This document shows positions 1-37,812 of a DNA stretch of 37,812 bases, piece after piece. The stretch is from contig CADBIY010000014.1 in NCBI GenBank assembly GCA_902794895.1, positions 1 to 37,812 on the forward strand, in the 5' to 3' direction. The translations under genes were made by a program, and so were the position numbers. This DNA comes from Candidatus Avelusimicrobium vaccinum (lineage in GTDB: Bacteria; Elusimicrobiota; Elusimicrobia; Elusimicrobiales; Elusimicrobiaceae). The notes beneath the pieces were generated by a model. It was not told the origin of the DNA. It did not search any database and saw only the letters and a program-made list of their open reading frames with translations. The stretch's first letter is position 1, and every line of letters starts with the position of its first letter.

Positions 1-1
1 C

Positions 2-262
2 AATTTCAAAGCCGTCCACAATGAAACGAAAGGCGGCGTAGTGAGAGTGTTCTTGAAATACACGCCTGAAAACGAATGCGTCATTCAAGGTTTGAAGCGC
101 ATTTCTAAACCGGGTTCCCGTGTTTACAGCGCGTACAACAACATTCCGAAAGTGCGTGGTGCCTTTGGGGTTACGATTTTATCTACCTCTAAAGGGATTA
201 TGACCGACGCGCAAGCCAAGGCCGAAAAAATCGGCGGCGAATTGTTGTGCCAAGTTTGGTAA
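2..262 (+). CDS. rpsH: 30S ribosomal protein S8 (C-terminal part)
   Basis: This is the C-terminal part of S8, a primary 16S rRNA-binding protein of the small subunit platform. The reading frame is open from base 2, so the gene begins upstream of the window. The end carries the S8 signature: a stretch reading [17 protein letters not shown], then [10 protein letters not shown], matching the usual STSKGIMT...GGEVLCxVW ending. An internal ATG at base 41 should not be taken as the start. It is followed nine bases later by rplF, the normal spc-operon order. S8 is the translational repressor of the spc operon in Escherichia coli; the target site is not visible here. Confidence 0.95.
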
Positions 263-271
263 GGGGGGAAT

Positions 272-823
272 ATGAGCAGAATTGGAAAAAAAGTAATCAA
301 TATTCCCGCTAAAACCAAAGTGGAAATCAAAGAAAATTTAATCACCGCAACGGGTGCATTAGGCACGCTTTCTTATACAGTCCCGGCCGGAATTACCCCG
401 GAACTTAAAGACGGCACCTTAACTTTTACGGTCGCCGAAGGCCGTGTAAAAGAACTCAATGCGTTGCACGGAACGACCCGCGCGAACGTTTTCAATATCA
501 TTGAAGGCGTTACCAACGGGTTTAGCAAAGTGCTCGAAATTAACGGGTTAGGTTATCGCGCATCGGTAGCCGGTAAAAAACTGAATTTAGAACTCGGTTT
601 TTCTCACCCGGTTAATTTGGAAATCCCGACGGGTTTAACCGTAGAAATAGACGGTAAAACCGGGGCCGTAACGGTGAAAGGCAGCGATAAATTCAAAGTA
701 GGTGATTTTGCTGCTAAGATCCGCCGCATCAGACCGCCGGAACCTTACAAAGGCAGCGGTATTAAATACCAAGGTGAACATATTGTTCGCAAAGCCGGTA
801 AAACTGCGGCAGGAGGCAAATAA
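272..823 (+). CDS. rplF: 50S ribosomal protein L6
   Basis: L6 binds 23S rRNA near the sarcin-ricin loop. The protein is 183 residues, normal for the family. It opens with [19 protein letters not shown] and ends with the conserved [19 protein letters not shown] followed by a basic tail, the C-terminal L6 signature. A GGGGGGAA-type ribosome binding site lies just before the ATG. It sits between rpsH and rplR with very short gaps, as expected in the spc operon. Confidence 0.98.
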
Positions 824-825
824 TT

Positions 826-1191
826 ATGGCCACTAAACAAGAAAGATACCAATTCCGTAAAGACCGCAGCCGCGGGCACCTCTTGAAAAATGGAGCGCAC
901 CGCCCGAGACTGTCCGTTTACAGAAGTTTAAAATACATCTATGCCCAAATTATTGACGACAACACCCATAGCACGTTAGTATCTGCTACCACGTTGTCTA
1001 AAGAATTTGAAGGCAAATTTGAAACGTCCGCCAAAAGCATTGAGGCCGCCAAAGCCTTAGGTGCTGCGATCGCCAAAAAAGCGCTCGACAAAGGGATCAA
1101 AGAAGTTATGTTTGACCGCGGTGGGCGCGTCTACCACGGCAGAATCAAAGCGTTAGCCGATTCCGCCAGAGAAGCAGGATTGAAATTCTAA
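826..1191 (+). CDS. rplR: 50S ribosomal protein L18
   Basis: L18 binds 5S rRNA and helps seat it in the central protuberance. The 121-residue product has the family pattern: a basic N-terminus, [20 protein letters not shown], then the C-terminal [26 protein letters not shown]. It starts only two bases after the rplF stop, with the ribosome binding site (GGAGG) inside the end of rplF, so the two are probably translationally coupled. Confidence 0.98.
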
Positions 1192-1208
1192 GTAGATAGG
1201 TGAATTTA

Positions 1209-1796
1209 ATGTCTAACGAAGAAAGAAAAGAAGCGAAAGGCAAAAGAGCCGAGTTTCAAAAAGCCAAACCCGCGGCAGAAGGGAAAACGACGGTTATTAA
1301 CGTCGCCCGTACCACCAAAGTAGTAAAAGGTGGTAAACGTATGGGTTTCCGTGCCTTAGTAGTAGTTGGCAACGGGCAAGGCAAAGTAGGCGTAGCAATT
1401 GGAAAAGCCAATCAAGTGCAAGCGGCTATCGCCAAAGCGGAAACGCATGCGCGCAAGCATATGATTACGTTCCCGATTGTCGGCGAAACGATTCCGCACG
1501 AAACGATCGGTAAATTTGGGGCTGCCTCGGTTTGGATGAAACCGGCTGCTCCGGGTACCGGTGTAATCGCCGGAAGTGGTGTACGTTTGTTGTTTGAAGC
1601 TGCCGGCATTAAAGACGTGCTCGCCAAAAGTTTAGGTAGCACCAACCCGTGCAACTTAGTGTATGCTACCTTAGAGGCTTTTAAACAACTTAAAAGCAAA
1701 GAAACCGTGAATGTCATTCGCGGTAAAGCGGCTCCGGCTGCAGAAACCCCCAAAGCAGAAGCAGTTGTAACTGCTGAACCTGCTAAGGCCGAGTAA
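1209..1796 (+). CDS. rpsE: 30S ribosomal protein S5
   Basis: S5 is a small-subunit protein involved in decoding fidelity and mRNA helicase activity at the entry tunnel. I prefer the ATG at 1209 ([11 protein letters not shown]) over the in-frame GTG at 1200, because AGGTGA ends five bases before it. The S5 RNA-binding and C-terminal domains are clear ([18 protein letters not shown], then [19 protein letters not shown]). A low-complexity tail rich in Ala, Pro, Glu and Lys, about 25 residues, extends beyond the usual end. The next gene is rplO: L30 (rpmD), normally between them, is absent. Confidence 0.97.
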
Positions 1797-1813
1797 AGTG
1801 GAGAGAAAATACT

Positions 1814-2275
1814 ATGGTAACTTTGAATAATCTTTTCCCGAAACATGGCTCTCGTAAAGCCAAAAGACGCTTGGGGTTAGGCCCGGGTTCCGGCTTGGGT
1901 AACTACTGCACCAAAGGTATGAAAGGTCAAACTTCCCGTTCGGGTAACTCCCGCAAAGAAAGCAAGGAAGGGGGCCAAATGCCTTTAATCCGCCATACGC
2001 CTAAAAGCGGTTTTTCCAATAAAGATTTTGCCAGACGTTTTGACTATGTCAATGTAGGCTCTTTGGAAAAATTCTTTGCGGCCGGTGCGGAAGTAACGCC
2101 TGAAGCTTTAAAAAAAGCCGGTATCATTCATGATGCCAGCCGTGTGAAAGTTTTAGCCAGCGGAACGCTGTCTAAAGCGTTGAAAGTGTCTGCACATGGT
2201 TTTTCTGCCACCGCTAAAGCGGCGATTGAAAAAGCCGGCGGCACTGTAACCGTGCTTGAACAGAAGACGAAATAA
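1814..2275 (+). CDS. rplO: 50S ribosomal protein L15
   Basis: L15 is a late-assembling large-subunit protein with an extended basic N-terminus. The product is 153 residues. The N-terminal part carries the Gly- and Lys-rich L15 pattern (RKAKRRLGLGPGSGLGNY, then KGGQMPL-type sequence), and the C-terminal globular part ends with a beta strand, GGTVTVLEQ. A GAGAGAAA ribosome binding site precedes the ATG. The stop shares one base with the secY start, pointing to coupled translation. Confidence 0.97.
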   Translation: MVTLNNLFPKHGSRKAKRRLGLGPGSGLGNYCTKGMKGQTSRSGNSRKESKEGGQMPLIRHTPKSGFSNKDFARRFDYVNVGSLEKFFAAGAEVTPEALKKAGIIHDASRVKVLASGTLSKALKVSAHGFSATAKAAIEKAGGTVTVLEQKTK

Positions 2276-3609
2276 TGTCAAACAACACAGTTGCAAATAT
2301 TTTTAATGCGCCCGAGCTTAAGAAGAGACTTCTCTTCGTGCTCGGCGCATTGGCTGTTTTCCGGGTAGCGGCTGCTATCCCGATACCGGGCATCAATACG
2401 GAAGTATTAAAACAACTCTTTGCCGCCCATCAAAACGGTATTTTAGGTTTTATGAATATCTTTTCGGGTGGTGCATTGGGACGTTTTTCCATCTTGGCGC
2501 TTGGTATTATGCCGTATATTAACGCCTCCATTATTATGGGGTTAGTGCGCGGGGCGCATATTTTCCCGGCACTGGACCGCATGCATAAAGAAGGGGAATC
2601 CGGCAGAAGAAAAGAAAATCAAATTACCCGCATTTTTGCACTGTTCTTGGCCTTATTACAAGGCTCTATGATGACGTTTGCCATCACCCGTGTAGAAGGT
2701 GCTGGCGGTGTTTCTGCGGTAGTAAATCCCTCGTTTATGTTTTTTGTAACGACGGTAGTTACGTTGGCCGCCGGGACCATGTTTGTGATGTGGTTAGGTG
2801 AACAAATTACAGAAAAAGGCGTGGGAAACGGGATTTCTTTAATTATTTTTGCCGGTATTGTGGACCGCTTACCGGGTGCCATTATGGAAGTTATCAACCG
2901 GGTTCAAACGGATGAAATGGACTTCTTTATGGCCCTTGTTATTTTTGGTGCGGCGATTGTGATCACGGCTTTAGTGGTATGGCTGGAAACGGCTCAACGC
3001 CAAATTCCGGTGCAGTATGCTAAACGCCAGGTAGGAAATAAAACATATGGTGGGCAAACCAGTTATCTGCCTCTCAAAATTGATCAGAGCGGTGTGATCG
3101 CGGTTATCTTTGCCTCGTCTGTTATTTCGCTACCGCTTACTATTGCCAGTTTTAACCAAGAAGCGGTTTGGGCACAGAAAATTTTAAGTGCTATGAATCA
3201 CAGCAATATTTGGTATATGCTGATTTTCTCGGCGCTGATTATTTTCTTCTGCTACTTTTATAACTCTATGACGATTAACCCCGCCGATTTAGCCGAAAAC
3301 ATGAAAAAATGGGGCGGCTTTATTCAAGGGATTCGTCCGGGAGAACCGACCAAGAACTACATTGAATGGGTAATGAACCGGTTAACGTTCTGCGGAGCAA
3401 TTTTTGTATGTTTGATTGCGATTTTGCCGGACTTTTTCCGCGCGTACTTTGATGTGGATTTCTATTTCGGCGGTACGGCTCTTTTAATTGTAGTAGGTGT
3501 TGCGTTAGATACGGTCGGTCAAGTACAAGCGCACCTGTTAGCCCGCAATTATGAACCTTTAATGAAAGGTTCTAAACGGATTAAGGGCCGCTGGTTTAAC
3601 GTACAATAA
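2275..3609 (+). CDS. secY: Preprotein translocase subunit SecY
   Basis: SecY is the pore-forming subunit of the Sec translocon in the inner membrane, partnering SecE and SecG. At 444 residues it is of normal length, with about ten hydrophobic segments. Recognisable parts are the first transmembrane helix and plug region (RVAAAIPIPGIN), the ILALGIMPYINASIIM stretch, the cytoplasmic loop with RQIPVQYAKR, and the IRPGEPTKNYIEWVMNRLTF segment before the last helices. It overlaps rplO by one base and is the last gene before a 154-base gap that holds a large inverted repeat. Confidence 0.98.
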   Translation: MSNNTVANIFNAPELKKRLLFVLGALAVFRVAAAIPIPGINTEVLKQLFAAHQNGILGFMNIFSGGALGRFSILALGIMPYINASIIMGLVRGAHIFPALDRMHKEGESGRRKENQITRIFALFLALLQGSMMTFAITRVEGAGGVSAVVNPSFMFFVTTVVTLAAGTMFVMWLGEQITEKGVGNGISLIIFAGIVDRLPGAIMEVINRVQTDEMDFFMALVIFGAAIVITALVVWLETAQRQIPVQYAKRQVGNKTYGGQTSYLPLKIDQSGVIAVIFASSVISLPLTIASFNQEAVWAQKILSAMNHSNIWYMLIFSALIIFFCYFYNSMTINPADLAENMKKWGGFIQGIRPGEPTKNYIEWVMNRLTFCGAIFVCLIAILPDFFRAYFDVDFYFGGTALLIVVGVALDTVGQVQAHLLARNYEPLMKGSKRIKGRWFNVQ

Positions 3610-3610
3610 T

Positions 3611-3716
3611 TTTTGAGTGATTTAGGGGAATTTCGTTGTTGCTACGAAACTCACGTATTTTTTAATATACGCTTCGTTTCTACGCGCCTAGAAATTCCCT
3701 CAAAATCTCTCAAAAT
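3611..3716. repeat. Large imperfect inverted repeat between secY and adk
   Basis: The two halves of this 106-base block are near-complementary. The outer arms pair TTTTGAG-GATTT-GGGAATTTC (3611-3634) with GAAATTCCC-AAATC-CTCAAAA (3691-3715). Inner arms continue with weaker pairing around GCTACGAAAC (3641-3650) and GTTTCTACG (3676-3684), and the loop is AT-rich near 3655-3668. A further copy of the GGGGAATTTT motif occurs at 3743-3752, before adk. It could be an RNA hairpin that tunes expression between secY and adk, or a small dispersed palindromic element. There is no T-run typical of an intrinsic terminator, and no ORF I trust in the gap. Confidence 0.6.
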
Positions 3717-3763
3717 ACCCAAAAAGTCGGAATTGATAATTTTGGGGAATTTTAGAAAATTTT

Positions 3764-4390
3764 ATGAATATCATTTTAATGGGTTGTCCCGGGGCCGGTA
3801 AAGGAACGCAATCGGCCAAACTGCAACAAGAACTCCACTTGGAACATATCTCCACCGGGGATGTGCTTCGTGCGGAAATTGCAGCCGGAACAACTTTGGG
3901 CAAACAAATTGCCGGGCTTATCAATGCCGGTAATTTAGTGCCGGATGAACTCATGATTTCTATGTTGGAACAACGCGTTCAATCAGCCAAAGGCGGGATT
4001 ATTTTTGATGGATTTCCGCGCACGGTAGCGCAAGCGCAGGCGTTGGATGAAATGATGAAACGTCTGCACCGCGATATTACGGCTGTAATTATGATAGATC
4101 TTTCGGAAAGTGAAGTAGTAAAACGGTTGTCTACGCGTCGCTTATGCAAAAAATGCGGTAAGCCGGCGGCTACTTCCACGCAGCCCACGTGTGAATGCGG
4201 TGGCGAATTATACGTTCGTGCCGACGACGCTCCGGAAAGCGTGAAACACCGGTTGGAAGTCTATCGCAAAGACACCTTGCCGGTTAAAAATTATTATTTA
4301 ACCAGCGGCAAGTATGTTGAAGTTAACGGGCAACAAACGCCCGAACAAGTTTTTGAGGACATTGTACAAGTCCTTAAGAAGGCAAAATGA
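3764..4390 (+). CDS. adk: Adenylate kinase, zinc-type lid
   Basis: Adenylate kinase interconverts ATP + AMP and 2 ADP in the cytoplasm. The 208-residue protein starts with the P-loop GCPGAGKGTQSAK at about residues 7-19. It has the AMP-binding GDVLRAEI and the DGFPRT motif near residue 84. The LID domain carries a CKKC pair and a later CEC, a likely zinc-binding lid as in many Gram-positive and thermophile enzymes. No good Shine-Dalgarno sequence precedes the ATG, but it fits the family N-terminus exactly. Its stop overlaps the map start by four bases (ATGA). Confidence 0.97.
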   Translation: MNIILMGCPGAGKGTQSAKLQQELHLEHISTGDVLRAEIAAGTTLGKQIAGLINAGNLVPDELMISMLEQRVQSAKGGIIFDGFPRTVAQAQALDEMMKRLHRDITAVIMIDLSESEVVKRLSTRRLCKKCGKPAATSTQPTCECGGELYVRADDAPESVKHRLEVYRKDTLPVKNYYLTSGKYVEVNGQQTPEQVFEDIVQVLKKAK

Positions 4391-5139
4391 TTGAAGTAAA
4401 AAACGAACAAGAACTCGCACGTATGCGTAAAGCCGGCAAAGTAACGGCCGCCGTTTTAAAACAAATGACGGAACTCGTACGCCCCGGTATCAGCACGTGG
4501 GAACTTGACCAAGCCGCGGAAAAAACGATTCGTTCCTTCGGAGCGACACCGCTTTTTCTGGGGTACTATGGGTTTCCGGGAAGTATTTGCGCGTCGGTAA
4601 ACGAAGAAGTCGTGCACGGAATCCCAAAAAAAGATAGAATATTAAAGAGTGGTGATATTATCAGTATCGATACAGGAGCCCGCCTTGACGGTTTCTGTTC
4701 GGATGCCGCAATCACCCTCGGTGTAGGAAAAGTTTCTGATGAAGCCCAGAAGTTAATGGACGTTACAAAGAAATCTTTGTATAAGGCCATTGGGCAAGTC
4801 AAAGCCGGGCGCCGCTTAGGCGACGTACAACACGCGGTGGAAACTTTTGCTATGCAACACAACATGGGTGTGGTGCGTGATTATTGCGGGCACGGAATTG
4901 GCCGTAATATGCACGAAGAACCTAGCATTCCAAACTTTGGAACGCCGGGCACCGGACCGGTTTTAGAAGCCGGAATGGTGCTTGCAATTGAGCCCATGTT
5001 AACTGCGGGAACATTTAGAGTCAGGGAGTTGGAAGACGGCTGGACAGTTGTTACCAGAGACGGCAGTTATGCTGCCCACTTTGAACACACGGTGGCTGTT
5101 ACCGCTAACGGCAGTGAGATTTTCACTGCTTTTGAATAA
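4387..5139 (+). CDS. map: Methionine aminopeptidase, type I
   Basis: Map removes the initiator methionine from new proteins and uses two divalent metal ions. The 250-residue product shows the pita-bread fold landmarks: HGIP, then ISIDTGARLDGFCSDAAIT with the first metal-binding Asp pair, GHGIGRNMHEEPSIPN with the metal-ligand His, and EPMLT and HFEHTVAVT with the Glu ligands. It overlaps adk by four bases in the classic adk-map pair within the spc operon. No long N-terminal extension is present, so it is type Ia. Confidence 0.97.
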   Translation: MIEVKNEQELARMRKAGKVTAAVLKQMTELVRPGISTWELDQAAEKTIRSFGATPLFLGYYGFPGSICASVNEEVVHGIPKKDRILKSGDIISIDTGARLDGFCSDAAITLGVGKVSDEAQKLMDVTKKSLYKAIGQVKAGRRLGDVQHAVETFAMQHNMGVVRDYCGHGIGRNMHEEPSIPNFGTPGTGPVLEAGMVLAIEPMLTAGTFRVRELEDGWTVVTRDGSYAAHFEHTVAVTANGSEIFTAFE

Positions 5140-5217
5140 AAACACTCGCTTTGTTTGCGAAAGTAAACAGGAGCGGATGGTTTTTGTTCGTGAAATTTAA
5201 TCCAAACTCGGAGTTGT

Positions 5218-5430
5218 ATGAGTGATAAGATTGAAATAGAGGGTAAGGTCCTGGAAGCGTTGCCTAATGCAATGTTTAAAATTGAAATTGCGGGCGGCAA
5301 AACGATCTTGGGGCACATATCCGGCAAGATGAGAGTTCATCATATAAGAATTCTTCCCGGGGATAAAGTGAAATTGGAACTTTCTCCATACGATTTAACC
5401 CGCGGACGGATTACTTATAGGGAGAAATAA
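5218..5430 (+). CDS. infA: Translation initiation factor IF-1
   Basis: IF-1 occupies the A site during initiation. The product is 70 residues, a single S1/OB fold domain: [54 protein letters not shown], matching the family almost end to end. It lies 78 bases after map, a gap in which I see no gene, and its TAA is followed immediately by the rpmJ start, so infA and rpmJ are probably co-translated. Confidence 0.98.
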
Positions 5431-5544
5431 ATGAAAGTCAGAGCCAGTGTCAAAAAGATATGTCAAAAATGCAAAATTATTAAACGCAACGGCGTAGTCC
5501 GTGTGGTTTGCGAAGTAGCAAAACACAAACAACGCCAAGGTTAA
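5431..5544 (+). CDS. rpmJ: 50S ribosomal protein L36, zinc-ribbon type
   Basis: This small gene encodes 37 residues beginning [20 protein letters not shown]36 is the smallest large-subunit protein. Cys11, Cys14, Cys27 and His32 form the expected zinc-binding set, so this is the zinc-containing (C+) form. The start codon directly abuts the infA stop, with the ribosome binding site AGGGAG in the end of infA. Order infA-rpmJ-rpsM is standard. Confidence 0.97.
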
Positions 5545-5566
5545 TTTATAGGAGTTTTAGAAAAAT

Positions 5567-5941
5567 ATGGCTAGAGTCGCAGGTATTGATTTACCGAAAA
5601 ACAAAAGAATTGATGTCGCGTTGGAATACATCTACGGCATCGGCAAGAAAAATGCCAAAGAAGTGCTTGCCAAATTAGAAGGCCAGATTGATCCCGCCAC
5701 CCGCGTGAAAGATTTGACCGAACAACAAGCAGGTCTCTTAAATACCATTTTGCAAAAAGAATACAAAGTGGAAGGGGAACTTCGCCGTGAAGTAGCGCAA
5801 AATATTCACCGTGCTATTGAAATTGGTTCGTACAGAGGCCAACGCCACCGCCGTAATTTACCGGTACGCGGCCAACGCACCAAAACCAACAGCCGCACCC
5901 GCCGCGGAAGAAGAAAAACCGTCGGTTCGAAGACCAAATAA
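5567..5941 (+). CDS. rpsM: 30S ribosomal protein S13
   Basis: S13 sits in the head of the small subunit and contacts the large subunit and P-site tRNA. The 124-residue product begins [21 protein letters not shown], and the C-terminal part contains the signature [21 protein letters not shown], followed by a very basic tail. AGGAG lies nine bases upstream of the ATG. It opens the rpsM-rpsK-rpsD-rpoA-rplQ alpha block. Confidence 0.98.
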
Positions 5942-5962
5942 TTTTTAGAAGGAATTTAAACT

Positions 5963-6385
5963 ATGGCAGAAGAAAAAGAAACAACAGCTGCAGCAGCAAA
6001 GGCTCCGGCAGCAAAAGCAAAAAAGAAAAACTCTAAGGCTCCGGCTTTTGGGGTTGTTCACATTTATTGTTCGTTCAATAATACAATTGTAACGGTGTCC
6101 GACGACAAAGGAAACACAGTCGCCTGGTCCACCGCCGGTTCTCACGGCTTTAAAGGTACCAAAAAATCTACGCCGTTTGCCGCGCAAATTACCAGCAATA
6201 AAGCGGCTGAAAAAGCCTATGCGCTCGGTATGCGTGAAGTGGCCGTTAAAGTATGCGGCCCGGGACAAGGCCGCGAAACGGCCGTACGTGCTGTACAACA
6301 AGCCGGACTTATCGTGTCTTCCATTAAAGACATTACCCCCATTCCGCACAACGGATGCAGACCGCCTAAAGCCAGGAGAGTATAA
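5963..6385 (+). CDS. rpsK: 30S ribosomal protein S11
   Basis: S11 lies on the platform and forms part of the mRNA exit site. The 140-residue product has an N-terminal extension of about 27 residues rich in Ala, Lys and Glu before the conserved core beginning [18 protein letters not shown]. The C-terminal signature ending [18 protein letters not shown] is intact. The extension is low-complexity and probably flexible. AGAAGGAA precedes the ATG, and rpsD follows after five bases. Confidence 0.98.
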
Positions 6386-6390
6386 TTTTT

Positions 6391-7020
6391 ATGTCTAGAT
6401 ATACAGGACCCAGCTGCAAAAAATGCAGAAAATTAGATTGCAAATTGTTCCTTAAAGGGACGAAATGCTATACCAATTGTGTCATGGACAAATTGGCCGC
6501 AGTCACCAAACGCGGTGGCAAAGTACGCAAAGCCAAAGTATCCGAATACGGAATCCGCTTGCAAGAAAAACAGAAAGCCAAATGGCAGTCTGGTATGTCG
6601 GAAATTCCGTTTCATAACTTGTTTGATGCCGCTGCTAAAGCGGAAGGTCAAACCGGTGAAAACTTTTTGCGTAAATTAGAAACCCGGTTGGATAATGTTG
6701 TCCGCCGTTTAGGTTTTGCGGTTTCGCTCAAAGCGGCGCGCCAACTCGTTTTGCACGGTTATGTGACTGTGAATGGAAAAGCCGTCAATGTTCCTTCGTA
6801 TCAATTACGCTTAGGCGATAAAGTAACTTTGGATAAATCGTTAGCGGAAAATGTGATGGTTAAACAAGGTTTAACCGAAGCCGAAAAACGCAACGAACGC
6901 CCGAGTTTCTTGGAATACGATAGCGAAAAAATGACCGGTAAACTTTTAAGATGGCCCGACAGAGCGGAAATGTCCTACCCTGTCAACGAGCAGCTGATCG
7001 TCGAATACTATTCTAAATAA
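6391..7020 (+). CDS. rpsD: 30S ribosomal protein S4, zinc-binding type
   Basis: S4 is a primary 16S rRNA-binding protein and, in many bacteria, the repressor of the alpha operon. The protein is 209 residues. Cys9, Cys12, Cys26 and Cys30 in the N-terminal region form the zinc site of C+ type S4 proteins. The S4 RNA-binding domain starts near residue 98 with LETRLDNVVRRLGFA and continues AARQLVLHGYVTVNGK. It is placed between rpsK and rpoA as usual. Confidence 0.98.
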   Translation: MSRYTGPSCKKCRKLDCKLFLKGTKCYTNCVMDKLAAVTKRGGKVRKAKVSEYGIRLQEKQKAKWQSGMSEIPFHNLFDAAAKAEGQTGENFLRKLETRLDNVVRRLGFAVSLKAARQLVLHGYVTVNGKAVNVPSYQLRLGDKVTLDKSLAENVMVKQGLTEAEKRNERPSFLEYDSEKMTGKLLRWPDRAEMSYPVNEQLIVEYYSK

Positions 7021-7038
7021 TAGGTTGGAGGCATAAGC

Positions 7039-8031
7039 ATGGCTTTTAATGAATTAGTACTTCCCCAAAAGATTCAATTGGAAGAAAAAACCGCGACCGA
7101 CTTTTACGGTAAATTTATTGCTGAACCGTACGAAAGCGGTTACGGCCACACCGTAGGAAACTCCTTGCGCCGGATTTTGTTATCCGGTATGGAAGGGGCT
7201 GCGGTTAGCGCTGTGCGGATCGCTGGGGCGGTGCATGAATTCAGCACCATTCCCAATGTACGGGAAGATGTAATTAATATTTTGCTCAACTTTAAGCATT
7301 TGCGTATTAAAATGGAAGGCAAAAACCGCGAATACTTACAGTTGCACGCCTCTAAACCCGGCGTTGTTACGGCTGCCGATATTGAAGAGTTAGATGGTGT
7401 GGAAATTATCAATAAAGATCTTGTAATCGCCACGTTAGAAGTAGGCGGTACCCTGGATATCGAAATTGAAGTTTCCCGCGGGAAAGGATATGTAGCGGCG
7501 GAAGAATCTGCTAAAGTGCAACGCCCGGCCGGATTTATCCCGGTGGATGCTCTTTATTCCCCGATTGTAAAAGTACACTATGATGTAGAACCTGCTCGTG
7601 TTGGCCAGAAAACGGACTATGACCGTTTGATTTTGGAAATCACGACGGACGGCACCTTGTTGCCGGCGCGTGCTTTGCACCGTGCAGCCGTTTTGTTGTC
7701 CGGTTCTCTTCATATTTTTACGATTGAAGGAGAAGCAGACTGTGTGGCTACTACCAGCGACGAGGCCGTTGAAGAACAGGCCCCGGTTGCTGCCACAACC
7801 AACACAGCCAGTTCGAAACAGGATGACTTATTAAATCAATCTATTGAATTTATTGAGTTATCTTCCCGGTCCATTAACTGCTTGAAATCGGAAAATGTGA
7901 ATACCGTACGCGATCTTGTCAAAATGACAGAAGATGAACTGAAAATGATCAAAAATTTCGGTGCCAAGTCTATGGACGAGATCAAAGAAAGACTGGCCGA
8001 GATGAACCTCTCGCTGGGCATGAAAATTTAA
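7039..8031 (+). CDS. rpoA: DNA-directed RNA polymerase subunit alpha
   Basis: RpoA nucleates assembly of RNA polymerase, and its C-terminal domain contacts upstream promoter DNA and activators. The 330-residue product shows the N-terminal domain with GYGHTVGNSLRRILLSGMEG (residues about 34-53). A flexible acidic/Ala linker lies around residues 235-260. The C-terminal helix-hairpin-helix domain contains ELSSRSINCLKSENVNTV and the later KNFGAKSMDEIKERL. TTGGAGG precedes the start. Both domains are intact. Confidence 0.98.
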   Translation: MAFNELVLPQKIQLEEKTATDFYGKFIAEPYESGYGHTVGNSLRRILLSGMEGAAVSAVRIAGAVHEFSTIPNVREDVINILLNFKHLRIKMEGKNREYLQLHASKPGVVTAADIEELDGVEIINKDLVIATLEVGGTLDIEIEVSRGKGYVAAEESAKVQRPAGFIPVDALYSPIVKVHYDVEPARVGQKTDYDRLILEITTDGTLLPARALHRAAVLLSGSLHIFTIEGEADCVATTSDEAVEEQAPVAATTNTASSKQDDLLNQSIEFIELSSRSINCLKSENVNTVRDLVKMTEDELKMIKNFGAKSMDEIKERLAEMNLSLGMKI

Positions 8032-8046
8032 GGAGTAACCTTTAGT

Positions 8047-8391
8047 ATGATTAAAAATACCGGATACCGGAAATTAGGTAAGACTTCGTCTCACCGCAAA
8101 GCGATGCTCAACAATATGGCAACGAGCATTATCCTTCACGAAGAAGTGAAAACTACTTTGCCCAAAGCCAAAGAAGTTCGCCGCGTGGTGGAAGGATTGA
8201 TTACCTTGGCAAAAGCCAATAATGAACGTGCCGCTGCAGATACGGTAAAAGATGCAGCTGCCCTCAAAAAATTGATGGAAGTATTAGCTGCCCGTTACGC
8301 AAATCGCGCCGGCGGTTTCTGCCGTATTTATCGTGCAGGCCTTCGCCAAGGCGATAATGCGGAAGTAGCCATTGTAAAATTGGTAGACTAA
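8047..8391 (+). CDS. rplQ: 50S ribosomal protein L17
   Basis: L17 lies near the exit tunnel of the large subunit. The 114-residue product has the family N-terminus ([20 protein letters not shown]), then [20 protein letters not shown], and ends with [20 protein letters not shown]. It is normally the last gene of the alpha operon, but here mreB follows after only 13 bases with no terminator between them. Confidence 0.97.
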
Positions 8392-8404
8392 TCTTGAGGG
8401 GTTT

Positions 8405-9448
8405 ATGGTAATAGACTATTTGGGCGGACTTTTTTCTTCAGACCTGGGAATGGACCTGGGCACTGCCAACTGTTTGATTTACGTCAAAGATAAAGGCATT
8501 GTACTACGGGAACCTTCCGTAGTGGCTGTAGAAAGAGAAACAGGAGAAGTAAAAGCCGTAGGGGCCAAAGCGAAACAAATGCTTGGCCGTACTCCTGCCA
8601 ATATTATTGCGGTGCGCCCTATGAAAAACGGTGTAATTGCGGACTTTGAAGTAACGCAAGAAATGATTCGTTATTTTATTCGCAAGGTACATAGTCGCAG
8701 CAGTCTGTTACGGCCTCGTATTGTGATTGGAATTCCCTCGGATATTACCGGTGTAGAACGCCGTGCTGTGGATGATGCAGCCCGGCAAGCCGGTGCCAGG
8801 GAAGTATATTTGATCGAAGAGCCCATGGCTTCGGCCATGGGCGCCGATTTGCCCATTGCCGAACCGCACGCCAGCATGATTGTAGATATTGGTGGCGGGA
8901 CGACGGAAGTGGCTGTAATTTCTTTAGGCGGTATGGTAGTTGCCAAATCGATTGATGTAGCCGGAGATGAACTTACCGAATGTATCGTGCAATATTTCCG
9001 GAAAAAATATAATTTAATTATTGGAGAAACTACTGCCGAAGAAGTGAAAATTAATTTAGGTTCCGTCTATCCGCTTAAAGAAGAAAAATCGATGGAAGTT
9101 AAAGGGCGCGACCAAACCCAAGGTTTACCGCGTACCTTAACCGTTACTTCCGAAGAAATTCGTCAGGCTCTCATGGAACCGGTGCGGCTTATTATTGATG
9201 TGATTAAGAGCACGCTCGAGGAAACTCCTCCGGAACTGGCGGCTGATTTGGTAGACCGGGGCTTAGTGGTTGCCGGCGGGGGCAGTTTGTTACGCGGAAT
9301 TACGGAATTAATCCGCAAAGAAACAGATATCCCGGTGCACCGGGCGGCTGATCCGCTGAGCTGTGTAGCACTGGGGACTGGAAAGTTTTTAGAACAACTG
9401 AGCGAAAAAGGAACACATTTTTTCAGTTCTCGTAATCGTTCTTTTTAG
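8405..9448 (+). CDS. mreB: Rod-shape actin homologue MreB
   Basis: MreB forms membrane-bound filaments that orient lateral cell-wall synthesis. The 347-residue protein has the actin-fold ATP-binding landmarks: phosphate 1 motif [19 protein letters not shown] (residues about 13-31), phosphate 2 motif [19 protein letters not shown] (about 159-177), and adenosine motif [13 protein letters not shown] near residue 294. Length is normal. It starts 13 bases after rplQ with TTGAGGGG as ribosome binding site, so it is probably transcribed with the ribosomal genes. A strong terminator follows its stop, separating it from mreC. Confidence 0.97.
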
Positions 9449-9451
9449 TCG

Positions 9452-9457
9452 TATAAT
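9452..9457 (+). promoter_or_regulatory. Possible -10 box directly after mreB
   Basis: A perfect TATAAT lies four bases after the mreB stop, but no convincing -35 element is placed 17 bases upstream, and the terminator at 9471-9507 would stop a transcript after only a few tens of bases. It may feed mreC by read-through or may be chance. Confidence 0.3.
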
Positions 9458-9470
9458 GATTTATTTTTCA

Positions 9471-9507
9471 GCGGACACCGTCCCTTAGGGGGTGTGTCCG
9501 TTTTTTG
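9471..9507 (+). terminator. Intrinsic terminator after mreB
   Basis: CGGACACC pairs with GGTGTGTCCG with a small inner CCC/GGG stem, and the 3' arm runs into six T residues. It ends the rplQ-mreB transcript and lies 21 bases before mreC. Confidence 0.9.
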
Positions 9508-9528
9508 TGATTTAAGACAGAGTGGATT

Positions 9529-10380
9529 ATGCAACGTAAAACACATAAAAAATCTTCGGCAGGATCCAGCCGCCTTTATACTTGGTTGCCGGTTTCTTTT
9601 TTGATTGGATCTTTTTTGCTGATGCTTTTACCCTTAGAAGGATTTGTTTCCTCTGTAAAAGTAGTTCTTGCTTACATTTTTATCCCGCAAGTCCGCGCTT
9701 CTCATGAAACAGTGAAATACATGGAAAATGTGCATCAAACCGTGCAGGAATTGTTGAAGACTCACCGGGAAAACCGGGAGTTAAAACAGCAGATAGAAAT
9801 GGCGAATCTGCTCAATACGCAAGCCCGGCAGATTATGCTGGAGAATGAACGCTTAAACACGCTGCTGGGGATGACTGCGCAAAAACGCTGGAACGGGGTA
9901 TGGACGCATGTAGCGTATCGGGAGCCGACTCAATGGAATGTGGTTATTGTGGATAAGGGATCTTTGGACGGAATCCGGCCCCGGAGCGCAGTTTTATCGT
10001 TAGAACAAGACCAAGTCGGCCTTGTTGGAATTGTGTTAGAAACCACCGAAAAAACTTCCAAGGTGCTTTTATTGCGGGACAAAGACTTTGCTGCGGCTGT
10101 TCAGGTAGGGCACACACAGGAAACGGGACTCTTGCAGGGAAACGGTTCCGCGGCATTACAGATAAAATATCTTTCCTTGCAGGCGGATGTACATGAAGGA
10201 GATGAGGTCTATACGGCTTCTTCCAGTAGTATTTTTCCTGCCGGAATTCGCGTGGGAAAAGTAAGCAATGTCCGCCAAGGCAAAGGGTTCCAAACGGCTT
10301 TAACGGTAGAAGTGGACCCCTGGATCCGACCCGCTGCGGTGAAAGAATTATTTGTAATTACCAACGGAGGGGAAAAATAA
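9529..10380 (+). CDS. mreC: Rod-shape-determining protein MreC
   Basis: MreC is a bitopic membrane protein that links MreB to PBP2 in the elongasome. The 283-residue protein has a basic cytoplasmic start, one membrane segment around residues 19-40, then a likely coiled coil (ENVHQTVQELLKTHRENREL and on to about residue 110). The periplasmic beta domain contains VVIVDKGSLDGIRPRSAVL, VGLVGIV and VLLLRDKDFAAAV, the MreC core pattern. It is followed after one base by mreD. Confidence 0.93.
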   Translation: MQRKTHKKSSAGSSRLYTWLPVSFLIGSFLLMLLPLEGFVSSVKVVLAYIFIPQVRASHETVKYMENVHQTVQELLKTHRENRELKQQIEMANLLNTQARQIMLENERLNTLLGMTAQKRWNGVWTHVAYREPTQWNVVIVDKGSLDGIRPRSAVLSLEQDQVGLVGIVLETTEKTSKVLLLRDKDFAAAVQVGHTQETGLLQGNGSAALQIKYLSLQADVHEGDEVYTASSSSIFPAGIRVGKVSNVRQGKGFQTALTVEVDPWIRPAAVKELFVITNGGEK

Positions 10381-10381
10381 T

Positions 10382-10876
10382 ATGTTCCGCTCGTTTTATA
10401 AACTAGTTCTACTTTTTATTTTGGGTACAGTTTGTCATTGGGGCTGCGCTACTTTGTTTTCTTATATTGGGCTCAGTGTAAATATGATGCTTGTTTTTGC
10501 CTTAGCCTTGTGTAGCGTGTTGCGCCCGGAATGGGGATATCCTTTTGTGTTTTTGTGTGGTTTATTTTTAGATTTTTTTGGTATTAAACTATTTGGAAAT
10601 AATGCCTTCTCTTTTACCGTAGCGGCTTGCATCATGTATGCCTTACGGGAACGATTTGATTTTGACAGTATTTTTCCGCAAATGATGGTTGTTTTTTGTA
10701 TTACCTGTTTAGTGGGTATGATTAATAGCATTTTATTGTTGTGGTTCACGAATACAGCCTTCTGGCCGGGGGCGTGGAGCCTGTTGGGTGGAGCCTTTTT
10801 CGGCGGGCTTTTATCTCCGGTAGTTTTTTGGGGAGTCCGGCGTTGGTGGTTAGGAAATGCGACCAAGCGCAACTAG
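10382..10876 (+). CDS. mreD: Rod-shape-determining protein MreD
   Basis: MreD is a small integral membrane protein of the elongasome. The 164-residue product has about five hydrophobic segments (near residues 7-28, 33-45, 50-75, 95-120 and 130-150). Its sequence is weakly conserved, as usual for MreD, with the pattern GYPFVFLCGLFLDFFGIKLFGNN typical of the central loop. Identification rests mainly on size, topology and position between mreC and the PBP2 gene. Confidence 0.85.
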   Translation: MFRSFYKLVLLFILGTVCHWGCATLFSYIGLSVNMMLVFALALCSVLRPEWGYPFVFLCGLFLDFFGIKLFGNNAFSFTVAACIMYALRERFDFDSIFPQMMVVFCITCLVGMINSILLLWFTNTAFWPGAWSLLGGAFFGGLLSPVVFWGVRRWWLGNATKRN

Positions 10877-12727
10877 ATGGGATCTATGTCTGCTACTAAA
10901 ATTATTTTCAGTTGGCGTTTAAAAACCATGATGGTGCTGGCAGGTATTGCCGGAGCCGTGATTGCATTGCGTTTAGTAGATATCCAGGTCTTACGTCATG
11001 CGAATTATTCAAAAATGGCTGAACGCAACCGCACCCAAATTATTTATCAAACAGCGCCTCGTGGCCGTGTATTTACCGCGGATGGGGTAGAAATTGCCTC
11101 TAACGCACCGGCTTTTAGTTTGTATTACTTAGGAGCAGGATCAAAGGAACCCTTGTATTTGCACCGGTTAGCGACTGATTTAGCCCCCTATCTACACCTG
11201 TCCCAAGAGGAACTGCTTAAAAAATTGGAAGCCAGTGTTACTTATGGGAAAGCCGTTCCGTTAGCAGAAAATTTATCTGCCAAGGGAACAGTGGCTTTGC
11301 AAGAATTACAACTCTACTATCCGGGCGTTTATTTAGTAGAAGAAACGAAACGCATTTACCCATATGGTATTTTAGCCAGCCACCTTTTGGGGTACTTAGG
11401 AAGTATGACAGAGCAAGAATGGCGGAAACGGGAAGCGCAGTTGGGATACCGTCTCAATGCAAAAATCGGAAAAAACGGCATTGAAAAAAAGTTTGAAAAA
11501 GAATTAAAAGGACGGGATGGCGGTATTTATTTGGAAGTGGATTATCGCGGACGTGTCAAAAGTATTATTGAAGATAAAAAATGGTCTGCGGGGAGTGATC
11601 TTTACCTGACATTAAATTTTGACGTGCAAAAAGCCGCAGAAGAAGGGCTTAAAAACTCATTGACCGGCAAGGGGGCCGCCGTAGCATTAGACCCGCGCAC
11701 CGGGGCTGTTTTGGCTATGGCGAGTGCTCCGGCTTATAATCCCAATCAGTTTGTATCGTATAGCGATGAGGAAATTCCTAACAAATCTAAAAAAATCAAT
11801 GAATACAATTTAGCCATTCAGGGGGTATATCCTCCGGCTTCTACATTTAAAATTATTACAGGGGCTGCTATTTTAGAGGAAGGGAATATCGATTTAAACC
11901 GTAAAATTAATTGCACGGGAAAATATGATTCGGGCCCCCGGGTGTTCCGTTGTTGGGGAATCCACGGTCCGGTTGATTTTTTTGATGGCATGAGTAACTC
12001 ATGTGATGTATATTTCTATGCGTTGGCTTCTCAAATCGGTCCGGCGGCTATTGAACGGATCGAGCGGATGTTTATGTTTGGCCGACAAACAGGAATTGAT
12101 CTGCCCGGTGAAAAAGCCGGTAATCTGTACGGTCCCACCCGTCGTGCCCGTAACAAAACCTATTGGTTTGTGGGCGACACACTTAATTTAGCGATCGGGC
12201 AAGGGGAACTTTTGGTTACCCCCTTAAAATTGGCACAATTTGCCGCCGCGATTGCAAGCCGGGGAAATGTCTATCGGCCATATTATGTAGAAAAATTGGT
12301 AAGCAATCAAACCGGAAAAACGGAACAAATCGGGAAAACGGAAGTGTTGCAACACGCTGATTTGCAATCGGAAACATACGATATGTTGTTCAAAGCGCTG
12401 AAACATACAGTGGATAACGGAACAGCGCGCCGCGTAAAAATAGAAGGATTAGAGGTCTATGGTAAAACGGGAACAGCGCAAAACCCGCATGGAGACGACC
12501 ATGGTTGGTTTTTGGCTTTTGCCGGATTGCCGGGGAAAGAACCCTCTATTGCCTTGGCTGTTTTTATAGAATTTGGCAAAGGTGGCAGTTCTGCCGCCGG
12601 GCCGGTTGCGCGGGAAATGTTAGAGGCTTATTTTAAGAAAGGGAAATATGCTCCCGTGCCCAAAGAAAGAAACTCCGCCGATTATGCGGAATTATTGCCG
12701 GAGGAAGAAAATTATGTGGGGGATTAA
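10877..12727 (+). CDS. mrdA: Penicillin-binding protein 2 (peptidoglycan transpeptidase)
   Basis: PBP2 is the class B transpeptidase that works with RodA in lateral wall elongation. The 616-residue protein has an N-terminal membrane anchor at about residues 15-35, the non-penicillin-binding pedestal (NRTQIIYQTAPRGRVFTADG), and the transpeptidase domain. The catalytic triad motifs are intact: STFK with Ser322, SCD at 375-377, and KTGTA at 530. Two Cys residues around 345-360 flank an insertion also seen in other PBP2 proteins. An alternative start is the in-frame ATG at 10886; neither has a strong Shine-Dalgarno sequence. The end overlaps rodA by 14 bases. Confidence 0.96.
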   Translation: MGSMSATKIIFSWRLKTMMVLAGIAGAVIALRLVDIQVLRHANYSKMAERNRTQIIYQTAPRGRVFTADGVEIASNAPAFSLYYLGAGSKEPLYLHRLATDLAPYLHLSQEELLKKLEASVTYGKAVPLAENLSAKGTVALQELQLYYPGVYLVEETKRIYPYGILASHLLGYLGSMTEQEWRKREAQLGYRLNAKIGKNGIEKKFEKELKGRDGGIYLEVDYRGRVKSIIEDKKWSAGSDLYLTLNFDVQKAAEEGLKNSLTGKGAAVALDPRTGAVLAMASAPAYNPNQFVSYSDEEIPNKSKKINEYNLAIQGVYPPASTFKIITGAAILEEGNIDLNRKINCTGKYDSGPRVFRCWGIHGPVDFFDGMSNSCDVYFYALASQIGPAAIERIERMFMFGRQTGIDLPGEKAGNLYGPTRRARNKTYWFVGDTLNLAIGQGELLVTPLKLAQFAAAIASRGNVYRPYYVEKLVSNQTGKTEQIGKTEVLQHADLQSETYDMLFKALKHTVDNGTARRVKIEGLEVYGKTGTAQNPHGDDHGWFLAFAGLPGKEPSIALAVFIEFGKGGSSAAGPVAREMLEAYFKKGKYAPVPKERNSADYAELLPEEENYVGD

Positions 12728-14051
12728 AGCATCGCAAAACGGTCGAAACCGATTGGACTATACCTTATTGTGGGCGATGGTCTGTCTGGTGTTATTGGGG
12801 GCCTTGTGTATTATGTCTGCCGTGAATAGCATTTCCTTCACGCATTCCGTTGTACGCACTCATTTTGTGGCCTTGCCGGTAGGGGCGGTTGCCTTTTTTG
12901 TAGGGTGGAGTTTTAATTATCAAATTTATGATGAACAATGGAAAGTTCTTTATGGGATTATCTTAGCCATGTTGATAGGGGTTTTATTATTCGGTTCCTA
13001 TCAACGCGGAAGTCGGTCTTGGTTTGTGCTGCCCTTTTTTTCAATGCAACCTTCCGAAATTTGCCGGGTTGCCAGTATTTTGGTAGCCGCTGCTTTTTTA
13101 GACAGGCGCGGGCGGAAAATGCGGGAGGTTTCTTCTTTAGTAGGAGTCGGCGCGTTATTGTTACCTATCTTCGGGTTAATCATGATGCAACCGGATTTTT
13201 CCTCGGTGGTAGTAACGTTTCCGGCCTTTTTAATTTTATTGTATTGTGCGGGAATTTCTGTATTTTATTTAAGTTTAATTATTCTCTTAGCGGGTGTCGC
13301 CGGGTTTTTTACTATTAGTTGGACGTATATTTATTTGCATCCCGAGTTATTGGACTACCATTTTATCCGCATTTTTCATGCATTAGCGTATAACGGCTGG
13401 TATATGGTTGCTTTTTCGGTTTTACTTTCTCTGTTAGGATATGGGGCCTGGTGGTTTTTTAAACAGTTCCGTATTGTTTTGCCTTCGTTTTATTTTGTAC
13501 TGGCTACGTTGGTGATACTTGCCGGTTTATTCGGCGGAATTTTTGTAGAACACCAAATGAAACCGCACCAACGTAAACGGGTAGAGACTTTTTTAGCCCC
13601 CAAATCAGATCCCCGGGGCGCCGGATATAATGTATTGCAGGCGCAGATTGCCATGGGGGCAGGTGGAATTACCGGAAGCGGTCTTTTCTCGGGGACACAG
13701 TCCCGTTTAGGTTTTGTGCCGGAAAGGCATACCGATTTTATTTTAGCGGTAGTAGGGGAAGAATTAGGATTGTGGGGTACCTTGCTGGTCCTTGGATTAT
13801 ATTTGTTAATTTTATGGCGCATTATTGCGGTGGCTTATATGTCCGGTGACCGATATGGGTATTTAGTGTGCGCCGGTATATTTGGTATGTTTTTTACCTA
13901 TATGATCGTGAATTTCGGGATGTTGATCGGTTTTGTGCCTGTGGCGGGAATTCCGTTGCCGTTCATATCCTATGGCGGATCGAACTTAGTATCCAGTTTA
14001 TGGGCGCTGGGGGTCGTGCAGTCTGTATATGCCCGGCGCATTTGTGCTTAA
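12714..14051 (+). CDS. rodA: Peptidoglycan glycosyltransferase RodA
   Basis: RodA is the SEDS-family polymerase that makes glycan strands from lipid II, paired with PBP2. I place the start at 12714 (MWGIKASQNGRNRLDYTLL), because GGAGGAAG lies just upstream and the hydrophobic domain begins soon after. An upstream in-frame ATG at 12648 would read deep into mrdA. About ten membrane segments are visible. The SEDS signatures are present: RGSRSWFVLPFFSMQPSE, then FVPERHTDFILAVVGEELG, and GIPLPFISYGGSNLVSS. Length 445 residues, somewhat above the family norm of about 370-420. Confidence 0.96.
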   Translation: MWGIKASQNGRNRLDYTLLWAMVCLVLLGALCIMSAVNSISFTHSVVRTHFVALPVGAVAFFVGWSFNYQIYDEQWKVLYGIILAMLIGVLLFGSYQRGSRSWFVLPFFSMQPSEICRVASILVAAAFLDRRGRKMREVSSLVGVGALLLPIFGLIMMQPDFSSVVVTFPAFLILLYCAGISVFYLSLIILLAGVAGFFTISWTYIYLHPELLDYHFIRIFHALAYNGWYMVAFSVLLSLLGYGAWWFFKQFRIVLPSFYFVLATLVILAGLFGGIFVEHQMKPHQRKRVETFLAPKSDPRGAGYNVLQAQIAMGAGGITGSGLFSGTQSRLGFVPERHTDFILAVVGEELGLWGTLLVLGLYLLILWRIIAVAYMSGDRYGYLVCAGIFGMFFTYMIVNFGMLIGFVPVAGIPLPFISYGGSNLVSSLWALGVVQSVYARRICA

Positions 14052-14057
14052 AAAAAG

Positions 14058-14756
14058 ATGATAAATACGTCAAAAATTTATAAAATGCGTATAGTGTTCC
14101 GTTATGAAGTTAACAAAACGGAAACGAAAAACGTTTTTAATGCGGTACGAAACATGGTACTTGCTTCCGGCTTGCCTGTAGAACCGGCAAAGGTCAATAA
14201 AAATTGGCCGCGCTTATCCTACGGGCCGGCCCCCGCACAAGGACAGCGGGCCGAACGTGAGTATCTGGATATTTATCTGCGGGAGTATATTCCTGCGGCG
14301 GATGTAAAGGCGAAACTGCAAACCGTTGTTCCGCAAGGATTCGAAGTGATATCGGTGCAGCGGGTGCCTTATCCGCTGCCTTCCGTGCAGAATTTGGCTG
14401 CCGCAGCCAAGTACCGGGTGCAGGGTGATTTTTCCCGTTTAAATGCATCCGGGCGGAAGTGGGAAACGTTTATCGGAAGTGGCCAAATTTTGATTCAGCG
14501 CCGTGCCGAAAACGGGTTAGTAATTACGTTAGACGCAGCGCCTTATGTAGTGGATTCGTATATGGCTGCGCCTGATGAAATTTTATGTACGCTTCAACGG
14601 GTACAGGATAAATGGCTCCGGCCGGAATGGCTCATAGCCGCCTGGCTGGGGATCGAAATCCCGTTTGCCGATGAAGCATTTACACTAGAGGATATTTGTA
14701 TTACACGGCAAAGTTTATTATGGCGTGATTCGCAAGGCGGTTTTCACGTTATTTAG
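14058..14756 (+). CDS. DUF2344 (TIGR03936) radical-SAM-linked protein
   Basis: Stand-alone DUF2344 protein of 232 residues. The core starts at MRIVFRYEVNKTE (residue 10, ATG at 14085, a possible alternative start) and carries ASGLPVEPAKVNKNWPRLSYGPA, an acidic E-YLDIYLREYIP stretch, and QGFEVISVQRVPYPLPSVQ, matching the family's GLPV...PRLSFGPAL...G-EV pattern. The family is usually encoded beside, or fused to, a TIGR03960-type radical SAM protein and next to ribonuclease E/G. Here rng follows after 38 bases but the gene upstream is rodA, with no radical SAM gene between them. The biochemical function is unknown; a link to RNA or translation is only inferred from the neighbours. Confidence 0.8.
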   Translation: MINTSKIYKMRIVFRYEVNKTETKNVFNAVRNMVLASGLPVEPAKVNKNWPRLSYGPAPAQGQRAEREYLDIYLREYIPAADVKAKLQTVVPQGFEVISVQRVPYPLPSVQNLAAAAKYRVQGDFSRLNASGRKWETFIGSGQILIQRRAENGLVITLDAAPYVVDSYMAAPDEILCTLQRVQDKWLRPEWLIAAWLGIEIPFADEAFTLEDICITRQSLLWRDSQGGFHVI

Positions 14757-14794
14757 CCGTATTCGGGGTTTTCCCCCAAGAGAGGATTTTAAAC

Positions 14795-16249
14795 ATGAGC
14801 AAAAATTTAGAAGAACTTCCCAGTGTGGAAGTATTGGTAAACACTTCATTTGAAGAAACACGTATTGCGATATTGGAGGACGGCCGCGTCAATGAACTGA
14901 TTTGGGAACGCCGCGGTGCTCTTAATATTGTGGGAAATATTTATAAAGGCACCGTGGAAAATGTATTGCCCGGAATCTCAAGTGCATTTTTGAATATCGG
15001 ATATGAAAAGAATGCTTATTTGTATATTTCGGATGTCATTGGAAACGATAAAAAGAACATTGATAAAGTGCTTCATAAAGGGCAGGAAGTGATGGTGCAG
15101 GTAGTAAAAGATGCGATTAGCACCAAAGGGATGAAAGTAACCATGGATGTTACGCTTCCGGGCCGGTATTTGGTATTAACTCCGCATCAAGGATTTGTCG
15201 GTGTATCAAAAAATATTGAAAGTTCGGATGCCCGCCACAAACTCAATGAAATTGTGCAAGAACTTGCCGAAAAACATTTAAACGGTATGGGATGTATTGT
15301 CCGTACGGAAGCCGAAGAAGCCAGTAAGGAAGAACTGGAACGGGAAGTGAAATACCTGTACCGCCAATGGCAATCGATTGTTAAAAAATTTGAAAATTCC
15401 CGCTCTCCACGTTTATTGCATGAGGATATGGATGCCGTGTTGCAAGTAGCGCGGGATGTATTGTCCGAAAATGCCAAAGTTTATATGCTCGATAATAAAA
15501 AAGACTATGAACGGGTCTTGGATTTTGTGGAAAAAAATTCTCCCGATTTGGCAGACCGTGTTAAACTTTACAAAGGCAAAACGCCGATTTTTGAAGCGTA
15601 TAATGTGGAGCCGGAAATTGACAATTTGCGCAAAACAAAATTGCCGCTGCCGAATGGGGGAAGTATTATTATTCAGGAAGCGGAATCGTTGTGCGCGATT
15701 GATGTAAACACCGGAAAATTTACCGGCAACAAATCACAGGAAGAAACGGTAACCCAAACCAATATTGAGGCCGCCGGTGAAATTGCCCACCAACTCCGCT
15801 TGCGCAATATTGGCGGAATTATTGTGATTGACTTTATTGATATGCGCAAAGCTTCCAGCCGCCACCGCGTAGTAGAAGCACTGGCACAAGCGGTGCATGG
15901 CGACCGGGCTAAAATCCGCATTTTACCGATTACCCGCTTGGGCTTGGTAGAAATGACGCGGGAACGTAAGCGGGCCAGTACCGGTAGTTTTATTAGCGAA
16001 GAATGTCCGCAATGCCACGGTTCCGGGCGTGTATTATCGGCCGAAAGTATGCGTATTAAAATTCAACGGGAAATTTACGATTTAACCAACGGTCGTCCGG
16101 GCGGAAATTTGCGGGTTGTTTTACATCCGGTGTTAGCGGATGCTATTAAACAACGGCAAGAGGATATTGAACAAAATATCCACCGGACGTTAAAGATTCA
16201 AGCAGATCCGCAACTTGCTTGGGAAGATTACAAAATCGTACTGGAATAA
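14795..16249 (+). CDS. rng: Ribonuclease G/E family endoribonuclease
   Basis: RNase G/E cleaves single-stranded AU-rich RNA and matures rRNA 5' ends. The 484-residue protein has an S1 domain (about residues 35-125), the 5' sensor region, and the DNase I-like catalytic region with Asp303 (IDVNTGKFTGNKS) and Asp346 (IIVIDFIDM). CPQCHGSGR follows, with Cys404 and Cys407 forming the zinc link; these positions coincide with the E. coli RNase E numbering. There is no C-terminal scaffold domain, so it is RNase G-like in size. GAGAGGA precedes the start, with a small GGGG-TTTT-CCCC hairpin at 14765-14776 just upstream. Confidence 0.96.
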   Translation: MSKNLEELPSVEVLVNTSFEETRIAILEDGRVNELIWERRGALNIVGNIYKGTVENVLPGISSAFLNIGYEKNAYLYISDVIGNDKKNIDKVLHKGQEVMVQVVKDAISTKGMKVTMDVTLPGRYLVLTPHQGFVGVSKNIESSDARHKLNEIVQELAEKHLNGMGCIVRTEAEEASKEELEREVKYLYRQWQSIVKKFENSRSPRLLHEDMDAVLQVARDVLSENAKVYMLDNKKDYERVLDFVEKNSPDLADRVKLYKGKTPIFEAYNVEPEIDNLRKTKLPLPNGGSIIIQEAESLCAIDVNTGKFTGNKSQEETVTQTNIEAAGEIAHQLRLRNIGGIIVIDFIDMRKASSRHRVVEALAQAVHGDRAKIRILPITRLGLVEMTRERKRASTGSFISEECPQCHGSGRVLSAESMRIKIQREIYDLTNGRPGGNLRVVLHPVLADAIKQRQEDIEQNIHRTLKIQADPQLAWEDYKIVLE

Positions 16250-16276
16250 ACACTTCTTTTTACCGGCGGAAAGTAC

Positions 16277-18073
16277 ATGCGAAAACGTATCCTGGGAATC
16301 TTACTGGCGATTAGTTGTATGGCCTGTTTTGCGCACGCGCAAGGCAAGGTTTCCGTGGCGGTATCCGGTAATAACCGGGGAAGTGTTCCTTCGGTAGAAT
16401 TAAATGGGACTACGTATGTAGATGTTCAAAAAATGGCGCGTAAAGTTGGGGCCGGAGTAGAGTTGTTTGCTCAAGCCAAACAAGCCAAAGTAACGGCCCG
16501 CGGATTTTATGCCATTTTGACGGCCCCTTTAAGCGAGATCATTGTAAACGGTAACCAGCAAAAACTAAAATCTCCGGTGGTGATCCGCGGCGGTGTGATT
16601 ATGGTGCCGGTTTCCTTTTTTACATTGCCTTCCTTGCAAAAAGCACTTCAAAAAGAGATTTCATTTTCAAATGATACATTATGGATCGAACGTCCTTTTG
16701 ATTTAGAGAGGATTGAAAATGTCGTAAATTCTCGCGAGAATGAAATTGTTTTTGCTTCCCGGAAACAAGAAGTGCGTTGGTCCTTGCAAGAACCCAACAA
16801 ACATACCCTAACGATTACGTTGCCGGGGGTTACGTTAAAACGGGATGAGCATTTCCGCTTCCGCACGGACTTTATTTCATCGGCTGATTTGTATCAAGAT
16901 CGGGATCAGGTGCTGATTAAGATAATTTTAGGAAAATCGGCCAAAGTCTGGGATATGTCTAAACAAGGAAATACCTTGCGTTTGCGTGTTGCCGCTACTG
17001 CGGCAAAGACGGATAAACAACCGGAGCCACCCCTTCCAAAAGAAAGCCCGGTTACAACTGTTACTCCTACGGAAAATGTAGCGGATTCTACCTTGGCGAT
17101 CCCTTCTGTTTTAGCCGAACAGGAAACGGAAAACTTGGCTCATTCAACGGCCCAAAATGCTTTATCTGCTGTTGAAAGTAAAGATGATTTTGAAGAAATG
17201 TTCCCGTCCGGTGCAGATACCCCGGTTATGAAGGCAGACCATGACGCGCCGGTATCTGATACCCCTGTACTTCAGGCGGCGCAAGCGGGGGATAGTGCGC
17301 CTATTATGAAGGCGGATACCAATCCGGGTCCTTCCAATACGCCTGTTTTCAAAGCAGAACCGCAACCGGTGAGTATCAGTGCAAAAAAACGAAAAATACG
17401 CATTGTGGTGGACCCGGGGCATGGAGGGAAGGATGCAGGTGCCGTCCGTGGACGCTATAAGGAAAAGGAATGGAATTTGCTGGTGGGTAATGAGTTGGTT
17501 AAACTGTTGAAAAAAGGCGGATTTGAAGTCAAAGTAACGCGTAGTACAGATGTGTTTATTGCGCTGGGCGAACGCGCGCGGATTTCAAACGAATTTAAGG
17601 CCGATTTATTTGTGTCGATTCACACGAACGCTTCTAAAAATAAAAATGCAAATGGGTTCCAAGTGTATTTTCGCTCCGAAAAAGCGACCGATAAAGAAGC
17701 GGCCGAAACCGCGGCATTAGAAAACGAAGCCATGCAGTACGAAGAAGCCCATACAAAAATTTTAGATGCGTTATTGCAATCTATGGTCAAAAACGAGTTT
17801 ATCAATGAAAGTTCTAAATTGGCCGGGTATGTCCGCAATGCGGTGTATAAACAGCCGGGGATTGGGATTGCGGTCAACCAAAACAATAGCGTGCGCCAAG
17901 CGAATTTCTATGTGCTCAAAGGGGTGCAAAGCCCATCTATTTTAGTAGAAATGGGTTTTATCAGCAATCAAAAAGACCGGGCGCGCCTGTCCAACAAATC
18001 AGCCCGGGAAAAAATGGCCCTGGGTATTTACAACGGTATTGTAAATTACACCAAAAAAGAAATTAAAAAATAG
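16277..18073 (+). CDS. Secreted N-acetylmuramoyl-L-alanine amidase (Amidase_3)
   Basis: A peptidoglycan amidase that cuts the bond between N-acetylmuramic acid and the stem peptide, AmiC/CwlD-like. The 598 residues contain a signal peptide (about 1-22, ending AHAQ) and a copper-amine-oxidase-N-like domain (about 25-135, with NGTTYVDVQKMARKVGA). An AMIN-like beta domain follows (about 145-245), then a Pro/Ala/Asp linker with repeated TPVMKAD-like units (about 310-365). The C-terminal Amidase_3 domain starts near 372. Zinc ligands His382 (DPGHGG), Glu396 and His449 (SIHTN), and catalytic Glu558 (VEMGF), are all present, so it should be active in the periplasm. Confidence 0.94.
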   Translation: MRKRILGILLAISCMACFAHAQGKVSVAVSGNNRGSVPSVELNGTTYVDVQKMARKVGAGVELFAQAKQAKVTARGFYAILTAPLSEIIVNGNQQKLKSPVVIRGGVIMVPVSFFTLPSLQKALQKEISFSNDTLWIERPFDLERIENVVNSRENEIVFASRKQEVRWSLQEPNKHTLTITLPGVTLKRDEHFRFRTDFISSADLYQDRDQVLIKIILGKSAKVWDMSKQGNTLRLRVAATAAKTDKQPEPPLPKESPVTTVTPTENVADSTLAIPSVLAEQETENLAHSTAQNALSAVESKDDFEEMFPSGADTPVMKADHDAPVSDTPVLQAAQAGDSAPIMKADTNPGPSNTPVFKAEPQPVSISAKKRKIRIVVDPGHGGKDAGAVRGRYKEKEWNLLVGNELVKLLKKGGFEVKVTRSTDVFIALGERARISNEFKADLFVSIHTNASKNKNANGFQVYFRSEKATDKEAAETAALENEAMQYEEAHTKILDALLQSMVKNEFINESSKLAGYVRNAVYKQPGIGIAVNQNNSVRQANFYVLKGVQSPSILVEMGFISNQKDRARLSNKSAREKMALGIYNGIVNYTKKEIKK

Positions 18074-18082
18074 CTGACGAAT

Positions 18083-18591
18083 TTAAATAGGATTATTGAC
18101 CCCATTAAACATTTTGCAGTATTCTTCAGAATCGTAGCATACAATGTGGTTTGGATGAGGCGCTTCTGGACAAGTTCCGTATTGTAAGGAATATTTTGCG
18201 TCATCTACATCTAACTCAAAAAGATTATTTGTTTTGTTATCTATGCGAATAGCCACGGGGCTATTGCTGCCAACACAATGTGTTCCATATGCTACTCCGT
18301 TTGTGTCATAACACCAGTGTTTATTACAACATCTTTCAACATTGCCATCTGAGTCACAAGTGAACCCGTTGCCTAGTTCAATACCCATTTCTTCCTTAGA
18401 AGCATAAGAAAAATCGCCTTCCATTTCCGATATTTCTAATCGTTGATTTATATATCTAAGCATTTGTATCGCTTCAGTAGCGCGGCTTTTTTCAACAGCT
18501 TTTGGTATTGCGGCACTGCCACCGCGGATAAAATGCCGATAATCAGTACCACTACTAACAACTCCACCCGCGTAAAACCGTTCTTGAACAT
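18083..18591 (-). pseudogene. Prepilin-like (type IV pilin / pseudopilin) gene with a frameshift
   Basis: The start at 18591 has AAGGAGG upstream and encodes MFKNGFTRVELLVVVLIIG, a type III signal with cleavage expected after Gly5 and Glu at mature position 5, followed by the hydrophobic helix and AVAVPQYQK. The frame then runs into a stop within 17 codons. Moving to the -1 frame at about 18498-18499 restores the usual continuation KAVEKSRATEAIQMLRYIN and an open frame of 126 more residues to 18083. That part contains many cysteines (for example ERCCNKHWC and CYDSEEYC) typical of secreted minor pilins. A single missing base, probably G, explains it. It may be a genuine recent mutation or a sequencing error. 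It converges on the amidase gene with a nine-base gap. Confidence 0.85.
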
Positions 18592-18611
18592 ATACGCCCT
18601 CCTTATTATTT

Positions 18612-18625
18612 TTTTAATTATACTA
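18612..18625 (-). promoter_or_regulatory. -10 region of the prepilin gene
   Basis: On the minus strand TATAGTATAATTAA lies about 25 bases before the AAGGAGG and start of the prepilin gene. Its -35 region would fall inside the C-box-like operator at 18631-18660, so the divergent C protein could influence both genes. Confidence 0.55.
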
Positions 18626-18630
18626 TAAAA

Positions 18631-18660
18631 TGATACTTATAGTCCGTGTACTTATAAAAT
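18631..18660 (+). promoter_or_regulatory. C-box-like operator of the controller protein gene
   Basis: Two spaced half-boxes, ATACTTATAGTCC (18633-18645) and GTACTTATAAAAT (18648-18660), are separated by the GTG-containing spacer. ACTTATAGTCCGTG is, as I recall, the core of the C-box bound by restriction-modification controller proteins such as C.Esp1396I. ACT..AGT symmetry is visible in the left box and degenerate in the right. TATAAA inside the right box is a likely -10 for the C gene 22 bases downstream, so binding to the right site would repress and to the left would activate, as in known C-protein circuits. Confidence 0.65.
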
Positions 18661-18681
18661 GCAAAACAGTATTTTTTAAGT

Positions 18682-18927
18682 ATGCAGAAAACAACTTATT
18701 CCAAAAGAGACAGAAAATTTTTAATTGCCTTCGGGTTACAAGTACGCAAACTGCGCAAGGAACGGGGATTTTCACAGGAAGATTTTGCATTAGAAATTGG
18801 CCTGGACCGCACCTATATGGGCGGCGTAGAGCGGGGAGAGCGTAACGTGGCATTATTAAATATCCGGCGTATAGCAAATGGACTTAACCTCTCCGTTTCC
18901 GAATTGTTGAATTTCCCGACTAAATAG
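18682..18927 (+). CDS. XRE-family controller (C) protein, restriction-modification type
   Basis: A DNA-binding regulator of 81 residues, almost entirely one HTH_3 domain. Residues about 16-72 read [20 protein letters not shown], then [20 protein letters not shown], the hallmark of C proteins that time expression of restriction endonucleases. Size also fits C proteins (about 75-100 residues). There is no good Shine-Dalgarno sequence, and the predicted transcript has a very short leader, again usual for C genes. No methyltransferase or endonuclease gene is near: the next genes, 12 bases on, are chromate transporter subunits, and the divergent neighbour is a prepilin. It may be an orphan regulator captured by this locus. 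Confidence 0.85.
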
Positions 18928-18939
18928 TACAATAGACGT

Positions 18940-19479
18940 ATGCCAAGCAGTATCCGACTCTTTCTTATTTTTTTCAAAATCGGCTTGTTTACGTTAGGCG
19001 GCGGATATGCCATGTTGCCGCTGATCGAACGGGAGTTGGTGGATAAACGGGCCTATTTTTCCCGTCGGGAATTTTTAGATATAGTGGCAGTGGCTCAAGC
19101 TGCACCGGGCATTTTAGCGGTTAATATGGCTATTTTTACCGGTTATAAGTTGGGCAAACTGCGTGGCGCTCTGTGTGCCACCTTAGGGGCCGTGCTACCT
19201 TCCTTTAGCATTATTTTAGCTGTTGCGTTATCCTTTCGTTCGTATCAAACCAATCCCTGGGTGGTCCGTATTTTTAAGGCAGTCCGCCCGGCGGTGGTGG
19301 CATTGATTGCGGCCCCTGTTTTCCGCTTGGCCGCTGCGGCTAAAATTAACCGGAAAACAGGATGGATAGTGGGGCTGGTGGCCGGGGGCGTTTGGTTGGG
19401 AAAAATCTCTCCGGTTTATGTGATTATAGCGGCAGGCTTGGGGGGCTGGATATATCAATTGCTTAGGAAACGTACATGA
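18940..19479 (+). CDS. Chromate transporter (CHR family), first half-size subunit
   Basis: An integral membrane protein of 179 residues with about five to six hydrophobic segments. It shows the CHR-domain pattern FFKIGLFTLGGGYAMLPLIE near the start, AVAQAAPGILAVNMAIFTGY, and GALCATLGAVLPSFSIILAV. Short-chain CHR proteins act as pairs with opposite topology. The family is named for chromate efflux, but the true substrate in anaerobic gut bacteria is usually unproven. It lies 12 bases after the C protein gene and overlaps the second subunit by four bases, so all three look like one transcript. Confidence 0.88.
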   Translation: MPSSIRLFLIFFKIGLFTLGGGYAMLPLIERELVDKRAYFSRREFLDIVAVAQAAPGILAVNMAIFTGYKLGKLRGALCATLGAVLPSFSIILAVALSFRSYQTNPWVVRIFKAVRPAVVALIAAPVFRLAAAAKINRKTGWIVGLVAGGVWLGKISPVYVIIAAGLGGWIYQLLRKRT

Positions 19480-20003
19480 GCATTTATCTTCATTTATTTT
19501 TAACTTTTTTTAAAATCGGTCTTTTTAATTTCGGTGGCGGATATGCCATGATTTCGTTTATTCAAAACGAAGTGGTATATAAACATGCGTGGCTTTCTAC
19601 GGCACAATTTACGGACGTGGTGGCAATCAGTCAAGTAACGCCCGGACCGGTAGGGATCAATATGGCTACCTACACCGGTTATATGGCCGCCGGACATGTG
19701 GGAGGTGCGTGGGTGGCTACGGTGGCGGTGTGTTTACCGTCTTTTATCATTATGTTGCTTATCAGTAAGTATCTGTTAAAGTATCAACATACTTGGGGAG
19801 TAGAATCTGTATTTTCCGGCTTGCGTCCGGCGGTAATTGGTTTGATTGCGGCGGCGGCGCTTGGGTTGTGTAATGCGGAAAATTTTGTTGACTATAAAAG
19901 TATTTGTATTTTTGCGGCTGCTTTTGCGGCGGTGTGGAAATTGAAATGGGGGGCTGTCAGTATTTTAGCGGCAAGCGGCATATTGGGACTTATTTTATAT
20001 TAA
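19476..20003 (+). CDS. Chromate transporter (CHR family), second half-size subunit
   Basis: The partner of the preceding gene, 175 residues, with the same domain: FFKIGLFNFGGGYAMISFIQ, AISQVTPGPVGINMATYTGY and ATVAVCLPSFIIMLLIS, and about five membrane segments. The ATG overlaps the preceding stop (ATGA), so translation is coupled. The two proteins are clearly paralogous, consistent with an ancient duplication and a heterodimeric antiporter. A terminator follows at 20037. Confidence 0.88.
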   Translation: MSIYLHLFLTFFKIGLFNFGGGYAMISFIQNEVVYKHAWLSTAQFTDVVAISQVTPGPVGINMATYTGYMAAGHVGGAWVATVAVCLPSFIIMLLISKYLLKYQHTWGVESVFSGLRPAVIGLIAAAALGLCNAENFVDYKSICIFAAAFAAVWKLKWGAVSILAASGILGLILY

Positions 20004-20036
20004 AAGTTAGAAATAAATAACTTTATTTATCCAGAT

Positions 20037-20066
20037 AAAACTCCGTTTTTATAGATGGAGTTTTTT
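20037..20066 (+). terminator. Intrinsic terminator after the chromate transporter genes
   Basis: AAAACTCC pairs with GGAGTTTT across a 12-base loop, and the 3' arm ends in a run of six T residues. It closes the C protein-chromate transporter transcript. Confidence 0.85.
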
Positions 20067-20081
20067 AATTTTAAAAAATTA

Positions 20082-20110
20082 TTGTTAGTTTTAACTAACT
20101 TTTGTATAAT
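20082..20110 (+). promoter_or_regulatory. Promoter with a 16-bp palindromic operator
   Basis: TTGTTA (20082-20087) and TATAAT (20105-20110) are separated by exactly 17 bases, a good housekeeping-type promoter for the gene starting at 20144. A perfect palindrome, GTTAGTT-TT-AACTAAC (20084-20099), overlaps the -35 box and fills most of the spacer, which is a typical position for a repressor site. No regulator gene for it is obvious nearby. Confidence 0.7.
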
Positions 20111-20143
20111 ATACTTAATAACTTAAATAAACCGAGGAAACTT

Positions 20144-20869
20144 ATGAAAAATACCTTACATCTAGTTGTATCAACCCTGCTTTTTTTAGCCGTTGGAACA
20201 GCAGCCAATGCTTTTAATGTATCAAATGAAAATGTGGAACGCCGATTAACGCAGACCATAGCGGCTGAGCAAGCGCGTGTCCTGTTTAGTGCTGAGTGGG
20301 AAAAAGAGGTTCGTATGCGAGATGTGATGGCCCGCCCGCCTCGAATGGGGGCCGGCAATCCGGTCATTCGCGTGGCGCAAGAAAAAACTTCCTGCCAGGG
20401 AATGCTGTTGGCGGGCAATCAAAAGGTGGCTGTTCCGGCAACGTGTTTAAAACATAAAGATTTTGTGTTAAAGAAAGTAAACCTTATCTTTTCCAATCAA
20501 CGCAAAGCCGTCGGAACAGCGCAGTCCACTTATATAGAAGGTGATATGGGATATATTCTGGTTAAAACAGAGGCATCCCGGGGACTGATGGGGGTTCCTG
20601 TGGCAAGTGTGCGGGAAGGAATGGCTTTGCAAGAGGTCTATGGAAATAGCATGACCCGTACTTTGCACCAGTTTTTTAATTCTTTCGGGGTTCCGTTCAA
20701 AGTGCGTCGGCACCGTATCGGCCGCCAATGGCCCAAAAATAAATTACAGGTTGGCGAACCGGTTATCTTTAATGGAAAATTGGTTGCTTTGGTCAAGGAA
20801 GTTCCTCACTGGTACGGGACGTTTTGGGGTAGTGTTTCTGAGGATTCGCTAGCCATATTTCGTCGTTAA
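20144..20869 (+). CDS. Secreted protein, possibly a degenerate trypsin-like fold
   Basis: A 241-residue exported protein. The start at 20144 has GAGGAAA just upstream and begins a clear signal peptide MKNTLHLVVSTLLFLAVGTA, with cleavage likely after ANA at residue 23. The rest is not a family I recognise with confidence. The pattern SCQGMLLAGNQKVAVPATC (83-101) resembles the CxGxLI...VLTAAHC block of chymotrypsin-like proteases with Thr100 in place of the catalytic His. GDMGYILVK near 133-141 resembles the Asp region. VGEPVIFNGKLVALV near 203-217 resembles GDSGGPLV with the Ser lost. If so it is an inactive pseudoprotease. This reading is an inference from short motifs. Confidence 0.7.
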   Translation: MKNTLHLVVSTLLFLAVGTAANAFNVSNENVERRLTQTIAAEQARVLFSAEWEKEVRMRDVMARPPRMGAGNPVIRVAQEKTSCQGMLLAGNQKVAVPATCLKHKDFVLKKVNLIFSNQRKAVGTAQSTYIEGDMGYILVKTEASRGLMGVPVASVREGMALQEVYGNSMTRTLHQFFNSFGVPFKVRRHRIGRQWPKNKLQVGEPVIFNGKLVALVKEVPHWYGTFWGSVSEDSLAIFRR

Positions 20870-20925
20870 ACGTTATTGCAGTGCCCGGATATTTTTTAGC
20901 CGAGATATTCGGGAGTCTCCTATAC

Positions 20926-20964
20926 AAAAACAGCCGCCGGGCATTCGCACCCGGCGGTTGTTTT
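20926..20964. terminator. Bidirectional terminator between convergent genes
   Basis: CAGCCGCCGGG (20931-20941) pairs with CCCGGCGGTTG (20950-20960), flanked by AAAAA on the left and TTTT on the right, so it can stop transcription from both sides. A second, weaker hairpin, CCCGGATAT/ATATTCGGG, lies just before it at 20884-20912. Confidence 0.85.
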
Positions 20965-20976
20965 ACAAAAAATAGG

Positions 20977-21621
20977 TTAGCAATCTGCGGTATCTTGCGG
21001 GGTATATTTCAAGGTTTCATCCGCAAACACCGCGTCTTTGTGCTCATTAAGCCAACGGCGGTGCAGTTTATAGTCCGGGCAAAACTGCGCGACTAATTGC
21101 CAATATTCGGCGCTATGGTTCATGTGTATCAAATGGCACAGTTCATGCACCATCAAATAATCTTGTACGGCAGGAGGCATTTTGATAATACGGTACGAAT
21201 AATTGATATTTTTTTTGCCCGAACAACTGGCCCAAAGTGTTTTTTGGTCTTTTAGCACAATGTGATTATATTCAACACCGATTTTTTCCGCCCATTCTTT
21301 TGTGCGCATTTTTAACACTTCGTCGGCTTTTTGGCGTAGCCAATCGGTAACAAGTGTGCCGGGGTTATCGTTTTTAGTTTGCAAATAGATATGAAAAACA
21401 GTTCCGTCAAAAGCAACGCCCGGTTCTTGGTCCGGCGTTAAGTAGATGCGGGCTTCATGTAAATCCCCGTTATACAGCACGCGGTTTTGCACGGCAGCAC
21501 TTTGCTCCGCCGCGTTTTTGCTGTCGGTTTGCGTTTGCGGACCGAAGATTTCCGGCATTTCTTTTTTTAGTTTTTCTAAGAATAGTTTTACGTCACTAAT
21601 CACGCTTTGTGTATCTGCCAT
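20977..21621 (-). CDS. YgjP-like metallopeptidase (DUF45)
   Basis: A 214-residue protein of the YgjP/WLM-like zincin group. The zinc motif HELCH spans residues 159-163, and the third ligand is likely His169 in HMNHSAEYW. The DUF45 pattern continues PDYKLHRRWLNEH. Upstream, WASCSGKKNINYSYRIIKMP matches the family's SRWGSC...G-INLNWRLI element, with the Arg/Trp portion altered. The substrate is unknown, and the family is often called a predicted metal-dependent hydrolase. It has no signal peptide, so it is cytoplasmic. A long Gln/Asp-rich N-terminal half (about 1-75) is less conserved. Confidence 0.88.
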   Translation of the reverse strand: MADTQSVISDVKLFLEKLKKEMPEIFGPQTQTDSKNAAEQSAAVQNRVLYNGDLHEARIYLTPDQEPGVAFDGTVFHIYLQTKNDNPGTLVTDWLRQKADEVLKMRTKEWAEKIGVEYNHIVLKDQKTLWASCSGKKNINYSYRIIKMPPAVQDYLMVHELCHLIHMNHSAEYWQLVAQFCPDYKLHRRWLNEHKDAVFADETLKYTPQDTADC

Positions 21622-21630
21622 AATAAGTAT

Positions 21631-21636
21631 TATATC
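21631..21636 (-). promoter_or_regulatory. -10 box of the YgjP-like gene, near-leaderless
   Basis: TATAAT on the minus strand ends only nine bases before the ATG at 21621, with no Shine-Dalgarno sequence between them. Initiation at the usual distance would give an almost leaderless mRNA. The -35 box is not clear. Confidence 0.55.
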
Positions 21637-21718
21637 AGTTTCTAATTAACTTAAGAGGGAAAAAAATATTTTTTACCGCCATAATTTTATACAATAACCC
21701 TATATCAGTGAGGTGCCT

Positions 21719-22798
21719 ATGAGTACACAAACATTACAAACAACTCCGCTTGCCGCACGTTGCGAGCAAGCCGGCGGAAAAATGGTTGATTTCCACGGGT
21801 GGTTACTCCCGGTTCAATTTGAAGGAATCCTAGCCGAACACAAAGCCGTGCGCGAAAGTGCCGGTATGTTTGATGTTTCCCACATGGGACAGATTTTTGT
21901 GGAAGGTAAAGAGGCGTGGCCCTTTTTACAATACGTCAATTGTAATAACATTAAAAACGGCCCGGCGGAAGGGACATACTCACATATTTTGACAGAACAA
22001 GGTACCATTATTGATGATGCTATTTCGTTTTGTTTGGCGCCGGATCAATTTTTGGTAGTAGTCAATGCGGCTTGTGCGGATGAAGATTTTGCCTGGTTTA
22101 CCAAACAGGCCAAGAATTTTGACGTTACCGTGCGCAACGAAAGCAGTAAGTGGGGGATGATTGCTATTCAAGGTCCCAAAGCCATTGAGATTGTGAACGG
22201 CATGATTCCCGGTGTAAACGATTTACCGCGCTTTCACATTAGTCCGCTTACCCTGTTTGACAAAGAGGGTTATATCACCCGTACCGGGTATACCGGGGAA
22301 GACGGGGTAGAAATTATGCTTCCCAACGATACCATTGGCTTGTTGTGGGACGAACTGTTAAAACACGGGGTAACTCCTTGTGGATTGGGTGCGCGGGATG
22401 TACTTCGCTTGGAAGCCGGGTATCTGCTCAATGGAGAAGATGCCAACCAAACGCGAACACCGTACGAGGCCAATTGCGGTTGGGTGGTGAAATTAAACAA
22501 AGAATCTTTTATCGGTAAAGAAGCACTTGTTGCGCGGAAAGCAGCCGGATTCCGCCAGAAATTGGCGGGCTTTGTGCTGATGGTGCCGGGTGTTCCGCGC
22601 AGTGGATGTAAAGTATTTGTCGGTGGGGATGAAAAAGGCGTATTAACCAGCGGTACTTTTTCTCCGCTTTTTAAAGGAATTGCGGTTGGCTATTTAGATA
22701 CGGATGTTCCCACGGATAGCGAAGTTGATATTGAAATTCACGGCCGCCGTTTGCGTGCCAAAGTAGTTAAACCGCCGTTTTATCAAAATCGGGTATAA
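21719..22798 (+). CDS. gcvT: Aminomethyltransferase, glycine cleavage T protein
   Basis: The T protein releases ammonia from the aminomethyl group on lipoyl-GcvH and makes methylene-tetrahydrofolate. I take the ATG at 21719, preceded by GTGAGG, over the in-frame GTG at 21713. The 359 residues show GKMVDFHGWLLPVQF, VRESAGMFDVSHMGQI, YITRTGYTGEDGVEIM and GLGARDVLRLEAGYLLNGED, all family signatures. It is followed by gcvH after nine bases. I looked for a glycine riboswitch upstream (21622-21718) and did not see one. Confidence 0.97.
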   Translation: MSTQTLQTTPLAARCEQAGGKMVDFHGWLLPVQFEGILAEHKAVRESAGMFDVSHMGQIFVEGKEAWPFLQYVNCNNIKNGPAEGTYSHILTEQGTIIDDAISFCLAPDQFLVVVNAACADEDFAWFTKQAKNFDVTVRNESSKWGMIAIQGPKAIEIVNGMIPGVNDLPRFHISPLTLFDKEGYITRTGYTGEDGVEIMLPNDTIGLLWDELLKHGVTPCGLGARDVLRLEAGYLLNGEDANQTRTPYEANCGWVVKLNKESFIGKEALVARKAAGFRQKLAGFVLMVPGVPRSGCKVFVGGDEKGVLTSGTFSPLFKGIAVGYLDTDVPTDSEVDIEIHGRRLRAKVVKPPFYQNRV

Positions 22799-22807
22799 GG
22801 AGAGTCT

Positions 22808-23188
22808 ATGTATAATCAGGAAAATTGTCGTTTTGCCAAAACACACGAATGGGCATTTATAGAAGCAGATGTGGCTGTGGTAGGCATCAGCAATCACGCC
22901 CAGGAAGAAATCAGCGATATTGTATTTGTTGATTTACCGAAAATCGGTCAAAAGGCCGAAGCAGGTAAAAATTGCTGTGTGGTAGAATCGGTTAAATCAG
23001 CCAGTGAAATTTATGCACCGGTCAGCGGTGAAATTGTAGAAGTAAACGAAGCCCTGAACGGGGATCCGGCATTGGTGAACCGTGAACCGCACGGCAACGG
23101 ATGGCTTTTTAAAATCAAAATGACAAATCCGGCCGAAGCAGATGCTTTGTTGGATTTTAACGCCTATCAGGCTACGATTGTAAAATAA
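22808..23188 (+). CDS. gcvH: Glycine cleavage H protein (lipoyl carrier)
   Basis: GcvH carries the aminomethyl group on a lipoyl-lysine arm between the P, T and L proteins. The 126-residue product has KTHEWAFIEADVAVVGISNHA and the lipoylation motif ESVKSASEIYAPVSGE, with Lys63 as the modified residue, then ALNGDPALVN and GNGWLFKIK. Length is normal. AAGGAGAG precedes the start. A terminator-like hairpin follows it before gcvPA. The lipoate ligase-like gene at 26943 could modify Lys63. Confidence 0.97.
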   Translation: MYNQENCRFAKTHEWAFIEADVAVVGISNHAQEEISDIVFVDLPKIGQKAEAGKNCCVVESVKSASEIYAPVSGEIVEVNEALNGDPALVNREPHGNGWLFKIKMTNPAEADALLDFNAYQATIVK

Positions 23189-23190
23189 TT

Positions 23191-23221
23191 AAAAAATCCC
23201 CCAGGTTTCCCGGGGGTTTTT
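23191..23221 (+). terminator. Terminator-like hairpin inside the gcv operon
   Basis: CCCCC (23198-23202) pairs with GGGGG (23212-23216), flanked by A6 on the left and T5 on the right. It lies between gcvH and gcvPA, whose start is only six bases after it. It may lower expression of gcvPA-gcvPB or act as an attenuator. The GGGGG arm is also the only purine-rich sequence in front of gcvPA. Confidence 0.8.
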
Positions 23222-23227
23222 AAACTT

Positions 23228-24535
23228 ATGTTTATACCGCATACTATTCAAGACGAACAAGAAATGTTGCACGCCATTGGCGTAAACAGTTTGGAAGATT
23301 TACTGCAACAAATTCCGGCAGATTTGCGTACCTGCGCATTTCATCTGCCGCAAGCCCTTACCGAACAAGCCCTTTCTGCCCACTTACGTGAGTTGGCTTC
23401 CCAAAATAAGTCGCTTAAAAATTTTATCGGGGCTGGATGTTATGAGCATTTTATTCCGGCGGCTGTTCCCGCGCTTTCTTCCCGCGGTGAGTTTTTAACG
23501 GCCTATACACCGTATCAGGCCGAAGCCAGCCAAGGTACGCTCCAAACGATTTATGAATTTCAAAGTTGTATCTGCGCGCTATTTGATATGGACGTGGCTA
23601 CCGCGTCCCATTATGACGGAGCCACGGCACTTGCCGAAGCAGTTCTTGCCGCGCACCGCGTAACGGGCCTTCGTGAAATTATTATTTCTCCGCTTTTACA
23701 TCCGCACTATCAAGAAGTATTAAAAACATATACCCAGCATAGCGGAGTAACGCTTACTTATGCCAAAGCAACGGCGCAAGGTACGCTGGATGTAGAGGCC
23801 TTAAAAATGCAAGTGTCGGATCAAACGGCTTGTGTCGTGTTGCCGAATCCAAACTTTTTGGGATATATTGAACAGGCCGAAGCCGTTTCTCAAATTGCAC
23901 ATTCCTGCGGGGCACTTTTAGTAGCGGTGGTAAACCCGATTTCGCTGGGCGTGTTACAAACACCGGGGGCTTATCAGGCCGATTTTGCAGTAGCCGAAGG
24001 CCAAGTGTTGGGTAACCCGATGAATTTTGGCGGACCCGGCCTGGGAATTTTAACGGCTAAAAAAGCATATATGCGTCAACTGCCCGGCCGTATGGTGGGG
24101 ATCGCCAAAGATAAACAAGGCCGCCGTGCTTTTGTGTTAACTTTGCAAGCGCGTGAACAACATATTCGCCGCGAAAAAGCCGCCTCTAACATTTGTTCCA
24201 ACGAAGCCATTTGTGCGCTTAATGCTGTGATTTATTTGACACTCTTAGGCCCGCAAGGACTTCAAGAAGTGGCGGAACTCAATGTGGAACGCGCACATAA
24301 ATTGGCGGAACAAATTGGGCAAGTGAGCGGTTTTCACGTGCAACAAGACTCTCCTTTCTTTAATGAATTTGTGGTAACGTGTCCGCGACCGGCTGCCGAA
24401 GTAATTGAAAAAATGGCCGCTAAAGGTTTTGCCGCCGGATATGATTTGGGAGAAAACCGCCTTCTCGTCTGTGCTACGGAAATGTGCACGGAAGCAGATA
24501 TAAAAGCATACGCCCAAGCGTTGGGGGAAATTTAG
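23228..24535 (+). CDS. gcvPA: Glycine dehydrogenase (decarboxylating), subunit 1
   Basis: Together with gcvPB this forms the PLP-dependent P protein that decarboxylates glycine. At 435 residues it corresponds to the N-terminal half of the fused enzyme. It begins with IPHTIQDEQEMLHAIGVNSL and has FIGAGCYEHFIPAAVP, AYTPYQAEASQGTLQTIYEF, DVATASHYDGATALAEA and, near residue 260, GNPMNFGGPGLGILTAKK. The ATG has no ordinary Shine-Dalgarno sequence. It is followed after one base by gcvPB, so the pair should be made together. Confidence 0.97.
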   Translation: MFIPHTIQDEQEMLHAIGVNSLEDLLQQIPADLRTCAFHLPQALTEQALSAHLRELASQNKSLKNFIGAGCYEHFIPAAVPALSSRGEFLTAYTPYQAEASQGTLQTIYEFQSCICALFDMDVATASHYDGATALAEAVLAAHRVTGLREIIISPLLHPHYQEVLKTYTQHSGVTLTYAKATAQGTLDVEALKMQVSDQTACVVLPNPNFLGYIEQAEAVSQIAHSCGALLVAVVNPISLGVLQTPGAYQADFAVAEGQVLGNPMNFGGPGLGILTAKKAYMRQLPGRMVGIAKDKQGRRAFVLTLQAREQHIRREKAASNICSNEAICALNAVIYLTLLGPQGLQEVAELNVERAHKLAEQIGQVSGFHVQQDSPFFNEFVVTCPRPAAEVIEKMAAKGFAAGYDLGENRLLVCATEMCTEADIKAYAQALGEI

Positions 24536-24536
24536 T

Positions 24537-25985
24537 ATGGAAGAAATTTTAAAGCACAACGAACTTTCGATTGAAAAATCCCGTCCGGGCCGCCGCGGCG
24601 TTCGTTTCGAAACCACTCAAAAACACGCGGCTGATTATTTACCGGCCGCTTATCTGCGCCGCCAAAAACCGAATTTGCCCGAATTAAGCGAATTTGATAC
24701 GGTGCGTCATTTTACGCGGCTTTCGCAACTGAATTATTCGTTAGATGCACAATTTTATCCGCTTGGCTCGTGTACCATGAAGTATAACCCGAAAGCGTAC
24801 GACGTGTTATCGGTTTTGCCGGGATTTGCCAATGCACACCCGTTTGCCCCGCAATCGGCAGTGCAAGGTACGCTCAAAGCGTTGTATGAATTGCAAGAGG
24901 GGCTCAAAGCCATTACCGGGCTGGCGGCATTTACTTTACAGCCGGCGGCCGGGGCGCACGGGGAACTGACAGGAATTTTAACGGTTCGGGCCTACCATGA
25001 TTCACGGAAAGATTGGGACCGCACTGAAGTGATCGTTCCCGATACGGCCCACGGTACCAACCCGGCGACAGCCAATATGGCCGGATATACGGTGGTAAAT
25101 ATCAAGTCCGGCGCTGACGGCTGCGTGGATTTACAAACGTTACAGGCGGCATTATCTCATAAAACGGCGGCCGTTATGTTGACGGTTCCTAATACGGTGG
25201 GACTGTTTGAAAAAAATATCCGCCAAATTGCCGAGATGGTGCATAAAGCGGGCGCGCTTTTATATATGGACGGTGCGAACTTTAATGCGCTGATTGGTCT
25301 AGCCAAGCCGGCTGATTTCGGGGTGGATGTAATGCACTTGAATTTGCATAAAACGTTTGCGGCTCCGCATGGTGGCGGCGGCCCGGGTTCCGGCCCGGTC
25401 GGCGCGGCTGCACACGTGGCGAAATTTTTGCCGAAACCGTTTGTCGTGTGCGAAAACGGAGTATATCGGTTGGAAGCGGACCGCGCGGAAAGTATCGGTA
25501 AAATGAAGGCCTTTTACGGCAACGCGGCGGTGTGTTTGCGCGGACTTTGCTATTTAAAGCAATTTGACGGAAAAACGCTTAAAACGATTGCCGAAAAAGC
25601 CATTTTAAATGCCAACTATGTGCGTGCTAAACTCAAAGGAAAATTCAATGCATTTTTTGATACAAATTGTATGCATGAGTGTGTGCTTTCCATTGATCCG
25701 CATGTGATGAACGGTGTACATACGAGCGACGTGGCCAAACGCCTCTTGGATTATGGCTTCTATGCTCCCACTATTTATTTCCCGCTGATTGTACCCGAGG
25801 CTTTAATGATAGAGCCGACGGAGACGGAAAGTAAGGAAATGTTGGATGCATTTGTAGCCGCGCTTGAAAAAATCTACGAAGAAATCCAAACAGAGCCGGA
25901 CGTGGTAAAGGCCGCACCGCATACCCAATGTGTAGAACGCATTGATGAAGTATCGGCGGCGCGCCAGCCGAACTTGCGATGGTAA
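24537..25985 (+). CDS. gcvPB: Glycine dehydrogenase (decarboxylating), subunit 2
   Basis: The PLP-binding half of the two-subunit P protein, 482 residues. PLP forms a Schiff base with Lys272 in NLHKTFAAPHGGGGPGSGPV, the glycine-rich signature of the family. Other markers are FYPLGSCTMKYNPK (FYPLGSCTMK motif), ALYELQEGLKAITGL, DTAHGTNPATANMAGY and, near the C-terminus, YFPLIVPEALMIEPTETESK. The gene overlaps no neighbour downstream, and a hairpin terminator lies 33 bases after its stop. Confidence 0.97.
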   Translation: MEEILKHNELSIEKSRPGRRGVRFETTQKHAADYLPAAYLRRQKPNLPELSEFDTVRHFTRLSQLNYSLDAQFYPLGSCTMKYNPKAYDVLSVLPGFANAHPFAPQSAVQGTLKALYELQEGLKAITGLAAFTLQPAAGAHGELTGILTVRAYHDSRKDWDRTEVIVPDTAHGTNPATANMAGYTVVNIKSGADGCVDLQTLQAALSHKTAAVMLTVPNTVGLFEKNIRQIAEMVHKAGALLYMDGANFNALIGLAKPADFGVDVMHLNLHKTFAAPHGGGGPGSGPVGAAAHVAKFLPKPFVVCENGVYRLEADRAESIGKMKAFYGNAAVCLRGLCYLKQFDGKTLKTIAEKAILNANYVRAKLKGKFNAFFDTNCMHECVLSIDPHVMNGVHTSDVAKRLLDYGFYAPTIYFPLIVPEALMIEPTETESKEMLDAFVAALEKIYEEIQTEPDVVKAAPHTQCVERIDEVSAARQPNLRW

Positions 25986-26017
25986 AATAACGGCTGTTCG
26001 TATGCTTTGAAACTCGC

Positions 26018-26052
26018 CAAACAGCGGCAATAGAAGTATTGCCGCTGTTTTG
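26018..26052. terminator. Terminator after gcvPB (first of two sibling hairpins)
   Basis: AAACAGCGGCAATA pairs with TATTGCCGCTGTTT around a four-base loop and is followed by TTG. It should terminate the gcv operon. A very similar hairpin (GCGGCAA...TTGCCGC core) occurs 300 bases downstream at 26334-26363. Confidence 0.85.
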
Positions 26053-26333
26053 CTATCCCAGCCAACAATTTTCCAAATTCTGCCAATTTGCGTGTGACTT
26101 GGGCTTGACGTAACTGTCATTACGCCTATGCGCCCAACTTACCCACGCAACTTGGAGCGAATTTGAAAAATCAGGACAAACTTTCGTAAAGGGTAGTCTT
26201 GCAACGCGGTGCGTTGTTTTGCAGACGTACGCGGCACTCAACTTGTGGCCTTGCCTAGGCTCAAAAATGAAAACAGGGCGTGCTATTATACCGCGAAATT
26301 TCAAAACAGCGGACGCGAAGTTTTGTTTACGCA
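26053..26333. other. Hairpin-rich spacer without a credible gene
   Basis: This stretch between two sibling terminators has no gene I accept. A nested stem runs from 26090 to 26148: GCGTG/CACGC outside, then TTGGGC/GCCCAA, then CGTAA/TTACG around a six-base loop. Other stems are CAAATT/AATTTG (26074-26090), CAACGC/GCGTTG followed by TTTT (26202-26220) and GCCT/AGGC near 26250. A minus-strand frame of 126 codons covers it (26433-26053) but reads through the downstream hairpin. It may be a dispersed intergenic repeat or an RNA; I cannot tell from one copy. Confidence 0.45.
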
Positions 26334-26363
26334 GAAAAGCGGCAATAAAAGTTGCCGCTTTTC
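26334..26363. terminator. Second sibling hairpin, terminator for the 75-residue ORF
   Basis: GAAAAGCGGCAA pairs with TTGCCGCTTTTC around a six-base loop. On the minus strand it comes about 40 bases after the stop of the 75-residue ORF; on the plus strand it ends with CTTTTCTTATTATT. It can act in both directions. Confidence 0.8.
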
Positions 26364-26401
26364 TTATTATTCCGGACAATAATTTTTCAGAATGTAATCC
26401 G

Positions 26402-26629
26402 TTATTTTGTAACTTCTTTTTGCTGGCGTACACAAATAATTAAATCGTATTTTACTGCTTGTACCCGGTTTTGAACTGCCCGGAATTCATCCCAGATTTC
26501 TATGCTTAAATCATGCAACGAATCGGGCAATTGCTTTTGTAAATCTGTTAATTTTATTTGTAAATCTTGCAGTCCGTCTTCGGCTTCGGCGCACGTCCAT
26601 AGGGCGCGCTGTAAAGGTTGTTTTTTCAT
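26402..26629 (-). CDS. 75-residue protein of unknown function behind the structured RNA
   Basis: I do not recognise this protein. The start at 26629 (MKKQPLQRALWTCAEAEDGL) has GGAGA ten to six bases upstream; a longer frame from 26656 would place the start inside the RNA hairpin. The sequence is rich in Leu, Gln, Asp and Glu with heptad-like spacing (LQDLQIKLTDLQKQL, then VQNRVQAVKYDLIICV), suggesting two or three helices or a short coiled coil. There is no signal peptide or clear membrane segment, and a single Cys near each end. It is preceded by a promoter and a roughly 240-base leader with pseudoknots and followed by a terminator, so it forms its own transcription unit. Confidence 0.65.
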   Translation of the reverse strand: MKKQPLQRALWTCAEAEDGLQDLQIKLTDLQKQLPDSLHDLSIEIWDEFRAVQNRVQAVKYDLIICVRQQKEVTK

Positions 26630-26638
26630 TGGGATTCT

Positions 26639-26869
26639 CCGAAAGATCGGGCTCAAACAAAAACGGCTATTTCATTTGAGCCAAAGACACTAACCCAAAC
26701 AAAACAGCCGTAGTTTGCCACCCATGTGGGTGGCAAACATTCGGTACAAACAGAAACGGGTAATTAGTCCGTTTCCGGTTTATACCTGATTGGCTGCTTT
26801 TGGAGTGTCTTTGTGCTGACTGTCGGCAGCGCTCCGTTTCTTAAACGGTTCCAAAAACAGAAAAATTGT
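26639..26869 (-). ncRNA. Candidate pseudoknotted structured RNA / regulatory leader
   Basis: Reading the minus strand 5' to 3', these helices can be drawn by eye. H1: CTGTTTTTGG (26860-26851) with CCAAAAGCAG (26803-26794), 10 bp including one U-G. Inside it are two hairpins, CCGTTT-AAG-AAACGG (26848-26834) and GCTG...CAGC (26830-26815). C: CAAAGACACT (26813-26804) with AGTGTCTTTG (26691-26682), 10 bp perfect, crossing H1. E: GGTATAAAC/GTTTGTACC (26786-26778, 26751-26743; one U-G) topped by GAAACGG/CCGTTTC. D: GTTTGCCACCC-ACAT-GGGTGGCAAAC split as two 11-base arms (26738-26713). B: ACGGCT/AGCCGT (26711-26706, 26668-26663) and A: GGCTCAAA/TTTGAGCC (26682-26675, 26657-26650), which cross each other. 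A last hairpin CCGA-TCTT-TCGG (26650-26639) covers part of the Shine-Dalgarno sequence. The U-G pairs in H1 and E select the minus strand. I could not match it to tmRNA, RNase P, SRP, or a common riboswitch. Confidence 0.7.
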
Positions 26870-26875
26870 CAATTT

Positions 26876-26884
26876 ATTATACCA
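26876..26884 (-). promoter_or_regulatory. Extended -10 promoter of the structured RNA
   Basis: On the minus strand TGGTATAAT is a perfect extended -10 (TGnTATAAT). It would start transcription near 26869, about nine bases before the first helix of the structured RNA. No good -35 is seen, which is usual with an extended -10. Confidence 0.65.
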
Positions 26885-26918
26885 TAATTCTATTCAGTAC
26901 ATGCCGCCGTAATTTTGA

Positions 26919-26924
26919 TATAAT
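26919..26924 (+). promoter_or_regulatory. -10 box of the lipoate ligase-like gene
   Basis: TATAAT ends 18 bases before the ATG at 26943. The expected leader is about 12 bases with no Shine-Dalgarno sequence. It is divergent from the structured-RNA promoter 38 bases away. Confidence 0.55.
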
Positions 26925-26942
26925 TTTAGACGGTAATTAACT

Positions 26943-27641
26943 ATGAATTTCATGCTGGCAACACCCCCCTTAAACGTTTACGAGCACATGGCTCTGGACG
27001 AAATCACCGTGCTTTCCCGCCCGGCGGAAACAACCTTGCGTTTTTATCATTGGACACCCGGCCCGGCAGTAACGTTTGGCTATGCCCAACCGTTGCGGGC
27101 CGTGCAGGCACTTGTAAACGCGCGCGGAAAAACATTTCAACTAACCCGTCGTCCTACGGGGGGAGGGGTGGTCTTTCATGAGGATGATTTAACATTTTCG
27201 TTGGTGTTTGTTGCCCCGGGGCGTCCGGCTGAAATTTATGCCCGGTTTCATGCGCTGATTCAACAGGAGTTAATGCAGGTTTCGCCCCAAACTTTTGGGT
27301 TGGAAGGAGCCGTTTCAAAAGAACGATACCGTCCGGCCACTGCTGCCGGAGCCAGCGCGTGTTTTACAAACCCGGTAGCAAACGATTTACTCGCAGACAA
27401 CGGGACCAAAATTTTAGGAGGTGCGTTGCGGCGCTTTGGAAATACCGTGCTTTATCAGGGATCTTTGCAACTGCCTCATGCGCGGGAAAACCCAATTTTT
27501 AAGCGGGCGATTATTGAAGCCGTCCGTAAGTTTTTAGGGGTAGATTTACGGCCGGATGCGGTTTCTATACCTTTGTTGGGGCAGGCTAAACAGCGGGCAC
27601 TATCCCTCTATCAAACAACAGATTGGTTGGAGAAATTTTAA
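26943..27641 (+). CDS. Lipoate-protein ligase / lipoyl-octanoyl transferase family protein
   Basis: A biotin/lipoate A/B ligase-fold enzyme that attaches lipoate or octanoate to carrier-protein lysines. The 232 residues carry ALDEITVLSRPAETTLRFYHW, the substrate-pocket motif RRPTGGGVVFHEDDLTFSLV (about 62-81), and NDLLADNGTKILGGALRRFG with catalytic-type Lys156, then YQGSLQL. It lacks the separate C-terminal LplA domain, so it is of the short LipM/LplA-catalytic type. Which of these reactions it performs cannot be told from sequence. GcvH, encoded 4 kb upstream, is the obvious client. Its stop overlaps the next ATG by one base. Confidence 0.85.
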   Translation: MNFMLATPPLNVYEHMALDEITVLSRPAETTLRFYHWTPGPAVTFGYAQPLRAVQALVNARGKTFQLTRRPTGGGVVFHEDDLTFSLVFVAPGRPAEIYARFHALIQQELMQVSPQTFGLEGAVSKERYRPATAAGASACFTNPVANDLLADNGTKILGGALRRFGNTVLYQGSLQLPHARENPIFKRAIIEAVRKFLGVDLRPDAVSIPLLGQAKQRALSLYQTTDWLEKF

Positions 27642-28327
27642 TGGCTCGGTTGGTTAAATTCTTTATTGCATTCGTTTTGTTGCCCACGGTGGTATTTGCG
27701 GCAGTGGAACTGGTACATTTGTTTGCGGCTATTTTTTCCCAATGGAAAATGGCGGTATTATTGCTGGCAGGCGCGGGGGTGTATAGCATCATCCACTATG
27801 CGTGGTATAATTTTTCGCGGATGTATGTGTTTGGGCACGAAATGACCCATGCGTTGGCGGCTTTTTTGTGCGGATACCGCGTTCATCAAATTTCGGTACG
27901 CAAGGAAAGCGGATTTGTAAAGATGGATCAAACAAACGCTTTTGTGGTGCTTGCCCCGTATTTTATTCCTTTTTATACCGTTGTTTTTGCTTTTTTGTAT
28001 TTGGTAATCGGCTTATTTATCGATTTAACTCCGTATAGCCGATATATGTTGTTTGCCATTGGCTTTTTGACGGCTTTCCACTTGATACAAACCTTTCAAA
28101 CGCTGTGGGAAGCGGACCAACCGGACCTGAAACTGGCCGGCGGTAAGATTTTTTCTCTCGTAACGATTTTATTGGTCAATTTAATTCTTTTAGCGTGCGT
28201 ATTAAAAATTTTATTTCCGCAGGTCATTTCGCTAACACAAGCCGGGCTTCACGTACTGCGCGGTACGCTTAATCTCTGGCGAATTATAGTAAACTATATA
28301 ATAGAACAAATCATTAACGCGGTATAA
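27641..28327 (+). CDS. Membrane protein with HExxH zinc-protease motif (M50-like)
   Basis: An integral membrane protein of 228 residues with about five to six hydrophobic segments (near 7-30, 37-54, 100-122, 127-147 and 165-190). The motif GHEMTHALAAFLCGYRVHQI places HExxH at residues 66-70, next to a membrane segment. A following SGFVKMDQTNAFVVLAPYFI has the layout of M50 site-2-protease relatives. The usual downstream NxxPxxxxDG metal-ligand motif is not evident, so activity is uncertain; Asp152 or another acidic residue would have to serve. GGAG lies upstream of the ATG at 27641, which overlaps the previous stop by one base. Confidence 0.7.
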   Translation: MARLVKFFIAFVLLPTVVFAAVELVHLFAAIFSQWKMAVLLLAGAGVYSIIHYAWYNFSRMYVFGHEMTHALAAFLCGYRVHQISVRKESGFVKMDQTNAFVVLAPYFIPFYTVVFAFLYLVIGLFIDLTPYSRYMLFAIGFLTAFHLIQTFQTLWEADQPDLKLAGGKIFSLVTILLVNLILLACVLKILFPQVISLTQAGLHVLRGTLNLWRIIVNYIIEQIINAV

Positions 28328-28329
28328 GC

Positions 28330-30624
28330 ATGGCAGAAAAATTTAAGAAAAAACGCTGTTGGGGCCTTCGCAGTTGGCGACTTTGTAAACGAAGTACCGC
28401 CTTTTTGCTGCGTGTTGTTTTGCTTATTTTGATGTTTCTGTTACTGTTATTTGTCGGTGCTTGGATTTTCCTGGTTAAAACCTTTAACGCACAACGCATT
28501 AGTGAAGTGATTGCGGAAGAACTGCAAAAACGGTTGGACCGTCCGGTGGCGGTTTCCTCGATAGATTTAACTTTTTTAAACACGGTGGAATTAAAAGGAT
28601 TTCAGGTATTGGATACGGTGGGGGCCCCAGGATCGGCTTTGGTATCTGCAGATAAAGTAACCCTGCGTTTTAGGTTGTTGCCCTTGTTGGAACACCAACT
28701 GATTATTGATGAGGTGGTATTTAAATCTCCGCGGTTTAGCATTATCCGTTTAGCCGACGGCAGTAACAATATTCCCCGCTTAAAACATGTGGGAAATACG
28801 GTTTCTACCGGGAGAACTTCCGGCGAGAAACTAACGGTCAGTGTAGAAGATTGGACGGTTAAAAACGGGGTGTTAAGTTACCAGGATCAAACCAGCGGAA
28901 CGACCCATGCCGTGTATGGATTTAATTTACAGTTAGAACAATTGCGCTTTGATGAATTATCCCGTTTTTCCTTGGATATGGTATTAAGAAACCAATGGAA
29001 AAATGGAATTGCTGACATGGAAATTGAAGGAACCGGGCATGTCAACTTTGCGGATTTTAACTGGGAGGAATTTGAAATACGCGATTTGCGGACGAAAGTC
29101 TTTTTATTCCAAAGCCCGGTCCAACTGACCATAGACCTGGATAATTTGAAGACGCCCCATTTTAACATTCGGGCGCAAGTTCCTGCTTTTACCGATAAAC
29201 AATTATCGGTTTTCCATTTGGAGAAAACACCCTTTTCCGCACCTCCATCTTCCGTAGTTGCAACGGGTGTCTTAGATCAAAATTATCAGGTGCTGAAAAT
29301 AAATCAACTGGTGGTTTCCGCGGATGATGTGAAATTGGAAGGCAAAGGGCAGTTGAATTTTGAGTCTGCCCCGTATACGGCTGATTTTAAATTTTCCACC
29401 AATGTATTTAATTTAGCCGGAAAAGAAAAGTATTATGCTGTGCTGGGAAAATATAAACTAAAAGGAAAAGGATCGGCAGAAGGGGCTATTTCCCGGCAAA
29501 AAGGCAACTATCAGTTAGATTTGCTTACCTTGCGTGCGCAAGAGATGAAGGGATCCTTTTACGGCTTTGAAGCCGAAAGTGTAACCGGAGAATTCCAGGC
29601 AAAAAAGAATTTTACAGATCTGTATGCTTCCACTTCAAACGGTAAGGTAACGGTCCAACATACTGTATTTGATAAATTGAGTTCCAGTGCCAGTTGGCGA
29701 AACGGTAACCTATATGCTTATATTGCCGGTGCGGAACTCAACGGCGTGCCGGTAAAACTGAATACTTCAGTTCAAAATTTAAAAAGTTCCCGCCGGAAAA
29801 TCCGTTCCAACCTGCATTTTTCAAATTTTGATCCGATGAAATTTATTGCAACGGTGCAGGATTTTGTAGATGTTATTGAGCCGCTTACTCCTTCGCATGC
29901 GCCCAAGCCGGTTGTAGAGGGCGATTTGGCATGGTTGCGCAATTTTAGGGACCGTCTGCCCGATTTTATGAGCAATTTTTCCGGTACAATTACAGCGGAT
30001 ACTTTTTCCAGCCAAGTGCTTTCTGCGCAAAATTTTAGAGGCGAATTTGAACTCTCCGGACTAAAAGCCGGTATGAAACAACTATCCGGCAGTATTAAAG
30101 CACAATTGGAAAACGGTGTGATTCATCAAATGGAAAAATTAGCCGAAGAACAGCAGGCACTTAATGTAACGTTCCAACCATTTATCATTATGCACCGTAT
30201 GGAACGTGCCGGAAGTTTTAAGGTGGGTAAAGTGCTTAAAGATGTATCTTTTACCGAAATGTCCGCCGGAACTGCTTTTGAAAATGGCCGGATGCAAATT
30301 ACCAATGCATATACGGTAGGGCCCTCTATATCGGCCGCAGTTAGCGGATGGGTTGACTGGGTGAACGAAAATTTTGATATGATTATATGGACAATGTTTT
30401 CCAATACGTCCCGTTCCGGGGCGTTAGCTGAAAACTTAACGGATGAATCCGGAAATCCGGCGTTGGCGTTTCGGGTGTCTTCTTCGATGTTAAAACCCAA
30501 AGTGGACATGCAGCGCGCCAAAAAGACCGGTGCCACTATCCGTGCGGCGCAAGCCATGGGTTTGCAAACCGATTTTAAGACAGGAAAAGATTTTGTACAA
30601 GGAGATTTCCATGCCAAGAAATAA
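28330..30624 (+). CDS. AsmA-family envelope protein
   Basis: A large inner-membrane-anchored periplasmic protein of 764 residues. A basic start (KFKKKRCW) is followed by one membrane helix at about 25-50, then the AsmA N-terminal pattern FNAQRISEVIAEELQKRLDR, PVAVSSIDLTFLN and KGFQVLDTVGAP. Long beta-rich repeats fill the middle, and the C-terminal part resembles the conserved AsmA end (GSFKVGKVLKDVSFTEMSAG, then GRMQITNAYTVGP). AsmA-like proteins are thought to move or organise phospholipids between membranes, so this supports a two-membrane envelope. Its end overlaps the pyrE-like start by 14 bases. Confidence 0.85.
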   Translation: MAEKFKKKRCWGLRSWRLCKRSTAFLLRVVLLILMFLLLLFVGAWIFLVKTFNAQRISEVIAEELQKRLDRPVAVSSIDLTFLNTVELKGFQVLDTVGAPGSALVSADKVTLRFRLLPLLEHQLIIDEVVFKSPRFSIIRLADGSNNIPRLKHVGNTVSTGRTSGEKLTVSVEDWTVKNGVLSYQDQTSGTTHAVYGFNLQLEQLRFDELSRFSLDMVLRNQWKNGIADMEIEGTGHVNFADFNWEEFEIRDLRTKVFLFQSPVQLTIDLDNLKTPHFNIRAQVPAFTDKQLSVFHLEKTPFSAPPSSVVATGVLDQNYQVLKINQLVVSADDVKLEGKGQLNFESAPYTADFKFSTNVFNLAGKEKYYAVLGKYKLKGKGSAEGAISRQKGNYQLDLLTLRAQEMKGSFYGFEAESVTGEFQAKKNFTDLYASTSNGKVTVQHTVFDKLSSSASWRNGNLYAYIAGAELNGVPVKLNTSVQNLKSSRRKIRSNLHFSNFDPMKFIATVQDFVDVIEPLTPSHAPKPVVEGDLAWLRNFRDRLPDFMSNFSGTITADTFSSQVLSAQNFRGEFELSGLKAGMKQLSGSIKAQLENGVIHQMEKLAEEQQALNVTFQPFIIMHRMERAGSFKVGKVLKDVSFTEMSAGTAFENGRMQITNAYTVGPSISAAVSGWVDWVNENFDMIIWTMFSNTSRSGALAENLTDESGNPALAFRVSSSMLKPKVDMQRAKKTGATIRAAQAMGLQTDFKTGKDFVQGDFHAKK

Positions 30625-31192
30625 TCTAGATATTTTATGTTTGCTCCAAGAACACGGAGCCATTTTAGAGGGTCACTTTGCCATGCCTTCCGGGTTCCAT
30701 AGTCAAACGTATATTCAAACCTCTTTACTTTTACAGCACCCGCATTTAGCGCAAAAAATTGCCAGTGCGTTGGCTGATAAATTTACCAAAAATGCGGATG
30801 TAATTATGGCATTAACCCCGTCTAACTCTGTACTGGCGCAGGAAGTGGCACGCGTGCGCGGGGTACGTGCCATTTTTGCTTCTAAAGATGAGCAAGGCGG
30901 AATGATTTTGAAACATAATTTTTCCATCAAAGAAGGGGAAAACGTACTGATTGTGGATGATGTGGCTGTTTCCGGACGTAAAATCAACAAAGCCATTGAA
31001 TTAGTCGGGAACTTTAAAGGTAATGTTATTGGCGTGGGGGTAATTGTAGACCGATCCATGGGATATTTACCGCTGACGGTGCCGTTGCGCTCGTTATTGG
31101 CTTATCCGATGCAGACATTTTGCGCGAAAGAATGTCCGCTTTGTGCGGCTAAAATTCCGTTTAGCCAATTGGAAGAATTAAAAGGACTTTAA
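30611..31192 (+). CDS. pyrE: Orotate phosphoribosyltransferase-like enzyme
   Basis: A PRPP-dependent phosphoribosyltransferase, most like the PyrE subgroup, which makes orotidine 5'-phosphate in pyrimidine synthesis. The start at 30611 has GGAG upstream and gives 193 residues. The PRPP-binding motif LIVDDVAVSG lies at about residues 113-122, EGHFAMPSGFHSQTYIQ near the start matches the PyrE N-terminus, and the C-terminal CAKECPLCAAKIP is a Cys-rich tail shared with some PyrE-like proteins. No other pyr gene is adjacent, so a salvage role with another base is possible. Confidence 0.8.
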   Translation: MPRNNLDILCLLQEHGAILEGHFAMPSGFHSQTYIQTSLLLQHPHLAQKIASALADKFTKNADVIMALTPSNSVLAQEVARVRGVRAIFASKDEQGGMILKHNFSIKEGENVLIVDDVAVSGRKINKAIELVGNFKGNVIGVGVIVDRSMGYLPLTVPLRSLLAYPMQTFCAKECPLCAAKIPFSQLEELKGL

Positions 31193-31193
31193 T

Positions 31194-32366
31194 ATGCAGG
31201 AAATTAAATTAAAAGCGAAAGAAGAACGTCGGCTTAAAGCCGGACACTGGTGGATTTTCTCCAACGAAATCGACGGACTTGATACTTCTATTGAACCGGG
31301 AACCTTGGTGCGGGTTCTTGCCAGCGATGGCACACAAGCCGGGATCGGTTATTTTAATCCGCACAGTTTAATTGCCGCACGGCTTTTGCTCAAAGGCGAA
31401 GGTGATTTGCCGGAAGATTTTGTATTTGAAGCGTTAGATGAAGCATACGGCCGGCGTAAGGAAATCGGCGTGCGCAAGTATGGCCGGATGTGCTACGGCG
31501 AAGCTGACCAACTGCCGGGGCTGGTGATTGACCGCTATGGAGATGTGTTAGTGATGGATGTGCTAACCGCCGGGATGGAAAAATTAAAACCGCAAATTAC
31601 GAAAGCCGTCCAAAGAATTTTTAAACCCAAAGGCATTTACTATAAAAACGACAGCGCATTCCGTGCGCTGGAAGGCTTAACCAATACGCCGGAAATTATC
31701 GGCGAAGTTCCCGAAGAAGTGGAAATAGAGGAAAACGGCGTAAAATATTTGGTACCGATTCGCGGCGGTCAAAAAACAGGTTTTTATTTTGACCAACGTG
31801 AAAACCGCGCGTTTTTAAAACCGTATTTTAAAGATAAATTGGTGTTGGATTTGTATTCGTATATTGGTTCTTTTGGTATTACGGCGGCGCTAGCCGGGGC
31901 GAGCCAGGTGTGGGGCTGTGATTCTTCTGCCGCTGCCGTAGAATATGCCCAAAAAAATGCTGAGTTAAATGGCGTAAAAGATGTGGCTATTTTCCACCGG
32001 GATGATGCCGAACGGCTTTTATCCGCCATGAAAAAAGGTGAACTGCCCGACCAGCCGGATATGGTGTTGTTAGATCCGCCGGCTTTTGTAAAAAGCCGCA
32101 AAGCACTTCCGCAAGCCGTGGGGCTTTACGTTAAACTGGTTAAAATGGCACTTGAAGGACTCAAGCCGGGCGGCTATTTAGCCTTTTCGACCTGTTCGCA
32201 CCATGTTTCACGTGAATTATTTGTAGATATTATTCGCCAAGGTGTTAGCAAATCGGGACGTACGGCAGTACTGGTGGAACTGCGCGGTCAGGCAAAAGAT
32301 CATCCGGTTTTGATGGGTATGCCGGAAACAGAGTACTTACACTTTGCGCTTATCCAAGTGCGGTAG
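31194..32366 (+). CDS. rlmI: RlmI-like 23S rRNA (cytosine-C5)-methyltransferase
   Basis: A SAM-dependent methyltransferase with an N-terminal PUA-type RNA-binding domain, 390 residues. The N-terminal part (LKAKEERRLKAGHWWIFSNE) is typical of RlmI. The SAM-binding motif LDLYSYIGSFGITAALAGA lies around residue 220. The catalytic motif LLDPPAFVKSRK is followed by FSTCSHHVSRELF, whose Cys is expected to be the nucleophile. The E. coli target is C1962; the exact site here is inferred. ATG follows the pyrE-like stop by one base. Confidence 0.9.
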   Translation: MQEIKLKAKEERRLKAGHWWIFSNEIDGLDTSIEPGTLVRVLASDGTQAGIGYFNPHSLIAARLLLKGEGDLPEDFVFEALDEAYGRRKEIGVRKYGRMCYGEADQLPGLVIDRYGDVLVMDVLTAGMEKLKPQITKAVQRIFKPKGIYYKNDSAFRALEGLTNTPEIIGEVPEEVEIEENGVKYLVPIRGGQKTGFYFDQRENRAFLKPYFKDKLVLDLYSYIGSFGITAALAGASQVWGCDSSAAAVEYAQKNAELNGVKDVAIFHRDDAERLLSAMKKGELPDQPDMVLLDPPAFVKSRKALPQAVGLYVKLVKMALEGLKPGGYLAFSTCSHHVSRELFVDIIRQGVSKSGRTAVLVELRGQAKDHPVLMGMPETEYLHFALIQVR

Positions 32367-32390
32367 ATTAACATTCGTAAGGTATCTATT

Positions 32391-32423
32391 AAAACCACGC
32401 GGGTAATGCTCCCGCGTGGTTTG
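32391..32423. terminator. Bidirectional terminator between convergent operons
   Basis: AACCACGCGGG (32393-32403) pairs perfectly with CCCGCGTGGTT (32411-32421), with A residues on the left and TTG on the right. It serves the RlmI-like gene on the plus strand and the helicase gene on the minus strand. Confidence 0.88.
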
Positions 32424-34904
32424 TTACAAAATTTCCAACGGGGCAAATTTAAGCATAAACGTACGGCGGGTGCCGTTTTGAAAAAGCACCGTAATTTTGG
32501 AACTCTCTCCCGATCCTGCAATTTGTACAATTTTCCCTTGCCCAAATACCCCGTGTTTGACTTGGCAGCCCACTGCCACGCCGTCTGCATTTTTTTTAAC
32601 GGGTGTTTCGGGTGCTTTCGGGGTGGTGTGAACGGCTCCCGGTACGCGGCGCGGGTCGGAAAATGCGTATTTAGGGGCAGACGGTGCCGGGGCTGAATAT
32701 AAGGAACCTAAACCGGGAGTGCGCCCGTAAGAAGCGGAAGTATAATCTAAATTATCGTCGTCTTGAATTTCGTAACCGTCTTCATCATACCGTTTTTGAA
32801 AACGGCTTTTGTGCGCGTATTGCTCAAAATCCCGGGTGTAGTTGCGCGAAGCATAGTTTTCGCCGTATTGGCGTTTGCGTTGGGTAAAGCGTTCGTAATT
32901 TCCGCCGGAATAACTGCTGTTTGTGCCCCAGGCAAAACGAGGCGTTGTTTCCTCCACTTGGTTTTCATCCAGCAGGCCGCTTTCAAACAAAAAGCGGGAG
33001 GGCAGATTTTCTTGCAATTGGCCGAATTTGCGGCGGGTGCGTGCGTAGGTTAAAAAGAGTCGTTTTTTGGCACGTGTCATGGCCACGTAACACAAGCGGC
33101 GTTCTTCTTCGGTTTCGTCTTCGTTGTCGCGCCCGATGGGAAACAGATTTTCTTCCAACCCGGTTACGAAAACATTATCAAACTCTAACCCTTTAGCCAG
33201 GTGCACCGTCATCAAAGTAACGGCTCCGCCTTCGCCGGCCTGGCTGTCATCTTCGCCGGACAAAAGCGAAATTTCTTGCAGAAAATCCGCTACGGACGGT
33301 TCTTTTTCTCCTTTTTCGCACCGTTCTTCATATTCTTTAACAGCGTTGATAAGAGCGTCCAAGTTTTGCAGGCGGGATTCGGCCTCCGGGTCTTTTTCCA
33401 ACTCGGCTTTTACCGCATCCATATAGCCGGATTCCAGTAGAATTTTATGAAAAATATCGGCCGGATCCGTCAGCAGCATATCGCCGCGCCAGTTTTCAAA
33501 CAGTTGCACCAGTTTGATAGCCGCCTTAACGGCCATGGAACTTAGTCCCGGCACGTAGGCTGCATTTTTAAGAGTATCATAAAGTGAAATTTGTTTTTCT
33601 TCGGCGTGAGCGAGTAATACTTCCTGTGCTTTAGCACCGATACCGCGCGCGGGCGTATTGATAATACGTAGCAGACTGACGTTGTCGGCCGGATTTACCA
33701 GTAAACGCGCGTAACAGAGAATATCCTTAATTTCTTTACGGTCATAGAAACGCACGGTGCCGACTAAGCGGTACGGAATTTGATAGCGGCGGAAATAGTC
33801 TTCAAAACTGCGGCTCTGTGCATTGGTACGGTAAAAAACCGCTATATCTTTGAGACTGGCTCCGTCGGTATCTACCAGTGCTTTAATGTTTTGGCTGACC
33901 CAGCGTGCTTCTTCCCCTTCGGTGCCGACTTGACGCACTTCAATCGGGTCGCCGGAGTCTTTTTCGGTAAATAGGTTTTTTTCTTTGCGCTTTTTGTTTT
34001 TGGTAATTAGTTTATTGGACGCTTCCAAAATTACTTTGGTGGAGCGGTAATTTTGCTCCAGCGTGATAGTTTTAGCATCCTTAAAATCTTTCTCAAATTC
34101 CAAAATGTTGCGGATATTGGCTCCACGCCACGAATAAATACTTTGGTCCGGGTCCCCCACTACGCACAATTTGCGGTGCTTGGCGGCGAGCATTTTAGTA
34201 ATTAAGTATTGGGTATGGTTTGTGTCCTGGTATTCGTCCACCAAAATATATTGGAAAAAATCTTGGTAATAACTTTTAATATCTTCATGGTCGCGCAGTA
34301 AAACGACGGTTTTAACAAGTAAATCCCCAAAATCCAGTGCGCCGGCTTCTTTTAACTTTTGTTCATAGCGGCGATAAATTTCTGCGGTACGGATTTTAAA
34401 ATCTATGCCCGAGGCCGTGGCTGCTTGCATCATGGTTTCCGGCCCGACCATATCGTCTTTGGCACGCGAAATTTGCGCTAAAATCTGGCCCACTTCTTTT
34501 TTAGGTTCTTTAACGCCCATTTGCTGCAAGAGTAGCGTGATTACTTTTTTCTGGTCGGTTTCATCATAGATTGCAAAATCTTTTGTTAGCCCTAACTTCT
34601 CAGCGTGTTGGCGCAAAATACGTACGCCAAACGAGTGAAACGTGTGGATCCACACGCGCCGCGCGCTTCCGGGAACCAGTTGTTCCACGCGCTCGCGCAT
34701 TTCGCCGGCGGCTTTGTTGGTAAATGTAACCGCTAAAATACGCGAAGGGTTATACCCGTCCGAAATAAGTTTGGCAATTTTGGTAGTTAATGTTTTAGTT
34801 TTACCCGTTCCCGCACCGGCTACAATGAGGCACGGTCCTCCGTCGTAATTAACAGCGGCAAGTTGTTGCGGGTTGAGGGAACGTAACGATTCTTGCAAAG
34901 TCAT
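32424..34904 (-). CDS. pcrA: ATP-dependent DNA helicase PcrA/UvrD
   Basis: A superfamily 1A 3'-5' helicase used in nucleotide excision repair and removal of RecA or stalled polymerase. The 826-residue protein has Walker A GAGTGKTKTL (about 30-39), the Walker B region VDEYQDTN, motif III GDPDQSIYSWRGANI, motif IV QNYRSTK, and motifs V and VI (VHLAKGLEFDNVFV and YVAMTRAKKRLFLTYA). The C-terminal extension after residue 700 is Gln/Tyr/Gly-rich, then closes with a Tudor-like domain (VGCQVKHGVFGQGKIVQI), which favours PcrA. It overlaps the next minus-strand gene by four bases. Confidence 0.95.
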   Translation of the reverse strand: MTLQESLRSLNPQQLAAVNYDGGPCLIVAGAGTGKTKTLTTKIAKLISDGYNPSRILAVTFTNKAAGEMRERVEQLVPGSARRVWIHTFHSFGVRILRQHAEKLGLTKDFAIYDETDQKKVITLLLQQMGVKEPKKEVGQILAQISRAKDDMVGPETMMQAATASGIDFKIRTAEIYRRYEQKLKEAGALDFGDLLVKTVVLLRDHEDIKSYYQDFFQYILVDEYQDTNHTQYLITKMLAAKHRKLCVVGDPDQSIYSWRGANIRNILEFEKDFKDAKTITLEQNYRSTKVILEASNKLITKNKKRKEKNLFTEKDSGDPIEVRQVGTEGEEARWVSQNIKALVDTDGASLKDIAVFYRTNAQSRSFEDYFRRYQIPYRLVGTVRFYDRKEIKDILCYARLLVNPADNVSLLRIINTPARGIGAKAQEVLLAHAEEKQISLYDTLKNAAYVPGLSSMAVKAAIKLVQLFENWRGDMLLTDPADIFHKILLESGYMDAVKAELEKDPEAESRLQNLDALINAVKEYEERCEKGEKEPSVADFLQEISLLSGEDDSQAGEGGAVTLMTVHLAKGLEFDNVFVTGLEENLFPIGRDNEDETEEERRLCYVAMTRAKKRLFLTYARTRRKFGQLQENLPSRFLFESGLLDENQVEETTPRFAWGTNSSYSGGNYERFTQRKRQYGENYASRNYTRDFEQYAHKSRFQKRYDEDGYEIQDDDNLDYTSASYGRTPGLGSLYSAPAPSAPKYAFSDPRRVPGAVHTTPKAPETPVKKNADGVAVGCQVKHGVFGQGKIVQIAGSGESSKITVLFQNGTRRTFMLKFAPLEIL

Positions 34905-36121
34905 TTTAGTTTTAGTTGTACAAACGTTTCAATATGTGGCGTGTGCGGAAAGAAATCAAACGCTTCCACGTGTAAAATATCGTAATGTTGCGTCAGCGTT
35001 TTAAGGTCCGTAGCCAGCGTGAGCGGATTACACGAAATGTAAAGCACGTTTTCTACGCCGCTCTCTGCCACCGCTTTGCACGCTTTAGGGTGCATGCCGC
35101 CGCGGGGAGGATCCAAAATAATCAGCGCATCCTTTTTTTCAATCGGTTGCTGTTTCACAAAATCTTCTACTTTGGAGCAAAAAAACTGTACGTTTTTTAC
35201 CCCGTTTAACTTAGCGTTTTCTATCCCGTTATAAATAGCAGGCGCGACGGATTCCACACAAATACTTTTTTCGCACAAGTCCGCGCACGAGAGCGAAAAA
35301 CTACCGGCCCCGCCGTATAAGTCGTAAATACGTTTAGGGGCCAGTTGTTTTACAAATTGCCGCACGCGGGAGTACATCTTTTGCGCGGTTTTGGTATTGG
35401 TTTGAAAAAACGATTGCGGAGAAAGTTGAAAAATTACTTCGCGCTCTTTTACACCGTTTTCATCCGTCAAAAAAATCTTTTCAAAAATATGGTCCTTGCC
35501 TTTTAATACGCGCAAACTTTCCGGCGCGGCTGTGTCGGCCAGGCCATTATTAACCGCCGCCATAATGTTGGCGTTGGGTAGCACGCTTTCCACGGCTTTA
35601 ATAAATGTTTTTTCGTTAAAATCATCCGTTACAAACAGCACTACAATCTCTTCGCCGGTATTTTTCCCTTCCCTTAGTAGCAAATGGCGAAGAACACCCG
35701 TGTGTTTGCGTTGGTCGTAATAGGGTAAGTTTTCTTTTTCTGCCCACGCGCGGATTGCCGCCAACAGCGCGGGCAATTTATCGTTAAAAAGAGCACACTC
35801 GGTAATTTCCACTGCGCGGTCAAAACGTCCTTTATATTTAAAACCAAGTGCTTGTTCAAATTCGAGGGGTCGTGTTTTGTTGGCGGGGTCTTTTTTGTTG
35901 TAATCTTCGCGCCATTTAACTTGGTGACAAAAGCCCAGCTCCACTTTGTTGCGGAAGTAAAGCGGCTCGTCCGTTACCGTAACGGGAATATCCTGCGTCC
36001 AAAAATCTTTTAGTGTTTCTTGCAACTGCGCGCGCTTTTTAGCAACCTGTTCCTCGTAGGGGAGGTTTAACAGCGCACATCCGCCGCACACGCCAAAATG
36101 TTTACACGTTACGTTAGGCAT
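34901..36121 (-). CDS. RlmD/TrmA-family RNA (uracil-C5)-methyltransferase with an Fe-S cluster
   Basis: A SAM-dependent m5U methyltransferase for 23S rRNA or tRNA, 406 residues. Cys6, Cys12 and Cys15 (CKHFGVCGGC), with a fourth Cys in ITECALFND, fit the [4Fe-4S] cluster of RlmD-type proteins. There is no N-terminal TRAM domain. The methyltransferase domain shows DLYGGAGSFSLSCAD, LDPPRGGMHP, the catalytic-Cys motif ISCNPLTLATDL and the HIETFVQL ending. The exact target (U747, U1939 or tRNA U54) cannot be assigned from sequence. It overlaps the helicase gene by four bases and ychF by eight. Confidence 0.9.
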   Translation of the reverse strand: MPNVTCKHFGVCGGCALLNLPYEEQVAKKRAQLQETLKDFWTQDIPVTVTDEPLYFRNKVELGFCHQVKWREDYNKKDPANKTRPLEFEQALGFKYKGRFDRAVEITECALFNDKLPALLAAIRAWAEKENLPYYDQRKHTGVLRHLLLREGKNTGEEIVVLFVTDDFNEKTFIKAVESVLPNANIMAAVNNGLADTAAPESLRVLKGKDHIFEKIFLTDENGVKEREVIFQLSPQSFFQTNTKTAQKMYSRVRQFVKQLAPKRIYDLYGGAGSFSLSCADLCEKSICVESVAPAIYNGIENAKLNGVKNVQFFCSKVEDFVKQQPIEKKDALIILDPPRGGMHPKACKAVAESGVENVLYISCNPLTLATDLKTLTQHYDILHVEAFDFFPHTPHIETFVQLKLK

Positions 36122-37187
36122 TTATTTTAAACAGGCAAACGTCGCCGTCCTTTACAATATAGTCTTTGCCTTCACTACGGATGAGGCCGTGTTCGCGCAG
36201 GGCCTTTTCGTCGCCGTATTTTACTAAATCGTCAAAAGTATATACGTCGGCGCGGATAAAGCCTTTTTCAAAATCGCTGTGGATTTTACCCGCGGCTTGC
36301 GGAGCCGTACACCCCACCGGAATAAGCCAACTGCGTACTTCCACTTCGGCTCCGGCGGTAAAATACGTGCAAAGGTTTAACAGTTTCATCCCTTCGCGCA
36401 CTACTTTTTCAAGCCCCGTATATTCACTCCCTGTTTCGGCGAGAAAGGCCTTCTTTTCTTCTTCGCTAAATTCGGCAATATCGGCTTCAAATTTAACACA
36501 CAATTCCACAAAGCCCGCGCCGTTTTCCTTCGCATACGCGGCTACTTTGGCGGCATTTTGTTCGTTTCGTTTTTCGCTATTGTTTCCCACATACAAAACG
36601 GGTTTTGCAGTTAAAAATTGGTATTCTTTTAATTCTTCCGGCTCTAAACCTAACGAGGAAACCGGCTTGCCGTTTTCCAGAGCGGCTTTGATTGCTTTCA
36701 TGCGTTCCCAAGCGGCAACGGCGTCTTTTTTGCCCGATTTGGCGTTGCTTGCCAGGCGGTCGCAAATTTTTGTGGCACTTTCCAAATCAGCGAGCATCAG
36801 TTCCGTATTAATTACTTCAATATCACGCAACGGATCTACAGAGTTCATCACGTGTGTAACATTTTCGTCTTCAAAGAGGCGCACCACATGGATAATGGCG
36901 TCCACTTCGCGGATGTTGGCTAAAAATTTGTTCCCGAGCCCTTCGCCCTGGCTGGCCCCTTTGACGATACCGGCAATATCCACAAATTTAATGAACGCGG
37001 CCGTTTTCTTGGGTGGTTTAAACATTTCAAACAGTTTATCCAGCCGCTTATCCGGGATCGGCACAATGCCCACGTTGGGCTCAATGGTGCAGAACGGATA
37101 GTTGCTGGCTTCTGCGCCGGCGCAGGTAAGCGCGTTAAAAAGGGTGGATTTGCCTACGTTAGGCAACCCGACAATACCAATTTCCAT
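36114..37187 (-). CDS. ychF: Ribosome-binding ATPase YchF (OLA1 family)
   Basis: YchF is an Obg-related P-loop ATPase that binds ribosomes and takes part in stress responses. The 357-residue protein begins MEIGIVGLPNVGKSTLFNAL (G1 at residues 7-14) and has the switch region YPFCTIEPNVGIV. It also contains DIAGIVKGASQGEGLGNKFL, the C-terminal TGS domain (AEVEVRSWLIPVGCTAPQAA) and, near the end, HSDFEKGFIRADV. AAGGAG lies just before the start. A terminator-like hairpin lies in the leader at 37209-37247. Confidence 0.97.
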   Translation of the reverse strand: MEIGIVGLPNVGKSTLFNALTCAGAEASNYPFCTIEPNVGIVPIPDKRLDKLFEMFKPPKKTAAFIKFVDIAGIVKGASQGEGLGNKFLANIREVDAIIHVVRLFEDENVTHVMNSVDPLRDIEVINTELMLADLESATKICDRLASNAKSGKKDAVAAWERMKAIKAALENGKPVSSLGLEPEELKEYQFLTAKPVLYVGNNSEKRNEQNAAKVAAYAKENGAGFVELCVKFEADIAEFSEEEKKAFLAETGSEYTGLEKVVREGMKLLNLCTYFTAGAEVEVRSWLIPVGCTAPQAAGKIHSDFEKGFIRADVYTFDDLVKYGDEKALREHGLIRSEGKDYIVKDGDVCLFKINA

Positions 37188-37208
37188 GGGAAAACTCCTT
37201 GGGACAAC

Positions 37209-37247
37209 AAAAAAATGCTAAAAATCTACAAGATATTTTAGCATTTT
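37209..37247 (-). terminator. Terminator-like hairpin in the ychF leader
   Basis: On the minus strand AAAATGCTAAAA (37247-37236) pairs with TTTTAGCATTTT (37223-37212), 12 bp, and the 3' arm continues as a run of seven T residues. It lies 22 bases before the ychF ATG, too close for a promoter between them, so the ychF transcript must cross it. This suggests attenuation. Confidence 0.75.
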
Positions 37248-37278
37248 AGTTCATCTCCCGCATTAAAAGGAACTTTGA

Positions 37279-37284
37279 TATAAT
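37279..37284 (+). promoter_or_regulatory. -10 box of the DUF2157 gene
   Basis: TATAAT lies 22 bases before the ATG at 37307. A GGGAGGG Shine-Dalgarno sequence sits in between. The -35 box is not evident. Confidence 0.55.
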
Positions 37285-37306
37285 AAACCATACTCCGGGA
37301 GGGTTT

Positions 37307-37812
37307 ATGTCTTTATCCAAAAAATTAAACCGTTGGAAAGAACAACAATTTATCAACCAAAAACAAGTGGACCAAATTTTAGCGTTTGAACGCCAACGCT
37401 CCGGCAACACCTTTTGGCGCACCGCTTTTATTATTGCCGGGTTACTCATTGGCTTAGGCGTATGTTTATTGGTAGCCTCCAACTGGGACGCGCTGGGCCC
37501 GATTTTCAAATTAACCGGAGATTTTATTATTTTAGCCAGCATTTTTTACACTACTTTCTGGTGCGTTACGCATGAGCGCAAAGGGCTTAGCGAACTTTTT
37601 GCCATTTTGTCTTTTTTGATGATCGGTGCCACGATTGGGCTTATCGGCCAAGTGTTTAATTTGGAAGGAGGCTGGAGTTCGTTTGCCCTTACTTGGGCCG
37701 TGCTGGGGCTACCGTTTGTGCTGGTGAGCCGGTCCATATTCTTTAATGTGGGGTGGTTGTGTCTATTTTTCAGTTTATTTAATAATTTTTCGAGTTTTTT
37801 ATATTCTTCAAT
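37307..37812 (+). CDS. DUF2157 membrane protein (N-terminal part)
   Basis: A membrane protein cut by the window edge; 168 codons are visible. GGGAGGG precedes the ATG. The N-terminus has the basic helix KLNRWKEQQFINQKQVDQIL, then the membrane block IAGLLIGLGVCLLVASNWDA, a second membrane segment near residues 70-85, and the motif GATIGLIGQVFNLEGGWSSF, which is typical of DUF2157. The remaining transmembrane segments lie beyond the window. The function of the family is unknown. Confidence 0.85.
   Translation, partial: MSLSKKLNRWKEQQFINQKQVDQILAFERQRSGNTFWRTAFIIAGLLIGLGVCLLVASNWDALGPIFKLTGDFIILASIFYTTFWCVTHERKGLSELFAILSFLMIGATIGLIGQVFNLEGGWSSFALTWAVLGLPFVLVSRSIFFNVGWLCLFFSLFNNFSSFLYSS

What the first reader, a model, noticed from the sequence alone, without database searches (positions are those of the whole stretch)
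26639..26884. Undescribed pseudoknotted RNA with its own promoter, upstream of a 75-residue ORF
On the minus strand, about 230 bases fold into at least seven helices of 6-16 bp that I can pair by eye. Two pairs of helices cross each other (H1 with C; B with A), giving two pseudoknots. Helices H1 (10 bp) and E (9+7 bp) each hold one U-G pair that would be an A-C mismatch on the other strand, so the structure belongs to the minus-strand transcript. A TGGTATAAT extended -10 sits so that transcription starts just before the first helix. The last hairpin covers part of the Shine-Dalgarno sequence of the small ORF. The mutually crossing 10-bp helices could be alternatives, as in a switch. I could not match it to tmRNA, RNase P, SRP RNA or a well-known riboswitch.
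Basis: partly seen in the sequence, partly recalled or inferred. Interest (0 to 1): 0.82.

Follow-up and report, generated by a model that had tools for sequence, protein, structure and literature searches.

The report
Pseudoknotted leader RNA of pilin genes
A previously undescribed, elaborately folded RNA switch sits at the start of the messages for pilus and other cell-surface proteins in gut bacteria of the phylum Elusimicrobiota, in up to at least 35 copies per genome, and probably decides whether transcription stops early or continues into the gene.

Summary
The minus-strand RNA (26,870-26,653) folds far better than chance (z -8.8) and matches no Rfam family. It occurs in 63 of 66 genomes of its genus (about 16 copies here, at least 35 in some), in a sister genus, and in a distant family of the same phylum (Elusimicrobiota). 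It was not found in about 600 genomes of two other phyla. Sequences gathered by BLAST and aligned without structure show strong covariation (49 of 67 pairs with two-sided changes). A second family repeats it. Helix C crosses both H1 and the 3' hairpin, so the pseudoknots are supported. The 3' hairpin T is an intrinsic terminator. T, an antiterminator B and an anti-antiterminator H1 share sequence and exclude one another, which gives a transcription-attenuation switch. About 56% of copies sit about 32 nt before type IV pilin-like genes; others precede glycosyltransferases, LicD, lipoproteins or small ORFs, as here. The P4 apical loop usually carries a changing 6-nt palindrome, the signature of a kissing-loop homodimer. 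The structure, the gene link and the mutually exclusive pairings come from sequence. Switching, dimerisation and the signal sensed are inferred.

The parts
26876..26884 (-). extended -10 promoter-like element TGGTATAAT
   Evidence: read from sequence; TATANT enriched 19-36 nt before H1 in the family. The sigma-70 two-hexamer scan found no promoter.
26653..26870 (-). the leader RNA, full extent of covariance model R1
   Evidence: cmsearch 191.7 bits, positions 1-217 of 217; z -8.8
26851..26860 (-). H1 5' arm CUGUUUUUGG (anti-antiterminator)
   Evidence: 98.8% of cells paired in A1, 99.6% in A7
26794..26803 (-). H1 3' arm CCAAAAGCAG
26834..26848 (-). P2 hairpin
   Evidence: 6 of 6 pairs with two-sided changes in A1
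26804..26812 (-). C 5' arm AAAGACACU, private variable helix
   Evidence: 9 of 9 pairs with two-sided changes in A1, 10 of 10 in A7
26683..26691 (-). C 3' arm AGUGUCUUU, in the apical loop of the terminator hairpin; pseudoknots with H1 and with T
26791..26798 (-). B 5' arm (antiterminator), overlaps the H1 3' arm
   Evidence: 97.3% of cells paired in A1 but no two-sided changes
26743..26786 (-). P4 hairpin; apical loop ACUAAUUAC
   Evidence: 15 of 15 pairs with two-sided changes in A1
26761..26766 (-). palindrome UAAUUA in the P4 loop, putative homodimer kissing loop
   Evidence: 24 of 34 distinct 8-10-nt loops carry a 6-nt palindrome against 4.0 in shuffles, maximum 12 of 1000
26712..26740 (-). 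P5 hairpin with a bulged U at its base
   Evidence: 11 of 12 pairs with two-sided changes in A1
26703..26711 (-). T 5' arm ACGGCUGUU, also the B 3' arm
   Evidence: CGGCUG invariant in both families
26675..26699 (-). P7, upper part of the terminator hairpin, enclosing the C 3' arm
   Evidence: 6 of 6 pairs in A1 and 6 of 7 in A7 with two-sided changes
26659..26671 (-). T 3' arm AAUAGCCGU and U-run: intrinsic terminator
   Evidence: found by the terminator scan; -27.4 kcal/mol, z -7.4
26637..26640 (-). Shine-Dalgarno GGAG of the ORF
   Evidence: sequence
26402..26629 (-). controlled ORF, 75 aa, family of unknown function
   Evidence: homologues directly follow other copies of the RNA; no Pfam or NCBIfam family
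26334..26362 (-). hairpin AAAAGCGGCAA...TTGCCGCTTTT, probable end of the transcription unit
   Evidence: sequence; by eye

Best explanation
It is a cis-acting transcription-attenuation leader, one of about 16 copies in this genome of a new RNA family. Transcription starts just upstream and the nascent RNA forms H1. H1 hides part of the antiterminator strand, so the ACGGCUGUU strand is free to form the 3' terminator hairpin (T plus P7) and transcription stops at the U-run. If H1 opens, its 3' arm pairs instead with CGGCUGUU (helix B), the terminator cannot form, and RNA polymerase reads into the gene about 30 nt downstream, usually a type IV pilin-like gene and here a 75-residue ORF. Helix C, different in sequence from copy to copy, ties the terminator loop back to its own H1 domain. 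The P4-P5 domain is the likely sensor or assembly part; its palindromic loop probably lets two leader RNAs dimerise. Shown from sequence: the covarying helices, the family, the gene linkage, the terminator sequence and the mutually exclusive pairings. Inferred: that switching happens, its direction, the dimer, and that a signal (a small molecule such as a second messenger, or dimerisation itself) sets the balance.
For: BLAST-gathered, structure-blind alignment: 90.8% of cells paired against 78.1% shuffled, covariation 0.443 against 0.215 +/- 0.007, slid controls at most 0.156. Repeated in a second family: 93.7%, 0.393 against 0.168. T is an intrinsic terminator in the window and stable in members. 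H1 and B are nearly equal in energy before the rest of the RNA emerges (median difference -1.3 kcal/mol over 33 sequences); B+C is favoured before the T 3' arm (-6.4) and H1+T in the full length (6.8). Same-strand pilin-like gene in 113 of 207 copies (116 with a wider motif; 0 of 192 on the opposite strand), median 32 nt from RNA end to start. 8 of 16 copies in this genome precede one of 62 pilin-like genes.
Against: No transcript, probing or ligand data. H1, B and T hardly vary, because one sequence must satisfy all three, so covariation proves C, P2, P4, P5 and P7 but not these three; B has no two-sided change and its outer part is looser in the second family. Energies leave out the pseudoknots, and misaligned C in some rows distorts B+C. 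The sigma-70 promoter scan found nothing in the window. Some P4 loops lack a palindrome, including one copy in this genome (L004).
Confidence: 0.75

Rival explanations
1. Small-molecule riboswitch: the P4-P5 junction binds a metabolite or second messenger such as c-di-GMP and thereby sets the attenuator. This is a more specific version of the best explanation.
For: Many copies per genome before pilin and surface genes, which by general knowledge resembles c-di-GMP and cGAMP riboswitch regulons. GGDEF genes are present in the genome. No match to the c-di-GMP-I model in 66 genus genomes, so a replacement class is possible.
Against: Few invariant unpaired bases outside the switching strands; no ligand test; downstream genes are functionally mixed. 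The c-di-GMP-I search had no positive control.
Confidence: 0.4
2. RNA-dimer control: leaders homodimerise by the P4 loop, and released terminated leaders feed back on nascent ones.
For: Many different palindromes at one loop position, 24 of 34 against 4.0 expected; several palindrome types coexist in one genome; the P5 loop shows no such excess.
Against: A/U-rich palindromes would kiss weakly; flanking purines as in HIV DIS are mostly absent; some copies lack the palindrome.
Confidence: 0.25
3. A protein or RNA polymerase-modifying leader, comparable to processive antitermination elements before polysaccharide and pilus operons.
For: Gene content (pilins, glycosyltransferases, LicD, polysaccharide synthesis) resembles the targets of RfaH, LoaP or EAR-type systems from general knowledge.
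Against: Many targets look like single short genes such as pilins; a conserved terminator with balanced alternative helices argues for a local switch.
Confidence: 0.15
4. A stand-alone small RNA with its own promoter and terminator that merely lies upstream of genes.
For: Promoter-like site at the 5' end and intrinsic terminator at the 3' end.
Against: Only about 30 nt between the U-run and the start codon, same strand, before unrelated genes again and again.
Confidence: 0.1

Closest known systems
Riboswitch/attenuator leaders with terminator, antiterminator and anti-antiterminator (for example c-di-GMP-I leaders)
   Same: 5' leader position, mutually exclusive helices, intrinsic terminator, many copies per genome before surface genes (the regulon comparison is from general knowledge)
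   Different: No Rfam match; no c-di-GMP-I match in the genus; larger, with pseudoknots that involve the terminator loop; ligand unknown
HIV-1 dimerisation initiation site (DIS) kissing loop (PMC7357161)
   Same: A six-nucleotide palindrome in an apical loop, here most often a 9-nt loop with two bases before and one after
   Different: A/U-rich here and the sequence varies; the strictly conserved flanking purines of DIS are not present; bacterial mRNA leader, not a viral genome
Processive antitermination leaders (EAR, put, ops/RfaH)
   Same: Leader elements before polysaccharide and pilus genes (general knowledge)
   Different: Here the element ends in its own terminator; no evidence for a persistent effect on RNA polymerase

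Membership tests
Transcription-attenuation leader | structured RNA directly upstream of and co-oriented with a gene | tested here: met
   median 32 nt to the pilin start codon; 113 of 207 before pilin-like genes, 0 of 192 antisense
Transcription-attenuation leader | intrinsic terminator inside the leader | tested here: met
   conserved U-run after T in alignments
Transcription-attenuation leader | mutually exclusive antiterminator | tested here: inconclusive
   B pairs in 97.3% of cells and is energy-balanced with H1, but shows no two-sided changes
Riboswitch | direct binding of a ligand that changes expression | not testable with these tools
   needs in-line probing and in vitro transcription
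c-di-GMP-I riboswitch (RF01051) | match to the Rfam model | tested here: not met
   no match in the window or in 66 genus genomes (no control genome rang)
DIS-type kissing-loop homodimer | six-nucleotide palindrome in the apical loop | tested here: met
   24 of 34 distinct 8-10-nt loops, shuffles 4.0
DIS-type kissing-loop homodimer | conserved flanking purines | tested here: not met
   the commonest loops have C directly before and after the palindrome
DIS-type kissing-loop homodimer | physical dimerisation | not testable with these tools
   needs native gels or similar
Stand-alone small RNA | transcript that ends at its own terminator, independent of the neighbouring gene | tested here: inconclusive
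   terminator present, but spacing and gene linkage fit a leader
Any Rfam 15 family | score at or above gathering threshold | tested here: not met
   window; 20 member loci: tRNA only

The most novel reading that the evidence does not exclude
A new class of bacterial gene-control RNA in which leader transcripts homodimerise through a palindromic kissing loop, and this dimerisation, alone or together with a new ligand, throws a pseudoknotted terminator switch controlling dozens of pilin and surface genes per genome. The copy-specific helix C would keep each leader's switch private.
Probability: 0.22. Interest if true: 0.92.

Novelty: new variant of a known kind. Interest (0 to 1): 0.8.

Why it matters
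It is a large, well-supported RNA family not in Rfam. It offers a concrete candidate for how uncultured gut bacteria choose among dozens of pilin genes (62 in this 1.45-Mb genome). The covariation-supported pseudoknot that includes the terminator loop, and the palindromic loop, make direct tests of a new riboswitch class and of RNA-dimer control possible.

Tried and rejected
Rfam families, at gathering thresholds and down to weak E-values: only chance-level scores. A mobile or viral origin: 26 viral contigs matched a short pattern but none scored as a member. Occurrence outside Elusimicrobiota: 19 genomes that matched the pattern by chance, 18 of them from other groups, had no member, and about 595 genomes drawn from two other phyla gave no credible match (the single 47-base, 28.9-bit match is taken as chance). 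A single-stranded DNA site (attC-like): rejected because G-U pairs greatly outnumber A-C and promoters precede the element. Shine-Dalgarno sequestration as the switch: not seen as a family feature. Identification of the 75-aa ORF: no family found. Literature: no paper found tying Elusimicrobia to such an RNA; only open-licence papers were searchable.

Full report
Observation. The minus strand of 26,630-26,890 folds to -101.6 kcal/mol against -61.9 +/- 4.5 for dinucleotide shuffles (z -8.8). No Rfam 15 family matches, at gathering thresholds or with lax E-values.

A multicopy family. BLASTN found further copies in the same genome and in 24 of 61 relatives, all in the same genus. A covariance model, R1, built from 33 BLAST-gathered sequences then found members in 63 of 66 genus genomes, from one to at least 35 per genome, with 16 in this one. 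It also found members in a second genus of the same family and in several genera of another family of the phylum. Genomes of other phyla gave no credible match, nor did viral contigs.

Structure. On alignment A1 (sequences chosen by sequence similarity, aligned by MAFFT without structure), the model H1+P2+C+P4+P5+T+P7 has 90.8% of cells paired against 78.1% in shuffles. 49 of 67 pairs have two-sided changes, and the covariation score is 0.443 against 0.215 +/- 0.007; slid controls reach at most 0.156. Helix C covaries at all 9 pairs with up to six pair types. In the second family (A7, 29 sequences; hits chosen with R1, whose structure included C but not H1, T or P7) the figures are 93.7% and 0.393 against 0.168. 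C covaries at 10 of 10 pairs and P7 at 6 of 7. Since C crosses H1 and also crosses T/P7, the pseudoknots are supported. G-U cells outnumber A-C cells 243 to 56, which fixes the functional strand. H1, B and T are almost invariant, so covariation cannot prove them; B pairs in 97.3% of cells.

Switch anatomy. T (ACGGCUGUU with AACAGCCGU) extended by P7 and followed by UUUUU was picked out by a simple terminator scan in the window and folds at -27.4 kcal/mol, z -7.4. B uses the same CGGCUGUU strand and part of the H1 3' arm. H1, B and T thus give the order anti-antiterminator, antiterminator, terminator: B excludes both H1 and T. Nested-fold energies show H1 and B balanced while only they are transcribed (median difference -1.3 kcal/mol), B+C ahead before the T 3' arm emerges (-6.4) and H1+T ahead afterwards (6.8). 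These energies ignore pseudoknots.

Gene context. Among 207 non-redundant copies with enough downstream sequence, 113 precede a prepilin-like gene (F-T-x-x-E motif). The median distance from the end of the RNA model to the start codon is 32 nt, and the antisense control is 0 of 192. Pfam confirms the N-methylation motif in examples, and identifies glycosyltransferases 2, 8 and 9, LicD, a polysaccharide synthesis protein, an EcoRI-type methylase and a nuclease in others. In this genome 8 of 16 copies precede one of 62 pilin-like genes; a hypergeometric estimate with 18 draws and an assumed 1,350 genes gives 4e-7. The window's 75-aa ORF has homologues at 39-40% identity, also directly behind copies of the RNA, and no known family.

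Promoter. TGGTATAAT stands at 26,884-26,876. In the family, TATANT hexamers peak 19-36 nt before H1 and again at 61-78 nt, so some leaders are longer. The sigma-70 scan found no promoter in the window.

Palindromic loop. The P4 apical loop is typically 9 nt with a six-nucleotide palindrome, and the palindrome changes between copies: UAAUUA, UUAUAA, UCAUGA, UUCGAA, UCUAGA, CUCGAG, UUGCAA and others. Of 34 distinct 8-10-nt loops 24 have one, against 4.0 in shuffles (maximum 12 of 1000). An earlier, looser count gave 32 of 62 against 8.0, while the P5 loop gave 10 of 131 against 13.2. Self-complementarity kept while the sequence changes is best explained by loop-loop homodimers. Helix C, in contrast, pairs well only within one RNA: in this genome the mean is 3.6 of 9 pairs between copies.

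Signal. GGDEF genes are present and the c-di-GMP-I class was not found in the genus (without a working positive control). A second-messenger riboswitch is therefore possible but untested. Related open-licence literature on cGAMP riboswitches and RNA dimers was consulted (PMC8835794, PMC7357161); no earlier report of this RNA was found.

Verdict. A real, new family of pseudoknotted attenuator leaders, found so far only in one phylum. The direction of switching, the signal and the dimer remain inferences.

Noticed in passing
window 26402-26629; L005:1616-1834; L142: A small 70-75 aa protein family of unknown function follows several copies of the RNA; three members share 19 invariant residues.
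   Followed up: partly
L098 / L084 (G194:C15:6734-7167): Two copies of the RNA in tandem, directly upstream of a gene whose start resembles that of the EcoRI-type adenine methylase found behind L212.
   Followed up: no
upstream of L016, L018, L021, L023, L025, L027: A GGAG-type purine tract is present within 70 nt upstream in 51 of 216 copies; in several of these it is followed by a small hairpin before the RNA, reminiscent of 5' mRNA stabilisers.
   Followed up: no
G000 (own genome): 62 matches to the prepilin N-methylation motif in a 1.45-Mb genome; only 8 lie directly behind a copy of this RNA.
   Followed up: partly
G162 and relatives (L096, L286, L290, L301): Divergent copies whose P4 loop (AGCTCGCTACT and similar) has lost the palindrome.
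   Followed up: no
L004 (G000:C28:7896-8100): One copy in the window's own genome lacks most of the P4 tip, palindrome included, yet still precedes a pilin-like gene.
   Followed up: no
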